Source of the DNA: Vicinamibacterales bacterium | Lineage (GTDB): Bacteria; Acidobacteriota; Vicinamibacteria; Vicinamibacterales; 2-12-FULL-66-21 | Length of the DNA stretch: 64,000 nucleotides | Reading direction: 5' to 3' | Assembly (NCBI GenBank): GCA_035699745.1 | Contig: DASSPH010000104.1 | Span: 1-64,000 of the forward strand | In this document: in pieces, positions 1 through 64,000 of the stretch | Position numbering within the stretch: the first letter of the stretch is position 1 | Layout of the letters: each line of letters starts with the position of its first letter | Position numbers and translations under genes: made by a program | Notes under the pieces: generated by a model | The model's input: only the letters and a program-made list of their open reading frames with translations | What the model was told of the DNA's origin: nothing | Database searches by the model: none

Positions 1-1367
1 CGCGTCTTCCAGTGCCCCCGCCGGAACAGCACCGCGCTCACCACCGCCAGCGTCGAATACGCCACGGTCAGCGCGATGAACACCCCGTGCGCGCCCAGGC
101 CGGCGCGGGTCGACAGCCACCACGCCAGCGGGATTTCCCACAGCCAGAAGATGAAGAGATTGAGCACCGTCGGCGTCCAGGTGTCGCCGGCGCCGTTGAA
201 CGACTGCGTCAGCACCATCCCGCAGGCGTAGAACACGAACCCGAGGCTCACGATCCGCAGGCAGGCGGTCGCCATCGGCTGCACCGTCGCGTCGCTGGTG
301 AAGATCCGCGTGATTACCGGCGCGGCGACGAGGAACAGCAGGCCGACGCCGCCGAGGAACAGCATGTTGTAGCGCGCCGCCGTCCACACCGCCCGCTCGG
401 CGCGATCCGGCCGTCCCGCGCCGAGATTCTGGCCGACCATCGTCGCCGCCGCGTTGCTCAGGCCGAACGCCGGCAGCAGCGCGAAGATGATCACCCGCAT
501 GCCGATCGTGTAGCCCGCCAGCGCGGCGCTGCCGAAGATCGAGATGATGCGCACCAGTCCGATGTAGCTCGCCGTGCCGACGAGGATCTGGAACGTCCCC
601 AGGCCGGACAGCCGCAGCACCGTGCGCATCGTCGCAAAATCGAAGCGCAGGTGACGCAGCCGGATCTGCACCCGGCCGTTGCCGCGCGTGAGCACCAGGA
701 TCTGGTAGAGCACCGCGGCGCCGCGGCCGATGTTCGTCGCCAGCGCGGCGCCGGCGACCCCCAGCGCCGGGAACGGTCCCGGGCCGAAGATCAACAGCGG
801 CCCGAGCGCGATGTTCAGCAGGTTGCCGAGCATCAGCACCCGCATCGCGATCGCCGCGTCCCCGGCGCCGCGGAACACGGCGTTCAGCAGGAACAGCAGC
901 AGGACGGTGGCATTGCCGCCGAGCATGATCCGCGTGAACCCCGATCCGGTGAGGATGATCGCGTCCGACGCGCCCATCAGCCGCAGCAGCGACGACGCGT
1001 TCGGCGCCCCGATCAGGGCAATCGCCGCCGCCACCGCCAGGCCGAGCAGCAGCGACTGCCCGGCCGCCCGCGACGCCCCCTCGGGATCCTGTTCGCCGGT
1101 GCGCCGCGCGACCAGCGCGGTGGCGCCGATCGAGAGCCCCATCGCCGCGGTGTAGATCAGCGTCAGCATCGATTCGGTCAGCCCCACCGTGGCGACCGCG
1201 TCGGCGCCGAGATGTCCGACCCAGAAGATGTCGACGACGGCGAAGATCGATTCCATGGCCATCTCGAGCACCATCGGAACCGCCAGCATGATGACCGCGC
1301 GGCCGACCGGCGCCGTCGTGAAGTCGATCTCCGAGCCTCGCACTGCCTCGCGCAGAGTCTTCCACAT
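1..1367 (-). CDS. MATE family efflux transporter (C-terminal end cut by window edge)
   Basis: Integral membrane antiporter that would export drugs or cationic compounds using a sodium or proton gradient. Reading the minus strand from the ATG at 1367 gives an uninterrupted 455-codon frame that runs off the window start. It begins MWKTLREAVRGSEIDFTTAP and continues with PMVLEMAMESIFAVVDIFWV and LTESMLTLIYTAAMGLSIGA, which is the classic MATE first-helix pattern (P-x-x-x-E near the start, then VDxxWVG). The last visible residues, ending FRRGHWKTR, look like a MATE C-terminus, so only a few residues are missing. Opposite-strand frames here are arginine-rich and have no family features. The substrate cannot be inferred. 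The gene is divergent from the sugar-kinase pair. Confidence 0.93.
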   Translation of the reverse strand, partial: MWKTLREAVRGSEIDFTTAPVGRAVIMLAVPMVLEMAMESIFAVVDIFWVGHLGADAVATVGLTESMLTLIYTAAMGLSIGATALVARRTGEQDPEGASRAAGQSLLLGLAVAAAIALIGAPNASSLLRLMGASDAIILTGSGFTRIMLGGNATVLLLFLLNAVFRGAGDAAIAMRVLMLGNLLNIALGPLLIFGPGPFPALGVAGAALATNIGRGAAVLYQILVLTRGNGRVQIRLRHLRFDFATMRTVLRLSGLGTFQILVGTASYIGLVRIISIFGSAALAGYTIGMRVIIFALLPAFGLSNAAATMVGQNLGAGRPDRAERAVWTAARYNMLFLGGVGLLFLVAAPVITRIFTSDATVQPMATACLRIVSLGFVFYACGMVLTQSFNGAGDTWTPTVLNLFIFWLWEIPLAWWLSTRAGLGAHGVFIALTVAYSTLAVVSAVLFRRGHWKT

Positions 1368-1412
1368 GAGTTGAGCCGACTATTATCGCCGCTTCTGACG
1401 TAAGATTCGCCC

Positions 1413-1685
1413 ATGGATCGCCGGGATCTTCTGAAACTGAGTGGCTGCGCGCGCGACGTGCGGATCGAGGCGCAGTCCGCGCCTGCGTTCGCCGCGCCGG
1501 CGATTCCGACGGTCCGCGTCGGCGGTCTCGGCCTCGGCGGCGACCGTGTCCTCGACGGAAACGATCGGTGGCAGGATGCCTCCGCGGCGCTCGCCGAGTT
1601 CGAGCATCCGTCGTGGAAGGAGATCGCCGCGCAGGCGCACGGGCGCTGGACGACGACGCCGCCGCTGCCGATCGCGCGCATGTAG
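1413..1685 (+). CDS. Doubtful small ORF with twin-arginine-like N-terminus
   Basis: A 90-codon frame beginning MDRRDLLKLSGCA, which resembles the RR-x-[FL]-L-K start of Tat-exported proteins. The rest (ending GRWTTTPPLPIARM) resembles nothing I recognise and has no obvious hydrophobic h-region. No convincing ribosome binding site precedes the ATG. The frame ends two bases before the nucleotidyltransferase ATG. It may be a short real gene, the decayed 5' end of a Tat substrate gene, or chance. Third-position GC is high, as in real genes nearby, which is the only other support. Confidence 0.3.
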   Translation: MDRRDLLKLSGCARDVRIEAQSAPAFAAPAIPTVRVGGLGLGGDRVLDGNDRWQDASAALAEFEHPSWKEIAAQAHGRWTTTPPLPIARM

Positions 1686-1687
1686 GA

Positions 1688-2539
1688 ATGCGATCGCAGG
1701 ACCCGGCCGCGCGCGCGGTCGTTCTCGCTCGTGGCCTGGGCACGCGCATGCGCGAGGCCGATCCCGGAGTCTCGCTGACCGGCGAACAGCAGCAGGCGGC
1801 GGACGCCGGCCTCAAGGCGCTGATGCCGGTGAACGGACGGCCGTTCCTGGATTTCGTGTTGAGCGCCCTCGCGGACGCCGGCCTGCCGCGCATCGCGCTG
1901 GTCGTGGCGCCCGATCACGAGCGGCTCCGGGTCCATCTCGCGCAGGCGCCGCCGTCCCGCACCCGCGTGGACTTCGTCGTCCAGCCGGAGGCGCTCGGCA
2001 CCGCCAACGCGGTGCTGGCGGCGGAACCGTGGACCGGCGGAGAACCGTTCCTGACAGTGAACGCCGACAACCTGTATCCCCCGGACGCGCTGCGGGCGTT
2101 GGCCGGCGCCGGCGAGCCGGCGATGCTGGCCTTCGATGCCGACGATCTGGTGCGCACGAGCAACATCCCCGAGGATCGGATCCGCGCGTTTGCCGTCGTG
2201 ACGGTCGACGAGCGCGGATATCTGCGCGGCATCGTGGAGAAGCCGGGCGCGGCTGACGCGATCGGCGGGCGCGCGCCCGCGACCTCCACGCTCCTGGATG
2301 GACATCAAAGGATCTCGATGAACTGCTGGCGATTCGACTCGCGGATCTTCGACGCCTGCCGCGGCGTCGCGAAATCCGCACGCGGCGAATTCGAGCTGCC
2401 GGAAGCGGTCGCGCTCGCCATTTCACGAGGCGTTCGCGTCAAGGCCATTCCGGCCCGCGGCCCCGTGCTCGATCTGTCGCGCCGCGCCGATGCCGCCGAT
2501 GTGGCGCGCCGCCTTGCCGGAGTCGTGCCGTGCCCGTGA
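1688..2539 (+). CDS. Sugar nucleotidyltransferase (NTP_transferase family)
   Basis: A 283-residue Rossmann-like nucleotidyltransferase that would join a sugar-1-phosphate to an NTP to make a nucleotide sugar. The N-terminal nucleotide-binding loop is present as VVLARGLGTRMRE (the family usually has LAAGxGTRM). It is followed by KALMPVNGRPFLDFVLSAL, where the conserved K-P-[ML]-[ILV]-P-V-x-x-[KR]-P region normally sits. Further on are QPEALGTANAVLAAEPW and the metal-binding VNADNLYPPDAL, then VEKP. The ATG at 1688 is chosen because the upstream in-frame extension has no family similarity. The stop overlaps the GHMP kinase start by 10 bp, so the two are translationally coupled. The enzyme probably activates the sugar-1-phosphate made by that kinase; which sugar is unknown. 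Confidence 0.85.
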   Translation: MRSQDPAARAVVLARGLGTRMREADPGVSLTGEQQQAADAGLKALMPVNGRPFLDFVLSALADAGLPRIALVVAPDHERLRVHLAQAPPSRTRVDFVVQPEALGTANAVLAAEPWTGGEPFLTVNADNLYPPDALRALAGAGEPAMLAFDADDLVRTSNIPEDRIRAFAVVTVDERGYLRGIVEKPGAADAIGGRAPATSTLLDGHQRISMNCWRFDSRIFDACRGVAKSARGEFELPEAVALAISRGVRVKAIPARGPVLDLSRRADAADVARRLAGVVPCP

Positions 2540-3843
2540 CCGCCGCGTCGGCCGCCGAGGCGCTGATGGCGCGCGGCATGGATCCGGCGGAGTTCAAGGA
2601 CAAGCAGATGCTCTACCACCGGGTGGTCGAGCTCCACGCCACCCTGCGAGGCGGGCCGCCGGAATTCGCCTGGTGGGTACCCGGCCGTCTCGAGGTGTTC
2701 GGCAAGCACACCGACTATGCCGGCGGCCGCACGCTCGTGTGCGCGGCGCCCCGCGGATTCGCCGTGGTCGCCAGCCGCCGGGACGATGGCGTGGTTCAGG
2801 TGGCCGATGCGTGGCGCGGCGATCACATGAGCCTCCGGCTCTCGGATTCAGCCGTACCGCAGGCAGGCTGGCGGCACTACGTCGACGTCACGATCCGGCG
2901 CCTGGCGCGGAATTTTCCCGGCGCGGAGTTGAGTGCCGACATCGTGATCGCGAGCGACCTGCCGCCGGCGGCCGGGATGAGCAGCTCCAGCGCCTTGATC
3001 ATCGCGGTGGCCGTGGCGCTGGTGCGTGCCGGCGCGCTCCAGAAGCACCGCGCGTGGATCCAGAACATCCGCTCCGGTCTCGACGCCGCGGGCTATTACG
3101 CCTGCATCGAGAACGGACGCCGGTTCGCGGCGCTCGAGGGGGACGGGGGCGTCGGCACGCAGGGCGGCAGCGAGGATCACACCGCGATCATCGAAGCGCG
3201 TCCGGGTTCGGTGAGCGCCTTCGCCTTCGTGCCGCCGCGCGCCGTCGGCGGCGCACCCGTGCCGGACACGTGGCGCTTCGTCATCGCGCCATCCGGCGTC
3301 GCCGCGCGGAAGACGGGCGAAGCCAGGGCGCCGTACAATCGTCTGGCGTCGGGAATCGCCAGGCTCCTCGAGGTCTGGAATCGCGAATCGCCGATGCCGG
3401 CCGTTTCACTGGCGGCCGCGTTGAGGTCCGGCCCTGCCGCCATCGACCGCATGCGCCAGCTCGCCGCAACCGCGGCGACCGACGACCTGCCGGCGGCGTG
3501 GTTGCGCGACCGGCTCGAACATTTCATCCGCGAGGATGCGAGAATCGAGAAGGCCCTCGCCGCCTTCGCCTCCGCGGACGAGGCGGCCATCGGGGCGCTC
3601 GCAGCGGATTCGCAGCGTGATGCCGAGATCCTGCTCGCCAACCAGGTGCCGGCGACGTCCTCGCTGGCAGCGCAGGCACGACAGCTGGGGGCCATTGCGG
3701 GGTGCAGCTTCGGGGCGGGATTCGGCGGCGCCGTCTGGGCACTGGCGCGCACGCCCGACGCGGAAGCATTCGCCAGGCGGTGGCACCCGAATGCGTTCGT
3801 CATGAGTCCCGGCCCAGGCGTCACGGAAGTTTCGAGCCGCTAA
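2530..3843 (+). CDS. Galactokinase-like GHMP sugar kinase
   Basis: A 437-residue cytoplasmic GHMP kinase. All three family motifs are visible. The galactokinase signature GKHTDYAGG lies at residues 58-66. The glycine/serine-rich ATP loop LPPAAGMSSSSAL lies near 144-156. The C-terminal GAGFGGAVWALA begins near 395. The galactokinase hallmark is normally GEHTDYNxG, so K for E and A for N are substitutions worth noting. The start is GTG at 2530, inside the end of the upstream nucleotidyltransferase, and gives the natural N-terminus before the first motif. It probably phosphorylates a hexose at C1 to feed its partner. Whether galactose itself is the substrate cannot be decided from sequence. Confidence 0.88.
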   Translation: MPVTAASAAEALMARGMDPAEFKDKQMLYHRVVELHATLRGGPPEFAWWVPGRLEVFGKHTDYAGGRTLVCAAPRGFAVVASRRDDGVVQVADAWRGDHMSLRLSDSAVPQAGWRHYVDVTIRRLARNFPGAELSADIVIASDLPPAAGMSSSSALIIAVAVALVRAGALQKHRAWIQNIRSGLDAAGYYACIENGRRFAALEGDGGVGTQGGSEDHTAIIEARPGSVSAFAFVPPRAVGGAPVPDTWRFVIAPSGVAARKTGEARAPYNRLASGIARLLEVWNRESPMPAVSLAAALRSGPAAIDRMRQLAATAATDDLPAAWLRDRLEHFIREDARIEKALAAFASADEAAIGALAADSQRDAEILLANQVPATSSLAAQARQLGAIAGCSFGAGFGGAVWALARTPDAEAFARRWHPNAFVMSPGPGVTEVSSR

Positions 3844-3881
3844 TCCCAACAATTCTGCGGAAGACCGCGTCTAACCACCCC

Positions 3882-6353
3882 ATGGAAGCCTTCATCAAAG
3901 ATCTCAAGCACTCGCTGCGCATGTTCGCGCAGAGCCCGGCGTTCACCCTCGCGGCAGTCGCGGCGCTGACCCTGGGCATCGGCGCGAATACCGCGATTTT
4001 CTCCGTCGTCAACGCCGTCCTGCTCCGGCCGATCGCGTTTCCAGACGCGGAGCGCGTCGTCGTGTTCCTGAACGTCTCGCCGCGCGGCCGGGGTGCGGGC
4101 GCCTCGCCAGCCAAGTTCATGCACTACCGCCAGCAGGAGCAGGTCGTGCAGGACGTCTCCGCGTTCAACACCGGGGATCTGAACTATACGGGGGGCAGTT
4201 TCCCGGAACAGCTTCGTTCCGGACGCGTAACTGCCGATTTCTTCAAGCTGACGGCAGCGCCGGTGATCCTGGGCCGCACCTTCCTCCCTGAGGAGGATCT
4301 GCCGAACGGTCCGCGCGTGGTGGTCATCTCGCGTCAGTTGTGGGAGACCCGCTTCAACGCCGATCCGAACATCGTCGGCAAGAGCATCTCGCTCGGAGGC
4401 GATCCCCACACCATCGTCGGGGTGCTCGGCGATTTCGACTTCCGCGAGTTCGGGCCGACGCCTCAGGTGTGGACGCTCTTCCAGTTCGATCCCAATACCG
4501 ACGACCGCGGCCACTACTTCCAGGCGATGGGACGGTTGAAGCCCGGGATTACGCTGCAGCAGGCGGATGCGCGGCTCGCGGCGTCGGCGGCGGACTACCG
4601 CAAGAAGTTCCCGACCGATCTCGGCCCGCAGAACACCTTCGGCGTCCGCACCGTCCGCGATCAAATCATCAACGACGACGCCAGGCAGTCGCTGTGGATT
4701 TACGGGGGGGCGGTCAGCTTCGTGCTGCTGATCGCCTGCGCGAACGTCGCCAATCTGCTGCTCGTCCGGGCGACCGGCCGCCGCCGCGAGATCGCGATCC
4801 GCGCCGCGATCGGCGGATCCCGCGGCCGCATCATCCGCCAGTTGCTCACGGAAAGCGTCGTGCTGTCGCTTGCCGGCGGGGTGTTTGGCCTGTTTCTCGG
4901 GTGGGCGGGCATTCGCGCGCTGCTCTCGATCAACACCGCCGGCCTGCCGCGGGTCGGCGAGAACGGCAGCTTCGTGGGGCTCGACTGGCGCGTCGTCGCC
5001 TTCACGGTCGGCGTCTCGCTGCTCACCGGCGTGATCTTCGGGTTGATTCCGGCGCTGCAGAGTTCGAAAACGGACCTGACCACGACGCTGAAAGAGGCCG
5101 CGGGACGTTCCGGCACGGGATTCCGGCAGAACAAGGTGCGCTCCGTGCTCGTCGTCGTCGAGGTCGGCCTGGCGCTCGTGCTGCTGATCGGGTCGGCGCT
5201 GTTGATCCGTACCGCTGCGGCGCTCGGGAGGGTCGACCCGGGGTTCGATACGCAGAACGTGCTCACGCTGAAGATGTCGCTGAAAGGCGCGCAGTTCGAG
5301 AAGGCGGAAGCGGTCGAGCAGCTGGTGCGCAATGGGGTGGAGCGGTTGAAAGCCATTCCCGGGGTGGTCGCGGCGAGCGCCACCTGCTGCGTGCCGCTGC
5401 AGGGCGGCTACGGTCTTCCGTTCCGCATCCTCGGCCGGCCGCTGCCCGCGGACGCGCAGGGTCCGTTCCACGGCGGCGGCGGCTGGATGACCGTGTCGCC
5501 GGGCTATTTCGAGGTCTTCAAGATTCCGGTCCGCCGCGGCCGCACCTTCAACGAACGCGACACCAGCGCGTCGACCCCGGTGGTGGTGATCAACGAGGCG
5601 ATGGCGAAACAGTACTGGCCGCAGGGAGATCCGCTGAACGACCGGCTGCTGATCGGCAAAGGGATCATGCCGGCGTTTGCCGCGGAGGTGGATCGACAGG
5701 TGATCGGCATCGTCGCCGACATCCGCAGCAACGGCCTCGACAGCGAGCCGCAGCCGCAGATGTTCATTCCGCAGGCGCAGGTGCCGGACGCCGCCAACGC
5801 GCTGAACGTCGGGCTGACGCCGCTCTCGTGGATCGTGCGGACGCAGGTGCCGCCGCAGTCGTTGAGCAACGCGATCCAGGACACGCTCCGCCAGTCCACC
5901 GGGCTGCCCGTCTCGGGCGTCCTCTCGATGAGCGAAATCGCGTCCCGGTCGGTCTCGCGTCAGCGGTTCAACATGTGGGTGATGACGGTGTTCGGCGGCT
6001 GCGCGCTGCTGCTCGCCGCGATTGGCATCTACGGCCTCATGGCCTACTCGGTGGAACAGCGCACGCAGGAGATCGGGATCCGCCTTGCGCTCGGTGCGCA
6101 GGGATCCCAGGTCAGCAGGATGATCGTCTCTCAGGGAATGGCGCTCGCGATCGCCGGCATGGTGATCGGCCTCGGCGCCGCCTTCTATCTGGCGCGGCTC
6201 ATCGCGTCGTTCCTCTTCGGCGTCACCGCGAAGGATCCGATGGTCTTCACCGCGGTGCCGCTGCTGTTGTTGACCGTCGCGTTCCTCTCGGTCTGGATTC
6301 CGGCGCGGCGCGCGAGCCGGGTCGATCCGCTGATCGCACTCAGGTACGAGTAG
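3882..6353 (+). CDS. ABC transporter permease, MacB/FtsX type (acidobacterial orphan permease)
   Basis: An 823-residue inner-membrane protein with the duplicated layout of ADOP-type permeases: MacB periplasmic core and FtsX transmembrane domain, repeated twice. The first helix region carries the near-invariant [20 protein letters not shown]. The first FtsX block includes LLIACANVANLLLVRATGRR and the second includes LLAAIGIYGLMAYSVEQRTQ followed by EIGIRLALGAQGSQV. It ends in the usual ARRASRVDPLIALRYE. The ATG at 3882 gives the standard N-terminus. It lies 38 bp after the GHMP kinase and has no adjacent ATPase gene. Such permeases are thought to act in lipoprotein, peptide or antibiotic export; the specific substrate is not known. 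Confidence 0.93.
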   Translation: MEAFIKDLKHSLRMFAQSPAFTLAAVAALTLGIGANTAIFSVVNAVLLRPIAFPDAERVVVFLNVSPRGRGAGASPAKFMHYRQQEQVVQDVSAFNTGDLNYTGGSFPEQLRSGRVTADFFKLTAAPVILGRTFLPEEDLPNGPRVVVISRQLWETRFNADPNIVGKSISLGGDPHTIVGVLGDFDFREFGPTPQVWTLFQFDPNTDDRGHYFQAMGRLKPGITLQQADARLAASAADYRKKFPTDLGPQNTFGVRTVRDQIINDDARQSLWIYGGAVSFVLLIACANVANLLLVRATGRRREIAIRAAIGGSRGRIIRQLLTESVVLSLAGGVFGLFLGWAGIRALLSINTAGLPRVGENGSFVGLDWRVVAFTVGVSLLTGVIFGLIPALQSSKTDLTTTLKEAAGRSGTGFRQNKVRSVLVVVEVGLALVLLIGSALLIRTAAALGRVDPGFDTQNVLTLKMSLKGAQFEKAEAVEQLVRNGVERLKAIPGVVAASATCCVPLQGGYGLPFRILGRPLPADAQGPFHGGGGWMTVSPGYFEVFKIPVRRGRTFNERDTSASTPVVVINEAMAKQYWPQGDPLNDRLLIGKGIMPAFAAEVDRQVIGIVADIRSNGLDSEPQPQMFIPQAQVPDAANALNVGLTPLSWIVRTQVPPQSLSNAIQDTLRQSTGLPVSGVLSMSEIASRSVSRQRFNMWVMTVFGGCALLLAAIGIYGLMAYSVEQRTQEIGIRLALGAQGSQVSRMIVSQGMALAIAGMVIGLGAAFYLARLIASFLFGVTAKDPMVFTAVPLLLLTVAFLSVWIPARRASRVDPLIALRYE

Positions 6354-6367
6354 AGGCGCACGGCACG

Positions 6368-6398
6368 AAAAAAGGTGCGGGCTCGCCGGGCCCGCACC
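6368..6398 (-). terminator. Rho-independent terminator for the DegP-like gene
   Basis: A perfect 9 bp stem, GGTGCGGGC (6374-6382) pairing with GCCCGCACC (6390-6398), has a 7 nt loop. On the minus strand it is followed by six U residues (A-tract at 6368-6373). It sits just past the stop of the minus-strand protease gene and between two convergent genes. Confidence 0.85.
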
Positions 6399-6428
6399 CT
6401 TCGTTCATTGCCGCCGCAACGGCGGACC

Positions 6429-7865
6429 TTACTTGATCGTCAGGAAGATCGTCGTCCCTTCGCGGTCGACGAGCAGGAGCGACGGCTTGCCGTCGGTGCG
6501 ATCGAGCGCCGACTTCAGCTCGGCGGCGCTGCGCACGGCGCGTCCGTCGACCTTCACGATGACGTCCCCTTCCTGCAGCCCGCTCTCGGCGGCCCGGCCG
6601 GCAGGATCGAGCTCCACCACCGTGACGCCGCCGTTGCCCGGCTCCACCGTCATGCCGAACCGCCCTTCGCCGCGTTCGGCCGACGGCGTCGAGACCCGCT
6701 CGCGCTTCGACTCGAGCTCGGCGACCGTCGCCTGCAGCGTCTCGGTGCGGCCGTTGCGGAGCACCTGCAGCGAGACCGTGCTGCCGGGCGTCGTGCCGGC
6801 CACCGCGTTGCGGAGCTGGTTGTTGTCTTCCACGGGCTTGCCGTTGTAGGACGTGATCACGTCCCCCTGCCGCACGCCGGCCTTCGCCGCGGGCGAGCCC
6901 TCGTCGACGTTGCTGATCAGCGCGCCGCGGGTATTCGGCAGGCCCAGCGAGGCCGCGAGATCCGGGGTGATCCGCTGCACCGTCACGCCGAGCTTCGCGC
7001 GGCGCACCTTGCCGGTCGCGATCAGCTGATCCATGACGTGCTTCGCCATGTTCGACGGAATCGCGAACCCGAGGCCGATGTTGCCGTCGGTCGGCGTCAG
7101 GATCTGCGACGGGATGCCGATCAACTGTCCGCCGGCGTTGACGAGCGCGCCGCCGGAGTTGCCGTGGTTGATCGCCGCGTCGGTCTGCAGGAAGTCCTGA
7201 TAGCCGTCGCTGCCGTCGGGGGTCTGGCGTCCCTTGGCGCTGATGATGCCGGACGTCACGGTCTGGCCGACGTTGAGCGGGTTGCCGATCGCGAGAGCCA
7301 CGTCACCGACCTTCACCGCGTCGGAATCGCCGAAGACCACCGCCGGCAGGCTCTTCGCGTCGATCTTGACGACCGCCAGGTCCGTTGCCGGATCCGTCCC
7401 GACGACCTTCGCCGTGAACGCACGGCTGTCGGGCAGCTCCACCTTCACCGTGTCGACGCCGTCGACGACGTGATTGTTGGTGATGATGTAGCCGTCGGGG
7501 CTGACGATGACGCCGGAGCCGAGTCCGCGCTGCACCCGCGGCACGCGCTGTCCGCGGAACTGCGGCGGAAGCTGGTCGCCGAAGAACCGGCGCAGTTCAT
7601 CGGGGATCTGTCCGCCGGTCGGGACCATCGATGCGCGCTTCTCGACCCGAATCGTGACCACGGCCGGCGCGACGCGCTCGACGACCGGCGCGTACGACGA
7701 CGCCGCCACGGCGGCGGGGACCGGGGCCGGCGCGGCCGTTGTGGCCGCCGCCGGGCCGGCGGCCGAGAGATAGCTGCTGGCCTGCGGCGCCTTCCACGCC
7801 GCCATCGTCACGACCGCGGCAGCGATCCCGGCGACGGCGGTCGTTCTGAAATATCCGTTAAGCAT
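6429..7865 (-). CDS. degP: DegP/HtrA (Do) family periplasmic serine protease
   Basis: A 478-residue envelope quality-control protease. An N-terminal hydrophobic stretch (TTAVAGIAAAVVTMAAW) acts as signal or anchor. The trypsin-like domain has all three catalytic residues: His132 in NNHVVDG, Asp162 in ATDLAVVKID and Ser237 in HGNSGGALVN. Two PDZ domains follow, one around residues 270-370 (TRGALISNVDEGSPAAKAGV) and one at the C-terminus (VVELDPAGRAAESGLQEGDV). The ATG at 7865 is preferred, with GAGG 11 nt upstream. An in-frame GTG 12 nt further upstream is possible but overlaps that site. The gene follows a response regulator/kinase pair on the same strand, with a 196 bp gap, which suggests envelope-stress control. 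Confidence 0.95.
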   Translation of the reverse strand: MLNGYFRTTAVAGIAAAVVTMAAWKAPQASSYLSAAGPAAATTAAPAPVPAAVAASSYAPVVERVAPAVVTIRVEKRASMVPTGGQIPDELRRFFGDQLPPQFRGQRVPRVQRGLGSGVIVSPDGYIITNNHVVDGVDTVKVELPDSRAFTAKVVGTDPATDLAVVKIDAKSLPAVVFGDSDAVKVGDVALAIGNPLNVGQTVTSGIISAKGRQTPDGSDGYQDFLQTDAAINHGNSGGALVNAGGQLIGIPSQILTPTDGNIGLGFAIPSNMAKHVMDQLIATGKVRRAKLGVTVQRITPDLAASLGLPNTRGALISNVDEGSPAAKAGVRQGDVITSYNGKPVEDNNQLRNAVAGTTPGSTVSLQVLRNGRTETLQATVAELESKRERVSTPSAERGEGRFGMTVEPGNGGVTVVELDPAGRAAESGLQEGDVIVKVDGRAVRSAAELKSALDRTDGKPSLLLVDREGTTIFLTIK

Positions 7866-7953
7866 GTTGCCATTCACCTCTGTTTGGTTAGACGGCGGGC
7901 AACATTGCCAGGACCCTTCGCGAGGATTACATCGGTGAAAGGAACCAGGTCAT

Positions 7954-8001
7954 CGGGTGATCGGGCGATCGGGTGATCGGGTGATCGGGTGATCGGGCCA
8001 T
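7954..8001. repeat. 8-bp tandem repeat, six copies
   Basis: Six head-to-tail copies of an 8 bp unit, consensus CGGGTGAT. Copies 1, 3, 4 and 5 are exact; copies 2 and 6 differ at one or two bases. It lies in the 196 bp spacer between the histidine kinase stop and the protease start, upstream of the protease. It could be a slippage-prone spacer or a cluster of binding sites. Confidence 0.9.
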
Positions 8002-8061
8002 CGGCGGGCGCCACACGCAGTAAGCGGGGAGCGGACAGCGGATGGCGGGAACGGGCAGCGA

Positions 8062-9459
8062 TCAGCCGATGGGCAGCCGGACCGTAAACGTTGAGCCTCG
8101 GCCGGGCTGGCTGCTGGCGGCCACGGCGCCTCCGTGCGCTTCGACGTATGCCTTGACCAGGCTGAGGCCCAGTCCGAGGCCGCGTTCGGAACGGCTTGGG
8201 TCGGCCCGGTAGAGGCGGTCCCAGATCCTGGGCAGATGCTCGGGCGCGATACCGATCCCGGTGTCGGCGACCGAGACCACCGCGGTGTCGCCGTCGCGCG
8301 CGGCGACGAGACGGACCTGACCGCCGCGCGGTGTGTATTTGATGGCGTTGTCCAGCAGGTTGGCGAACACCTGACGCATCCGGTCCGCGGCGGCGGCGAT
8401 CGTCACCTCCTCGCCGGGCTCGAACGTCACCGCCACCCCCTTTTCATCCGCGACGTCGTCGTACAGCTCGACGGCCTCGGCGACCAGCTCCCGCAGCCGC
8501 ACCGGCTCCCGCTTCAATTGCACGACGCCGGTTTCCGCCTCGGAGATGTCCATGAGCGTGTTGAGCATCGACAGGATCCGGTCCGACTCTTCGAGGCAGG
8601 TCTCCAGCGCCTCGCGCGCGGCGGCGGGATCGCCAGACTCCAGGGCGCGCTCCGCGATTCCGCGCACACGCGCCAGCGGCGTGCGCAGATCGTGGGCAAC
8701 GTTGTCGAGCGACTGCCCCATCGCCGCGATCAGCGCGTTGATGCGATCGAGCATCGTGTTGAACAGGCCGCTCAACTCGTCGACCGCGTCGCCGTCCTGG
8801 TCCCGCGCCGGCACCCGCGTGTCGGTCCGGCCCGTCGCGATGATGCCGCGCACGACGGCAATGAGGTCGTAGATGGGCTGCACGGTGGATCGGGTGAGCA
8901 CCAGGCCGCCGGTAAGGCCGATGGTCAGCGCCGCGATCGACACCAGCCCGACGATCCACTGGAACTTGCGCAGCAGGGCGAGGCGGATCTCGTTGCTCTT
9001 GCCCACCTGGAGGATGGTGCCGTCGTACAGCTGGACGGAGGCGACTTCGAGGACGGCGCGCCCTTCCAGGGGACCGTCCCGGCGCGGACCGTCGAGCTCC
9101 TGCTGGGCGTAACTGCTCCACCCCGGCGGCATGCGGGCGAACAGCGCGTCGGCGCCGGGCCCGATCACTCTGACGAACAGCCGTTCTCGATCGCCGGTCC
9201 GCTCTTCAATCTCCACCGCGCGCTGGATCGCCAGCAGCCCGCCGGTCTCGTAGCGCGACGCGTACTCCCGCACGGTCGCCCGGATGATGTCGTGATCGCG
9301 CCGAGCGAGCGACGCGGCAATCAGCGCGTAGGTCAGGCCGACGAGCACGAGCGTGCTGATCACGAACACGGCCACGTACCAGAGCGACAGCCGGAGCCCG
9401 AGCATCCGCTGCAAGGTCATCCTGGGGCGCTGCGGGGCGCGCCGCTCGGCGGCGATCAT
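8062..9459 (-). CDS. EnvZ/OmpR-class sensor histidine kinase
   Basis: A 465-residue membrane kinase. TM1 lies near residues 25-50 (LWYVAVFVISTLVLVGLTYA), followed by a periplasmic sensor of about 120 residues. TM2 lies near 168-190, then a HAMP domain. The HisKA domain has the phosphoacceptor His256 in NVAHDLRTPL. The HATPase domain has the N-box LLDNAIKYTPRG, the G1 box VADTGIGI and the G2 box GLGLGLSLVKAYVEAHGG. The start codon overlaps the response-regulator stop by 4 bp (ATGA), so the pair is co-translated. A DegP-type protease lies downstream, so a CpxA- or MprB-like role sensing envelope stress is a reasonable inference. The signal is not visible. Confidence 0.94.
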   Translation of the reverse strand: MIAAERRAPQRPRMTLQRMLGLRLSLWYVAVFVISTLVLVGLTYALIAASLARRDHDIIRATVREYASRYETGGLLAIQRAVEIEERTGDRERLFVRVIGPGADALFARMPPGWSSYAQQELDGPRRDGPLEGRAVLEVASVQLYDGTILQVGKSNEIRLALLRKFQWIVGLVSIAALTIGLTGGLVLTRSTVQPIYDLIAVVRGIIATGRTDTRVPARDQDGDAVDELSGLFNTMLDRINALIAAMGQSLDNVAHDLRTPLARVRGIAERALESGDPAAAREALETCLEESDRILSMLNTLMDISEAETGVVQLKREPVRLRELVAEAVELYDDVADEKGVAVTFEPGEEVTIAAAADRMRQVFANLLDNAIKYTPRGGQVRLVAARDGDTAVVSVADTGIGIAPEHLPRIWDRLYRADPSRSERGLGLGLSLVKAYVEAHGGAVAASSQPGRGSTFTVRLPIG

Positions 9460-10133
9460 GACGGCGGCCGCAGGATGTAGCCGGCGCCGCGGACGGTGTG
9501 CAGCAGCTTGACGGCGAACGGCCGGTCGATGCGCTCGCGCAGCCGCGAAACCAGGACGTCGACCACGTTGGTGTTCGGGTCGAAGTTGTAGCCCCAGACG
9601 TGCGACAGGATCGACGTCTTCGACACGACCCGGCCGGCATGGCGCATCAGGTATTCGAGCAGGGCGAACTCGCGCGGGCGGAGCTCGATTGGCTGCGATC
9701 CGCGCTGCACGCGGCGCGTCAGCAGGTCGAGCGAGAGGTCGGCGACGGTCAGCCGGGTCGGTTCGGCGGCGCCGCTGGCGCGCCGGATCAGCGCCTGCAC
9801 GCGGGCGAGCAGCTCGGCGAAGGCAAAGGGCTTCGTCAGGTAGTCGTCCCCGCCGGCCTGGAGGCCGCGGACGCGATCGTCCACGCTCCGGCGCGCGCTG
9901 AGGATCAGAACCGGCGTGCGAACGCCGCGCGCGCGCAGGGCGTCGATGAGCGCCAGGCCGTCCATCCGGGGCAGCATGACGTCGACGATCGCCGCATCAT
10001 GGCCGCCGGACAGCGCGCGCTCGAGGCCGGTCCGGCCGTCGGCGGCGGCCTCCACGACGAAGCCGGCCTCCTTCAATCCCTTCCCGACGAAATCCGCGAT
10101 GGTCGGATCGTCCTCGACGAGCAGCACCCGCAC
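9456..10133 (-). CDS. OmpR-family response regulator
   Basis: A 225-residue regulator with an N-terminal receiver domain (VRVLLVEDDP start, phosphoacceptor Asp51 in IVDVMLPRMDG, conserved lysine in LTKPF). The C-terminal winged helix is of the OmpR/PhoB type (ELRPREFALLEYLMRHAGRV, then NVVDVLVSRLRERI). I take the GTG at 10133 as start because the receiver domain begins there. The open frame extends 25 codons upstream without conserved residues, and no strong ribosome site settles the choice. It is the first gene of the regulator-kinase pair. It probably controls the downstream protease and possibly itself. Confidence 0.92.
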   Translation of the reverse strand: MRVLLVEDDPTIADFVGKGLKEAGFVVEAAADGRTGLERALSGGHDAAIVDVMLPRMDGLALIDALRARGVRTPVLILSARRSVDDRVRGLQAGGDDYLTKPFAFAELLARVQALIRRASGAAEPTRLTVADLSLDLLTRRVQRGSQPIELRPREFALLEYLMRHAGRVVSKTSILSHVWGYNFDPNTNVVDVLVSRLRERIDRPFAVKLLHTVRGAGYILRPPS

Positions 10134-10386
10134 TGCTTCATGATGCGCCAAGCGAACGCTCCGCCGCCATCGGCGTGCGGGCGCCGCGTATCGATCCCAT
10201 TCGCGCAAGCCGCGGCTGCTCGGTCTGGCGATCGTGTAAGACGCGCCACGTTGTCGTCATTGCCGACGGTCCGGACGCCGTGCCCCGGACCGGTTCCGCG
10301 CCCCTCAAGCCACTGCCGGGCTAAGACTTAGGGACGGGCGCCCTGGGCCGGAATGAGCGTTGCTGCTCACCTCATCCGGAGGACAG

Positions 10387-11730
10387 ATGCGCAAAGGTCT
10401 CGGACCCCTTCTCGCGGTGATGCTGTTGTCGGCGGCGTGCGGCCGCAGCACACCCACATCTCCCACGAATGCGGCGCCGTCAGGATCGTCGGCCACGATC
10501 ACCGGCATGGTGCAAGGCGCCGCCAGCTCGCTGCTGGCAGCGTCCGCCGGTGCGTCCCTGTCGGGCGTCACGGTGTCGGTGGTCGGCACGTCGATCAGCG
10601 CGGTCGCCGACGTGGCGGGCCGCTTCACGCTGACCAACGTCCCGCCGGGATCGGTGCAGCTGCAGCTCACGGGCGGCGGCGCGAACGCGACCGTCTCGCT
10701 GAGCCCCGTCTCGGCGCAGCAGACCGTCGACGTCGTCCTGGCGGTGTCCGGCACCACCGCCACCGTCGAGAGCGAAGTGCGCAGCGGCACGTCCGAAGCG
10801 CAGCTCGAAGGGCGCGTCGAATCGCTGCCCCCGACGCAGCCCGCGCTCACGTTCAAGGCGGCCGGCCGGACCGTCCGCACCGACTCGTCGACGCGCTTCG
10901 TGGACGGCAGCCAGACGCGCGCCTTCAGCGATCTCCGCATCGGCATGCGGGTGCACGCGAAGGGATCGCTGAGCGGCGATACGTTCAATGCGACGCTGGT
11001 CGAGCTGCAGAACAGCAACACCACGCTGCCGGTGAACGTGAACGGCGTGATCGACACCCTCAAAGGCAGCGCCGCCGCGTTCGAGTTCAAGATCGGCAGC
11101 CGCCTGGTGAAGGGAGACGCGCAGACGTCCTTCTTCGGCGACGGCGACAAGCCGGACAGCTTCAGCAGCCTCGAGGAAGGCTCGCGCGTCGAGGTCAAGG
11201 GCCAGCAGCGCGACGACTACATCTACGCCGTCCGCATCCACATCAACGGCGGCGACGACGATGACGATGACGATGACCAGGATTCGTCGGCGTCGATCCA
11301 CGGGACGCTGAACGCCATGAGCGGCAGCAAGCCCGCGCTGATGCTCATCGTCGGCACGACGACGGTTCGGACGTCGTCTTCGACGGAAGTGAAGCGGCGC
11401 GGCGACGTCCAGACGCTGGACGCGCTGAAGCTCGGCCAGTCGCTCCACGTCGTCGGCGACCGCCAGCCGGACGGCTCGATCAACGCGCGCAAGATCGAGA
11501 TCAACGATGACGAGACCGGCGGCGAGTTCGAGATCGAAGGCTCGCTGGGCGGCCTGAAGGGTACGTGCCCGTCGGTGCAGTTCAGCGTCAACGGCTTCGC
11601 GATCTCGACGAGCGCCGGCACGACGTTCGAGGGCGGCCCGTGCACGGCGCTGAAGAGCGGCGCGAAGGTGTCGGTGAAAGGCACCCGCAACGCCGACGGC
11701 TCGGTCGCCGCGACGAAGGTCAAACAGTAG
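10387..11730 (+). CDS. Lipoprotein with carboxypeptidase-regulatory and DUF5666 repeats
   Basis: A 447-residue exported lipoprotein. The signal peptide ends in the lipobox LLSAAC (MRKGLGPLLAVMLLSAACGR), with GGAGG 8 bp before the ATG. Residues about 35-110 form a carboxypeptidase-regulatory-like beta-sandwich (VADVAGRFTLTNVPPGSVQL). Four DUF5666-like beta repeats follow; each carries a pattern like G-x-V-x-V-K-G with a D-G-S-I-x-A-x-K-I ending. A run of about ten acidic residues (GDDDDDDDDQD) separates repeats two and three and may bind metal or act as a linker. The role is unknown; the family is common in this phylum. The stop abuts the stop of the convergent giant dehydrogenase gene with no bases between. 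Confidence 0.85.
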   Translation: MRKGLGPLLAVMLLSAACGRSTPTSPTNAAPSGSSATITGMVQGAASSLLAASAGASLSGVTVSVVGTSISAVADVAGRFTLTNVPPGSVQLQLTGGGANATVSLSPVSAQQTVDVVLAVSGTTATVESEVRSGTSEAQLEGRVESLPPTQPALTFKAAGRTVRTDSSTRFVDGSQTRAFSDLRIGMRVHAKGSLSGDTFNATLVELQNSNTTLPVNVNGVIDTLKGSAAAFEFKIGSRLVKGDAQTSFFGDGDKPDSFSSLEEGSRVEVKGQQRDDYIYAVRIHINGGDDDDDDDDQDSSASIHGTLNAMSGSKPALMLIVGTTTVRTSSSTEVKRRGDVQTLDALKLGQSLHVVGDRQPDGSINARKIEINDDETGGEFEIEGSLGGLKGTCPSVQFSVNGFAISTSAGTTFEGGPCTALKSGAKVSVKGTRNADGSVAATKVKQ

Positions 11731-14700
11731 CTACGAGCCGGCGCCGTTCCGCTGCGCCGCGAAGGGCTTGTTCGTCATGGGATCCGTGGGAACGGTCGGC
11801 TGCCGTTCCCACGCATCCAGATCGTCCACGACCAGCATCACACCGTACATCCGCACCCAGTGGCCGGGGAACGTGCAGACGTAGATGTACTGCCCGGACC
11901 TGGCCGGCGCCGTGAAGTTCACCCGACCGCTCTCCCCCGCGTTCAGCAGCCTCGTCGCCTGCAGCACCAGCGGCGTGTCCGGCACGTAGGCCTTCGCCTC
12001 GGGATCGGCCGGCGGGGACATGAGGCCGCCCTTCGTCCCGATCTCCTGCACCGAGCCCGGCTGGCCGATCACCAGGTTGTGCGGCATCGCGTCGGGATTG
12101 GAGAACACGATCTGCAGCGGCTGGCCGCGCTGGACGACGAACCAGTTCAGATCGAACATCATCTGCTCGGGCACCGATTGGATGCGCACGATTTGCACGC
12201 CGACCGCCCGCAGGTCGCGGCGAACCGCGACGCGCGCCTCCGCCGGCAGCGCGCTGGTCAGGCGCTCGCACAACTGAATCGCGTCCAGCATCGCCGGCGT
12301 CGTGCGCTGCGGAACCGGAGCCTGGCGGACCATCGCCACGATCGCTCGCGCCACGGGCTCGATGGACGCCGACGGCCAGGCGGACTCGGGAATCAGCTGC
12401 AGGAACTTGATCGCCGCCTTCCGCGATTCGGCGTCGGCGGACTGCTGCACCTCGCGGGCCAGGAGATCGAAGGTCGCGCCGTCGCGCCGGATCGCGGCCA
12501 TCGCGCCGATCGCCGCCGCGCGCGTCGCCGGATCCCGCGTCTCGGCCATGAGCGCGGTGACCGGTGCGGGCAGGCTGGCGCGGAGCGACTCGACGCCCCC
12601 CAGGTGCGGGACGGCGCGAAGCAGCTCGGCGAGATGCCCCTCGCGCGCGGACGCCGCCTGCCATGCCGGTCCGGGATCGCCGTCCGCGATCATCATGCCT
12701 CCGTACGCGGCCCGCCGGACCAGCGGCGCGCGGGCGTCGGCGGCGGCGCGCGCCAGGGCGTCCCGCTGCTGGCGCAGGAGTTCGGGCGGCTGGGTGAGCA
12801 GCATGCCGAGCAGGATGTCGACATTCTGCGTGTCGCTCTCGGTCGCCTCGCTGCCGGGCACCGCGGCCAGCGCTTCGAGCAGCACGTGCGTCGGCGACGA
12901 GCCATCCAGCTGGACGAGGGCGGCGAGCGCCGCGGCGCGATCCGTCCGCGACATCGCCTTGCGCGTGAGGACGGCGAGGTGGACCGGACGGTACTTCGCA
13001 TCGCCGGCGGGCCGTTCGACGCGGAGCAACTGCTCGTTGCTGAGACGCGCGAGCTGATATTCGACGGCGCGCGGCGAGGTCTCGAACAGGATCGGCGTGA
13101 CGAAGCGGTCGAGCGTCCGCATCGCCTGATCGAGCGTGTAGGTCAGAAACCGATCCTGCGGGTGCTTCAGCGACTCGAGCGCCACCACGGCGGCGTCGGG
13201 CGACTGAAAGAAGCTCGCCGCGCGCACCGCCTCGAGCCGCACGGCCGGGTGGGCGTCGTTGGCCTGCACCTTCAGCAGCGCGAGCGGATCCGCAATCCGG
13301 TCCCGCGCATAACACAGCACCCGCGTGGCGGCGGCGCGGGCCCAGGGATCGCTCGATCGCAGCATCCGCTTCAACAGCGTCTCGTCGACGCGGTTGTGCC
13401 ACTGCTGCACCCACAACGCCTCGAGCATGTGGTGCTCGTACCGGCTGTCCCGGGGGTCGAGCCCCGCCGCCCAGCGCTGCAGCGCGTCGAGGACCTGGGC
13501 CGTCTGGCGGCCGCTCAACTCGATTTTCGCCCGATAGCGGACGCGGTCCTCGGGCTCCTTCAGCAGATCGAGGAGCCGCGGGATCGGCTCCCCCGCGATC
13601 CGCGCCGGCTGCAGGAGCGGGCGGCCCGGATACGTCACGCGATAAATCCGGCCGTGCAGGCGATCCCGGGACTTGTCGCGGAGGTTGTGCTGCATGTGCC
13701 CGATGATCGGGTTGTGCCAGTCGGCCACGTACAGCGCGCCGTCCGCTCCCACTTCCGCGTCGACCGGCCGGAAGTTCTCATCGGACGACTGCAGGATCGG
13801 CTCGGTCTCGACCCACTTCAGACCGGCGCCGTCCTCGCTCAACTTGTAGTTCAGCAGTCCCCTGAAGCCGATCACGTTGAGGACGATGACGTTCCCCTGC
13901 ATGTCGTCGGGGAAATGCCGGCTCGAGAGAATCTCGGCCCCTGCCACCGGACGCGTGCGAACCGCGCCGGGCCTGGGGGCGCGGCTGGTTTCCTGCGCGG
14001 GGTAGTACTTCTTCGTCGAGAACGACGGGCCGTAGAACGGCTGGCCGCCGGTCGCGTCGAACAGGATGTTCCGTCCCCAGCTGTCGAACACGTGGCCGTG
14101 CGGATTGGGGAAATTGTGCGGCACGTACACGTCGAGCTTCCACGTTCGCGGCTCGAACCGGAAGACGCCGCCGTCCGACAGCCTCGTCGTCGGCGCCCAC
14201 GGCGTCTCGATCTGGCTGCGATGGAAGATCCCCTCCCCCATGTAGAGCGCGCCCCCGGGGTCGAAGGTGAAGCTGTTGATCGTGTGGTGCGTGTCGGCGG
14301 TGTCGAAGCCGTGGAGGAGAATCTCCTTCGTGTCGTACCGATCGTCGCCGTTCGTGTCCTTGAGGAACACCAGGTTGGGCGCCTGCGCGAGAATCACGCC
14401 GCCGTTGTAGAACTCGAAGCCGGTCGGGTTGTTGAGGTCGCCGGCGAAGACGGTGCGCTTGTCGGCCTTGCCGTCCCCGTTGGTGTCTTCGAGGATCAGC
14501 AGCTTGTCGTCCATCGGCGTGCGCGGCTCCCAGTGCGGATAGTTCTTCCACGCCGCCACCCAGAGACGCCCGCGCGTGTCGAACGCCATCTGCACCGGGT
14601 TGACGAGTTCCGGGAACTCCTTTTCGGACGCGAACAGCTCGACCTTCATCCCCTTGCCGGCCGTCATCTTCCCAATCGCTTCGTGCCCCTCGAGGAAGAC

Positions 14701-15831
14701 GTGCGCGCCGCCGGGACCGCGTCCCGGCTCGTTCGTGCGCGCGTCGATCGGCGGCGGCGCGTTGCCGTCGTTGATTTTCAGGTCCGCGCCCGCGGCGACG
14801 GCCCAGATGCGCCGATCGCGATTGCGGGTCATCACGTCGAGCATGGCCAGTTCGCGCTGCAGCACTTCGTAATTGGTGGGCAGCACCGCGTCCTTGCCCG
14901 CCGCCTGGGCCACGTCGGCATCGACGTTGCGCGGATTGCCGCGGATGAACGTCAGGAACGCGCGATCGCCGTAGGTGGCAAACCCATCGGTCGTGCGATA
15001 CCGGTTGAACCAGTAGAAGTCCTTCTCGACGACGGCCTGGCGCAGACGCTCGAGACGCGCCTGGTCCTGGGCCGGAGCGTCGCCGAACAGGGCGCGGTCG
15101 ATCACCTCGGCGACCCGGCGGTTCCCCTCGCCGTTCAGGTGGACCCCCTGGATCGTCAACGGCGCGGCCGTCGACGCGTAGAGCTGCGACGTCGCGGCGA
15201 ACAGATCGACGAACTTCACGCCGCGCGCGGCGGCGATCTCCGCCATCGCCCGCGTGTACAGTTCGAGGCGGCGATTGTTCTCAGTGCCGTCCGGCAGATC
15301 CGGATTGCCGAGGTTCTCGTGCGCGATCGGCGAGAACAGGACGAGGCGCGGGGCGGACCTGCCGTTGTACTTCTGCGCGAGGGTGTGGGTGATCCAGTCG
15401 TCGAGCTGCTTGCGGAACGCGGGCAGTCCGTCCGGCCCGGCAAACGATTCGTTGTAGCCGAAGAAGGCGAAGATGACGTCCACCTTCGTGTCCGCGCCGT
15501 CGAGGCGGTTGTCCTGGTATCCGCCGACCGGCGCCGCGCGCCCCTGCAGCCACTCGTCGGGCGTCCCGAAGTTCCGCGAACGGAGGCGCGTGGCGATCTC
15601 GTCGCCGCTGAATCCCAGATTGCGCACCACCAGCTCGTGCTTCGGAAAGCGGGCGTGCAGCAGCGTCTCGAGCCAGCCGTCGTACTGCATCCGCTCGGCG
15701 AGCGTGTTGCCGATGATCCCGATGTGCTCCCTGGCGCGAAGCTCGAACCGCGGCGCCTGCCCCGCAGTGGGCGCAGTGAACAGCGCGCCGGCAAGCGCGA
15801 GCGCCGCCATCAGCCTGGGTGTGTTCTGCAT
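11731..15831 (-). CDS. Giant PVC-type dehydrogenase: SGNH hydrolase, beta-propeller, HEAT and azurin domains
   Basis: A 1366-residue exported protein with a signal peptide at 1-25 (LMAALALAGALFTAPTAGQA). Residues about 30-240 resemble an SGNH/GDSL hydrolase (IGIIGNTLAERMQYDGW, VDVIFAFFGYNES). Residues about 394-743 form the sugar-dehydrogenase-type beta-propeller of PVC membrane-bound dehydrogenases (VQMAFDTRGRLWVAAWKNYP; DGALYVADWHNPIIGHM). Residues about 745-1180 are helical HEAT-like repeats. Residues about 1234-1337 form an azurin/plastocyanin domain with type-1 copper ligands His (MPHNLVI), Cys and His (YVCTFPGHW) and Met (RMYGVM). The usual C-terminal CxxCH haem domain is replaced by this copper domain. 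The start lies 2 bp after the ThuA stop. A periplasmic oxidase or dehydrogenase passing electrons to copper is inferred. Confidence 0.9.
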   Translation of the reverse strand: MQNTPRLMAALALAGALFTAPTAGQAPRFELRAREHIGIIGNTLAERMQYDGWLETLLHARFPKHELVVRNLGFSGDEIATRLRSRNFGTPDEWLQGRAAPVGGYQDNRLDGADTKVDVIFAFFGYNESFAGPDGLPAFRKQLDDWITHTLAQKYNGRSAPRLVLFSPIAHENLGNPDLPDGTENNRRLELYTRAMAEIAAARGVKFVDLFAATSQLYASTAAPLTIQGVHLNGEGNRRVAEVIDRALFGDAPAQDQARLERLRQAVVEKDFYWFNRYRTTDGFATYGDRAFLTFIRGNPRNVDADVAQAAGKDAVLPTNYEVLQRELAMLDVMTRNRDRRIWAVAAGADLKINDGNAPPPIDARTNEPGRGPGGAHVFLEGHEAIGKMTAGKGMKVELFASEKEFPELVNPVQMAFDTRGRLWVAAWKNYPHWEPRTPMDDKLLILEDTNGDGKADKRTVFAGDLNNPTGFEFYNGGVILAQAPNLVFLKDTNGDDRYDTKEILLHGFDTADTHHTINSFTFDPGGALYMGEGIFHRSQIETPWAPTTRLSDGGVFRFEPRTWKLDVYVPHNFPNPHGHVFDSWGRNILFDATGGQPFYGPSFSTKKYYPAQETSRAPRPGAVRTRPVAGAEILSSRHFPDDMQGNVIVLNVIGFRGLLNYKLSEDGAGLKWVETEPILQSSDENFRPVDAEVGADGALYVADWHNPIIGHMQHNLRDKSRDRLHGRIYRVTYPGRPLLQPARIAGEPIPRLLDLLKEPEDRVRYRAKIELSGRQTAQVLDALQRWAAGLDPRDSRYEHHMLEALWVQQWHNRVDETLLKRMLRSSDPWARAAATRVLCYARDRIADPLALLKVQANDAHPAVRLEAVRAASFFQSPDAAVVALESLKHPQDRFLTYTLDQAMRTLDRFVTPILFETSPRAVEYQLARLSNEQLLRVERPAGDAKYRPVHLAVLTRKAMSRTDRAAALAALVQLDGSSPTHVLLEALAAVPGSEATESDTQNVDILLGMLLTQPPELLRQQRDALARAAADARAPLVRRAAYGGMMIADGDPGPAWQAASAREGHLAELLRAVPHLGGVESLRASLPAPVTALMAETRDPATRAAAIGAMAAIRRDGATFDLLAREVQQSADAESRKAAIKFLQLIPESAWPSASIEPVARAIVAMVRQAPVPQRTTPAMLDAIQLCERLTSALPAEARVAVRRDLRAVGVQIVRIQSVPEQMMFDLNWFVVQRGQPLQIVFSNPDAMPHNLVIGQPGSVQEIGTKGGLMSPPADPEAKAYVPDTPLVLQATRLLNAGESGRVNFTAPARSGQYIYVCTFPGHWVRMYGVMLVVDDLDAWERQPTVPTDPMTNKPFAAQRNGAGS

Positions 15832-15833
15832 GT

Positions 15834-16865
15834 TCACCGCCGCTTCCTCGGCAGGATCGGCGCGTCCCAGCCGGCAAGGTCCGCCGGCTTCACGCCCTTC
15901 ACGAAGCCGTTGAAGTTGTACCGCGACGGCTCGAACGGACCGACGAAGGCAATGTTGGACGTCGGGCTGATCGCCGCCTCGAGCCCCACGGCCCAGAGGC
16001 ACGCGTTGACCGACATCCGGCGGAAACCCTCGTTGAGGAGATCCTCTGACGCGCCGTGCGTCGTCGTGAAGACGCGGCCGGATCTGCCCGACGCCGATGT
16101 GTAGGTCCGGTACCAGGCCACGGGCATCAGCTCCTTGCCCGCCGCGGGCGGTGAATCCGGCGTCACCCCTTCGAGGATCTGTCCGGTCGCCAGGATCCGG
16201 CTGCCCTCGATCGGATTCGCGGTGTAGCCGCCCGATTCCACCCACACGTCTTTCACGCCGCGCAGGATCGGATGTGACGCCTGGTCCGTCTGAAGAATCA
16301 GACGCGAGGTCTGGGCGTGGTTCCTGCCGTAATGCGCGACCCAGGTCTCGCCGAGGATCTGCCGGCCGAACCCTCCCGGGTAGCCGTCCACGCCCTTCCA
16401 GGTGTATTTCAGGAACTTCGCGTCGGGCCGCTGAATCTGGAACGCGTGCGTCGCCGTGCGGAAGCCGATCACCGGGCCCCCGCGATCCAGGTAGTCGACG
16501 ATGTGCTGCATCTCGGCGTCGGGGAAATCCTGGAAGCGCAGGAACACGACCATGAGATCGGCCGTGCGCAGCGCCTCCAGCCCGGAGATGTGCGAGCTGC
16601 CCGGCTCGATGAATCCCGTCTTCGGGTCGGTCGTGAAGAAGACGCTGCACTTGAACCCGTAGTGCCGGGCGAGGATCCGCGCCAGCGCCGGCAGCGCTTC
16701 CTCCGAGCGGTACTCGTGGTCGCCGGCAAGGAACACGATGTGCTTGCCGGCGCCCGGACCCGACGTTCCCTGGTAGACCACCAGGTGCGGATTCTGCGCC
16801 AGCGCCGCGGCCGCCAGACCGAAGTATCCGGCGAGCACCACGACGATCGGGACGGCTCTGATCAT
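15834..16865 (-). CDS. ThuA-like domain protein, secreted
   Basis: A 343-residue exported protein with a signal peptide at 1-23 (IVVVLAGYFGLAAAALAQ). The rest is a ThuA-like domain of the class I glutamine-amidotransferase-like fold (HIVFLAGDHEYRSEEALPAL; LMVVFLRFQDFPDAEMQHIV; GGPVIGFRTATHAF; RVFTTTHG near the C-terminus). The founding member acts in trehalose and sucrose use, probably on 3-keto-sugars, but substrates of the exported versions are not established. It is gene two of a three-gene operon, 14 bp after the TonB receptor and 2 bp before the giant dehydrogenase. The set suggests uptake and oxidation of a carbohydrate. Confidence 0.92.
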   Translation of the reverse strand: MIRAVPIVVVLAGYFGLAAAALAQNPHLVVYQGTSGPGAGKHIVFLAGDHEYRSEEALPALARILARHYGFKCSVFFTTDPKTGFIEPGSSHISGLEALRTADLMVVFLRFQDFPDAEMQHIVDYLDRGGPVIGFRTATHAFQIQRPDAKFLKYTWKGVDGYPGGFGRQILGETWVAHYGRNHAQTSRLILQTDQASHPILRGVKDVWVESGGYTANPIEGSRILATGQILEGVTPDSPPAAGKELMPVAWYRTYTSASGRSGRVFTTTHGASEDLLNEGFRRMSVNACLWAVGLEAAISPTSNIAFVGPFEPSRYNFNGFVKGVKPADLAGWDAPILPRKRR

Positions 16866-16879
16866 TGCGCCAATTTACT

Positions 16880-19800
16880 TCAAAAACTGAACCTGATCGC
16901 CCCCTGCATGATGCGCGCGGCTCGCGCCGCCGTGGCCTGGCCGAACGAGGCGTTGACCAGCTCCCCTTGCGGGTTGAACTGCGCGTTGGTGTTGATGTCG
17001 GACCAGTTCACCTGGTTGAACAGGTTGTAGACCTCCCACCGGAACTGAAGGCGCTTGCTCCCGCCCAGGGAGAAGTTCTTGAACGCCGACAGGTTGGTGT
17101 TGACGATGCCGGGCAGCTGGAAGAACGTGCGGGGGGCGTTGCCGATGTCGCCGCGCCCCGTCAACCGGCTGAACGCCGCGGCATTGAGGAAGCTCCCGGT
17201 GCCGCCGGGCGTCGGATCGCAGTTGCCGCTGGTGCAGCGGACCTCGCCGGTGATCCTCGGCCGCGTGCCGCCATCGCCGCCGGTGAAATCGACGTTGTCG
17301 GTGGTGCTGGTGCTCGCCCCCGACCAGTCGCCGCTGACCAGCGCGGTGTCCCCCGAGACCTGCCAGCCGTCGAGCAGACCGCGCGTCAGCGCGTTGTTCC
17401 ACAACCGGCTGCCGCCGGGCACGTCCCACGTGTAGCTGACGATCAGGTTGTGGAACTGGGTCGCGCCGTCCGGGCTCTCGTTCCAGGCCTTGCCGGGGCG
17501 AAGCGGGTTGAAGCTGGTGCCGTCGCTCACCGTCTTCGCGAGCGTATAGGCCACCGCGAACTGCAGGCCGCGGATGTACCGGCGATTCAGCTGCACCTGC
17601 AGCGAGTTGTAGTGCGCGCGGCCGAAGTGCGAGCGGATGGTGATGGCCTGGTACCCGAGATACGGCCGCAGGAACTCGGCCGGCTTGGCCGTCGCCGGGT
17701 TCCGGGGATCGGCGTTCTGCGGGTTGACGTCGACGAACCGCGCGCCGTCGGGCACCGGGTTGATGTTGGTCTCCATCTCGCCGTTGCGCATCTGGAAGCC
17801 GGCGTAGGTCACGTCGAGCACGGTCCCCCAGCCAAGCTCGCGCGAGACGCCCGCCGAGTAGTTGTAGCTCTTCGGCGTCTTCGCGTCCCGCTCGATCCCG
17901 AACACCGCGCTCGGCCGGTTGGCGAACGCGCCCTGCGCCCCCACCGCCAGCAGCGTGTCCATCGTCCCGTAGATGATGCTCGGCGTGTTCTGCGCCGGCG
18001 GGTTGCGTGCCATCGCGTCCATGCCGTTCGCGTTCACGTGGGGGTTGTGGTACAGGCCGGCGCTGGCATGCAGCGCCGTCCGGCCGCCGTCCAGGTCCCA
18101 CGCCACGCCCAGGCGCGGCTCCGGCTCGATCCCCTGGCTGTCGCGGAATCCCTTCGGATAGTTCGGCTCGTCGTTCGTCACCATGCCGCTGTACCGATCG
18201 CCGCTGTTCGGCACGAACGTGCCGACGAAGATGTTGGGCAGCGTCTGTCCGGTGACCGGGTCCAGCGCGACGTTGACGCCGTTGACCCGCGCCGGCTGGT
18301 ACAGGCGCGCCACTTTCGACGCGTCGTAGCGCTCGGGCACGAACACCGCCGCCGGCTGGGTCGACCACCACGGCGTGTACCACAGGAACCGCACGCCGTA
18401 GTCGAAGGTCAGCCGCCGCGAGGCCTTCCACGTGTCCTGGACGTAGAACTCCGCGATGTTGCGGCGCCCCTTGACCTCGGAGAACGCGTCGATCTCGGTG
18501 TAGTTGTTGAACGAGCCGATGAGCGCGTTGGCATAGCTGTGGTTGGTGTCGAACGGATTGTTCACGTCGGTGTTGAAGGCGAACTGGCCCGCCCACGGGC
18601 CGGCGCCGACCCCGCCGTTCCCCTCGGAGTTGCGCGACTCCTCGAAGTACATCCCGCTCTTGATCGAGTGGCGGCCGCGAATCCAGGTCAGGTTGCCGCG
18701 CACCGACGTCAGCCAGGCTTCTCCCTGATCGACGAGCCGGTTGTCGAAGGTGAAGTTCGGCGAATTCGGCACGTTGAAGGTGACCTTGGGAATGACGTTG
18801 CGCGGATTCAGCTCGGGATGAAACTGCCCCAGCGTGAATCCGACCTTGGTGCGGTCGATGCGGTCCCAGTCGGCTTGGGTGAGCGGATAGAACTGCTCGG
18901 TCTGCTGACGGGTGCCGAAGTCGACGTCGGCAACGAGATTCGACCGCAGGATCTTCGTGTAGTTCGCGCTCGCGCCGCGGTCCGTGTTCAGGTAGTGCGT
19001 GTTGAAGAAGCCCCACTTCGCGGGCCCGGCGGTGATTTCGCTGCCGCGCTGATCCGAGTACCAGTCCTTGAACGTGAAATAGAAGCTGTCGGCGTTGGTC
19101 GGCCGCCAGTCGACGCGGGCGATGTTGTTCAGCTTCGGGTTCTCGGCATTCTCCTGGGTCGTGTAGTTGAACTGCCCGCGGGTGAACGTGCGATCGAAGT
19201 TGTTGGCGCGCGGCAGCATGTTGAGCAGCGCGCGGCCGTTCGGGTTGATGCGATTGGCGGGGATGATGTTGCCGGGGAAGCATCCAGGCCCCCCCGTGAC
19301 CGCGTTGCACGGCGCGCCCGACTGCGGATCCCGGATGAAGATCAGGCGCCCCTGCGCGTCGAGCGTCTGCGAGAAGTCGCCGCGCATCTCGGCGTCGGTC
19401 GGCATCGTCCAGTTCCGCGCGTCCGCGGGGCGGTTCACCAGCGGCGCTTCGAACGAGTAGAAGAAGAACAGCTTCTTGCTCACCCCGGGAACCGGGCCGC
19501 CGAGGTTGGCGCCGTAGGTGTTGAACCGGTAGCGCGGCTTCTTGATGTTGTTCCGGTTGTTGAAGAACGAGTTGGCGTTGAACGCCTCGTTGCGGACGTA
19601 GTAGTAGAGGTTGCCGGCGTAATTCGAGCTGCCGCTCTTGGTGACGATCTGCACCTGGCCGCCGCCGGCGCGGCCGTACTCCGCGCGATAGGAGTTCAGC
19701 AGCACCCGCACTTCCGCCACCGCGTCGAGGTTGATCTGCTGCGCCATCAGGCCGCTGTTCCCCACCTCGTTGGAGATGACGCCGTCGGTGATGACGTTGC

Positions 19801-20386
19801 TCCAGTCCCGCCGCGCGCCGCCGACGTTCGGCACCGACGTGCCGAAGTTCATGCCCAGCGAATCGACCGTGTTCTCGTAGCGGACGCCCGGCAGCAGCCG
19901 CATGATCGACGTCACGTCGCGGCCGAGCACCTGGATCTGCTCGATCTGTTTGGCGGTGATCAGGCCGCTGTGCTGCGTCTCGGCGGTGTTGACGTAGGTG
20001 CCGCGCGACTCCACGGTGATGGTCTCGCCGACGTTGCCAATCTCCAGCGTCAGGTTCGCGACCGCGAGGCGCTCGCCGGCGCTGAGGACGATGTTCTTGC
20101 GCTCGAGGGTGCGGAAGCTCTGCAGCGCGATGCGCAGGGTGTACTGGCCGGGCTGCAGGTTGGTGACGAGGAAGTCCCCGTCGGCACCGCTGACGGTCGT
20201 CCGCGTCTCGTCAGTGGCTTCGTTGCGGACCGTCACCGTCGCACCGGGAATGACCCGCCCCTGCTGATCGACGACCGAGCCCGACATCGTTCCCGTGACT
20301 GTCTGCGCCGACGCAGCTCCCGCAAACAGGAGCGCCGCGAGGAGCACTGCAGGGACCCGGAACGCGCCGCACTGCGAATTGGACAT
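16880..20386 (-). CDS. TonB-dependent receptor, Oar-like, with N-terminal carboxypeptidase-regulatory domain
   Basis: A 1168-residue outer-membrane receptor. The signal peptide ends near AGAASAQ (residues 22-28). A carboxypeptidase-regulatory-like domain covers about 30-115 (GSVVDQQGRVIPGATVTVRN; GDFLVTNLQPGQYTLRI). The plug covers about 125-245 (VLGRDVTSIMRLLPGV; AEYGRAGGGQVQIVTKSGSS). A large barrel follows and ends in the outer-membrane signature IRFSF. An AGGAGG site 5 bp before the ATG fixes the start. Such Oar-like receptors in Acidobacteriota are numerous and are usually assigned to uptake of oligosaccharides or metal complexes; the substrate here is unknown. It heads the operon with ThuA and the giant dehydrogenase, under the inverted-repeat operator at 20421-20446. 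Confidence 0.94.
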   Translation of the reverse strand: MSNSQCGAFRVPAVLLAALLFAGAASAQTVTGTMSGSVVDQQGRVIPGATVTVRNEATDETRTTVSGADGDFLVTNLQPGQYTLRIALQSFRTLERKNIVLSAGERLAVANLTLEIGNVGETITVESRGTYVNTAETQHSGLITAKQIEQIQVLGRDVTSIMRLLPGVRYENTVDSLGMNFGTSVPNVGGARRDWSNVITDGVISNEVGNSGLMAQQINLDAVAEVRVLLNSYRAEYGRAGGGQVQIVTKSGSSNYAGNLYYYVRNEAFNANSFFNNRNNIKKPRYRFNTYGANLGGPVPGVSKKLFFFYSFEAPLVNRPADARNWTMPTDAEMRGDFSQTLDAQGRLIFIRDPQSGAPCNAVTGGPGCFPGNIIPANRINPNGRALLNMLPRANNFDRTFTRGQFNYTTQENAENPKLNNIARVDWRPTNADSFYFTFKDWYSDQRGSEITAGPAKWGFFNTHYLNTDRGASANYTKILRSNLVADVDFGTRQQTEQFYPLTQADWDRIDRTKVGFTLGQFHPELNPRNVIPKVTFNVPNSPNFTFDNRLVDQGEAWLTSVRGNLTWIRGRHSIKSGMYFEESRNSEGNGGVGAGPWAGQFAFNTDVNNPFDTNHSYANALIGSFNNYTEIDAFSEVKGRRNIAEFYVQDTWKASRRLTFDYGVRFLWYTPWWSTQPAAVFVPERYDASKVARLYQPARVNGVNVALDPVTGQTLPNIFVGTFVPNSGDRYSGMVTNDEPNYPKGFRDSQGIEPEPRLGVAWDLDGGRTALHASAGLYHNPHVNANGMDAMARNPPAQNTPSIIYGTMDTLLAVGAQGAFANRPSAVFGIERDAKTPKSYNYSAGVSRELGWGTVLDVTYAGFQMRNGEMETNINPVPDGARFVDVNPQNADPRNPATAKPAEFLRPYLGYQAITIRSHFGRAHYNSLQVQLNRRYIRGLQFAVAYTLAKTVSDGTSFNPLRPGKAWNESPDGATQFHNLIVSYTWDVPGGSRLWNNALTRGLLDGWQVSGDTALVSGDWSGASTSTTDNVDFTGGDGGTRPRITGEVRCTSGNCDPTPGGTGSFLNAAAFSRLTGRGDIGNAPRTFFQLPGIVNTNLSAFKNFSLGGSKRLQFRWEVYNLFNQVNWSDINTNAQFNPQGELVNASFGQATAARAARIMQGAIRFSF

Positions 20387-20409
20387 GTCGCCTCCTGAAT
20401 GGAGGGAAC

Positions 20410-20446
20410 GTCATATCCGGCTTTACCGTTAAAGTAAACGGTAAAG
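20410..20446 (-). promoter_or_regulatory. Promoter overlapped by perfect 10+10 bp inverted-repeat operator
   Basis: Arms CTTTACCGTT (20421-20430) and AACGGTAAAG (20437-20446) are exact inverse complements separated by 6 bp. On the minus strand a -35-like TTTACT (20438-20433) lies within this palindrome. It is followed after exactly 17 bp by a -10-like TATGAC (20415-20410). The TonB receptor ATG is 24 bp further. A dimeric repressor bound here would block the promoter. The regulator is not encoded in this window as far as I can tell. Confidence 0.7.
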
Positions 20447-20474
20447 TTGCGGTGGGGGGAGCGCCTCAGGGGTA

Positions 20475-20499
20475 CGCCCCGCCGCCGGGGTCCGGGGCG
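20475..20499 (-). terminator. Possible hairpin after the ABC-2 operon
   Basis: CGCCCCG (20475-20481) pairs with CGGGGCG (20493-20499), immediately after the stop of the last permease gene on the minus strand. No T-tract follows, so factor-independent termination is uncertain. It may simply separate the efflux operon from the receptor promoter. Confidence 0.35.
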
Positions 20500-20500
20500 G

Positions 20501-21607
20501 TCACCCCGTGCGCTTGTGGCTCCGTGCGACCGCGAGCGTCAGGACCACGCCACCCCAGGCGGCGAGCGCCGCGGCCTGGGGCCACAGCAGGTCGAGTCCA
20601 ATCCCCTTCAGAAAGATGCCCCTGACGATCACCAGAAAGTAGCGCAGCGGGATCACGTACGTCGCGTACTGGATCACCCGCGGCATGTTCTCGATCGGAA
20701 AGATGAAGTCCGACAGGTAGATCATCGGCGTCAGAAAGAAGAACGTCGCCGTCATCATCGCCTGCTGCTGCGTGTCGGAGATCGTCGAGATCAGCAGGCC
20801 GAGACCGAGCGTGCAGATCACGTACAGCATGCTCGTGCCGAGCAGCAGCGCGAAGCTGCCGCGGAACGGGACTTCGAACCAGAGCACCGCGACGGCGGTC
20901 ACCAGCAGCACGTCGATGAACGCGATCACCCCGTACGGCAGCAGCTTGCCCACGATCAGCTCCCAGCGGCGCAGCGGCGTCACGTTCAATTGCTCCAGCG
21001 TGCCCAGCTCCTTCTCGCGGACGATCGCCATGGCGGCCAGGTTGGCGGTGACGAGCAACAGCAGCAGCGCCAGCACGCCGGGGATCATGAAGAAGCGGCT
21101 CTCCAACTGGGGGTTGAACCACACGCGCACGCGCAGATCGATGACCGGCGCCGCCGTCGTGAGCCCGGCCGCCGCCGCGGCGTACTCCCCCACCAGGGCC
21201 GTCGCATAGCCGAGCGCCACCGTCGTCGAATTCGAGTCCGAGCCGTCCGCGACGAGCTGCAGCGACACCGGCTCGGCGGCCGCCACCGCGGCGCCGTATC
21301 CCGGCGGGATCGCCAGCGCCAGCCAGGCATCGCCGCGCTGGAGAAACGGATCCACCTCGCGCACGGTCGTCACCGCGCCGATCACCGTGAAGTTCCCCGA
21401 CCCCTCGAACCGTGCGATGAGGTCGCGGCTCGCCGGTGAACGGTCGCCGTCCGCCACGATCACCGGCACGTCCCGGACATCCGTCGTCGCCGCGTAGCCG
21501 AGCATGGTCAACTGGATGATCGGCGCGACGATGACGATGCCGAAGAGCCGCGGGTTCTGGCGCAGCTCGAGGAACTCCTTCCACACGAGGCGGCGCAGGC
21601 GCTGCAT
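20501..21607 (-). CDS. ABC-2 type transporter permease (second of pair)
   Basis: A 368-residue inner-membrane permease of the YhhJ/YbhR type. Helix 1 lies at about 22-40 (RLFGIVIVAPIIQLTMLGYA). An extracytoplasmic domain of about 150 residues follows, then five helices in the C-terminal half (GVLALLLLLVTANLAAMAIV; the motif REKELGTLEQLNVTPLRRWE; LVIVRGIFLKG near the end). It overlaps the upstream permease stop by one base (TGATG), so it is translationally coupled. With its sister it should form a heterodimeric channel powered by the two ATPases of the operon. It is the last gene of the TetR-led efflux operon. Confidence 0.95.
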   Translation of the reverse strand: MQRLRRLVWKEFLELRQNPRLFGIVIVAPIIQLTMLGYAATTDVRDVPVIVADGDRSPASRDLIARFEGSGNFTVIGAVTTVREVDPFLQRGDAWLALAIPPGYGAAVAAAEPVSLQLVADGSDSNSTTVALGYATALVGEYAAAAAGLTTAAPVIDLRVRVWFNPQLESRFFMIPGVLALLLLLVTANLAAMAIVREKELGTLEQLNVTPLRRWELIVGKLLPYGVIAFIDVLLVTAVAVLWFEVPFRGSFALLLGTSMLYVICTLGLGLLISTISDTQQQAMMTATFFFLTPMIYLSDFIFPIENMPRVIQYATYVIPLRYFLVIVRGIFLKGIGLDLLWPQAAALAAWGGVVLTLAVARSHKRTG

Positions 21608-22713
21608 CAGTGCCTCTCCCGGGCGAGGCGCACCGCGGCGAGCGCGAGCATGGCCAGCGCGTAGATGGACAGCGCCAGCATCTGCGGCCAGAGAAGCTGC
21701 AGCGGCGTCCCCTTGAGGACGATGCCGCGGAGCGCGATCAGGAAGTAGCGCGCGGGCACCCCGTACGTGATCACCTGCAGCGCGTGCGGCATGCTCGAGA
21801 TCGGGAAGATGAATCCCGAGAGCATCAGCGTCGGCAGAAAGGACGTGAGCATCGCGGCCTGGAAGGCGACCTGCTGCGTGTCGGCGACGGTGGAGATCAG
21901 CAGCCCGGTGCCGAGCGCGCCGGCGATGAACAGCGACAGCGCCAGCAGCAGGGCGAGCCAGTTGCCGCGCATCGGCAGGCCGAAGAGGAGCATCGCGGCG
22001 CCGATGATCAGCCCGGCGGAGGCGAGCGAAATGAAGAAATAGGGAATGCTCTTGCCGACCACGAACGAGAACGTGTCGATCGGCGCCATGCGGACCTGTT
22101 CGATGGTGCCGCTCTCCTTCTCACGGACGATCGACAGCGCGGTGGAGATCACCGCGGTGATCATCAGGATGTAGGCGATCAGCCCGGGAACGAGGAAGAG
22201 CGTGCTGCGCAGCTCGGGGTTGTACCAGATCCGCGGCTCCACGGCGATGAGCGCCGCCGGGACCGAACCGGGCGCCAGCGCGGCGCCGGCGCCGCGGGCG
22301 ATGTTGCCGGCGTAGCCCATCACCGTGGTCGCGGTGTTGGCGTTGTCGCCGTCGATGATCATCTGCACCTGCGGCGCGCGTCCGGCGGCGAGGTCGCGGC
22401 CGAACCCTTCCGGGATCACCAGCGCCGCCCGGGCGCGGTTCAGATCGAGCAGGCGATCGAGCTCCTCCGGCGCGTACACGTCCGCCACGCGATCGAAGTA
22501 GCCCGAGTTGACGAAGGCGGAGACCAGCGCGCGGCTCTCGGGCGTCGCGTCGCGATCCTGCACCGCCAGGGCGATGTGGCGGATGTCCCAGTTGAGCGCG
22601 TAGCCGTAGAGCAGCAGGAAGAAGGCGGGCACGAAGATGATCGTCGTGAGCGTGCGCCGATCGCGCGAGATCTGCCGCAGCTCCTTCCGATAGACCGCCA
22701 GCGCTCTGGTCAT
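21607..22713 (-). CDS. ABC-2 type transporter permease (first of pair)
   Basis: A 368-residue permease closely similar in layout to its downstream sister. Helix 1 contains TIIFVPAFFLLLYGYALNW and is followed by a periplasmic domain. The conserved cytoplasmic motif REKESGTIEQVRMAPIDTF and C-terminal helices follow (FLPTLMLSGFIFPISSMPHA; YFLIALRGIVLKGTPLQLLW). The family usually pairs with an HlyD-type adaptor and a double or paired ATPase, and both are present here. The start overlaps the upstream ATPase stop by 4 bp (ATGA). It is probably an exporter of a hydrophobic or toxic compound. Confidence 0.95.
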   Translation of the reverse strand: MTRALAVYRKELRQISRDRRTLTTIIFVPAFFLLLYGYALNWDIRHIALAVQDRDATPESRALVSAFVNSGYFDRVADVYAPEELDRLLDLNRARAALVIPEGFGRDLAAGRAPQVQMIIDGDNANTATTVMGYAGNIARGAGAALAPGSVPAALIAVEPRIWYNPELRSTLFLVPGLIAYILMITAVISTALSIVREKESGTIEQVRMAPIDTFSFVVGKSIPYFFISLASAGLIIGAAMLLFGLPMRGNWLALLLALSLFIAGALGTGLLISTVADTQQVAFQAAMLTSFLPTLMLSGFIFPISSMPHALQVITYGVPARYFLIALRGIVLKGTPLQLLWPQMLALSIYALAMLALAAVRLARERH

Positions 22714-23708
22714 GGGTGTCGCGAGGGGCCTGGCTTCCCGGGCTGCGCGGACGGCTCCGCCGCTGCCGCTCGTTCGCTGCGATCGATGACGTCCAGGAAG
22801 ACGTCCTCGAGCGACGGCGCGACGGCGGCGATTCCCTCGACGGCGACCCCGGCGCGCGCGAGCTGCTGTTCCACGCGCCCCGGCGTCACGTCGGCGCTGC
22901 GCAGGACGGCGTGGACCGCGGTGCCGAACAGGCTGGTCTTCTCCACGTCAGGCAGCCCATCCAGCACACGCATCGCCTCGACCGAGTCGGCGGCACGCAC
23001 TTCGACGATCGGACGTCCGGCGAAGATCTGCTTCACTTCCGTGGTCGTGCCGATCACCGCGAGGCGTCCGGCGTGAATCAGCGCGACGCGGTGGCAGCGT
23101 TCGGCCTCGTCCAGGTAGTGCGTGGTCACGAGCACCGTCACGCCATCCGAGGCGAGCGCGTCGATCAGCCGCCAGAACTGGCGCCGGGAGAGCGGATCCA
23201 CGCCTCCGGTCGGTTCGTCCAGGAACAGAATCGCCGGCTCGTGCAGGATGGCGCAGCCGAGCGCGAGCCGCTGCCGCCAGCCGCCGGCGAGATCCCGCGC
23301 CAGCGTCGATTCGCGTCCGGCGAGCCCCGCCATCTCGATGACGAAGCGGCGGCGCGCCTCCAGCTTCGCGGCGTCGAGGCCGTACACGCCGCCGAAGAAC
23401 CTGATGTTCTGGTCGACGGTCAGCAGCTCGTACAGCGAGAAGCGCTGCGACATGTAGCCGATGCGGCGCTTGACCCCTTCGGGATCGCGCGTGACGTCGA
23501 CGCCGCCGACCAGCGCCGTTCCCGATGTCGGCTTCAACAGCCCGCACAGCATGCGGATCGTGGTGGACTTCCCCGCGCCGTTGCTGCCGAGGAAGCCGAA
23601 CACCTCGCCGCGGCGCACGTCGAAGCTCACCCGATCGACGGCGACGAACCCGCCGAAGCGGCGGGTCAGATCGCGGACGGCGATCGCCGCCGGTTCACTT
23701 GCGGCCAA
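22710..23708 (-). CDS. ABC transporter ATP-binding protein (ABC-2 efflux, second ATPase)
   Basis: A 332-residue ATPase. Walker A is GSNGAGKST, the Q-loop region GYMSQRFSLYELLTV, Walker B ILFLDEPTGGVDPLSRRQFW and the switch histidine TTHYLDEAERC. The signature motif reads AGGWRQRLALG rather than LSGG, a common deviation in this subfamily. The C-terminal part after about residue 225 is the usual accessory domain. The start appears to be TTG at 23708, inside the end of the TolC-like gene (14 bp overlap); no better codon lies before the conserved region. It acts with the other ATPase and the two permeases of the operon. Confidence 0.94.
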   Translation of the reverse strand: MAASEPAAIAVRDLTRRFGGFVAVDRVSFDVRRGEVFGFLGSNGAGKSTTIRMLCGLLKPTSGTALVGGVDVTRDPEGVKRRIGYMSQRFSLYELLTVDQNIRFFGGVYGLDAAKLEARRRFVIEMAGLAGRESTLARDLAGGWRQRLALGCAILHEPAILFLDEPTGGVDPLSRRQFWRLIDALASDGVTVLVTTHYLDEAERCHRVALIHAGRLAVIGTTTEVKQIFAGRPIVEVRAADSVEAMRVLDGLPDVEKTSLFGTAVHAVLRSADVTPGRVEQQLARAGVAVEGIAAVAPSLEDVFLDVIDRSERAAAAEPSAQPGKPGPSRHP

Positions 23709-25014
23709 CGGCCCTCTCCAACCGCGCTTCCGCCAGGCGGACGCCGGCGATCGCGCGCGTGCGATCGAGCTCGGCCTGCAGCCGCGCGATCAACGCGTCG
23801 AGCACTTCCGTGCTCGTGAGCACGCCCGCCCGGTAGCGCTCGCCGACGACGCGCTCGGCCTCGACCGCGGCGCGGACGCCGTCGTCCGCGGCGACGACCG
23901 CCTGGCGGCTCGACTCGAGCTCCAGCGCGCGCGCCCGCACCTCGAAGGTGACCTGCCGGTCGAACTCGGTGACGCGGGTGCGAAGCGCCGCGGCTGCGGC
24001 GGAGGCTTCGCCGTGCTCGGCGGCGCGCCGTCCGCCGTCCCACAGCGTCCAGGACACGTTGAAAGACGCGTCCCACGCGGTCTTCCAGTCGCGCGCGCGC
24101 GGGAAGATGCGTGGATTCGGCCGGGCGTAGTCGTAGCCGCCGCCGATGCCGATCTGCGGACGGCCGGCCGCCGCCGCCGCAGCGGCGCGGGCGTCGGCCG
24201 ACGCGGCCCGCTGCTCGAGCCCGTGCCGCTCGGCCCTCGCCCGCAGGGCCTCGGTGACCAGCGCCGCGGTCGCCGGGAGCGCCGGCGCGGCGGGGCGATC
24301 CGCTGCGGCGGCGGGCGCCACGGTGACGGTGTCGCGCCCGGTGAGCCGCGCCAGATCCGCCTCGGCGATGGCGCGCTGGTTGGCCGCTTCGAGCGCGAGC
24401 AGCCGCTGGTGCGAGGCCTGCGCCTCGGCGGAGGCGACGTCGTTCGGCGGCACCACTCCGGCGGCCAGGCGCGCGCGCACGTCGCTGACGTGCGCGTCGA
24501 CCGCCTCGAGCGACCGGCGCAGCACCGCTTCGGTCTCGCCCGCGGTGACGGCCGCCCAGTACGCGCGGGTGATCTCGAGCCGCAGATCGGCCCGCGCGGC
24601 GTCGACGTCGCTCGCGATGGCGCTCCGCTCGGCCCGCGCCGCGCGCTCGAGCGCGTCGGCGCGTCCGCCGGTGTAGATCGGCCATTGCAGATCGAGGCGC
24701 GCGCGATAGTTGTCGGGAATGTCCGGGTAGACGACCTGCGGCGCGCGGCCCGGCAGCGCGATCGCGAACTCGTCGACGTGGTTCGTGCGCGTGTATCCCC
24801 CCTGCAGCGCCACCAGCGGCCGCTCCGCGGCGCGGCGTCCGGCGATGGCAAAGTCCGCCGCCTCGGCGCGCGACTGCAGCTCGGCGAGCCGCTGGCTGTT
24901 GGCCAGCCCGTGCGCGATCGCTTCGTCCAGCGTCAGCGGAGCGGATGTCGAGGTCTGTGCGGCGGCAGCCGCCGGCACGAGCAGGCACAGACAGAGGACG
25001 GACGCGTGTCTCAT
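23695..25014 (-). CDS. TolC-family outer-membrane efflux protein
   Basis: A trimeric outer-membrane channel subunit of about 439 residues. The signal peptide (SVLCLCLLVPAAAAAQ) precedes LTLDEAIAHGLANSQRLAEL, the standard opening of an OEP domain. Two OEP repeats contain long alanine-rich coiled helices (AEAADFAIAGRRAAERPLVA; DLQWPIYTGGRADALERAAR; SWTLWDGGRRAAEHGEASAA). The ATG at 25014 is preferred because AGGTGA lies 6 bp upstream; a GTG three codons earlier overlaps the ATPase stop. It completes the tripartite pump by linking the HlyD-like adaptor to the outside. Confidence 0.94.
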   Translation of the reverse strand: MRHASVLCLCLLVPAAAAAQTSTSAPLTLDEAIAHGLANSQRLAELQSRAEAADFAIAGRRAAERPLVALQGGYTRTNHVDEFAIALPGRAPQVVYPDIPDNYRARLDLQWPIYTGGRADALERAARAERSAIASDVDAARADLRLEITRAYWAAVTAGETEAVLRRSLEAVDAHVSDVRARLAAGVVPPNDVASAEAQASHQRLLALEAANQRAIAEADLARLTGRDTVTVAPAAAADRPAAPALPATAALVTEALRARAERHGLEQRAASADARAAAAAAAGRPQIGIGGGYDYARPNPRIFPRARDWKTAWDASFNVSWTLWDGGRRAAEHGEASAAAAALRTRVTEFDRQVTFEVRARALELESSRQAVVAADDGVRAAVEAERVVGERYRAGVLTSTEVLDALIARLQAELDRTRAIAGVRLAEARLERAVGRK

Positions 25015-25019
25015 GGCGG

Positions 25020-25946
25020 TCACCTGGAGGTTGCGATCAGATCGATGAACACGTCCTCGAGCGAGGCGGTCACCGGACGGATGCCGACCGGCTGAATGCC
25101 GGCGGCGCGCAGCGCGCTGTCCACGGCGGCGATGGCCTCCGCCGGATCGGCCGACTGCAGGCGGACGTGGGCGCGGTCGCCGAACGACTGCACGTCGATC
25201 GCTCCGCGCGCCCGCGACAGCACGTCGAGCGGCGGCCGCGGCGCGTCGGCAATCACTTCCAGCATCTGACCGCCGAGCCGCGCCTGCAGCGACGCCGGCT
25301 CGTCGATCGCCAACAGCCGCCCCTCGTGCAGCAGCGCGACGCGCGCGCAGCGCTCCGCCTCGTCCAGGTACGGCGTCGCCATCACGATGGTCAGGCCGCG
25401 CGATCGGAACTCCGACAGCAGCTTCCAGAATTCCCGCCGCGACACGGGATCGACGCCGGTCGTCGGCTCGTCGAGGAGCAGCAGCCGCGGTTCGTGCACC
25501 AGCGTGCAGGCGAGCGCGAGCTTCTGCTTCATGCCGCCCGACAGCCGGTCCGCCCGGCGGCCGCGGAACGCCGTGAGCTGGGTCATCTGCAGCAGGCGAT
25601 CGCGCGCCGCGCCGTAGCCGCGCACCCCGTGGATCTCGGCGAAGAACGCGATGTTCTCGTCGATCGTGAGATCCCCGTAGAGGCTGAAGCGCTGCGACAG
25701 ATAGCCGACGTCGGCGGTGATCGCGCGATGCTCGCCGATCGGGTCGCGGCCGAAGATGCGGATCGTGCCGCCGTCGGGGCGCAGCAGCCCGCCCGCCAGG
25801 CGGATCGTCGTCGTCTTGCCCGCACCGTCGGGCCCGATCAGGCCGAACATCTCCCCCGGGCCGACGTCGAACGAGATCGCATTCAGCGCCGTCACCGCGC
25901 CGTAGCGGCGGGTGACGCCCGCGAACCGGATCGCGTCCGCGCTCAT
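25020..25946 (-). CDS. ABC transporter ATP-binding protein (ABC-2 efflux, first ATPase)
   Basis: A 308-residue ATPase. Walker A is GPDGAGKTT, the Q-loop region GYLSQRFSLYGDLTI, the signature LSGGMKQKLALA, Walker B LLLLDEPTTGVDPVSRREFW, and the H-loop region is MATPYLDEAERC. The usual switch histidine (TTH/STH) position reads ATP, so a histidine is missing at the expected place; its sister ATPase keeps TTH. Asymmetric paired ATPases with one degenerate site are known in ABC exporters. The ATG at 25946 overlaps the adaptor gene stop by 4 bp. A longer open frame upstream of this ATG is only the antisense-register shadow of the adaptor gene. Confidence 0.94.
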   Translation of the reverse strand: MSADAIRFAGVTRRYGAVTALNAISFDVGPGEMFGLIGPDGAGKTTTIRLAGGLLRPDGGTIRIFGRDPIGEHRAITADVGYLSQRFSLYGDLTIDENIAFFAEIHGVRGYGAARDRLLQMTQLTAFRGRRADRLSGGMKQKLALACTLVHEPRLLLLDEPTTGVDPVSRREFWKLLSEFRSRGLTIVMATPYLDEAERCARVALLHEGRLLAIDEPASLQARLGGQMLEVIADAPRPPLDVLSRARGAIDVQSFGDRAHVRLQSADPAEAIAAVDSALRAAGIQPVGIRPVTASLEDVFIDLIATSR

Positions 25947-26947
25947 CGCAGCTCCGCCTCGACCGGCATCCCGGGCTTGAGGATCCCCTCGCGGTTGTCT
26001 GCGGTGATCTTCACGCGGTAGACCAGCTTGGATCGCTCCTCGGCGGTCTGGACGTTGCGGGGCGTGAATTCTGCCTTCGGCGAGATGAAGGTGACGGTGC
26101 CGGCGAGCCGCTGCCCGGCGTCGGTGACGATCGCGGCGGCCTGCCCGATCTTCAGCGTCGGCACCAGGCGCTCGTCCACGTAGACGTTGGCCCACGCATG
26201 ATCGAGGTCCGTGATGACGGCGAGAGGCGCACGCGGGGCGGCCATCTCTCCCGCATCGAGCAGCTTCGCCGTCACGACGCCGCTCACCGGCGCCTTGACG
26301 ACGGCGTCGCCGGCGTTCTTCTGCAGCGAGGCGATCTGCGCGTCGATGGCGGCGACACGCGCCCGGGCGGCGTCCAGCTCCTGCGGCCGGGCGCCGGCGC
26401 GCACGCGCGCCAGCGCGTCGGCCGCAGCCTGGGCGCGCTCCTGCGCGGCGCGCAGCCGCGCCGCCGCCACGTCCCGCCTCGTCCGCGCATCGTCGCGCTG
26501 CTTGACCGAGCCGGCGCTGGCGCGCAGCAGCCCTTCGAAGCGCTCGAGGTCCTGCGCCGCGGCGTCGACCTCCGCCTGCGCGCCGCGGACCTCCGCCTGG
26601 GCCGATTGCGCCTGTGCCGACGCCTGCCGGATGTCTTCGGCGCGCGAGCCGGCGCGCAGCAGCGCCAGCTGCGCCTCGGCCTGGGCGCGCTCCGCCCGGG
26701 CGCGCCGCAGCGCCAGCTCGGTGTCGGCGGTGTCGATGCGGGCGATGACGTCGCCGGCCGCGACCCGCGCCCCTTCGGCGGCCTTCATCTCCAGGAGCCG
26801 TCCGCCGACTTCGGCCGCGACGCGCACCTCCGTCGCTTCGACGTAGCCCGAGGCGCGCGGCGCCGCCGCACCGTTGCCGCGGGTGCATGCGAGCGCGGAC
26901 ATGGCGGCGAACACCAGGAACACGGCGGTCGAGAGTCGATGGCTCAT
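25943..26947 (-). CDS. HlyD-family periplasmic adaptor lipoprotein
   Basis: A 334-residue membrane-fusion protein. The N-terminus STAVFLVFAAMSALACTRG contains the lipobox SALAC, so it is probably an inner-membrane lipoprotein. A half lipoyl motif (VAAEVGGRLLEMKAAEGARV) is followed by a long alanine/arginine-rich coiled-coil hairpin (about residues 70-210). The second half lipoyl motif follows (GDAVVKAPVSGVVTAKLLDA), then beta-barrel domains (HAWANVYVDERLVPTLKIGQ). It bridges the ABC-2 permeases to the TolC-like channel. It overlaps the TetR gene by 4 bp upstream and the ATPase gene by 4 bp downstream. Confidence 0.94.
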   Translation of the reverse strand: MSHRLSTAVFLVFAAMSALACTRGNGAAAPRASGYVEATEVRVAAEVGGRLLEMKAAEGARVAAGDVIARIDTADTELALRRARAERAQAEAQLALLRAGSRAEDIRQASAQAQSAQAEVRGAQAEVDAAAQDLERFEGLLRASAGSVKQRDDARTRRDVAAARLRAAQERAQAAADALARVRAGARPQELDAARARVAAIDAQIASLQKNAGDAVVKAPVSGVVTAKLLDAGEMAAPRAPLAVITDLDHAWANVYVDERLVPTLKIGQAAAIVTDAGQRLAGTVTFISPKAEFTPRNVQTAEERSKLVYRVKITADNREGILKPGMPVEAELR

Positions 26948-27573
26948 GCGATCTTTCCTTCGAGCTGGGCCAGCGTGAGCCGCTGGACGTGCGCGACGAG
27001 GTCGTCGCGCGAGACGGCGAGGCGCGCGGACGGCGCGGCGCGCTCCAGTTTCCGGCGGAGCCGCGCCGACGCGAGGAAGAACATCAGCGGCGCGATGATG
27101 CCGCCCTGCAGCACCATCGGGTTGACCGGACGGAAGCGGCCGCGGCGGCAGCCCTCGGCGACGATGGCGCCGAGCGCCGCGAGCACGTCGCGGATGTATT
27201 CGACGGTGGCGGCGTCGACGTGCTCCCCCCCCTCGGCCAGCTCGCGCAGCCAGATCTTCGGGAAATGGGGCCGGGCTTCGGCGGCGCGGGCGATCGCCTC
27301 GACGTAGCGGCGGATCTTGTCGTCGGGGGGGTCGGGCGAGGCGACGACCTGCGCGACGTCGCGGCGCACGGCGTCGAACATGTCGCGCAGGATGGCGCGA
27401 TAGAGCGCGGCCTTGCTGTCGAAGTGGTAGTAGATCATCGCCTTGTTGAGCCGGGCGGCGCGGGCGATGCGGTCCATGTTGGCGCCGGCGTAGCCGCGCG
27501 CGGCGAACTCGGCCGCGGCGGCGGCGAAGACGCGGTGGCGGGAGTCGGCGGCGGCGCGCCTGGGACGGGGCAT
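26944..27573 (-). CDS. TetR-family repressor of the efflux operon
   Basis: A 209-residue regulator. The N-terminal helix-turn-helix covers about 12-58 (VFAAAAAEFAARGYAGANMD; LNKAMIYYHFDSKAALYRAI), the core TetR signature. The C-terminal ligand domain is helical, and the ligand is unknown. It is the first gene of the seven-gene operon, and its stop overlaps the adaptor start by 4 bp. A palindrome (27579-27598) ends 5 bp before its ATG, so it very likely represses its own operon. No Shine-Dalgarno sequence is visible between palindrome and ATG, which suggests leaderless or weak initiation. Confidence 0.94.
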   Translation of the reverse strand: MPRPRRAAADSRHRVFAAAAAEFAARGYAGANMDRIARAARLNKAMIYYHFDSKAALYRAILRDMFDAVRRDVAQVVASPDPPDDKIRRYVEAIARAAEARPHFPKIWLRELAEGGEHVDAATVEYIRDVLAALGAIVAEGCRRGRFRPVNPMVLQGGIIAPLMFFLASARLRRKLERAAPSARLAVSRDDLVAHVQRLTLAQLEGKIA

Positions 27574-27578
27574 GGGAA

Positions 27579-27598
27579 TTAACTAACTAGATAGTTAA
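27579..27598. promoter_or_regulatory. Palindromic operator for the TetR-type repressor
   Basis: TTAACTA (27579-27585) and TAGTTAA (27592-27598) are exact inverse complements around a 6 bp centre ACTAGA. This is an AT-rich island in very GC-rich DNA, immediately upstream of the TetR gene start. Size and symmetry fit TetR-family operators. Overlap with the promoter is likely given the position. Confidence 0.75.
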
Positions 27599-27640
27599 CT
27601 ACGTGAGCAGCGGATGTCAACCCGGCGAGGGGCGAGGCAT

Positions 27641-28065
27641 GTGAGCGACATCAAGAGTTTTCGCGACCTGGATGCGTGGCGAGTCGGCATGCAAGCCGTC
27701 GCAGAGACCTACCGGCTCACGAGCACGTTCCCCGACCGAGAGCGTACGGCCTGATCGCTCAAATGCGCCGCGCCGCGATCTCGATTCCCTCGAACGTGGC
27801 CGAGGGACAGGTCGTGCGCGCGCCACGCTGGTCGCTCCGGCAAGTCGCGATCGCGATCGCCTCCTGCGCTGAACTCGACACGCAACTCGATGCGGCCGTC
27901 CGGCTGCACGTCGTCGACGATCCCGGCGCCCTCCCGCTGCGACACCTGCTCGAACGCCTTCAGCAGGTGCTCCACGGCCTCCGCCGTGCGAAGCACCGCC
28001 AAATCGCCGCTGGCGCCGCCGCCGCGACCGGGATGCTGTTCATGGTCAGTCTCACACTGACCTAG
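27641..28065 (+). pseudogene. Frameshifted four-helix-bundle protein (23S rRNA-intervening-sequence family)
   Basis: From the GTG at 27641 the frame reads VSDIKSFRDLDAWRVGMQAV then ETYRLTSTFPDRER, the conserved start of this family. It then hits TGA at 27752. Shifting by one base restores the expected continuation: YGLIAQMRRAAISIPSNVAE then CAELDTQLDAAVRL, to the stop at 28065. A single base is missing in the arginine codon before TACGGC (near 27743-27745). The family forms small four-helix bundles of unknown role, often scattered singly. It is either a real pseudogene or an assembly error at one base. Confidence 0.85.
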
Positions 28066-28108
28066 CCGGTTCCGCACTCGAACCGCGAACCTCGATCCTC
28101 GCTCCTCG

Positions 28109-28852
28109 CTACAGCAGCTCCGACAACCGCGCGTACCCCGCCCGGCTGACCGGCAGCCGCGTGCCGTCGCGCAGCGTCGCCATCCGGCTGTCTTTCGCAT
28201 ACAGCTCCACCTTGGCGATCCGATCGACGTTGAGAATGAACGACCGGTGGATGCGCACGAAGCGCGCCGGATCCAGCATCGCCTCGACCGCGGCGAGCGT
28301 TTGATCTTTCAGGTACTGCTTGCCGCCCGACTTGAACGCGACGTAATCGTCCTGCGCCTCGACGTAGTCGATCGAGTCGGCCGGCAGCACGTGGACGTTG
28401 GCGCCGTCGCGAATCAGGATCCGCTCCGCCGGCCCGCTGCGCGGTTTCGCGTCGCGGACGAGGTCCTCCAGCGGCAGCGCCGCCCTGGCCCGCAGCCGCT
28501 CGCGCGCGCGCTGCATCGCCTCCTGAAACCGCTCGGCGCTGAACGGCTTGAGCAGGTAGTCGACGGCGTGCACCTCGAAGGCGCGCAGCGCGTACTGGTC
28601 GTAGGCGGTGACGAAGATCACCGGCTGGTCGCGGCCGAGCAGCTCCAGCACTTCGAAGCCGTCCAGCTTCGGCATCTGCACGTCGAGCAGCACCAGATCC
28701 GGCGTGTGCTCCGCCACCGCCTTGACGGCCTCGTAGCCGTTGGCGCAGTCCGCCACGATCTCGAGGCCGGGGTCCGCCGCGGCGTATTCGCGCAGCACCG
28801 CGCGCGCCAGCGGCTCGTCGTCCACGATCACGACGCGCAGCGTGTCACTCAT
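28109..28852 (-). CDS. LytTR-family response regulator
   Basis: A 247-residue regulator. The receiver domain covers about 5-120 with phosphoacceptor Asp57 (LVLLDVQMPKLDG), a conserved Thr/Ala region (VTAYDQYALRAFEVHAVDYL) and Lys in LLKPF. A C-terminal LytTR DNA-binding domain follows (VEAQDDYVAFKSGGKQYLKD; FVRIHRSFILNVDRIAKVEL). I take the ATG at 28852; the kinase gene ends 8 bp inside it, so the pair is coupled. It works with the adjacent LytS-type kinase and probably regulates the small membrane-protein genes upstream in the same cluster. Confidence 0.95.
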   Translation of the reverse strand: MSDTLRVVIVDDEPLARAVLREYAAADPGLEIVADCANGYEAVKAVAEHTPDLVLLDVQMPKLDGFEVLELLGRDQPVIFVTAYDQYALRAFEVHAVDYLLKPFSAERFQEAMQRARERLRARAALPLEDLVRDAKPRSGPAERILIRDGANVHVLPADSIDYVEAQDDYVAFKSGGKQYLKDQTLAAVEAMLDPARFVRIHRSFILNVDRIAKVELYAKDSRMATLRDGTRLPVSRAGYARLSELL

Positions 28853-29897
28853 GCGACGGAATCTCCACTCTGACGACGAACCGGCCGTCGCGCTCCTCGG
28901 TGGCGAGGAACGCCTCGCCGCCATAGGCGCTGTCGAGGCGCTCGCGCACGTTGCGCAGGCCGAGGCCGGTGCCCCGCCCCGGCGGACGATCGGGATCGCA
29001 GGGATTATCGACCGTAATCGCCAGCCCGGCGCCGTGCCGCCGGGCGCGCACGCGGACGATGCCCCCGTCGAGCACGTGCGCCACGCCGTGCGTCACCGCG
29101 TTCTCGACCAGCGGCTGCAGCAGCAGCGGCGGCACCGGCAGCGCGTCCGCCGCCGGCTCGCTCTCGATGTCCACCTGCAGCCGATCGCCGAAGCGCACCT
29201 GCTCCACCGACAGGAACTTGCGGACCAGCGCCAGCTCGGCCGACAGCGCAATCCGGCGGCGCGCCCCGAGCGCCAGCGTCTCGCGCAGGAAGTCGGCCAG
29301 GAGCAGGCACATGCGCCGCGCCGCCGCCGGCTCCGCGGTGGTCAGCGCGCTGATCGACTGGAGACTGTTGAACAGGAAATGCGGATCGATCTGCGATCGC
29401 AGCGCGCGCAGCTCGGCCTCGCGCGCGAGCACCTGCAGCTCGAGGCCGCGCCGCTCGGCGTCCCGCGAGACCGCGAAGGCCGCCGCGAGATAGCTCACCG
29501 CCATCGCCAGCAGATAGAGCAGAAAGCCGAACCCGAAGAGGGTCGGGGCGGCGGCGCGGAAGGAGCCGGCGAGGTCGCCGCGGCCGAACGACGCGATCAA
29601 TCCGAGCCACGCGCGGGCGATCAGCAGCCAGACCGCGCTCGAGAGAAACGCCGACATCGTCGCCGTCGCGGCGACGCGGAGCGCGCCGGTCCGATCCACC
29701 GGCGAACCGCCGGTCACGTACCACGCCGACAGACAGAGGAATCCGTAGGAGATGGCCAGCGGGATGGCGACCGCGGCGGCCGTGCCCCAGGCAAACACCC
29801 CCTGCACCGCCAGCAGCCCCGCGAGCAGGGCGCCGAGCGGCACCCAGATCGCGATGTAGGCCGCGAGAGTCCCTGGGCGCGCCAGGATCGGGTGCAT
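28845..29897 (-). CDS. LytS/YehU-type sensor histidine kinase
   Basis: A 350-residue membrane kinase. The N-terminal half has about five hydrophobic segments (LAAYIAIWVPLGALLAGLLA; AAVAIPLAISYGFLCLSAWY; TLFGFGFLLYLLAMAVSYLA) and no recognised ligand domain. The His_kinase domain has phosphoacceptor His173 in QIDPHFLFNSLQSI. The HATPase part has PLVENAVTHGV and the G-box GTGLGLRNVRERLDSAYGG. It lies 3 bp after the LiaF-like gene and overlaps the LytTR regulator, so all belong to one operon. The signal may be membrane state, sensed through the TM domain or the LiaF-like partner. Confidence 0.94.
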   Translation of the reverse strand: MHPILARPGTLAAYIAIWVPLGALLAGLLAVQGVFAWGTAAAVAIPLAISYGFLCLSAWYVTGGSPVDRTGALRVAATATMSAFLSSAVWLLIARAWLGLIASFGRGDLAGSFRAAAPTLFGFGFLLYLLAMAVSYLAAAFAVSRDAERRGLELQVLAREAELRALRSQIDPHFLFNSLQSISALTTAEPAAARRMCLLLADFLRETLALGARRRIALSAELALVRKFLSVEQVRFGDRLQVDIESEPAADALPVPPLLLQPLVENAVTHGVAHVLDGGIVRVRARRHGAGLAITVDNPCDPDRPPGRGTGLGLRNVRERLDSAYGGEAFLATEERDGRFVVRVEIPSHE

Positions 29898-29900
29898 GCG

Positions 29901-30656
29901 CTAGGCGACCGGCTGCTGCTCGAGCCGATCGCCGCGGTTCTTGATCGTGACGCCGCCCATGATCACCACGCCGCGGACGACGAGCCGCTTGAGCGGGCCG
30001 CCCTGCGGCGCGCGCGTCTTGTCCTCGACGCCGCCCATCAACGGCATCACCCGTGTCACCACCGTCCAGTCGTCCGGCACCTTGATGTCGATGCCGCCCC
30101 AGAACGCGAACACCTCGATCGCCGCCTCGCGCCCCGGCGGGATCGAGGCCTGGCGCAGGTCGATCTCGCAGCCGCCCATCACCGCCGTCAGGTCCGCGCC
30201 GACGAACGCCTGCGAGCTGCTGCGCCGCGACACGCCGCCCATGATCGCGAAGGCGCTGAAGCTCGATTGCCCGTCGGACGCCGCCTCGGCCGGATCGCGG
30301 CGCCGTCCGCCGAATCCGCGCCACACCATGTACCCGCCGAGGGCGACGAGCAGCAGCGGCATCAGATCGCGCACGTTGATGGTGAAGTAGAGGATGCCGT
30401 TCAGCAGCATCCAGGCGCCGACGCCGATGAAGATCAGCCCGCTCACCCATCCGTGGCCGCTGCTGCGCGCCTGAACGATTTTCAGCAACCCGACCGCGAC
30501 GAGCCCGGCGGGCCAGTAGCGGATGTAGTCGCGCGCGTTCAGCACCTCGAGGTTGTCGAGCGTGAACAGCACGCCGAGGGCGACGATCATCAGACCGAAG
30601 AGGACCTGCGCGCTCGGGCCGCGACGCGCCGCGGGCGGTGCGGGGGACATGGTCAT
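29901..30656 (-). CDS. LiaF-like transmembrane protein (DUF5668 plus toast-rack domain)
   Basis: A 251-residue protein. Four N-terminal hydrophobic segments (VLFGLMIVALGVLFTLDNLE; WPAGLVAVGLLKIVQA; WVSGLIFIGVGAWMLLNGIL; DLMPLLLVALGGYMVWRGFG) match DUF5668. A C-terminal beta-domain of the LiaF type has repeating M-G-G turns (FAIMGGVSRRS; TAVMGGCEIDLRQASIPPG; FAFWGGIDIKVPDDW; VMPLMGGVEDKT). In Firmicutes, LiaF restrains the LiaS kinase; here the neighbour kinase is LytS-type. The start ATG overlaps the previous gene's stop by 4 bp. The alternative ATG two codons in is equally plausible. Confidence 0.88.
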   Translation of the reverse strand: MTMSPAPPAARRGPSAQVLFGLMIVALGVLFTLDNLEVLNARDYIRYWPAGLVAVGLLKIVQARSSGHGWVSGLIFIGVGAWMLLNGILYFTINVRDLMPLLLVALGGYMVWRGFGGRRRDPAEAASDGQSSFSAFAIMGGVSRRSSSQAFVGADLTAVMGGCEIDLRQASIPPGREAAIEVFAFWGGIDIKVPDDWTVVTRVMPLMGGVEDKTRAPQGGPLKRLVVRGVVIMGGVTIKNRGDRLEQQPVA

Positions 30657-31039
30657 CGCCAGCCTCGAATCGCGATCAGCGCGCCGACGAGAATCAACAG
30701 GAGCGGCCAGGACGTCGCGAACGTGAGTCCGAACACGTTGGCCTGCGAGATCAGGATCCAGCAGCCCAGCCCCACGAGCCAGACGCCGCCGAACCATCCC
30801 TGAGCGCGAGCCTCGCGGATCTTCCCGGGCACCGGGCCGTCGCCGTGTCCGACGCGGCTGTACGAGCCGAGCACGATCGAAGCGCCGATGGCGATGAGCA
30901 CGAACGGACCAATCAGCCGTCCCGCTTTGACGTCCACCGCGCCCGTCGTATCGAGCAGCATCGCGAACCCGACCGCCAGCACCACCGCGCCGGCGGTGAT
31001 GGCTCCCGTCTGCACCCGCGGTCCCGGTCCGTCACCCAT
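30653..31039 (-). CDS. Small membrane protein, DUF5668-like
   Basis: A 128-residue protein with about four hydrophobic segments: AITAGAVVLAVGFAMLLDTT, LIGPFVLIAIGASIVLGSYS, GWFGGVWLVGLGCWILISQA and WPLLLILVGALIAIRGWR. The closing helix is the one found in LiaI/LiaF N-termini. The ATG at 31039 has GAGAGG 7-8 bp upstream. It is co-translated with the LiaF-like gene (4 bp overlap) and probably acts with it in membrane-stress sensing. Frames extending upstream of this ATG lack conserved character. Confidence 0.82.
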   Translation of the reverse strand: MGDGPGPRVQTGAITAGAVVLAVGFAMLLDTTGAVDVKAGRLIGPFVLIAIGASIVLGSYSRVGHGDGPVPGKIREARAQGWFGGVWLVGLGCWILISQANVFGLTFATSWPLLLILVGALIAIRGWR

Positions 31040-31089
31040 CGTCGTGCCTCTCGGTAATGCTTCGCGTGTCGGCCGGATTCCGCACATCA

Positions 31090-31290
31090 TCACAGGAACC
31101 GCCACAGCGCCTGGAACCAGCCGGCGACCTGCGCGACCAGCACCACGGCGAGCGCGCCGTAGTCGCGGTCGGCCACCGCCGAGAGCACCGGGTCCGGCCG
31201 GGTCCACCAGAGGGACATCAACGCACCGGCCGCCATCGCGCTGGCGAGCCCGACGGCGGCGTTCAGCTGAAGGGCGATGCGAGTAGTCAT
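31090..31290 (-). CDS. Small two-helix membrane protein, unknown
   Basis: A 66-residue protein, MTTRIALQLNAAVGLASAMA onwards, with one clear helix at about 8-28 and a second at about 45-64 (YGALAVVLVAQVAGWFQALW). AGAGGA lies upstream of the ATG at a reasonable distance. It is probably the first gene of the LiaF-LytS-LytTR cluster, 50 bp before the next start. I do not recognise a family. It is divergent from the M24 peptidase gene. Confidence 0.7.
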   Translation of the reverse strand: MTTRIALQLNAAVGLASAMAAGALMSLWWTRPDPVLSAVADRDYGALAVVLVAQVAGWFQALWRFL

Positions 31291-31405
31291 GCCTGCGTTC
31301 CTCTCACCGTCAGATTACGCAGCCGCCGGCCCGCCGGTGGGCGGTTTCCGGCGAATGGCGCTCCGGCGCCGGCAAATGCCGCCGAAGCTTGGTAACATCC
31401 TGCTC

Positions 31406-32827
31406 ATGCACAGCCATGTGAGACGGATGGCGCTGGCACTCGTGTGCCTCGCGGGGGCGGCGTCCGCCGTGGCGGCGGGTCCGCTGCAGGACGACTTGAA
31501 GGCCCGCCGGGGCCGCGCCATGGAACGGCTCGGCCCCGACGCCCTCGCCATCTTCTGGAGCGCGCCCGAGCGCGTCTACTCCACCGACGTCAACTACGAG
31601 TACCGCCAGGACAGCAATCTGCTCTACCTCACCGGCATCGATCAGGAGGACACGATCCTCGTCCTCATGCCGGGCAACGCCGCGCGCAAGGAAGTGCTCT
31701 TCATCCGCGAGGCCGACGCCCGCCGCGAGCACTGGAACGGGCACAGCCTGACGCCCGCGGAAGCGGCCGCGCAGAGCGGGATCGCCGCGGTCATGACGCT
31801 CAACCAGTTCGAAGGGTTCGTCGCCGGCGCGCTGTCGAACCAGGACCGGCCGATCGCCACGCTGTCGCTGCTGCTGGAGCCGCAGCGCAACCTCACCGAT
31901 CCGCCGGGTCCCGCCCGCCAGTTCGCCGCCCGCCTGCGCGAGCGGTTCTTCGGGTTCCAGGTGAAGGACGCGACGCCGGTGCTCAGCGAACTGCGGCAGA
32001 TCAAGACGCCCTACGAGCAGGACCTGATCCGCAAGAGCGCACTCATTTCCGGCGAGGCGCACAAGGCGGGGATGCGGGCCGCCGCGCCGGGCAAGTACGA
32101 GTACGAAGTCGAAGCCGCCATCGAAGAGGTGTACCTGCGCAACGGCGCGATGAGCTGGGGGTACCCCTCGATCGTCGGCAGCGGCCCGAACGCGACCATC
32201 CTCCACTACAACAAGTCGTCGCGGCAGATGCAGAGCGGCGACCTGCTGCTCGTCGATGCCGCCGCCAACTATCAGGGGCTGACGGTCGACATCACGCGCA
32301 CCTATCCGGTCAACGGCCGGTTCACGCCGGAGCAGCGCCAGATCTACGAGATCGTCCATGCGGCGCAGGAAGCGGGTATCAAGGCGGCGAAGATCGGCGC
32401 GCGCACGCAGGACATTCAGAACGCCTGCGACGAGGTCCTTCGCGCCGGGCTGGTGAAGCTCGGCCTCGTCACCGAGCCCGCCGGCAACCAGTTCAAGATC
32501 TGGGCGACCCATGGCGTGACCCACTGGATCGGCCATGACGTGCACGACGTCGGCGTCCGCGGGAAGCCGCTCGCCGCCGGGATGACCTTCGTGATCGAGC
32601 CGGGAATCTACATCCGTGAAGCGGCGCTCGAGAACCTGCCGAAGACCGCCGAGAACGCCGCCTTCGCCGCAGGAGTTCGCGCCGCGGTGCAGAAGTACAA
32701 GGACATCGGCGTGCGCATCGAGGACTCGTTCCTGCTGACGGAGAGCGGGCTGGAAAACCTGTCGCGCGCCGTGCCCCGGACGCTCGACGCCGTCGAACGC
32801 TTCATGGCAGACAAGGGGACGCGTTGA
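31406..32827 (+). CDS. Xaa-Pro aminopeptidase (M24 family), exported
   Basis: A 473-residue metallopeptidase that removes N-terminal residues before proline. A signal peptide (MALALVCLAGAASAVAAG) precedes an aminopeptidase-P N-terminal domain (YRQDSNLLYLTGIDQEDTIL). The pita-bread catalytic domain has all five metal ligands in order: Asp in LLLVDAAANYQG, Asp in VDITRTYPVNG, His in HDVHDVGVRGKP, Glu in FVIEPGIYI and Glu in GVRIEDSFLLT. The ATG at 31406 is the one directly before the signal peptide. The stop overlaps the next gene's TTG start (TTGA). Likely periplasmic peptide turnover. Confidence 0.94.
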   Translation: MHSHVRRMALALVCLAGAASAVAAGPLQDDLKARRGRAMERLGPDALAIFWSAPERVYSTDVNYEYRQDSNLLYLTGIDQEDTILVLMPGNAARKEVLFIREADARREHWNGHSLTPAEAAAQSGIAAVMTLNQFEGFVAGALSNQDRPIATLSLLLEPQRNLTDPPGPARQFAARLRERFFGFQVKDATPVLSELRQIKTPYEQDLIRKSALISGEAHKAGMRAAAPGKYEYEVEAAIEEVYLRNGAMSWGYPSIVGSGPNATILHYNKSSRQMQSGDLLLVDAAANYQGLTVDITRTYPVNGRFTPEQRQIYEIVHAAQEAGIKAAKIGARTQDIQNACDEVLRAGLVKLGLVTEPAGNQFKIWATHGVTHWIGHDVHDVGVRGKPLAAGMTFVIEPGIYIREAALENLPKTAENAAFAAGVRAAVQKYKDIGVRIEDSFLLTESGLENLSRAVPRTLDAVERFMADKGTR

Positions 32828-33843
32828 AGAAGGCGGTACTCGTCGTTCTCGGCCTCCTCGCCGCGGTCGTCGTCATCGGGCTGCCGCTCTTGGTCGGCGT
32901 GCGCCCGTTCATCGGCCCCAAGGCGCGGCCGCTCACCGACCGCCGGTTCGAGCCGACGCCGGCGCGCATGGAACGGGGCAGGTACCTCGTGACCAGCGGG
33001 ACGGCGCCGTGCGTCCTCTGTCATTCTCCGCTGGACGTGTCGGGAGGCGGGTTGCGCGTGCCTGCCGGCCAGGAACTGACCGGACGCAACTGGGCGCCGG
33101 ACGGCGCGCCGTTCCTCACCGCGCAGAACCTGACGCCGGATCCCGAGACCGGCATCGGCAAGCTGTCGGACGATCAGCTCGCGCGCGCGATCCGCGAGGG
33201 AATCTCGCACGACGGACGGGCGCTGTTCCCGATCATGCCCTACGGCAACTTCAGCGCGATGAGCGACGAAGACCTCGCGTCCATCGTCGTGTACCTGCGA
33301 TCGCTGCCGCCGGTGCGCCACGCGAGTGCGCCAAGCGCGATTCCGTTTCCGCTCAACCGGCTGATCAACGGGGCGCCGCGTCCGGTTGAATCCCCGGTGA
33401 CGCCGGATCTGTCGACGCCCGAGAAGCGCGGGGCGTACATCGCGCGCGTGGCGGTCTGCACCGATTGCCATTCGCCGCGCGACGACCGCGGGAATCGCCC
33501 CGACGGCATGGAGTTCGGCGGCGGCACGGCGATGACCTACGAGGGACGGAAAACGGTCTACAGCGCCAACATCACGCCGGGCGTCAACGGCATCCCGTAC
33601 TACACCGAGGCGCTCTTCATCGAAGCGATGCGGACCGGCAAGGTGCGTTCGCGCGAGCTCGATCCGATGATGCCGACGATCTACTACCGGAACATGACCG
33701 ACGGGGACCTGAAGGATCTCTTCGCCTACCTGAAGTCGCTCGCCGCGGTGGATCACTACGTGGACAACACGATGGCGCCGACGAAGTGCGAGCGCTGCAA
33801 GCTCACGCACGGTGGCGGCGAGCGGAACCGGCCGCAGACGTAG
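32824..33843 (+). CDS. Membrane-anchored diheme c-type cytochrome
   Basis: A 339-residue protein with one N-terminal helix (VLVVLGLLAAVVVIGLPLLV) and two cytochrome c domains. Haem motifs are CVLCH (63-67) and CTDCH (212-216). Likely axial methionines lie in ALFPIMPYGNFSAMSDEDLA and in ELDPMMPTIYYRNMTDGDL. A third Cys pair (KCERCKL) near the C-terminus lacks the histidine, so it is not a haem site. The TTG start overlaps the M24 peptidase stop by 4 bp. It resembles diheme subunits of periplasmic alcohol or aldehyde dehydrogenases; its partner is not adjacent. It should carry electrons on the periplasmic face. Confidence 0.9.
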   Translation: MKKAVLVVLGLLAAVVVIGLPLLVGVRPFIGPKARPLTDRRFEPTPARMERGRYLVTSGTAPCVLCHSPLDVSGGGLRVPAGQELTGRNWAPDGAPFLTAQNLTPDPETGIGKLSDDQLARAIREGISHDGRALFPIMPYGNFSAMSDEDLASIVVYLRSLPPVRHASAPSAIPFPLNRLINGAPRPVESPVTPDLSTPEKRGAYIARVAVCTDCHSPRDDRGNRPDGMEFGGGTAMTYEGRKTVYSANITPGVNGIPYYTEALFIEAMRTGKVRSRELDPMMPTIYYRNMTDGDLKDLFAYLKSLAAVDHYVDNTMAPTKCERCKLTHGGGERNRPQT

Positions 33844-33869
33844 GCCGGTCCTCCAGCGCCTGCCGGCTG

Positions 33870-34358
33870 TTATCTGGAGGAGAGCCCGGCCTCGCGGCGC
33901 GCCTTCTCGAGCGCCGCGAGCGCCTCCATCACTTCCTTGCGGGCCGCCTCGCGCTCGCGATCGGTCAGGGCGCTGCGGAACTTCTTGATGGCCTGCTTGA
34001 GCGCCCACTGCTCGGACAGCGTCAGCAGCGCCTGCGCGACCAGGTGACCGCCGGTGAACCCGGCGTACGGCTGCGCCAGCTTCGGCGTCACCATGTTCAG
34101 GTAGTCCTGATGGGTCATGCCGCCATACGGCGTCGGGCCGATCCAGAACTGTTCCCCGAGAATCTCTTCAATCGTCGGCTTCCGGCCGAAGACCTCCAGA
34201 CGGAACACCGGGTTCTGCTCCTTGAGCTCGATCGCCGGCGGCGCCGCGAGCGCGCGCTGGATGCGGTCGATCGAGACCGGCAGGTCTTGCGCGGGGGGCG
34301 TCCCCGCCGGCTGCTGCAGCATCAGGAACCCGGCAAGAAGGACGGGAGCGGCCGGCAT
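33870..34358 (-). CDS. Secreted hypothetical protein
   Basis: A 162-residue protein beginning MPAAPVLLAGFLMLQQPAG, a short signal peptide. The body is FRLEVFGRKPTIEEILGEQF then IGPTPYGGMTHQDYLNMVTP, with a helical, charged C-terminus rich in Glu/Arg/Ala (KKFRSALTDREREAARKEVM). I recognise no domain. The ATG at 34358 is chosen because the signal peptide starts there. It is convergent with the cytochrome gene, 26 bp apart. Confidence 0.75.
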   Translation of the reverse strand: MPAAPVLLAGFLMLQQPAGTPPAQDLPVSIDRIQRALAAPPAIELKEQNPVFRLEVFGRKPTIEEILGEQFWIGPTPYGGMTHQDYLNMVTPKLAQPYAGFTGGHLVAQALLTLSEQWALKQAIKKFRSALTDREREAARKEVMEALAALEKARREAGLSSR

Positions 34359-34634
34359 ATCTTCGTTATAAGACGACGCAAACTGCGATCCGGCTGCGCG
34401 GCCGTGGGACGGAAACCGTCCGGCGGCGGACATCGAACGCCGTGCACGGCGCCCCAGGCGAAGCCGCAACGTTCGCGCTGTCAAACAATTACGTGAATCC
34501 CCGGCGGCGGCACGGGTCTCGCTCTCCGGCTCAGGCCTGCTGACGCTGACTGCGCCGGCGGCACCCCGGGTGCCGGCACGCCGCGCCGCGCGGCTCGATC
34601 AGATGACCGCCCTTCGGGGCAACTGAGAGGTTCG

Positions 34635-37040
34635 ATGCTCAAAGGCCTGCTGCACGACGTTCGCTACGCGCTGCGCCTGATGCTCAAGACGCGGGGACTG
34701 ACGTCCGTGGCCGTTGTCACCCTCGCGCTGGGGATCGGCGCGAACACCGCCATCTTCAGCGTGATCGACGCGCTGCTGCTGCGGCCGCTGCCCTATCCCG
34801 ACCCGGAGAGGCTGGTGATGGTGTGGCAGGACCTGCGCCCGCGCGGCGGTCCGGCCACGGAGTGGACCGGGCCGTCGCAGCACTTCGACTGGAAGGCGGA
34901 GACTGCCGTCTTCGAGAGCCTCACCAGCGTGCGCGGCTGGAACGCGAGCCTGTCGGGCGGCGAGTACGCGGAGGCACTGCCGGGTGAGCAGACCACGTAC
35001 GAGTACTTCGACGTGCTGGGCGGCCGGCCGATCTTCGGCCGGACGTTCCGCAACAGCGACGACATCCCGAATGCGCCGCGCGTGGTCGTCCTGAGCCATC
35101 GGCTGTGGAGGCAGCGCTTCGGCGCCGACCCGGCGGCGATCGGACGGGCGGTGCAGATCAACGGCGAGCGCCACGAGATCATCGGCGTGATGCCGGAGTC
35201 CTTCACCCCCGGGCTCGTCAGCACCGCGGCGCTGTGGCGTCCCCTGCGCATGAACCCCGTCAACCCGTCGCGCAACTCGGCGGTGTTCCGCACCATCGGG
35301 CGCTTGAAGCACGGGGTCACGATCGAACAGGCGCGCGCCGGCCTGGCGGCGCTGGCGGCGCGTCTCGAGCAGGCGCATCCCGAGTCCGACTCCGGCAAAG
35401 GCATCAATCCGGTCCCGCTCCAGGAACAGCGGGTCGGCGCTTTACGTCCTGCGTTGATGATGCTGCTCGGCGCCGTCGGTTTCGTGCTGCTCATCGCCTG
35501 CGTCAACATCGCGAACCTGCTCCTGTCGCGCGCCAGCGGACGCGTGCGGGAGCTGGCGGTGCGGCGCGCCCTCGGCGCCGACCGGCGGCGGATCGTCCGG
35601 CAGCTCCTCACCGAGAGCGTGATGCTCGCCGCGGCCGGCGGCGCGCTCGGCCTCCTGGTGGGGGTCTGGGGCGTCTCGGCGCTCAAGAGCATCGCGCCCG
35701 CCGGGACGCCGCGCATCGACGAAGTCGGGCTCGACGGCACCGTCCTCGCCTTCGCGACGGCGCTGACGCTGCTCACCGGCCTGCTGTTCGGCAGCGTTCC
35801 CGCATGGCACGCCGGACGCGAGCAGTTCACCAGCGCGCTGAAGCAGGGCGGCCGCGGTCAGACGGGCGATGGCGGCAACCGCGCGCGGCGCGCGCTCATC
35901 GTCGCGGAGCTGGCGCTCGCGCTGGTGCTGCTGGTCGGCGGCGGCCTGCTGATTCGCACCTTCCTCGCGCTCCAGCGCGCCGACCTCGGCTTCAATCCCC
36001 GGGGCGTCATCGCCGGATTCGTCCTGCCGCCGCCGGCCGCCTATCGCACCAGCGCGCAGCGCGTGGCGTTCTACGACGCGGTGCGGGCGCGGACCGCGGC
36101 GCTGCCCGGCGTGACGCACGCCGCACTGTCGTCGGTGATTCCGCTCGGCGGCGACAGCGACACCAGCTTCCTGATCGAGGGGCGTCCGGCGCCGACCCGC
36201 AGCGCCGACGCCCTCGTGACCTGGTATCGCGTGGTCAGCGCGAATTACTTCGCCGCGATGGAGATCCCGCTGCGCCGCGGACGCCTCTTCGCGGACCGCG
36301 AACCCGAGCCGACCGTCGTCGTCAACGAGACGATGGCGAAGCAGCACTGGCCGGGCGAGGATCCGATCGGCCGCCGGATCCGGCTGGCGGACGACGGCCC
36401 GTGGTTCACGATCGTCGGCATCGTCGCCGACGTTCAGGTCCGCGGCGCGCGCGGCGCGAACGTCGTCGAGACCTACGTGGGCTACTGGCACACGCCGGAG
36501 GCGGGCACCAACGTCGTGCTGAAGACCGCGACCGAGCCGGCGGCGATGGCGGAACCTCTGCGCCGCGCGATCAAAGAGGTCGATCCGAACATCGCCGTCG
36601 CCGGGCTCGCGAGCCTCGACTCGTTGATCGCTGAATCCAACGCCAGCTCACGCTTCTACGCGCTGCTGGTCGCGGTGTTCGCGTTCGTCGCGCTGGTCCT
36701 CGCGGCGGTCGGCATCTACGGCGTCCTGTCGTATGCCGTGTCGAGGCGGACGCAGGAGATCGGCGTCCGGCTCGCGCTCGGCGCGCGCGAGGCGCAGATC
36801 TTCGGGCTGGTCGTCGGCGAAAGCCTGAAGCTCGCGGCCGCCGGACTCGCGCTCGGCCTGGCCGGCGCGGCGCTCGTCGGGCGCGCGCTCGAGCGGCTGC
36901 TGTTCGGTGTGCGCGCGACCGATGTCCTCACGTTCGCCGCCACCGCGCTGCTGCTCGTCGTCGTCGCGGCGGTGGCCAGCTACGTGCCTGCGCGCCGCGC
37001 CATGCGCACGGATCCGATCGAGGCGCTCAGGGCTGAGTAG
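34635..37040 (+). CDS. ABC transporter permease, MacB/FtsX type (second orphan-type permease)
   Basis: An 801-residue duplicated permease with the same plan as the one at 3882. It shows [20 protein letters not shown] in helix 1 and [20 protein letters not shown] in the first FtsX block. [20 protein letters not shown] then [14 protein letters not shown] occurs in the second, with the standard end [19 protein letters not shown] lies 7 bp before the ATG. Unlike the first copy it is followed, after a palindromic spacer, by a MacB-type ATPase gene that could power it. The 276 bp before it (34359-34634) contain no ORF, only GC-rich sequence with a short GGCACC/GGTGCC palindrome near 34560. Confidence 0.93.
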
Positions 37041-37138
37041 GGGAAATTTGGAAATCTGGAAACCGCGTGGAAACTGGGGAGATGTCGAAATCTGGTAATC
37101 TGACTCAGATTTCCAGATTCCCAGATTTCCAAATTTGA
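37041..37138. repeat. AT-rich palindromic intergenic repeat (copy 1)
   Basis: The outer arms AAATTTGGAAATCTGG (37044-37059) and CCAGATTTCCAAATTT (37121-37136) are perfect 16 bp inverse complements. The interior repeats GAAATCTGG/CAGATTTCC pieces several times. It fills the spacer between the permease and ATPase genes and is far more AT-rich than the flanks. A related sequence occurs at 41615-41690, so this is a repeat family. Confidence 0.88.
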
Positions 37139-37148
37139 GATCCTGACT

Positions 37149-37898
37149 ATGTCCTTTTTCAGCCGAAGCTCGCCGCCTGCGGCGGCCGCCGCTGCCAGCG
37201 CCGCCGAGAGCGAATCGCTGGCGCCGAACGCGCTGGTTGCGCTGCGCAACATCGAGAAGTCGTACGCGCACGGCACGAGCCGCTCGTACGTGCTCCGCCG
37301 CGTCAACGTCGACGTCAAGGACGGCGAGTTCGTGTCGATCATGGGCCCGTCGGGCGCGGGCAAGTCGACGCTGCTGCACATCATCGGCATGCACGACAGC
37401 GCGTGGACCGGCGAGTACTATTTTCTCGACCAGCCGGTGCACCGGCTCGGCGCGAAAGAGCGCGCCAAGCTGCACAAGCAGTACATCGGCTTCGTCTTCC
37501 AGAGCTACCACCTGCTCGATCACCTGACGGTGTACGAGAACCTCGACATCCCGCTCTCGTATCGCGACATCAAGAAATCCGAGCGCGAGAGCATGGTGTG
37601 CGACATCCTCGACAAGTTCGCGATCGTCGGCAAGAAGGACCTCTACCCGAACCAGCTCTCCGGCGGCCAGCAGCAGCTCGTCGCCGTCGCCCGCGCCGTG
37701 ATCTCGAATCCGAAGGTCATCCTGGCGGACGAGCCCACCGGCAACCTGCACACGAGCCAGGGCAAGGAAATCATGGAGCTGTTCAAGAAGCTGAACGAGG
37801 GGGGCACGACGATCGTGCAGGTGACGCACTCGGAAGTGAACGCCGGCTACGGCAGCCGGATCATCCATCTGCGGGACGGCTGGATCGTCGACGAATAG
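37149..37898 (+). CDS. MacB/LolD-type ABC transporter ATP-binding protein
   Basis: A 249-residue ATPase. Walker A is [10 protein letters not shown] (residues 65-74), the Q-loop is [18 protein letters not shown], the signature [14 protein letters not shown], and Walker B with D-loop is [20 protein letters not shown]. The switch region is VTHSE. An alanine/serine-rich extension of about 25 residues precedes the domain. The signature and the GNL after Walker B identify the MacB/LolD branch that powers FtsX-like permeases. It probably energises the upstream 801-residue permease, with a palindromic repeat between the genes. No HlyD-like adaptor is adjacent. Confidence 0.94.
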
Positions 37899-37913
37899 GC
37901 GAAAGCGGAAGGC

Positions 37914-37961
37914 GGACGACGGAACGAAGCCGGACGTACTTCCGTCTCCGTTCCGTCGTCC
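37914..37961. terminator. Bidirectional hairpin between convergent genes
   Basis: GGACGACGGAACG (37914-37926) and CGTTCCGTCGTCC (37949-37961) form a perfect 13 bp stem with a 22 nt loop. It lies in the 72 bp between the stops of the ATPase gene and the convergent RRM gene. No T-tract is present, so it may act as a stabilising or factor-assisted terminator for both. Confidence 0.6.
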
Positions 37962-37970
37962 GTCGCGTAT

Positions 37971-38354
37971 TCACCAGCGCGGCTCGCGCTTGCCACCCCC
38001 GCCGCCGTATCCGCCGCCGCCGCCATACCCTCCACCGCCGCCGCGATCGAAGCCCCCGCCGCCCCGGCCGCGACCGCCGCCGCCCCCGCCCCCGAAGCCC
38101 CCTTCCGGCTTCGGCCGCGCCTCGTTGACCACCAGCGCGCGTCCTTCCATCTGCTGCTCGTGAAACTGGCTGATGGCCTTCTGCGCGTCTTCGTCCGTCG
38201 CCATCTCAACGAAGGCGAAGCCGCGCGCACGGCCGGTGGCCATATCGCGCATCACTCGCACGTTGTCCACCTTGCCGGCCTGGCCGAACAGCTCGGTTAG
38301 CTGCTCCTCCGTCGCGGAATAGGGGAGGTTGCCGACGTAGAGTCTCCTGCCCAT
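37971..38354 (-). CDS. Glycine-rich RRM RNA-binding protein
   Basis: A 127-residue cytoplasmic RNA-binding protein. The single RRM spans residues 3-80, with RNP2 LYVGNL, RNP1 RGFAFVEM and the usual EEQLTELFGQAGKV helix. The C-terminal third is a Gly/Arg/Tyr-rich tail (GGGGYGGGGG, GRGRGGGGFDRGGG), as in cyanobacterial and plant cold-inducible Rbp proteins. AGGAG is present 11 bp before the ATG. Bacterial members are linked to cold response and mRNA binding. It is convergent with the ABC ATPase and divergent from the SCO1-like gene. Confidence 0.93.
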   Translation of the reverse strand: MGRRLYVGNLPYSATEEQLTELFGQAGKVDNVRVMRDMATGRARGFAFVEMATDEDAQKAISQFHEQQMEGRALVVNEARPKPEGGFGGGGGGGRGRGGGGFDRGGGGGYGGGGGYGGGGGKREPRW

Positions 38355-38473
38355 GCTGTCACTTACTCCTGGCTGGCGCGCGGAACGGTTGGGGCGGCAG
38401 GCCGCCGCGCGCAGCCGGCCGCCATCCGGGCGAAATGTAGCAGGATATGTGCCGCGCGGTTTACAGTGAAGAT

Positions 38474-39349
38474 ATGCTCCGCCGCCGCAGACTGGCCCTC
38501 GTGTGCCTGGTGATTTTCGTCATCGCCGGCGCGTCCCGGTGCGGTCCGCCGGCTGAGCAGCAGCGGACCTATCCCCTGCGCGGACAAATCCTCAGTATCG
38601 GGGAGCCCCGTGCCGACGGCCGGCGCGAGATGTCCGTGAAGCACGAGGACATTCCGGGCTTCATGCCCGCCATGTCCATGGCCTATTTCGTCAGGAACCC
38701 GGCGATGCTCGACGGCCTGCAGCCCGGCGACCTCGTCAGTGCCACCCTCGTGATCGCCGGCAGCGACATCCACCTCGACGACGTGAAGAAGACGGGGCAC
38801 GCCGACCTGCCGCCCGGCAGCCGTCCCGTCCGCGTGATGGAGGTGATGAACGCCGGCGACCAGGTCCCCGACGACGCGCTCGTGGATCAGGAAGGGCGGG
38901 CGCGCACACTTTCCGACTGGCGCGGGAAGTCACTCGCCGTCACGTTCGTGTACACCAGATGTCCACTCCCGGACTTCTGTCCCTTGATGGATCGGCGTTT
39001 CGCGGACGTCCAGCGCGCGATCGCCGCCGATCCGGCGCTGCGGGAGCGGGCGCATCTCGTTTCCATCAGTTTCGATCCGGCGCACGACACGCCTGACGTG
39101 ATTCGCAAGCACGCGGCGCTGCGGGGCGCCGATCCGAAGACGTGGAGCTACGTGACCGGGACACGGGCCTCGATCGACCATCTCACCTCGCGGTTCGGCG
39201 TGTCGACGATCGACGAGCAGGACACGGCACAGAGCATCACGCACAACCTGCGGACCGCGATCGTCGATCCGCAGGGACGGCTGGTCAAGATGTACTCGGG
39301 CAGCGACTGGACGGTCGATGGGATCCTTGCCGATCTCCGCGCCCGCTAG
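38474..39349 (+). CDS. CusF-SCO1 fusion, copper chaperone
   Basis: A 291-residue exported protein combining two copper domains. After an N-terminal membrane segment (LALVCLVIFVIAGASRCG), residues about 30-105 resemble CusF-like copper-binding domains (MSVKHEDIPGFMPAMSMAYF, with His and Met ligands). Residues about 125-291 are a SCO1/SenC thioredoxin fold, with the Cys pair spaced as C163-PLPDF-C169 and the ligand His in SITHNLRTAIVD. The spacing is wider than the classic CxxxC. SCO1 delivers copper to the CuA site of cytochrome oxidase; no oxidase genes lie in this window. The ATG at 38474 starts the hydrophobic segment. Confidence 0.9.
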   Translation: MLRRRRLALVCLVIFVIAGASRCGPPAEQQRTYPLRGQILSIGEPRADGRREMSVKHEDIPGFMPAMSMAYFVRNPAMLDGLQPGDLVSATLVIAGSDIHLDDVKKTGHADLPPGSRPVRVMEVMNAGDQVPDDALVDQEGRARTLSDWRGKSLAVTFVYTRCPLPDFCPLMDRRFADVQRAIAADPALRERAHLVSISFDPAHDTPDVIRKHAALRGADPKTWSYVTGTRASIDHLTSRFGVSTIDEQDTAQSITHNLRTAIVDPQGRLVKMYSGSDWTVDGILADLRAR

Positions 39350-40004
39350 GTCGGCATTCACCACGCGCGAGCGCGCGGTCATTCGGCGCTGCCGCACACC
39401 CGAGTTGGTGCAGCGCTATCTGAACGCGCTGCCCTACAATGACGAGCCGCCGCCCGGCGGTGCGACGCTCCGCAGCTTCCGCGGCGTCGTCGCCCACGGC
39501 ACTGCGCACTGCATGGAGGCGGCCCTCGCCGCCGCGACGATTCTCGAGCAGCACGGCTATCCGCCGCTCATTCTCAGCTTCGAGTCGATCGACGAGCTCG
39601 ATCACGTCCTGTTCGTCTACCGCCGGCGGGGGCGCTGGGGCGCGGTCGCCCGCTCGCGGGATCCCGGCCTGCACGGCCGGAGGCCGGTGTTCCGGACGGC
39701 GCGCGCGCTCGCTCTGAGCTATGTGGAGCCGTACATCGACTATCACGGCCGGATCACCGGCTACACCGTGGTCGATCTCCGCGATCTGCTGGGCGAGTAC
39801 GACTGGCGCTTGTCCGAGCGGAACGTCTGGAAGGCGGAGCGTGTGCTGCTCGAGGCGCCGCACCGCCCGATCAACTCGTCGGACAGCCGCATCGATCGGC
39901 TGCGCCGGAAGTACGTCGCGTACCGCCGGCAGCACGACGGCCGCAAGCCGCTGTACTACAAGGATCGGCACACGTGGTCCGCGCTGCCCAAGGGTCACTG
40001 GTGA
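39318..40004 (+). CDS. Hypothetical protein with transglutaminase-like Cys-His layout
   Basis: A 228-residue protein. It overlaps the SCO1-like gene by 32 bp. The central part VVAHGTAHCMEAALAAATIL, then LILSFESIDELDHVLFVYRR and GAVARSRDPGLHGRRP, has a Cys at a helix start followed by a strand-borne His and an Asp. This is the order used by transglutaminase/papain-like folds. I do not recognise a named family and regard catalysis as a guess. The C-terminal half is basic (IDRLRRKYVAYRRQHDGRKP). It has no signal peptide, so it is probably cytoplasmic. A later ATG is possible as start. Confidence 0.7.
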   Translation: MGSLPISAPARSAFTTRERAVIRRCRTPELVQRYLNALPYNDEPPPGGATLRSFRGVVAHGTAHCMEAALAAATILEQHGYPPLILSFESIDELDHVLFVYRRRGRWGAVARSRDPGLHGRRPVFRTARALALSYVEPYIDYHGRITGYTVVDLRDLLGEYDWRLSERNVWKAERVLLEAPHRPINSSDSRIDRLRRKYVAYRRQHDGRKPLYYKDRHTWSALPKGHW

Positions 40005-40053
40005 CCACGTGCCGCGGCGAGCGAGCGGCGGCCGGCGGGGGACGCCGCCCGGA

Positions 40054-40356
40054 TCAATCCAGATCGAAATCGCGCGTCGGCTTGGTGATCGGTTCCTCGC
40101 GCGCCTGGCGGAGCGCTTCCTCGAAGCGCTTCGAGAGGGCATCCCCCCGCGTCCGCTCCTCGGCGACGGACTTCTGGAAGAGCGCCTCGCGGCGCGCCGC
40201 CTGCTCGGCCAGGATCCGCTGGGCGTCGTCCAGCTCGGGGCGATCGGCCGACGGCGGGTCGCTGTGGCGGATGACGCGCTGCAGGTTGGTGTCGATGACG
40301 AGCATCGCCGAGCAGCACGGACAGGCGACTTCGATTTCGGACTTCAGCTTGGCCAC
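40054..40356 (-). CDS. Small zinc-ribbon-like protein with helical C-terminus
   Basis: A 100-residue protein with GTG start at 40356. It begins VAKLKSEIEVACPCCSAMLV, where CPCC suggests half of a zinc ribbon. A long charged helix follows (DDAQRILAEQAARREALFQK; LSKRFEEALRQAREE) and the end is acidic (TRDFDLD). No second Cys pair is present, so zinc would need a dimer or a partner. It overlaps nothing and is separated by 2 bp from the upstream lipoprotein stop. The function is unknown. Confidence 0.7.
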   Translation of the reverse strand: MAKLKSEIEVACPCCSAMLVIDTNLQRVIRHSDPPSADRPELDDAQRILAEQAARREALFQKSVAEERTRGDALSKRFEEALRQAREEPITKPTRDFDLD

Positions 40357-40358
40357 GG

Positions 40359-40727
40359 CTATTTCTCCATCACGAGCGGCGGGCCCGTGTTCTCGTCCCA
40401 GTCCAGGGCGACCGGTGCGCCGGCGGCATCCGTCGCGCGGACTTCGACGCGGCTGATGTGCTCGCGCGAGGTGTTGAAGCGCTGCCCGAACCCGGTCACG
40501 AAGCTGGCGAGCGGCGCTTCGAGGCGTCCGCCGGCCGACAGCGTCGGCGACACGCCGCGGTAGTACGAGTTCAGCGTGACGGTCACGTCGCGCCACGGCG
40601 ACCTGGTCTGGTTCTCGATCACCAGCCACGCCCCGCGCTGGCGGATCGGGGGGAGTTCGGTGCGGCATCCCGCCGCCAGCAGCAGCGCCACGAGCACCAG
40701 GAGTATCCCGCGCCTCTCGCGCACCAC
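40359..40727 (-). CDS. Small lipoprotein, unknown
   Basis: A lipoprotein of about 122 residues. The signal peptide GILLVLVALLLAAGCRTEL ends in the lipobox LAAGC. The rest resembles a small beta-sandwich (AWLVIENQTRSPWRDVTVTL; SREHISRVEVRATDAAGAPV). I place the start at GTG 40727. An in-frame ATG at 40751 would put the start only 2 bp from the divergent nuclease-fold gene's ATG and would add HYHSVVRE before the signal peptide. It is co-directional with the zinc-ribbon-like gene, 2 bp apart. No family is recognised. Confidence 0.7.
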   Translation of the reverse strand: MVRERRGILLVLVALLLAAGCRTELPPIRQRGAWLVIENQTRSPWRDVTVTLNSYYRGVSPTLSAGGRLEAPLASFVTGFGQRFNTSREHISRVEVRATDAAGAPVALDWDENTGPPLVMEK

Positions 40728-40753
40728 GCTATGATAATGCGCCCTCCTCATCC

Positions 40754-41479
40754 ATGACCGAGTCGACGGCACAGGACGTCCGGATCGCGACCTACAACAT
40801 CCACCGTTGCCGCGGCATGGACCGCCGCGTCGTCCCCGGGCGCATCGTCGACGTGCTCCGCCAGATCGACGCGGATGTCATCGCGCTGCAGGAAGTGATC
40901 GGCGCCGGACCGGTCGGCGCCGGGCAGGCGGAGGAGATCGGCGCCGCGCTCGGCATGGGCTGGGTGATGAACTGCGTGCGGACGCTGCGGCAGCACCAGT
41001 TCGGCAACGTCGTCCTGAGCCGTTATCCGATCGTCCACCACAGCAGCTACGACCTGTCGTGGAAGACCTGCGAGGCGCGCAACTGCCAGCGCGCCGATCT
41101 CGACATCAACGGCAGCGTGCTGCACGTCTACAACGTGCACCTGGGGACGGCGGTCCTCGAGCGGCGGTATCAGGCGGGCCGGCTCGCCGCGTTCGTCCAC
41201 GACCGGCGCGTGACCGGGCCGAAGATCATCCTCGGGGACTTCAACGAATGGATGAAGGGGCTGGCGACCAAGACGCTGTCGTCGCTGTTCGAGAGCGTCG
41301 ACATCTCGCAGCACCTGCGGCGCCGCCGCACGTATCCCGGTCTCTTCCCGGTCGTCCACCTCGATCACATCTATTACGACGGGCGGGTGGAGGTGGTCAG
41401 CGTGGAGATGCCGCGCACCCGGCAGGCGTTGATGGCGTCGGACCATCTGCCGCTGGTGGCGAACCTGCGGATCGGGTGA
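40754..41479 (+). CDS. Endonuclease/exonuclease/phosphatase-fold hydrolase
   Basis: A 241-residue enzyme of the EEP superfamily (metal-dependent phosphoesterases). Catalytic motifs are in order: ATYNIHRCRG (Asn), ALQEV (Glu, metal), VLHVYNVHLGT, KIILGDFNEW (Asp/Asn), and LDHIYYD with SDHLPLVANL (terminal Asp-His). It has no signal peptide. The superfamily includes DNases, sphingomyelinases and inositol phosphatases, so the substrate is open. It is divergent from the lipoprotein gene with very little upstream space, implying overlapping promoters. Confidence 0.92.
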   Translation: MTESTAQDVRIATYNIHRCRGMDRRVVPGRIVDVLRQIDADVIALQEVIGAGPVGAGQAEEIGAALGMGWVMNCVRTLRQHQFGNVVLSRYPIVHHSSYDLSWKTCEARNCQRADLDINGSVLHVYNVHLGTAVLERRYQAGRLAAFVHDRRVTGPKIILGDFNEWMKGLATKTLSSLFESVDISQHLRRRRTYPGLFPVVHLDHIYYDGRVEVVSVEMPRTRQALMASDHLPLVANLRIG

Positions 41480-41483
41480 CGCG

Positions 41484-41563
41484 AGCCGACGACGTCACAG
41501 TCGGTCAGGAGGAGACCGCGGTCCGGACGGGCCGCGGCGGGGTGTCCGCGGACGTCGTCGGCT
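41484..41563. other. Long hairpin-forming intergenic sequence
   Basis: AGCCGACGACGTC (41484-41496) and GACGTCGTCGGCT (41551-41563) are perfect 13 bp inverse complements around 54 bp. That interior itself holds CCGCGG palindromes and GTCCGGAC. It starts 4 bp after the nuclease-fold gene's stop. It could be a terminator-like structure or a small structured RNA; no T-tract follows. Confidence 0.55.
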
Positions 41564-41614
41564 TTCGTGCATAAGACGTTGCAGCGCGCCGTTCGGTTGG
41601 CGGGGTTCGGAATG

Positions 41615-41690
41615 TGGGAATTTGGAAATCTGGAAATGTGGAAATCTTCTCGTAGATTTCCGAATTTCCAAATTTCCCAATTTCCAAATC
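41615..41690. repeat. AT-rich palindromic intergenic repeat (copy 2)
   Basis: Tandem GGAAATnTGG-type units on the left (GGGAATTTGGAAATCTGG, 41616-41633) are mirrored on the right by AATTTCC units. The core is a perfect hairpin GGAAATCT (41640-41647) / AGATTTCC (41654-41661). It shares GAAATCTGG and GGAATTT-like words with the spacer at 37041-37138. It lies before the small gene at 41714. Confidence 0.85.
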
Positions 41691-41713
41691 GGCGTGTAGT
41701 ACAATTCCGCAAG

Positions 41714-41938
41714 ATGTTGAAAGGCTTCACTCACGCGCGCCTGGCCTGCGGGTGCCGCCTCTCGTTCCGTGAGGGGGTCGAAGGCAGCCCGGTCACCGTC
41801 GTGGTCGACCAGAAGGCGTCCTCGTGCCCGCTCACGGTTCACGTCTCAGGGCTGCCGCTGTACGACTATCGCGAAGCACTTCGCCCGCCGACCCGCGTCG
41901 GGCCGCCGATCGAAGAAGAGTTCGAAGAAGAGTCGTAG
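41714..41938 (+). CDS. Small cysteine-containing hypothetical protein
   Basis: A 74-residue protein, MLKGFTHARLACGCRLSFRE onwards. It has Cys residues in ACGC and in SSCPLTVHVSG, and a very acidic end (EEEFEEES). The three cysteines might bind metal. The ATG at 41714 is chosen because upstream in-frame codons read through the AT-rich repeat. It lies convergent with the thioredoxin gene, 13 bp apart. I recognise no family. Confidence 0.6.
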   Translation: MLKGFTHARLACGCRLSFREGVEGSPVTVVVDQKASSCPLTVHVSGLPLYDYREALRPPTRVGPPIEEEFEEES

Positions 41939-41951
41939 GGCCCGACGCCCC

Positions 41952-42509
41952 TCACAACAGCGCTTTAATCTCCTTCTCGAACTGCTCTTTCGTCGCCGGG
42001 CCGAGATGCTTGGTGCAGATCGAGCCGTCGCGCGCCACGACGAACGACGTCGGATAGCCGTAGAACGGGCCCCACGCGGTCTCGACGTCGGGCGTCATCT
42101 GCAGCACCGGATAGTTCATCTTGAACTCCTGCATGAACGACTGCAGCTGCTCCGGGCTGTCGTCGACCGAGATGCCGACGATGACGAGCCCCTTGTCCTT
42201 GTACTCGCTGTACAGCTTCACGAAGTCGGGGATCTCCACCTTGCAGGGGCCGCACCAGGTCGCCCAGAAATTGACGATCGCGACCTTGCCCTTGAACTCC
42301 GTCATCTTCACCGGCACGTCGTGCTGGTCTTTCAACACGAAGTCGAACGTGCCGACGCCGCTCTGATCGCACGACGGGCTCTTCGAGGCGACGCTGTCGG
42401 CGGCGGGACGGATCGCCTCCCCTCCGCCGCTCCTGCCGCGCAGCAGCGGCAGCGTGAGAATTCCGAGCGAGAGCGCCGCGGCGCCCGCGATGATCCAGCG
42501 TGATTTCAT
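41952..42509 (-). CDS. TlpA/ResA-type thiol-disulfide oxidoreductase
   Basis: A 185-residue membrane-anchored thioredoxin. An N-terminal helix (WIIAGAAALSLGILTLPLL) is followed by a TlpA-like fold with the active site WCGPC (Cys86, Cys89) in AIVNFWATWCGPCKVEIPDF and the cis-proline loop YGYPTSFVV. The ATG at 42509 is used, 5 bp after the anti-sigma stop. Such proteins reduce apocytochrome c haem-site cysteines or other periplasmic disulfides. It is the third gene of the sigma / anti-sigma / thioredoxin operon, so it may be produced under the same stress response. Confidence 0.93.
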   Translation of the reverse strand: MKSRWIIAGAAALSLGILTLPLLRGRSGGGEAIRPAADSVASKSPSCDQSGVGTFDFVLKDQHDVPVKMTEFKGKVAIVNFWATWCGPCKVEIPDFVKLYSEYKDKGLVIVGISVDDSPEQLQSFMQEFKMNYPVLQMTPDVETAWGPFYGYPTSFVVARDGSICTKHLGPATKEQFEKEIKALL

Positions 42510-42514
42510 GATCG

Positions 42515-43291
42515 TTACTTGGCTGTAGCCTTGAAATAGGCGACGACGCGGGTGAGATCCTGCGGCGGCGGTCCGCCCGACGCGATCACCGCGTAGGTGC
42601 GCTGGTTCGCCGACCAGATGATGGCGTCCTGTCCGATCTTCCGCAGCGCGCGCTGGCGCCCCGTGTCCTGCGGCAGCACGAACAGCGACAGCGGCTTGCC
42701 GCGCCAGTTGTACATCAGGTGCGCGGCGCGGCCGTCGCTCGAGTAGCAGCGGCGCACGTCGACAAGCTGCAGTTCCTCGGCGGCCGCGGCCGGCGGAATC
42801 ACCACCGGCCAACCCTGCTTCTGCTGCCACTGACGTCCTTCGTCGGCGGCGTCGACCGGCGCGGCGGGCACGCTGACCTTGAAGCACTTCACGTGATCGA
42901 CGGCGAGGCTCGCGGCGAGCGCCTCGGCGCCGTCGTTCAAGCCGAGCAGGAAGACGACCGCCACCGCCAGCACTAACGTGGCGGCGACGGAGAGCGGCGC
43001 CCATTTTCGCAGCGTGGCGGCGATACCGGGCGGCGCGGCGCCCGAGGCGGGGATGGCGCGGAGCCGGGCGCAGCGCTCGCGCAGCGCCGCCGGGGCCCGG
43101 GGACTGAGCTCCGCGCGATGCTCGCGGATCAAATCACGCGCCGTGCGCTCGTTGTCCGCCTGCGTCCGGCACGGCGGGCAGGCGGCGAGATGCGCGCCCA
43201 CCGCCGCGTTCTCCGCCGGCGCCGCCTCGCCGTCGACGAACGGCGTCAGCCGCTCGTCGAGGTCGCCGCAGTTCCTGATCCGGTCAGCCAT
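42515..43291 (-). CDS. Membrane anti-sigma factor with zinc-binding domain
   Basis: A 258-residue single-pass protein. The N-terminal ZAS-type zinc finger has His34, Cys38 and Cys41 in HLAACPPC. The TM segment lies at about 98-118 (WAPLSVAATLVLAVAVVFLL). The periplasmic part of about 140 residues includes four cysteines (KCFKVS, RRCYSS among them) and ends RVVAYFKATAK. It is located 23 bp after the ECF sigma gene, so it is that factor's likely antagonist. The adjoining thioredoxin gene raises the idea that the periplasmic cysteines sense redox state. Confidence 0.92.
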   Translation of the reverse strand: MADRIRNCGDLDERLTPFVDGEAAPAENAAVGAHLAACPPCRTQADNERTARDLIREHRAELSPRAPAALRERCARLRAIPASGAAPPGIAATLRKWAPLSVAATLVLAVAVVFLLGLNDGAEALAASLAVDHVKCFKVSVPAAPVDAADEGRQWQQKQGWPVVIPPAAAAEELQLVDVRRCYSSDGRAAHLMYNWRGKPLSLFVLPQDTGRQRALRKIGQDAIIWSANQRTYAVIASGGPPPQDLTRVVAYFKATAK

Positions 43292-43314
43292 GGGTGGTTC
43301 TGCTCATGAGACGC

Positions 43315-43905
43315 CTAATTCCTCACGCCCATCCCCGCCGGCGCCTCGGCGCGGGCGCGGCGGGCCTGCAGCCCTTCGGCGAGGGCCCGCCGTCCGCGCG
43401 AGATGCGCGACATCACCGTGCCGATCGGCACGTCGAGCACGCGGGCAATCTCCGCATACGACAGCTCCTCGACGTCGCGCAGCCAGACCGCCTGCCGGAA
43501 CCCGTCCGGCAGCGCGTCGAGCGCCGCCTGCAGATCGGCGTCGAGCGTCTGCCGGGACAGGATCTGCTCCGGCGTCTCGTCGGCCGGACCGTCACCGGCG
43601 GCCCGCTCGACCGCCTCGCTGTCCACGTCCACCGGGTTGCGCCCCTGGTGGCGGCGGGCGTTCCTGAACGTGTTGTGGAGGATCGTGAACAGCCACGCCT
43701 TCAGGTTGGTGCCGGCCTCGAACTGATGGGCCGCGCGAAACGCCTTCAGATACGTGTCCTGCACCAGATCCTCGGCGTCCGCCGCCCGGCGCGTCAGGCG
43801 CAGCGCCAGCCCGTAGAGGCTGTCGATGTGCGACAAGGCCGCGCGTGCAAACTCGTCGTCGGCACCGCGATCCTGGCCCCGGGTGGAAGAACGGCGGAAC
43901 GCCAT
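43315..43905 (-). CDS. ECF (sigma-70 family) RNA polymerase sigma factor
   Basis: A 196-residue sigma factor. The sigma2 region ([58 protein letters not shown]) binds -10 and core. The sigma4 region ([40 protein letters not shown]) binds -35. I take the ATG at 43905; a GTG four codons upstream (MFSY extension) is possible. It is paired with the downstream membrane anti-sigma. The 237 bp upstream (43906-44142) hold the divergent promoters for this operon and the 44143 gene. Confidence 0.93.
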
Positions 43906-44090
43906 GTAGGAAAACACCGGCGGGATGCCGGTTTATTCCTCGATTGTATCGCGCGGAGGACACCGGCCGTTGCCGGCGGGGGACAGTCGAGCGCCGCCGG
44001 ATCACGGAATTCGCGGCCGCGGCGACCTCGGCCGGGGGCACGTGGCTTGCTGCGCGCCCCGGACGGGCGGTTTGGCCGGGGACCCTGCCG

Positions 44091-44120
44091 TTGCGGCAAA
44101 CGTCTTAGTCACAGTAACAT
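44091..44120 (+). promoter_or_regulatory. Possible promoter for the peptidase/BamA-fusion gene
   Basis: TTGCGG (44091-44096) and TAACAT (44115-44120) are spaced 18 bp apart. They lie 22 bp before the ATG at 44143, which has GGTGGAG upstream. The match is moderate. Confidence 0.35.
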
Positions 44121-44142
44121 CGGCACCATCCGAGGTGGAGAC

Positions 44143-47100
44143 ATGAGTACGCGCACCTGGCGCGGTTTACGCGCGCCGTTCGGCATTGCTTTTCTGAGCG
44201 TCTTCGTCGCGGGCACGATCGCCGCCAGCGCACAGACGCCCTTCGTGCCGTACTACAACAAGAATCGCATCAAGTACGACCACTTCAAGTGGCACACCTA
44301 CACGACGGATCACTTCGAGATCTACTACTACCCGGAGATCGAGCCGCACCTCGAGCGCATCGCCAGCTACGCCGAGAGCGCCTATCAGCAGGTCAGCTCG
44401 GATCTGAAGCACGACCTCGCGTTCAAGGTGCCGATGGTCCTCTACAAGACCGCGAGCGAGTTCCAGCAGCAGAACATCGAGCCCGGCGAACTGCCCGAAG
44501 GCGTGCTCGCGTTCGCCGAACCGTATCGCGATCGCATGGTGCTGCCGATCGACGAGCCGTCCGACGCGCTCTACCGCCTGATCACCCACGAACTCACCCA
44601 CATCTTCGAATTCGACATCATCCCCCGCACGCTGCTGCGCCGCGGGCTGCCGCTGTGGGTCGACGAGGGGCTCGCCGACTTCAACACCGGCTACTGGAAC
44701 CCGTTCGACCTGATGTCGGTGCGCGACGCCGCGATCGCCGACATCGTCCCGCCGATGAGCGATTTCCAGGGCGTGCAGTTCGCCGACGGCCGCCTGCCCT
44801 ACAACCTCGGCCACGCCGCGTTCGAGTTCATCGAGTCGAAGTGGGGGAAGGAAGGGCTGCGGCAGTTCCTCTTCGCGCTGCGCAAGAGCGTGATCGGCGG
44901 CGGCGACAGCGCCTACGAGGAAGCCTTCAAGCTGAAGCCGGATGAATTCGACGAGCAGTTCGACAAGTACTTGAAGGACCGCTTCAAGCCGTTCCGCGAC
45001 AAGGAGCGGCCGCAGGATTACGGGCGCGACCTGGCGCCGAAGCGGGGGAAGACCAATTACGTGTCGGTGGTCTCCATCGAGCCGTCCCCCTCCGGCGACA
45101 TGCTGGCCGTGGCGGCCGGCAACCGCAAGGATCAGGAACTGGACATCATCCTGCTGTCGACCAAGGACAGCAAGGTGATCGGCAATCTCACCGGCGGGTT
45201 CAACACCGGCTTCGGATTCGAGTACATCGCGACGCCGGGAGGGTTCCGCGGCAACGCGGTGCCGTGGATGTCGTGGTCCCCCGTCGGCGATCGCATCGCC
45301 TACTTCGCGCGCAAGGAGAAGCAGAAGGAGCTGGTGCTCCAGAACGTCCTGTCGAAGAAGATCGAGAAGCGCCATCAGATCAAGTCGGTCGACATGGCGG
45401 AGTCGCCCGACATCAGCCCTGACGGCCGGATGGTCGCGTTCGCCGGCCTGCGCAACGCCGTCGGCGACATCTTCACCATCAATCTCGACACCGGCGAAAT
45501 CAAGAACGTGACGAACGACAGCTTCGGCGACTACGGGCCGACCTGGTCGCCCGACGGCAAGTCGATCGTCTACCTGGCGCGGGTGAGCGGCAACGACAAG
45601 CTGTTCCGCCTCGATGTCGCCAGCGGACAGAAGACGCAGCTCACGTTCGGCACCCACGACGAAGGGGCGGCGCAGTTCATCGACGCCGACACGCTGGTGT
45701 TTCCGTCGACCGCGGTCGATCCGAACCAGCCGATCACCCCGGAGGTGGCGCGCAACGGCAACATCTACAACGTGTGGACGCTCAGCCTCAAGACCAACGA
45801 GCTGAAGCAGTACACCGACGCGCTCGGCGGCAACGTCTCGCCCGTGGTCCTGCGGGACGAAGGCAAGGCCCAGCGGGTGGCGTTCATCACCTATTACAAG
45901 GGGGAGTACGGCATCCACACGGTGCCGTCCCAGAAGGAAGCGCTGCACACCGTCGCCACCGCCGACTTCGGCACGCCCGGGCCGATCATCGAGTTCCAGC
46001 CGCCGCTCAGCCACACGCTGGTGGAGAGCAACAAGCGCGTGAAGGGGCGGTTCGAGAAGCTGTTCCTGGAAGGACGCCCGCCGGTCAATGTCGGGGTCAC
46101 CAGCGGCGGCGACATCTTCGGCGGCACGCAGGTGACCTTCACCGACGTCCTCGGCGATCAGCAGTTCAGCCTGTATGCCGAGTCGGTCTCGCAGTACCGC
46201 ACGCTGTCGTTCTCGTACCTGAACCTGTCGCGCCGCCTGCAGTACGCGCTGCAGGGCTTCTCGCAGACGCAGTTCTACTACGCCAACAACGCCGGCACGT
46301 TCTACGCCGCGCAGTACGGGTTCCTCAGCCACGACGACGCGCTGGCGACGCAGACGGCGCGCGGCGGCACGGCGTTCGGCATCTATCCGATCAACCGCTA
46401 CGCGCGATTCGAGCTGTCGGGCGGATTGATCCAGTTCCAGCAGCGCTACGACGACCCGGACCTCCAGGCGGTGGCCGACGACTACCAGCAGCAGTTCTAC
46501 GGCCGGAGCCTGTTCGCCGACGGCAAGCTGCTGCCGCTCGGCATCGCCTACGTGCGCGAGACCACGGTGTTCCGCGAGTACGGCCCGCTCTCCGGGCATA
46601 CCCTGCGGGTCGGCTACGAATACGCGCCGAAGATGAGTGGCTTCATCTCGCGGCAGACCGCCGACGTCGACGCGAGAAAGTACATCCGGCTGGCCACCAA
46701 CGGCGTGCTCGCGTTCCGTTTCCGCGGCCTCAAGAGCTGGGGCGATTACCCGTCGTACCTGTATTCGGGCGGCAACTCCGAGCTGCGCGGGTACGAGTAT
46801 CTCGAGTTCATCGGCAACAAGGCGTTCTTCGCCAACGCCGAACTGCGCTTCCCCGTCATCGAGGCGGCGCTCACGCCGCTCGGCGTCATCGGCGGACTGC
46901 GCGCGGTGATGTTCGCGAATTTCGGCGGCTCGCAGTTCGCGCAGAACAAGCTGCGGCTCTACACGCGCGAGCCGATCAGCCAGCAGCCGATCCTCGACTA
47001 CGTGCAGAATCCGTTCACCGGCCAGATCACGCCGATTCTGGGGCCGGTGAAGAACGTGACCGGCTTCCGTCTGGTCGACGGCCGTGCGTCCTACGGCATC

Positions 47101-47280
47101 GGCCTCGAGACCTTTGCGCTCGGCTTCCCGATCCATTTCGACTGGTCGTGGCGGACGCTGTTCAACAAGGACTGGGAGGACCTCGTGTACTCGTACCGCG
47201 CGGCGCTCGACGGCGAGAGCAGCGGCAGCCGCTGGCTGCGCCGGCCGAAGTTCAGCGTCTGGATTGGCTACGACTTCTAG
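44143..47280 (+). CDS. Fusion of gluzincin peptidase, WD40-like propeller and BamA-type barrel
   Basis: A 1045-residue outer-membrane protein. The signal peptide ends near SAQTPF (residue about 30). Residues about 45-290 are a peptidase-MA-like domain with zinc ligands His149 and His153 (THELTHIF) and Glu175 (WVDEGLADF). Residues about 300-610 carry TolB/PD40-type propeller repeats (SPDISPDGRMVAFAGL; YGPTWSPDGKSIVYLARV). Residues about 650-1045 form a bacterial-surface-antigen (BamA/TamA-like) barrel (GVTSGGDIFGGTQVTFTDVL; SELRGYEYLEFIGNKAFFAN), ending WIGYDF with terminal Phe. No POTRA domains are visible. It may act in outer-membrane protein handling or surface proteolysis. Confidence 0.92.
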   Translation: MSTRTWRGLRAPFGIAFLSVFVAGTIAASAQTPFVPYYNKNRIKYDHFKWHTYTTDHFEIYYYPEIEPHLERIASYAESAYQQVSSDLKHDLAFKVPMVLYKTASEFQQQNIEPGELPEGVLAFAEPYRDRMVLPIDEPSDALYRLITHELTHIFEFDIIPRTLLRRGLPLWVDEGLADFNTGYWNPFDLMSVRDAAIADIVPPMSDFQGVQFADGRLPYNLGHAAFEFIESKWGKEGLRQFLFALRKSVIGGGDSAYEEAFKLKPDEFDEQFDKYLKDRFKPFRDKERPQDYGRDLAPKRGKTNYVSVVSIEPSPSGDMLAVAAGNRKDQELDIILLSTKDSKVIGNLTGGFNTGFGFEYIATPGGFRGNAVPWMSWSPVGDRIAYFARKEKQKELVLQNVLSKKIEKRHQIKSVDMAESPDISPDGRMVAFAGLRNAVGDIFTINLDTGEIKNVTNDSFGDYGPTWSPDGKSIVYLARVSGNDKLFRLDVASGQKTQLTFGTHDEGAAQFIDADTLVFPSTAVDPNQPITPEVARNGNIYNVWTLSLKTNELKQYTDALGGNVSPVVLRDEGKAQRVAFITYYKGEYGIHTVPSQKEALHTVATADFGTPGPIIEFQPPLSHTLVESNKRVKGRFEKLFLEGRPPVNVGVTSGGDIFGGTQVTFTDVLGDQQFSLYAESVSQYRTLSFSYLNLSRRLQYALQGFSQTQFYYANNAGTFYAAQYGFLSHDDALATQTARGGTAFGIYPINRYARFELSGGLIQFQQRYDDPDLQAVADDYQQQFYGRSLFADGKLLPLGIAYVRETTVFREYGPLSGHTLRVGYEYAPKMSGFISRQTADVDARKYIRLATNGVLAFRFRGLKSWGDYPSYLYSGGNSELRGYEYLEFIGNKAFFANAELRFPVIEAALTPLGVIGGLRAVMFANFGGSQFAQNKLRLYTREPISQQPILDYVQNPFTGQITPILGPVKNVTGFRLVDGRASYGIGLETFALGFPIHFDWSWRTLFNKDWEDLVYSYRAALDGESSGSRWLRRPKFSVWIGYDF

Positions 47281-47287
47281 TACTTGA

Positions 47288-47527
47288 ATGGGTTGCGGCT
47301 GCGGGTCGGTCGTCAAGCTGCTGGCCGATTATCTCGAGCGCCAGCTCCGCCCGGACCTCCGGGCGGAGCTGGAGGCGCACCTGCAGAAGTGCCCGCGGTG
47401 CGTCGCGCAGCTCCGCACCTACGAGTCCACCGTCTCGCTGCTCCGCTCGCTCCGCGACGAGGAACTGCCGCCGGATCTGCGCCTCACCGTCAGGTCGTTC
47501 ATCGACGCCAAATGCCACGACAACTAG
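47288..47527 (+). CDS. Soluble zinc-binding anti-sigma-like protein
   Basis: A 79-residue protein with a ZAS-type finger, His31-Cys35-Cys38 in HLQKCPRC, and further Cys residues near both ends (MGCGCGSV; DAKCHDN). It has no transmembrane helix. The sequence between, CVAQLRTYESTVSLLRSLRD, is helical. It is like soluble redox-sensing anti-sigmas such as RsrA in outline. It is 7 bp after the outer-membrane fusion gene and overlaps the thioesterase gene by 16 bp. No sigma gene is adjacent; the nearest is at 43315 and has its own membrane anti-sigma. Confidence 0.8.
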   Translation: MGCGCGSVVKLLADYLERQLRPDLRAELEAHLQKCPRCVAQLRTYESTVSLLRSLRDEELPPDLRLTVRSFIDAKCHDN

Positions 47528-48024
47528 CGCCGAAGCGGGCCGTGGAGTCCGCGACGGAGATGGTGCAGGTCGTTCTGCCGAACGACGCCAATCCGCTGGG
47601 CTACATCCTCGGCGGCACGGTGATGCACCTCATCGACATCGCCGGCGCCATTGCCTGCCACCGCCACACCCGCAGCCTGCTGGTCACCGCCGCGGTCGAC
47701 GGCCTGCAGTTCCTGCACCCGATCAAGGTGGGCGATCTGATCATCCTGAAGGCGCGCGTGACCGCGGCCTGGAGCACGTCGCTCGAAGTGGAAGTGGAAG
47801 TGTTCTCGGAAGAGACGCTGACCGGCGTGCGGCGGATGACCAGCCGCGCCTACCTGACGTTCGTCGCGATCGATCGCGACAACCGGCGGATCCCCATCCC
47901 GGGACTGGTGCTCGAGACCGACGAGGAGAAGCAGCGCGCCGCCGACGCCAACCGGCGCCGCGCCGAGCGGCTGCTGGCGCGCAAGGACCTCGAGTCGCGC
48001 GCGACGCCGGCGGTGATGCCGTAG
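47512..48024 (+). CDS. Acyl-CoA thioesterase, YciA-type hotdog fold
   Basis: A 170-residue cytoplasmic enzyme hydrolysing acyl-CoA. It shows the family segment DANPLGYILGGTVMHLIDIA with the catalytic Asp, then LVTAAVDGLQFLHPIKVGDL and SRAYLTFVAIDRDNRRIPIP. A basic helix follows (ANRRRAERLLARKDLESRAT). The ATG at 47512 sits within the preceding anti-sigma-like gene, so translation is coupled. It is convergent with the ferredoxin gene. Confidence 0.92.
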   Translation: MPRQLAPKRAVESATEMVQVVLPNDANPLGYILGGTVMHLIDIAGAIACHRHTRSLLVTAAVDGLQFLHPIKVGDLIILKARVTAAWSTSLEVEVEVFSEETLTGVRRMTSRAYLTFVAIDRDNRRIPIPGLVLETDEEKQRAADANRRRAERLLARKDLESRATPAVMP

Positions 48025-48076
48025 ACGGATCGCCCCGCCCCGCGCGCGGTGCCGCGTCAGCCGCGCCGGCCGCCGT

Positions 48077-48337
48077 TCACTTCTGGTAGAACTGCGCGTT
48101 CTTCGGAATGAACCCCTTCCACTTGTCCGGGGTTTCGTCGAGCGCGAAGATCGCCTCTACCGGACACGCCGGGACGCATGCGCCGCAGTCGATGCACTCG
48201 TCAGGGTGAATGAAGAGCTGCTCGACGGTGGCGAACTCGGGTTCATCCTTGCGTGGGTGGATGCAATCCACCGGACAGACGTCCACGCACGCGGTGTCCT
48301 TGGTCCCGATGCAGGGTTCGCAGATGATGTAGGCCAC
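48077..48337 (-). CDS. fdxA: 7Fe-type ferredoxin (4Fe-4S plus 3Fe-4S or second 4Fe-4S)
   Basis: An 86-residue electron carrier. Cysteines lie at 6, 9, 17, 21, 25, 48, 51, 54 and 58. The first set CEPCIGTKDTACVDVCPVDC has the wide spacing of Azotobacter-type FdI. The second CIDCGACVPACPVEAIF is a canonical 4Fe-4S motif. The C-terminal extension ALDETPDKWKGFIPKNAQFY is typical of the FdxA group. The start is GTG at 48337. AT-rich TATATAGTTATAG is just upstream on the coding strand and may be the promoter -10, implying a short or absent leader. It is divergent from the outer-membrane barrel gene, 22 bp apart. Confidence 0.93.
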   Translation of the reverse strand: MAYIICEPCIGTKDTACVDVCPVDCIHPRKDEPEFATVEQLFIHPDECIDCGACVPACPVEAIFALDETPDKWKGFIPKNAQFYQK

Positions 48338-48359
48338 GGCTATAACTATATACCACCCC

Positions 48360-49547
48360 ATGTTTACCTGGCGACGCCTCGCCGCCGCATCCCTCCTGCT
48401 CTGCGTCCCCGCGGGCGCGCGCGCGCAGCTCACCGCGAGCGGTGAAGTGACCGCGACCGCCGGCAGCCGTGACGGCGCGGCGTTCTTCAACTACACCGAC
48501 TACGAACACAACGCGCTGCGCATGTTCCGGGTGTCGCTCGCGGGAATGTGGCGCGCCGGATCGCGGCTCGCGCTGCTCGGCGAGGTGCGATCCGAGGACG
48601 CGCAGCGTCTGATCCCCTATGCGGTGTACGCGCGCGTGCGCCCCTTCGCCGGCCGCCCCTTCTTCGTGCAGGCCGGCCGGATTCCGCCGGTGTTCGGCGC
48701 GTTCAGCCGCCGCAGTTACGGAACCGAGGGGAACGCGCTCATCGGCTATCCCCTCGCCTACCAGTACCTCACCTCGCTGCGCCCGGACGCGATTCCCGCG
48801 TCGGCCGACGATCTGCTGGCGATGCGGGGCCGCGGCTGGCGCGCCACCTTCCCGATCGGCTCGGCCGCGCAGGCGCCCGGCGTGCCGCTCATGAGCGCCT
48901 ATCGCTGGGACACCGGCGTCGAGGCCTACGCCACCGGCCGCCGCATCGACGGCTCCGTCGCGGTGACCAGGGGAACGCTGTCGAAGCCGCGGGTGCGCGA
49001 CGACAACGACGGCGTGCAGGTGTCCGGCAGGGTGGCGTGGAAGCCGATCGTCGGGCTGGTCGTCGGCGCGTCGGCGGCGCGCGGCGCGTTCCTGGCGCGT
49101 TCGGTCGCGAACCTCGGCGCCGTCCGGACGGACGGCCCGTTCACGCAGCGCGCCCTCGGCGTGGACGCGGAGTACTCGCGCGATTACTGGATCGTGCGCG
49201 GTGAAGTGATCGCCAGCCGGTGGACGCTGCCGGCGCTCGCCGCGCCGTCGCTCGACGACCCGCTCGGCGCGATCGGCGGCTTCCTCGAAGGGCGCTACCG
49301 CTTCGGCGCGCGCTATTTCGCGGCCGCCCGCGCCGATCGCCTGACCTTCTCGAAGGTCCGCGGCCAGCGGCTGTTCGGCGGCGAGCCCACCACCTGGGAC
49401 GCGCCGGTGACGCGCGTCGAAGTCGGGGCGGGACTGTACCTCCGGCGCAACCTCACCGCCCGGGCGGCGGTTCAGCGCAACTGGCGCGACGGCGGGCGGA
49501 TCACGGCCCGGACCTTCCTCTCCGGGCAGCTGGCGTACTGGTTCTGA
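48360..49547 (+). CDS. Outer-membrane beta-barrel protein, unknown family
   Basis: A 395-residue protein. The signal peptide RLAAASLLLCVPAGARAQ is followed by alternating amphipathic strands with many aromatic residues (DGAAFFNYTDYEHNALRMFR; AVYARVRPFAGRPFFVQAGR; GGFLEGRYRFGARYFAAARA). The ending LSGQLAYWF with terminal Phe is the outer-membrane barrel signature. It is probably porin-like; I do not recognise the family. It begins a gene set that continues without gaps into a cupredoxin-like protein, a histidine kinase and a sigma-54 activator (stop and next ATG adjoin as TGAATG). Confidence 0.85.
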   Translation: MFTWRRLAAASLLLCVPAGARAQLTASGEVTATAGSRDGAAFFNYTDYEHNALRMFRVSLAGMWRAGSRLALLGEVRSEDAQRLIPYAVYARVRPFAGRPFFVQAGRIPPVFGAFSRRSYGTEGNALIGYPLAYQYLTSLRPDAIPASADDLLAMRGRGWRATFPIGSAAQAPGVPLMSAYRWDTGVEAYATGRRIDGSVAVTRGTLSKPRVRDDNDGVQVSGRVAWKPIVGLVVGASAARGAFLARSVANLGAVRTDGPFTQRALGVDAEYSRDYWIVRGEVIASRWTLPALAAPSLDDPLGAIGGFLEGRYRFGARYFAAARADRLTFSKVRGQRLFGGEPTTWDAPVTRVEVGAGLYLRRNLTARAAVQRNWRDGGRITARTFLSGQLAYWF

Positions 49548-50213
49548 ATGCCGGGGCTGGCGGTGTTGCTGACTGTGGGGCTCGCCCTCGTGCTGGCCGG
49601 CGGACGTCCGGCGTCCGGCACGATCCGCGGACGCGTCGACGTGCGCGTGGAGCGCAGTCTGCGCGACGCCCGGCCCGATCCGGGCGGACTCGGCATGGGG
49701 CAGGCTCGCGATCCGGCCGAGCGCCGCAGCAGCGTCGTCTATCTCGAGACGGCGCCGCGCGCCGCCTTCGAGCCCGGCGAGGACCGGCGCGCCCGGCTCA
49801 ACCAGCGCGACGAGCGGTTCGTGCCGCACGTGCTCGCCGTCGCGGCCGGCACCTGGGTCGACTTTCCGAACACCGACATGACGTACCACAACGTGTTCTC
49901 GCTCTCGAAGGGGCACGAGTTCAACCTCGGGCGCTACGCCTCCGGCCGCTCCCGCGCATGGCGCTTCGATCGGCCGGGCATCGTCCGCGTGTTCTGCGAG
50001 ATCCACTCGCACATGAGCGCGTTCATCCTCGTCTTCGCGCATCGCTACTTCGCGGTGACCGACGACGACGGCCGCTACAGGATCGAGGGGGTGCCGCCCG
50101 GCACCTACACGCTGGCGGTGTGGAACGAGACACTGTCCGGTGAGCCGCCCAGACGCCAGGTCGCGATCGGCGAGTCCGGCGGCGACGTCTCTGCGGACTT
50201 CACACTGCGATGA
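49548..50213 (+). CDS. Exported cupredoxin-like protein with regulatory carboxypeptidase-like domain
   Basis: A 221-residue protein. An N-terminal hydrophobic segment (LAVLLTVGLALVLAGG) is followed by a cupredoxin-like region resembling methylamine-utilisation-type proteins. A candidate ligand His lies in FPNTDMTYHNVFSLSKGHEF, and Cys/His/His/Met in VFCEIHSHMSAF. Residues about 165-221 form a carboxypeptidase-regulatory-like sandwich (VTDDDGRYRIEGVPPGTYTL). The start follows the barrel gene's stop directly, and the stop overlaps the kinase start by 4 bp. It may bind copper and sense or transfer electrons; its position just before a sensor kinase suggests a signalling partner. Confidence 0.85.
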   Translation: MPGLAVLLTVGLALVLAGGRPASGTIRGRVDVRVERSLRDARPDPGGLGMGQARDPAERRSSVVYLETAPRAAFEPGEDRRARLNQRDERFVPHVLAVAAGTWVDFPNTDMTYHNVFSLSKGHEFNLGRYASGRSRAWRFDRPGIVRVFCEIHSHMSAFILVFAHRYFAVTDDDGRYRIEGVPPGTYTLAVWNETLSGEPPRRQVAIGESGGDVSADFTLR

Positions 50214-51958
50214 ACGTCTCCTCGCTGACCAACCGGATCTTCTTCGCGACGGCGCTGCTCGCCGTCCTGTCGATCGCGGCGGCGGTCTACATCGTCAACC
50301 GGGCGGTGACGCGGCAGGGGGATCGCGAGCTGCAGCGCGGCATCGAGGAAGCCGCCACGCTGGTCGACGAATACCGCAAGTTGAGTTTCGAGGCGTTCAC
50401 CCGTGAAGCCCAGCTCATCGCCGACCTGCCGCGGCTGAAAGCCGCGGTGGATACCCGCGATCCCGAAACCGTTCTGCCGGTCGCGCGCGAGTATCAGAGC
50501 CAGATTGCCAACGCGGATCTGTTTGCCATCGCCGACAAGGACGGACGGATCCTGGCGCGCCTGGGCGGCAGCGACGTCGCCGACGAGGCGCTGGTCGCCG
50601 CAGTGACGCCGCGCGCGTCGACGGCCGCCGATCACGAGGCGTTCTGGCCGGAGCGGCAGGGCATCCTGCTGATCAAGTCGGTGCCGATCTGGATCGATCC
50701 GCAGCAGCCGGCGCTGCTCGGCACGCTGATCCTCGGCGCCAGCCTCGACAACAACCGCGCCGCCCACTTCAAGAAGCTGACCAACAGCGAGATCGCCTTC
50801 GGCGTGAACGGCGCGATTCGCGCCGCGACGCTGCCGACGCATACGTGGCCGTCGCTGGCGGCGCTCCTGTCGCGGCCGGGCGCGTCGGAACGGATCACCC
50901 TGGACGGCGAAGAGTATCTGGCGTTCGCCAACGCGCTCGGGCCGCCGGGGCCGGGCGGGCAGCCGATGAGCGTGGTGCTGCGGTCGCAGACCGAGCAGCT
51001 GCGGTTCCTCAATCAACTGCACACCCAGCTCGGCGCCACTGCGGTCGTCGCCGTCTTCCTCGCCACGCTGTTCGGCTACGCCATCGCGCGGACCGTCACC
51101 CGGCCGCTCGGCGTCGTCACGTCGACGATGCGGGAAATGGCGGCGAGCGGCGACCTCTCGCGGCGGATTCCCGTCCGCGAGGGTCAATGGCAGGACGAGG
51201 ACGCGCGGCTGCTGACCACCACGTTCAACTCGATGACCGACGCCATCGAGCGCTTCCAGCGCGAGGCCACGCAGCGCGAGCGGTTGTCGTCGCTCGGCCG
51301 GCTGTCCACCGTGGTCGCGCACGAAATCCGCAATCCGCTGATGATCATCAAGACCTCGCTGCGGTCGCTCAGGCGCGAGGGGGTGCGTCCGGAGCAGGTG
51401 CAGGCCGCCGCGGGGGACATCGACGAGGAGATCACCCGGCTGAATCGCATCGTCACCGAGGTGCTCGACTTCGCGCGGCCGATCAAGTTCGAACTGGGGT
51501 CCGCCGATCTCAATGCGCTGGCGCGCGATGCGGTGCACGCCGCCGAGGCGGCGGCGGGCTGCACCGGCATCCGGCTGACGCTCGATCCCGGGATCCAGGC
51601 CGCCAATGTCGATGCCGGCCGCCTGCGGCAGGCGCTGGTCAACATCATCGGCAACGCCATCCAGGCGGTCGGCGAGGCCGGGGCGCCGGTCGACGGCCGG
51701 GTGCAGGTCCGCACCGCGCGGCTGGACGGCCGGCGGGCCGCCATTACCGTCACCGACAAGGGGGGCGGCATCCCCCCCGAGGACCTGCCGCGGATCTTCG
51801 ATCCGTTCTTCACCACGCGCCGCACCGGGACCGGCATCGGTCTTGCGATCTCGCGCAACATCATCGAGGGGCTGGGCGGACGGATTGTCGTCGCCAGCGA
51901 GCGCGATCGCGGCACCGAAGTGCGCATCGAGCTGCCCCTCGACGCCGCCACCGCATGA
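50210..51958 (+). CDS. Membrane sensor histidine kinase, NtrB/AtoS-like
   Basis: A 582-residue kinase. TM1 is at about 9-30 ([20 protein letters not shown]) and a periplasmic Cache-like domain at about 35-265 ([40 protein letters not shown]). TM2 is at about 276-296 ([19 protein letters not shown]), then HAMP. HisKA has phosphoacceptor His371 ([10 protein letters not shown]). HATPase has [33 protein letters not shown] and [18 protein letters not shown]. The AHEIRNPL version and [14 protein letters not shown] are typical of kinases that work with NtrC-type activators. The 4 bp overlap at each end makes it part of the tight operon. Confidence 0.95.
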
Positions 51959-53322
51959 CCAGGAAAACCGGCTCGATTCTTCTCGTCGACGACGAAGCGA
52001 AGATCCGCAACGCGCTCGCGCAGGCCCTGCGCGAAGAGGGGCACGAGGTGGTCGCCGTCGGCAACCCTCGCGAGGCGCAGCGCCTGCTCGCGCGCGGGAC
52101 CTTCGACGTGCTCATCGTCGACAACCTCATGCCCGAGCTCACGGGCCTCGATCTGATCCGCGAGGTGGTCACCACGACCGCCGCGAACGAACGGCCGCAG
52201 ATCCTGATGATGACCGCCCACGCCACCGTCGAGAGCGCCATCGAGGCGATGAAGCTGGGCGCGCTCGACTATCTGCAGAAACCGTTCGAGATCGACGAGC
52301 TGCTCGTCGTGGTGAACCGCGCGATCGATCATCAGCGCCTGCGGACGCAGCACGGGTACCTGCTCAGCGAGCGCGACGAGGAATTCAACCAGTACGGCAT
52401 CGTCGGGCGCAGCCGCCGGATTCAGGAAGTGATCCGCACGGCGGAGATGGTCGCGAAGTCGAAGAGCACCGTGCTGATTACCGGCGAAACCGGCACCGGC
52501 AAGGAGATGGTCGCTCGCGCCATCCACTTCCACAGCACCCAGCGCGAGATGCCGCTGGTGAAGGTGAACTGCGCGGCGATCCCGGAAAACCTGCTGGAAT
52601 CGGAGCTGTTCGGGCATACCCGCGGCGCCTTCACCGGCGCGCTCACCAGCAAGAAGGGCAAGTTCGCCCTCGCGGACGGCGGATCGATCTTCCTGGACGA
52701 GATCGGGACGATGGCGACGGCGCTGCAGGCGAAGCTGCTGCGCGTGCTGCAGGAGCGCGAGTTCGAACCGCTCGGATCGGAGCGGAGCCACAAGGTCGAC
52801 GTCCGCGTGATCGCGGCGACCAACCGGGACATCCGCCAGATGGTGGCGGACGGACGCTTCCAGGAGGATCTCTACTATCGCCTGAACGTGATCCCGATCC
52901 ACATTCCGCCGCTGCGCGAGCGGCGCGAAGACATCCCGCTGCTGGTCGAGCATTTCATCCGCAAGCACGCGCAGCGCGCCGGCAAGCGGATCGAAGGGAT
53001 CGAGCCCGCGGTGCTGCAGGCGCTCGAGGCCGCCGACTGGCCGGGAAACGTGCGGGAGCTCGAGAACACGGTGGAGCGGGCGGTGGTGCTCTCGCCCGGC
53101 GCGGTGATCGGGCCCGACGTGGTCCGCCTGCTCGGCGTGCAGTCGGCGGCGACTCCCGGACTGCCGTCGATGCTGCTGCGGCAGAACCTCGATTGGGCGG
53201 AACGCGAGAGCGTCCGCCGCGCGCTGGAGAGCGCCAACGGGATCAAGAAGGACGCCGCGGAGTTGATGGGCATCAGCCAGCGCGCCTTGAGCTATTACCT
53301 CGCGAAGCACCGCATCGAGTGA
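51955..53322 (+). CDS. NtrC-family sigma-54 response regulator
   Basis: A 455-residue activator. The receiver domain covers about 7-120 with phosphoacceptor Asp56 ([16 protein letters not shown]) and Lys in LQKPFEI. The AAA+ domain covers about 145-375 with Walker A GETGTGKE (from residue 177), the sigma-54-contact loop GAFTGA (224-229), Walker [13 protein letters not shown] and the arginine-containing sensor [22 protein letters not shown]-terminal Fis-type helix-turn-helix follows ([35 protein letters not shown]). The ATG at 51955 overlaps the kinase stop by 4 bp. Its likely target is the sigma-54 promoter at 53401. Confidence 0.96.
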
Positions 53323-53333
53323 GGCCGCATCCG

Positions 53334-53369
53334 TTACGCGCCGCGTAAGCACTTTCCCAAGCCGTAAGC
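53334..53369. promoter_or_regulatory. Candidate enhancer site: palindrome TTACGCG-C-CGCGTAA plus half site
   Basis: A perfect 7+7 bp palindrome around one base (53334-53348) lies 12 bp after the activator stop and 52 bp upstream of the -24 element. The half-site CGTAAGC (53344-53350) recurs at 53363-53369, 19 bp on. Spacing and location fit a binding site for the adjacent Fis-type activator. Confidence 0.5.
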
Positions 53370-53400
53370 GCCGCGCATCTTTTCCCGCGTTTTTCGCGGC

Positions 53401-53416
53401 TGGCGCGGGCATCGCC
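53401..53416 (+). promoter_or_regulatory. Candidate sigma-54 (-24/-12) promoter
   Basis: TGGCGCG-N4-TCGC matches the consensus TGGCACG-N4-TTGC at 9 of 11 fixed positions, with exact GG-N10-GC spacing. It lies 22 bp before the DUF5777 gene ATG, directly downstream of an NtrC-type activator gene. A CCGCG/CGCGG hairpin with a T5 loop (53385-53399) immediately precedes it. Confidence 0.55.
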
Positions 53417-53437
53417 TTTGCGACCACAGGACGCCAA

Positions 53438-54310
53438 ATGACGATACGTTCACGAACTGTTCTCGCGGCGCTGCTGCTGCTCCTCGCCGGCCGTCCCGCG
53501 GCGGCCCAGACATCCGAGCCCGCTCAGGCCGCCCAACCCACCCAGCCGGCGCAGCCGGCGGAGCCCGCGACGTCCGATCCGGACCGCCGCGTCGATCCGC
53601 TGCAGCCCGATTTCAGCCTGGCGGCGTTGCCGACCACGCTGCGGGTGCCGCAAGGCAAGGGCTCGTTCCGCGTGACGCACCGCTTCACGCGCTCGCTGGG
53701 GCGCGGCGACTTCGGCGACCTGCTGAGCGACTTCTTCGGCTTCGACTCCGGCGCGCAGATCGGCCTCGAGTTCCGGTACGGGCTGCTGCCGGGAACGCAA
53801 CTCGGGGTGCACCGCACCAGCGATCGCACCATCCAGATCTTCGGGCAGCAGAGTTTGCTGCGGCAGGCGCCGGACGGGCATCCGATCGGCCTCGACGCCA
53901 TCGCCACGCTGGAAGGCACCAACAACCTGCGCGGCCAGCGCTCGTCGGCGATCGGGCTGCTCGTGTCACGCAAGGTCGGACGGATCGCGGCGCTGTACGC
54001 CGAGCCGATTTTCGTCGTCAACAGCAGCCCGTTCGACGAAGGGGACAACGACACCCTGATGCTGGGCCTGGGCGGGCGCGTGAGGGTCCGCCCCGCGCTG
54101 TATCTCGTCGGCGAGATCTCGCCGCGGCTCGCCGGCTACGACCCCGGCGTCAGCCAGGCGAGCTTCGGGATCGAAATGCGCTCGGGCGGGCACACCTTCC
54201 AGATCAACGTCTCGAACGGCATCGGCACGACGCTCGCGCAGGTCTCGCGCGGCGCCGTCGACAACAACTCCTGGTTCATCGGCTTCAACATCGCAAGGAA
54301 GTTCTTCTGA
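53438..54310 (+). CDS. DUF5777-family beta-barrel protein
   Basis: A 290-residue outer-membrane protein. The signal peptide (TVLAALLLLLAGRPAAAQ) is followed by a Pro/Ala/Gln linker (TQPAQPAEPATSDPDRRVDP). The DUF5777 core shows GKGSFRVTHRFTRSL, DFFGFDSGAQIGLEFRYGL, SRKVGRIAALYAEPIFV and GGHTFQINVSNGIGTT, with the ending WFIGFNIARKFF. The family is found in Bacteroidota and Acidobacteriota near cytochrome or copper-protein genes, function unknown. It is 115 bp after the sigma-54 activator gene, probably under the -24/-12 promoter, and 2 bp before a cupredoxin gene. Confidence 0.9.
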   Translation: MTIRSRTVLAALLLLLAGRPAAAQTSEPAQAAQPTQPAQPAEPATSDPDRRVDPLQPDFSLAALPTTLRVPQGKGSFRVTHRFTRSLGRGDFGDLLSDFFGFDSGAQIGLEFRYGLLPGTQLGVHRTSDRTIQIFGQQSLLRQAPDGHPIGLDAIATLEGTNNLRGQRSSAIGLLVSRKVGRIAALYAEPIFVVNSSPFDEGDNDTLMLGLGGRVRVRPALYLVGEISPRLAGYDPGVSQASFGIEMRSGGHTFQINVSNGIGTTLAQVSRGAVDNNSWFIGFNIARKFF

Positions 54311-54312
54311 CC

Positions 54313-54720
54313 ATGAAACTCTTTCGCCATGCGCTCATCGGTTCGGCGGCGGCGGTCCTGATCGCGTCGTGCGGCGGCTCACCCACATCCCCCGGAGGCG
54401 CGACCGTGCGCGACGGCGGTGCCGGCGGCACGAGCGGCGCGACGGTCACCATCACGTCCGCCGGGGTCAATCCATCGACGGTCACCGTCGCCGTCGGCCA
54501 GACCGTGACCTTCGTGAACAACGACAGCCGCGCGCACGAGATTGCGTCGAACCCGCATCCGCAGCACGGCACGTGCCCGGGCATCGAGGCGGGGCTCGGC
54601 ACGCTCGCGCCCGGCGCCACGCGCACGACCCGCATCTTCGCCAACAGCGGCAGCTGCGGGTATCACGATCACCTGAACGACTCGAACAACAGCCTGCGCG
54701 GCACCATCAACGTTCAATAG
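54313..54720 (+). CDS. Cupredoxin (plastocyanin-like) lipoprotein
   Basis: A 135-residue lipoprotein. The signal ends in LIASC (MKLFRHALIGSAAAVLIASC), then a Gly/Thr-rich linker. The cupredoxin fold (VTITSAGVNPSTVTVAVGQT; VTFVNNDSRAHEIASNPH) has candidate copper ligands His (AHEI), Cys and His (GSCGYHDHLND). No Met is seen at the usual fourth position. The ATG lies 2 bp after the DUF5777 stop, so they are co-transcribed and probably work together at the outer membrane. It carries copper in the envelope. Confidence 0.9.
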   Translation: MKLFRHALIGSAAAVLIASCGGSPTSPGGATVRDGGAGGTSGATVTITSAGVNPSTVTVAVGQTVTFVNNDSRAHEIASNPHPQHGTCPGIEAGLGTLAPGATRTTRIFANSGSCGYHDHLNDSNNSLRGTINVQ

Positions 54721-54831
54721 TCTGCCCTGGCGGCGACTTTCGATCGCCGCGCTCCCACCGGCTGGATTCTGCCCGCGGCGTCCGCGGGCGGATCTATACT
54801 TGCGCGCTCAGTCGCAGAGGGAGCAGACATC

Positions 54832-57800
54832 ATGCGCAGCGTGCTTGCGTCGCTTGCATTCGCGGCGTGCTCCGCCGCGGTCCTCGCCCAGGTTCCCGGA
54901 CGCAACGTCAACATGGTGTCGGGGACGACCTCTCCAGGCGGCGACCCGTACCTGCAGCGTCAGAACGAGCCGTCGATCGCCGCCTCGACGCGAAACCCGC
55001 TGCACCTGCTCGCCGGGGCCAACGACTACCGCACCGTCGATCTGCCCGGCCTGCCGAACAGCAACGAAACCGGCGACGCGTGGATGGGGGTGTTCAAGTC
55101 GTTCGACGGCGGCAACACGTGGCGCAGCACGCTGATCCCCGGCTACCCGCAGGATGCGGGCAGCACCTCGCCGCTCCGCGCCTACTCCGCGGCGGCGGAT
55201 CCCGTCGTCCGCGCCGGCACGAACGGCCTGTTCTATTACTCAGGGATCGTGTTCGACCGCTCGACGCCGGCGAAGAGCGCGATGTTCGTGTCGCGCTTCA
55301 TCGACAACAACAACCAGGAAGCGGGCGACCCGATCGTGTTCCTCGGCACGTCATTGATCGCAACCAATGACGGCACCGCGTTCATCGACAAGCCGTGGTT
55401 CGCCGTCGACGTCCCCCGCACCGGCGCGCCGACCTGCACCATCAACACGTCGCAGAAGAGCCCGACCGCCACCGATCCGAACCGGATCATCCACACCACG
55501 CAGTCGTTTCCCGGGGGCGCCGCCTACGCCGTCTTCAGCCTGATTGTCGAGACCGCCGCCGAGACCCGCTCGCAGCTGTATTTCTCGCGCTCGCTCGACT
55601 GCGGCGCGACGTGGAGCCCGCCGCAGCAGATCAGCTCGAGCGCCGATCCGATCAACCAGGGCGGGACGATGGCGATCGATCCGCGCAACGGAACCATCTA
55701 TCTGGCGTGGCGGCGCTTCACCGCCGACGGCACCGACGACTCGATCATGGTGGTGCGGTCGCTGGACCAGGGCCGCAAGTGGGACCCGCCCGGACGCGCC
55801 CGCCGCTTCCCGCGCGGGAGGAAGGTCGGGCTGACCAGGGAGATCCACGGCAAGAGGTTCACCCAGCCGACGGAGCTCACCGATCTGGCGTCGCTCGATC
55901 AACGGACCGAGACCTACCAGTTCCGCACCAACGCCTATCCCTCGATGACGGTCGACGGCAGCGGCCGCGTCTACGTCGTCTGGTCGGAACGCGGCTTCGC
56001 GCCGCTCAATACCGATGCCGATGACGGCGACGCGCGGATCCTGATCGCGACCTCCACCACCGGAACGACGTGGACGGAGCCGTCCACCGTGGCGAACGAC
56101 GCGCTGGCGGGACACCAGGTGATGCCCTCGCTGAGCTTTGCCGGCGGCAAGCTGATGGTCGGGTACTACGATTTCCGCGAGGACGTGTCGCTCGTGTTCC
56201 GCAAGTTCGTCGACGAGACGTCGGCGATCGCGATCGCCAACAAGCGGCACACGGTGGACGTCCGCGCCGCGATGGCGGATCCTGCGGCGGCGCCGGCGTT
56301 CCATCCCTCGGTCCGCGTGTCGGAATACCTGATGGGCAGCCGCCCCGGCGCCGGGCCGCGGCCGGTCGAGCAGCTGCAGTTCAACCCGCCGAACCTGAAG
56401 CTGTTCAAGCTCGGGACGGTGCCGTTCATCGGCGATTACATCGACCTCGCGCCGTCGCCGTCGTTCGTGCCCGCCGCAGGAGGCGGGTGGGCGTTCAACA
56501 CCGCGCCCGCGAGCTCGCCGCTGTTTCACCTGGTGTGGACCGACAACCGCGACGTGGTGCCTCCGGCGAACGGCGACTGGACGTCGTATACGCCGCCGGG
56601 GTCGACCGGCGGCCCCAGCTCGTTCGATCCGACGCAGACGCTGCCCGTGTGCATGCCGGGACGGGAGGGCATGCGCAACCAGAACATCTACACGGCGCGG
56701 ATCACCGGCGGCCTCGTCGCCGGATCGCCGGGCAACACCAAACCGCTCAGTCCGCTGCTGCCCCGCGCGTTCGTGGTGTTCGCGCAGAACGCGACCGACG
56801 TCTCCCGCAGCTTCCGCCTGACGATCGAGAACCAGCCGGCCGGTGGCCGCGCGTCGTTCCTCGAGACACCGCTGCCGCCCTACGACGCGCAATCGCCGCC
56901 GCCGCTGACGATCCTCGACGTCATCGTGCCGGCCCGCTCGACGGTGGCGCGCAACGTCTACGTCACGTCCACGGATCCGCACGCGCAGGTCCGCGTAGCG
57001 GTGAAGGAGACGGGCGCCAGCGGCCAGGAGCTGCCCTCCGGCCTCGGCAGCACCGTCATCCTCAATCCCGACATCAGCAACCCTGACATCAGCAACCCGG
57101 ACATCAGCAATCCGGACATCAGCAATCCCGACATCTCGAACGCCGAAGTAGCGAACCCCGACATCTCGAACCCGGACATCTCCAATCCGGACATCAGCAA
57201 CCCTGATATCAGCAACCCGGACATCAGCAATCCGGACATCAGCAACCCCGACATCTCGAACGTGCAGGTCGCGAATCCGGACATCAGCAACCCGGATATC
57301 AGCAATCCGGACATCAGCAACCCGGACATCAGCAACCCCGACATCAGCAACCCCGACATCAGCAATCCGGATATCTCGAATCAGTCGCTGACCGACACGT
57401 CGTGGACCGTCACCAACAACGGCAATACGACGACGTCCTACTCGGTGCAGCTGCTGTTGAACGGCGCGCAGCCGGCGCCGGACCAGGTCGCGATCCAGCT
57501 GGTCCTGCACAAGGTGTACACCACGCCGGTGGCTGTGAACTGCACGCTCGCCCTGCACGCGCACAACGTGCTGCTGGCCAACATCACGCGTCCGCGGTTC
57601 CTGACCTCGACACAGCCTGGCGATCCCAACGTGCAGGATCCCAGTGCGGCCAACGCGACGCTGTGGCTCGCGCCGGGTGAGACGGCGAAGATCACGCTGC
57701 GGGTGATGGACAAGAACCTGTCGGACGGCATCACGTTCGACGCCGTGCAGCAGGTGACGCCGGCCGTGGTCGCGCAGGCGCTCGACGTCAGCCTGGTCAA

Positions 57801-59913
57801 CGGCACGCTCGTCGTCGCCCCCGCCGTCGAAGTCGCCGTGCCTCCGGCGATCGACATCGCGTTCGGCGCGCTGCCGCAGAACGCCGCCGCGGGAGCCGCC
57901 CTCGGCCAGGTCGGCGTCACGGTGACGGACCCGCAGGGAGCCGTCGTCCCCGGCGTGGTCGTCGCGCTCTCGGTGCACACCGTCCCCGGCGACGCGCAGG
58001 TCGGACCGACGCTGAACGCCGTCAGCAACGCGAGCGGCCAGGCGGTGTTCAACCTCAGCCCGCTGCCCGCCGGCCGCTACCGCCTCGAGGCGGTGGTGCA
58101 GGCGATCGGCTATCCGCTGACGACCGGGTTCAGCGACTCGTTCGTGATCTACCCGGGTGTCCTGCAGTGGGCCGTCGACGCCGGCGGCAACGGCAACTAC
58201 TACGAGTACGTGCGCGACGGCGGGCTGACCTGGGAGGCGGCGCGGACCGCGGCGGCGGCGCGCTCGCACGCGGGGTTCAGCGGGCGGCTGGTCACCGTGA
58301 CGAGCGCCGCCGAGAACGCCTTCGTGAACGCCCTGCGCGGCGAGGGAGATCTGCGCGCCTGGATCGGCATGCACGATCCGGACGGCAGCGGCGACGCCGG
58401 CTTCGCGTGGATCAGCGGCGAGCCGCTCACCTACACGAACTGGGCCGCGGGCGAACCGGACAATCCCGGCACCGAGTTCTTCGTCGAGATGTCCGCCGAC
58501 GGCACCTGGAAGAACAGCGTCGCGCTCGACGGCGCCCTGCCGACGCTCGGCTACCTCGTCGAATATGCGGTCACCGGTTCGACCTTTACCGTGACCAGCA
58601 CCGCTGACGCGGGCGCGGGCACCCTGCGCCAGGCGCTTCTCGACGCGAACGCGAACGGCGCCTCGAAGGACGCGATCGTGTTCGACATTCCGGACGCGGG
58701 TCCGCACATCATCTCGCTCAGCACCCCGCTGCCCTTCATCACGCAGCCGGTCGGCATCGACGGGACGACGCAGCCGGGCTACTCGGGCGTCCCGCTCGTC
58801 TTCATCGACGGCGCGGATGCGGGACCGGCGCCGGGCCTGCGGGTCGAGGCGGCGAGCACGGAGATTCGACGGATCGGCATCATCGGGTTCACTGCCGGCC
58901 CCGGCATCCAGCTCTGGACCGGCGGCAATGCCGTCGTCCGCGGCAACTACATCGGACTGACCGGCACGGGTCTCGCGACCGGCAACCAGATCGGCATCGA
59001 CGTGCACGGCGCGGGGCACCAGATCGGCGGCAACGGCGCCGAGGATCGGAACGTGATCTCGGGCAACAACCTCGGCATCTTCCTGCAGTCCGATTCGGGC
59101 GGCGCGACGATCATCGGCAACTACATCGGCACCAGTCCGAACGGGACGTCGGCGGTGCCGAACATCACCGGCATTCTGGCCGACGACACCAGCGGCCACG
59201 CGATCGGCGGCGGGGCGCCGGCTGACGGCAACCTGATTTCGGGCAACGGAGACGTCGAAATCCAGGGCAACGGCATCATGCTGACCAACGCCAGCGGAAA
59301 CAGCATCCGCGGCAACCTGATCGGCGTCGCCGCCGACGGCACGACGGCGCTGCCGAACACCGGCAACGGCATCCGCGCCACCGGGGCGTCGGACAACAAC
59401 ACCCTGGAAACCAACACGATCGCCTTCAACCTGCGGAACGGGGTCGAGCTGAACGGCGTGGGCAACGCGGTGAAGCTCAATTCGATCTTCGGCAACGGCC
59501 TGCTCGGGATCGATCAGGGGGGCGGCGGCGTGACCGCGAACGACGCGGGCGAGGCCGACGGCATCCAGAACTACCCGGTGCTCACGTCGGCGCAGGCGCT
59601 GCCTGGCAGCTTCCGGGTCACCGGCACGTTCAGCAGCAGCGCGTCGACACTGTTCGAGATCCGCTTCTTCGACAACGCGACGTGCGATCCGTCCGGGTTC
59701 GGCGAAGGGCAGCGGCAGGTGGGCGTGACCGACTTCCCCACCAACGCGGACGGCAACGGCGTGTTCGACATCACGTTCCCGTTCGCCGTGCCGGCGGGGC
59801 GGGCGCTCGTGGCGACGGCGCGCAACTGGGCCTCCAGCAACACGTCGGAGTTCTCCCAGTGCGTGATCGTACAGTCACCGGAGCCGCCGGCCCCGGGCGG
59901 CGCCGTGCGCTAG
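54832..59913 (+). CDS. Giant secreted protein: sialidase-like region, pentapeptide array, C-type-lectin domain, beta-helix
   Basis: A 1693-residue exported protein with a signal peptide at 1-19. Residues about 25-560 resemble sialidase/BNR-type propeller repeats (VFKSFDGGNTWRSTLIPG; YFSRSLDCGATWSPPQQI; VVRSLDQGRKWDPPG). Residues 745-849 are 21 tandem pentapeptides. A Big/transthyretin-like region covers about 1010-1095 (GVTVTDPQGAVVPGVVVALS). Residues about 1111-1247 match a C-type-lectin-like domain (RAWIGMHDPDGSGDAGFAWI; YTNWAAGEPDNPG) but lack disulfide cysteines. Residues about 1250-1600 are right-handed beta-helix repeats (RNVISGNNLGIFLQSDSGGA; ATIIGNYIGTSPNG). GGGAG precedes the ATG. 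Likely surface-exposed or secreted; substrate unknown. Confidence 0.9.
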   Translation: MRSVLASLAFAACSAAVLAQVPGRNVNMVSGTTSPGGDPYLQRQNEPSIAASTRNPLHLLAGANDYRTVDLPGLPNSNETGDAWMGVFKSFDGGNTWRSTLIPGYPQDAGSTSPLRAYSAAADPVVRAGTNGLFYYSGIVFDRSTPAKSAMFVSRFIDNNNQEAGDPIVFLGTSLIATNDGTAFIDKPWFAVDVPRTGAPTCTINTSQKSPTATDPNRIIHTTQSFPGGAAYAVFSLIVETAAETRSQLYFSRSLDCGATWSPPQQISSSADPINQGGTMAIDPRNGTIYLAWRRFTADGTDDSIMVVRSLDQGRKWDPPGRARRFPRGRKVGLTREIHGKRFTQPTELTDLASLDQRTETYQFRTNAYPSMTVDGSGRVYVVWSERGFAPLNTDADDGDARILIATSTTGTTWTEPSTVANDALAGHQVMPSLSFAGGKLMVGYYDFREDVSLVFRKFVDETSAIAIANKRHTVDVRAAMADPAAAPAFHPSVRVSEYLMGSRPGAGPRPVEQLQFNPPNLKLFKLGTVPFIGDYIDLAPSPSFVPAAGGGWAFNTAPASSPLFHLVWTDNRDVVPPANGDWTSYTPPGSTGGPSSFDPTQTLPVCMPGREGMRNQNIYTARITGGLVAGSPGNTKPLSPLLPRAFVVFAQNATDVSRSFRLTIENQPAGGRASFLETPLPPYDAQSPPPLTILDVIVPARSTVARNVYVTSTDPHAQVRVAVKETGASGQELPSGLGSTVILNPDISNPDISNPDISNPDISNPDISNAEVANPDISNPDISNPDISNPDISNPDISNPDISNPDISNVQVANPDISNPDISNPDISNPDISNPDISNPDISNPDISNQSLTDTSWTVTNNGNTTTSYSVQLLLNGAQPAPDQVAIQLVLHKVYTTPVAVNCTLALHAHNVLLANITRPRFLTSTQPGDPNVQDPSAANATLWLAPGETAKITLRVMDKNLSDGITFDAVQQVTPAVVAQALDVSLVNGTLVVAPAVEVAVPPAIDIAFGALPQNAAAGAALGQVGVTVTDPQGAVVPGVVVALSVHTVPGDAQVGPTLNAVSNASGQAVFNLSPLPAGRYRLEAVVQAIGYPLTTGFSDSFVIYPGVLQWAVDAGGNGNYYEYVRDGGLTWEAARTAAAARSHAGFSGRLVTVTSAAENAFVNALRGEGDLRAWIGMHDPDGSGDAGFAWISGEPLTYTNWAAGEPDNPGTEFFVEMSADGTWKNSVALDGALPTLGYLVEYAVTGSTFTVTSTADAGAGTLRQALLDANANGASKDAIVFDIPDAGPHIISLSTPLPFITQPVGIDGTTQPGYSGVPLVFIDGADAGPAPGLRVEAASTEIRRIGIIGFTAGPGIQLWTGGNAVVRGNYIGLTGTGLATGNQIGIDVHGAGHQIGGNGAEDRNVISGNNLGIFLQSDSGGATIIGNYIGTSPNGTSAVPNITGILADDTSGHAIGGGAPADGNLISGNGDVEIQGNGIMLTNASGNSIRGNLIGVAADGTTALPNTGNGIRATGASDNNTLETNTIAFNLRNGVELNGVGNAVKLNSIFGNGLLGIDQGGGGVTANDAGEADGIQNYPVLTSAQALPGSFRVTGTFSSSASTLFEIRFFDNATCDPSGFGEGQRQVGVTDFPTNADGNGVFDITFPFAVPAGRALVATARNWASSNTSEFSQCVIVQSPEPPAPGGAVR
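57064..57378 (+). repeat. 15-bp tandem repeat encoding 21 NPDIS-type pentapeptides
   Basis: 315 bp of in-frame 15 bp units. The order is five NPDIS, NAEVA, seven NPDIS, NVQVA and seven NPDIS. Codons for Pro, Asp and Ser vary between copies while Ile is always atc, so the amino-acid pattern is better conserved than the DNA. It lies inside the 1693-residue protein. Confidence 0.97.
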
Positions 59914-59950
59914 CCAGCTGTGATCCATCGATGCGCACCCCTTCCGGGTC

Positions 59951-62773
<2,823 letters not shown>

Positions 62774-62828
62774 GGGGATGGTGCGTGCGTATTATGGACC
62801 CATTCCGCACCACCCGCCAGCGCGGGCC

Positions 62829-63596
62829 CTACCTGCCGGTGAACTTCGGCTTGCGCTTCTCGAGGAACGCGGCGGTCCCTTCGAGCTTGTCGTCGGAGGC
62901 GTAGCAGATGGCCTGCGCCAGCGTTTCGATCAGCAGCCCGGAGTCCATGTCGACGCGCGCGGACGCGTTGAGCGCGACCTTCGCCAGCCGCGCGGCGAGC
63001 GGCCCCTGGCGCAGCACCTTCTTCGCCAGCTCGCGCGCCCGGATCTGCAGCTGCCCCGGCGGCGCGATGGCGGTGACGAGCCCGATCTCGAGCGCCTGTT
63101 TCGCGTCGATGATGTCGCCGGTCAGGATCAGATGGCGGGCACGGCCCATGCCGATGATCCGCGGCAGGCGCTGCGTGGCGCCGGCGCCGGGAATGATGCC
63201 GAGTCCCAGCTCGGGCTGGCCGAACTTCGCGGTGTCGGCGGCGATGCGCAGGTCGCACGCGAGCGCGAGCTCGCAGCCGCCGCCGAGCGCGTAGCCGTTG
63301 ATCGCGGCGATCGTCGGCCGCGGAAAGCGCTCGATCTCGGAGAACAGCGACGAGTTGATCGCGGCGAGCCCTTCGTCGCGTCCGCGCGCGCGGATGTCGT
63401 TGATGTCCGCCCCCGAGACGAACGCCGCGTCGCCCGCGCCGGTGATGATCAGCACCGCGGCATCGCGGTTGGCGGCGAGCGTCTGCAGCGCCGCGCGCAT
63501 CTCGTCGACGGTCGCCAGGTCGAGCGCGTTCTTGACCTCGGGACGGTCGATGACGACGGTCGCGATCGACTCCGAGATGTCGACCCTAATACTCAT
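62829..63596 (-). CDS. Enoyl-CoA hydratase/isomerase (crotonase) family protein
   Basis: A 255-residue enzyme adding water to trans-2-enoyl-CoA in beta-oxidation. The oxyanion-hole regions are AFVSGADINDIRARG and INGYALGGGCELALACDLRI, and the catalytic-glutamate region is KFGQPELGLGIIPGAGATQR. The C-terminus is LEGTAAFLEKRKPKFTGR, as usual for short-chain crotonases. The start overlaps the stop of the 3-hydroxyacyl-CoA dehydrogenase gene by 11 bp, so the two steps are co-translated. Likely fatty-acid or butanoate catabolism. Confidence 0.95.
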   Translation of the reverse strand: MSIRVDISESIATVVIDRPEVKNALDLATVDEMRAALQTLAANRDAAVLIITGAGDAAFVSGADINDIRARGRDEGLAAINSSLFSEIERFPRPTIAAINGYALGGGCELALACDLRIAADTAKFGQPELGLGIIPGAGATQRLPRIIGMGRARHLILTGDIIDAKQALEIGLVTAIAPPGQLQIRARELAKKVLRQGPLAARLAKVALNASARVDMDSGLLIETLAQAICYASDDKLEGTAAFLEKRKPKFTGR

Positions 63597-64000
63597 ACAC
63601 GCCCTTTCCGACCTTGCGCCCCAGCCGTCCCGCCTTCACGTACTGCGCGAGCAGGGGGCACGGCCGGTACTTCTCGCCCAGGCTGCGGTGCAGGTATTCG
63701 AGGATGCTGAGCCTTGTGTCGAGGCCCACCAGATCGACCAGCTCGAAGGGGCCCATCGGATGGTTCAGTCCGAGCTTGAGCGCCTTGTCGATGTCGCGCG
63801 CCGAGGCGACCCCTTCCATCAGCATGTAGAACGCCTCGTTGCCGATGCTGGCGTTCACCCGCGTGGTGATGAAGCCGGGGGATTCGCGCACCATCACGGT
63901 CTCCTTGCCCATCGCCCGCGCCACCTGCTCGATCGTCGCCAGCGTATCCGGCGTGCTCTCGAGCGCCTGCACGATCTCGACGAGCTTCATCCGATGGACC
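63586..64000 (-). CDS. 3-hydroxyacyl-CoA dehydrogenase, C-terminal part (5' end outside window)
   Basis: The visible 137 codons are in frame from the window edge (VHRMKLVEIVQALEST onward). They include the catalytic and dimer domain of a 3-hydroxybutyryl-CoA dehydrogenase: SPGFITTRVNASIGNEAFYM, DIDKALKLGLNHPMGPFELV, DLVGLDTRLSILEYLH, GRLGRKVGKGVYEY. The internal ATG near 63990 is not the start, because the preceding residues VHR match the family's usual NPV-x-x-MKLVE context. The NAD-binding domain lies beyond the window. It oxidises the hydroxyacyl-CoA made by the overlapping enoyl-CoA hydratase. Confidence 0.95.
   Translation of the reverse strand, partial: VHRMKLVEIVQALESTPDTLATIEQVARAMGKETVMVRESPGFITTRVNASIGNEAFYMLMEGVASARDIDKALKLGLNHPMGPFELVDLVGLDTRLSILEYLHRSLGEKYRPCPLLAQYVKAGRLGRKVGKGVYEY

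Follow-up and report, generated by a model that had tools for sequence, protein, structure and literature searches.

Bacterial fibrillar adhesins combine variable adhesive domains with repeat stalks, built of stacked domains, that serve as spacers. Elastin-like pentapeptides, (VPGXG)n, form long uniform arrays with a five-residue period, proline as the second residue and an expected turn at Pro-x, and Asp-box proteins are recognised by the motif S-x-D-x-G-x-x-W. In the turns of pentapeptide-repeat proteins, the fourth residue contributes a backbone NH, which proline does not have. These proteins (PF00805; MfpA, Qnr, NP275 and Rfr) place Ala, Ser, Thr, Val or Cys at i-2, Leu or Phe at i and Gly or Arg at i+2. 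In Qnr, the turns are made by residues i, i+1, i+2 and i-2, and activity is destroyed by proline at i, i-1 or i+2, with i-2 not among the positions tried in the part of that report drawn on here (PMC2964730).

The window, meaning the whole 64,000-nucleotide stretch of DNA that was analysed, encodes a large protein in which a five-residue array lies between two Ig-like domains, with the following features.

54832 to 59913, + strand: open reading frame of 1693 residues, secreted, with an N-terminal signal-like stretch MRSVLASLAFAACSAAVLAQ (signal peptide read by eye)
54919 to 56706, + strand: Asp-box β-propeller-like region, ends approximate (sub-threshold BNR_2 match, Asp boxes and alignment)
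56746 to 57063, + strand: Ig-like domain 1, its last strand STVIL directly before the array (AlphaFold2 model)
57064 to 57378, + strand: main pentapeptide array of 21 units (sequence and Tandem Repeats Finder; homologous arrays in relatives)
57139 to 57153, + strand: landmark unit NAEVA, NAEVY in many relatives (comparison with relatives)
57259 to 57273, + strand: landmark unit NVQVA, NVRVA-like in relatives (comparison with relatives)
57385 to 57774, + strand: Ig-like domain 2, TDTSWTVTNNGNTT ... ATLWLAPGETAKITLRV (AlphaFold2 model)
57589 to 57654, + strand: loop of Ig-like domain 2 ahead of strand ATLWL, the site of a second unit copy or short array in some relatives
57883 to 58122, + strand: Big_1 / CarboxypepD_reg-like domain, sub-threshold (Pfam search)
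58276 to 58515, + strand: Lectin C-type domain (PF00059, E 6.4e-08, 33.7 bits, exceeding the cut-off of 22.6)
58888 to 59496, + strand: parallel β-helix (NosD-like) region (PF05048, E 4.7e-06, over the cut-off; TIGR03804 sub-threshold)

The N-terminal half resembles Asp-box / BNR propeller proteins (PF13088) in three readable Asp boxes (SFDGGNTW, SLDCGATW and SLDQGRKW) and in a weak match to Pfam BNR_2 at residues 229-349 (E 4.3e-05), and differs from them in that its 23.4 bits fall under the curated cut-off of 31.4; the propeller region is conserved in a 24-row alignment of relatives (A2). AlphaFold2 models both Ig-like domains, the first with pLDDT of about 90-97 (model residues 11-110) and strands at 16-115, the second with strands at 223-352 and pLDDT mostly 82-94. 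Comparison of the model with folds in the PDB returned generic Ig-like matches alone, of which one has E<=0.001 with an rmsd of 24.8, and no family is assigned. Modules C-terminal of the arrays vary among members of the family and include lectin C, Big_3_5, He_PIG, MBG_2, cadherin-like and β-helix domains. Directly upstream of the reading frame lie genes for a DUF5777 β-barrel protein (53438-54310) and a small cupredoxin-like protein (54313-54720).

The array occupies residues 745-849 as consecutive in-frame pentads in the order (NPDIS)5 NAEVA (NPDIS)7 NVQVA (NPDIS)7, that is, 19 NPDIS units, one NAEVA and one NVQVA. The coordinates, register and count of 21 given in the first-pass annotation all hold on re-reading, as does its remark that synonymous codons vary: the NPDIS units use AAC/AAT, CCC/CCG/CCT, GAC/GAT and AGC/TCG/TCC, with ATC throughout for Ile, a mix equivalent to random draws from the usage of the gene itself (observed/expected 1.01). 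Tandem Repeats Finder scores the array at 321 for a period of 15 and 482 for a period of 120, by far the highest of its 19 rows for the window. It also lists two adjacent AT-rich 8/16-bp tandem repeats at 41611-41689, in a window that is otherwise GC-rich. NAEVA and NVQVA are landmark units, neither noise nor decayed copies, because relatives carry NAEVY-like and NVRVA-like units at corresponding places.

Relatives were collected by two routes. Scanning genome contigs for the pattern of three NP[DE]I units returned 50 loci, 31 of them belonging to the family of the window protein (L049 recognised by eye, the other 30 by script); the 19 left out are 17 short or stop-broken look-alikes together with L043 and L050. 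Short NPEI-type runs at L011, L022, L031 and L038, in unrelated bacteria and with stop-broken frames or very short reading frames, look like non-coding 15-bp DNA repeats. The second route was a profile built from alignment A2, which covers the end of the propeller and Ig-like domain 1, ahead of the array; a single row of the alignment (L023) includes nine array residues. Across 396 genomes of the phylum this profile finds 21 genes, spread over 19 genomes; in the order it matches 25 of 162 genomes and adds another 18 genes. Array-rich L094 and L097 were dropped from the first phylum search as other proteins. This search, almost free of array sequence, recovered 39 genes, each with a five-residue array in the same position, some contigs ending inside it. 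A plasmid collection searched with the propeller part gave no match. The two routes together yield 52 non-identical members, many from draft or metagenome-assembled genomes; the contigs of L033 (Acidimicrobiia) and L040 (Gammaproteobacteria) may be misbinned. Within the limits of the library searched, none of six doubled units occurs in any paper, and no paper combines 'pentapeptide repeat', 'Acidobacteri' and 'sialidase'; single units returned, among the matches listed, unrelated words alone.

The 52 members use 26 unit types at this site. NPDIS is the unit of seven members, NPDIA and NPDIE of six each, NPDIT of five and NPDIQ of three; NPDIV, NPDIN, NPDVE and NPALL occur twice each, and 17 units, such as NPFVI, NASLF, SPQLG and YPRIE, once each. 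Nearly all relatives follow the pattern [N/S/A/Y]-P-x-[I/V/L/F]-x. Counted by position in 49 members (L121, L163 and L168 have too few exact units, and the units of L023 and L157 were read from the whole sequence after a script had set their array starts wrongly), position 2 is proline in 46 and position 4 is Ile, Leu, Val or Phe in all 49, with glycine found twice at position 5 and never at position 3. Most members contain landmark units that follow x-E-[V/L/T]-[Y/H/F]. L163 (G384:C98) has the unit PTRRH, with arginine at the usual aliphatic/Phe position. The genome of the window encodes a second member (G000:C47:11572-12684; L102, L147) with the unit YPRIE at the homologous place, and two members about 13 kb apart on one contig (L174 and L175, G013:C7) have NPDIS and NPDVE; the paralogues of genome G196 agree, with NPALL in both.

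Each array is nearly uniform within its protein and differs between proteins. When units sharing fewer than three residues with the protein's own unit are set aside as landmarks, units of one protein agree at 96-99% per position across the 49 members, position 5 included (96%). The corresponding chance of agreement between proteins is 0.85, 0.88, 0.58, 0.55 and 0.15 for positions 1 to 5. Proteins with propeller identity of at least 70% share an identical unit in 11 of 11 pairs, and those at 55-65% share one in 22 of 128. On a propeller tree of the 52 members, a quick tree with many weak branches, at least 30 unit changes are counted, with positions 1 to 5 changing 5, 3, 10, 12 and 24 times. 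Relatives below about 65-70% propeller identity have often switched unit, mostly at position 5. Alignments across the arrays are uncertain.

The DNA beneath these uniform peptides is close to randomised at synonymous sites. When codon mismatch between units is divided by the value expected from the rest of the same gene, the median is 0.96 (range 0.66-1.46) in 43 arrays, and the median pN/pS inside 49 arrays, landmark units included, is 0.17. In most of ten close pairs of relatives, orthologous units have no clear codon identity above that of other offsets; the flanks, measured in eight pairs, have a codon identity of 0.56-0.74 at identical residues. Codon identity lends no support to the idea that recent tandem duplication or gene conversion made the arrays uniform, and the first-pass preference for selection over fresh duplication agrees with these comparisons. 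Some later block duplication does occur, because five of 38 arrays have a best multi-unit codon lag with p<0.05 where about two are expected, L029 (p 0.003 at lag 7) and L052 (p 0.007 at lag 9) being two of them. The NPDIN arrays of the relatives L035 and L052 have a clear three-unit codon period in common, a higher-order DNA repeat within an otherwise codon-randomised family.

Serine codons suggest how the arrays may have grown. Thirteen arrays have at least ten units with serine, and eight of these encode it by a single codon class, TCN in every case, with AGY encoding 26-46% of Ser in their flanks; this fits an array that grew out of one unit and was then conserved for a long time. Serines of the window array are mixed (14 AGY and 5 TCN), and several of its TCN units adjoin landmarks, as they do in its nearest relative (L172), as if interiors turn over faster than landmark neighbourhoods.

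A further observation concerns Ig-like domain 2. In the loop ahead of strand 'NATLWLAPGE', 12 of the 45 members with enough sequence carry one to five copies of their own unit, while trials with the units of other members gave a copy there in 15 of 1894 cases. L183, whose loop contains seven copies of SPQLG, is not counted among the 12, since the script read these copies as the main array; the window protein has no second unit copy in its loop (57589-57654). Codon identity between main and second array equals or exceeds that within the main array in six of seven comparable members and is lower in L158; in the larger arrays both identities are at the randomised-codon level, so that the match is one of amino acids and not of recent DNA copies, and no DNA-level similarity between the two arrays beyond background is seen in the seven members.

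With about an even chance of being right, the array is read here as a spacer between domains of a secreted adhesin-like protein, extended and making one turn per unit, which arose by amplification of one unit and has since been kept uniform by selection. The spacer would be placed in the order propeller, Ig-like domain 1, array, Ig-like domain 2 and variable adhesive modules. Because nearly all relatives follow [N/S/A/Y]-P-x-[I/V/L/F]-x, each unit probably makes one proline-anchored turn, which a short extended stretch would follow, and the whole array would then form a long non-globular stalk with one turn per unit instead of a pentapeptide-repeat β-helix. In this history of 'amplify, then hold', a single 15-bp unit would have multiplied in the gene, sometimes also into the loop of Ig-like domain 2, after which purifying selection would keep the amino acids of the unit while synonymous sites randomise. 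The weak point is that a plain flexible spacer explains neither about 20 near-identical units with saturated synonymous sites nor the matching unit in the second loop.

A bolder reading addresses exactly that matching. It proposes that identical units stack as a ladder in an ordered, solenoid-like fold unlike that of pentapeptide-repeat proteins, with the second array docked beside the main one; it is a tentative reading and probably incorrect. Its premise, that all units of one protein, second loop included, must match since they stack or pair, so that the set switches together while the DNA diverges, is likewise rather doubtful. Such a fold would account for near-perfect uniformity despite saturated synonymous sites, for the own unit in the second loop without DNA-level matching, for position 4 being aliphatic or Phe in all 49 members counted and for landmarks at corresponding places, and differing units in same-genome paralogues (NPDIS/YPRIE in G000, NPDIS/NPDVE in G013) are expected if matching operates within the protein. 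Strands A and E of an Ig domain in its usual order both begin at one end of a single sheet, an arrangement that would set both arrays side by side. However, proline in almost every unit costs one backbone NH per unit, L163 places arginine at the hydrophobic position (this member is outside the 49), and in 33 of 45 members no exact copy of the protein's own unit was seen in the second loop.

Structure prediction also weighs against order. With a 28-row alignment, AlphaFold2 gives the array pLDDT of 38-46 and no secondary structure between flanking domains mostly at 82-97, and residues 735-860 run alone as a single sequence give pLDDT 57, pTM 0.12 and again no secondary structure; both runs have low confidence in the array and stand without a genuine pentapeptide-repeat positive control. 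In the part of one study drawn on here, AlphaFold2 returns high-confidence β-solenoids for 32 out of 78 perfect repeats of random sequence, whose units were 5-30 residues long, and is unconfident on the near-perfect natural repeat of mucin 1 (PMC11795689). Because it over-predicts β-solenoids for perfect repeats, the missing solenoid is informative, though not proof, and the single-sequence run is weak evidence on conformation. If true, the stacked fold would add a new repeat architecture, one whose five-residue step has proline at its corner.

A third reading treats each unit as a putative partner-binding site in a multivalent recognition array that would change as a whole with its partner. 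Arrays that are uniform per protein, stable among close relatives and switched among distant ones, next to adhesin-like modules, are what it would predict, but units as chemically dissimilar as NPDIE, NPALL, NPFVI and PTRRH occupy the same site, and it is quite unlikely.

The first-pass annotation had proposed a pentapeptide-repeat protein with a right-handed quadrilateral β-helix, a reading now highly improbable. The resemblance is one of register: a period of five over 21 consecutive pentads, D-I-S placed like [DN]-[LF]-[STR], and landmark units with Ala or Val at i-2. The array also matches solved pentapeptide proteins in phmmer (E 4.8e-11), and the NCBIfam model penta_Alr5209 gives the window protein a sub-threshold 20 bits against a cut-off of 125. 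The phmmer similarity is not counted as kinship because a permuted nonsense unit, DPNIS, scores better than NPDIS against the same proteins (E 3.9e-21) and NPALL also matches them; NSDPI, in which the D/N-aliphatic neighbourhood is broken, has no match to them. Register alone is thus insufficient for labelling a period-five array with D-I-S as a pentapeptide repeat, since DPNIS, a nonsense unit, also passes this sequence test.

A PF00805 profile search of the genome of the window gave no match at E<=0.01, whereas nine of 14 control genomes have matches and 41 of 119 sampled genomes of the phylum contain genuine repeats. From 30 PF00805 loci of the same phylum, 26 repeat stretches with 689 units were taken as reference. 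These have Ala (69%) at i-2, Leu (81%) at i and Gly (43%) at i+2, and the residues of the window array at the same positions, Pro, Ile and Asn, make up 1.6%, 0.9% and 3.8%. Position i of the array is hydrophobic (Ile in 19 and Val in two of 21 units), though Ile is rare there in genuine repeats. In place of a small residue (A/C/S/T/V) at i-2, 19 of 21 units have proline, against 11 of 689 genuine units; the doubt that the first-pass annotation itself had raised over this proline was well placed. Proline at i-2 would remove a turn-forming backbone NH, and the inactivation of Qnr by proline at neighbouring positions, i-2 itself being untried in the part drawn on (PMC2964730), also speaks against the helix. 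Copy number, proposed as a check, has no preference for whole four-unit coils, the remainders 0, 1, 2 and 3 modulo four occurring in 12, 12, 14 and 11 of 49 relatives. A confident prediction of disorder or polyproline-like structure had been named as what would speak against the helix; β structure is indeed absent from the array in both AlphaFold2 predictions, but at low confidence rather than as confident disorder.

Neutral DNA slippage, filling a tolerant loop as its sole role, is very improbable: several close relatives do differ in copy number by one or two units and occasional codon blocks occur, but synonymous codons are randomised while amino acids are conserved, and the array is present in 39 of 39 genes recovered with the region preceding it.

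The family amounts to a natural experiment in which one homologous site and a constant period are combined with 26 units, each nearly uniform per protein and encoded by random synonymous codons. DNA homogenisation and selection for uniformity, which in repeat proteins are usually hard to tell apart, can here be separated, and the family supplies what would be a natural set of pentapeptide spacers. Among known systems, pentapeptide-repeat proteins are alike in their tandem pentads with an aliphatic residue per unit and in D-I-S as a counterpart of [DN]-[LF]-[STR]; the window array differs in its Pro, Ile and Asn and in having neither a Pfam match nor a predicted helix. Elastin-like (VPGXG)n is approached in the proline at position 2, found in 19 of 21 window units and in 46 of 49 members, but positions 3 and 5, glycine in elastin, are Asp and Ser in the window, and the array is bacterial, lies between Ig-like domains and has a lineage-dependent unit. 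The stalks of fibrillar adhesins are closest in the proposed role, since the window array would likewise be an inter-module spacer in a large secreted protein whose adhesive domains vary; it differs from them in being a five-residue array instead of stacked domains, with a unit that is specific to lineage.
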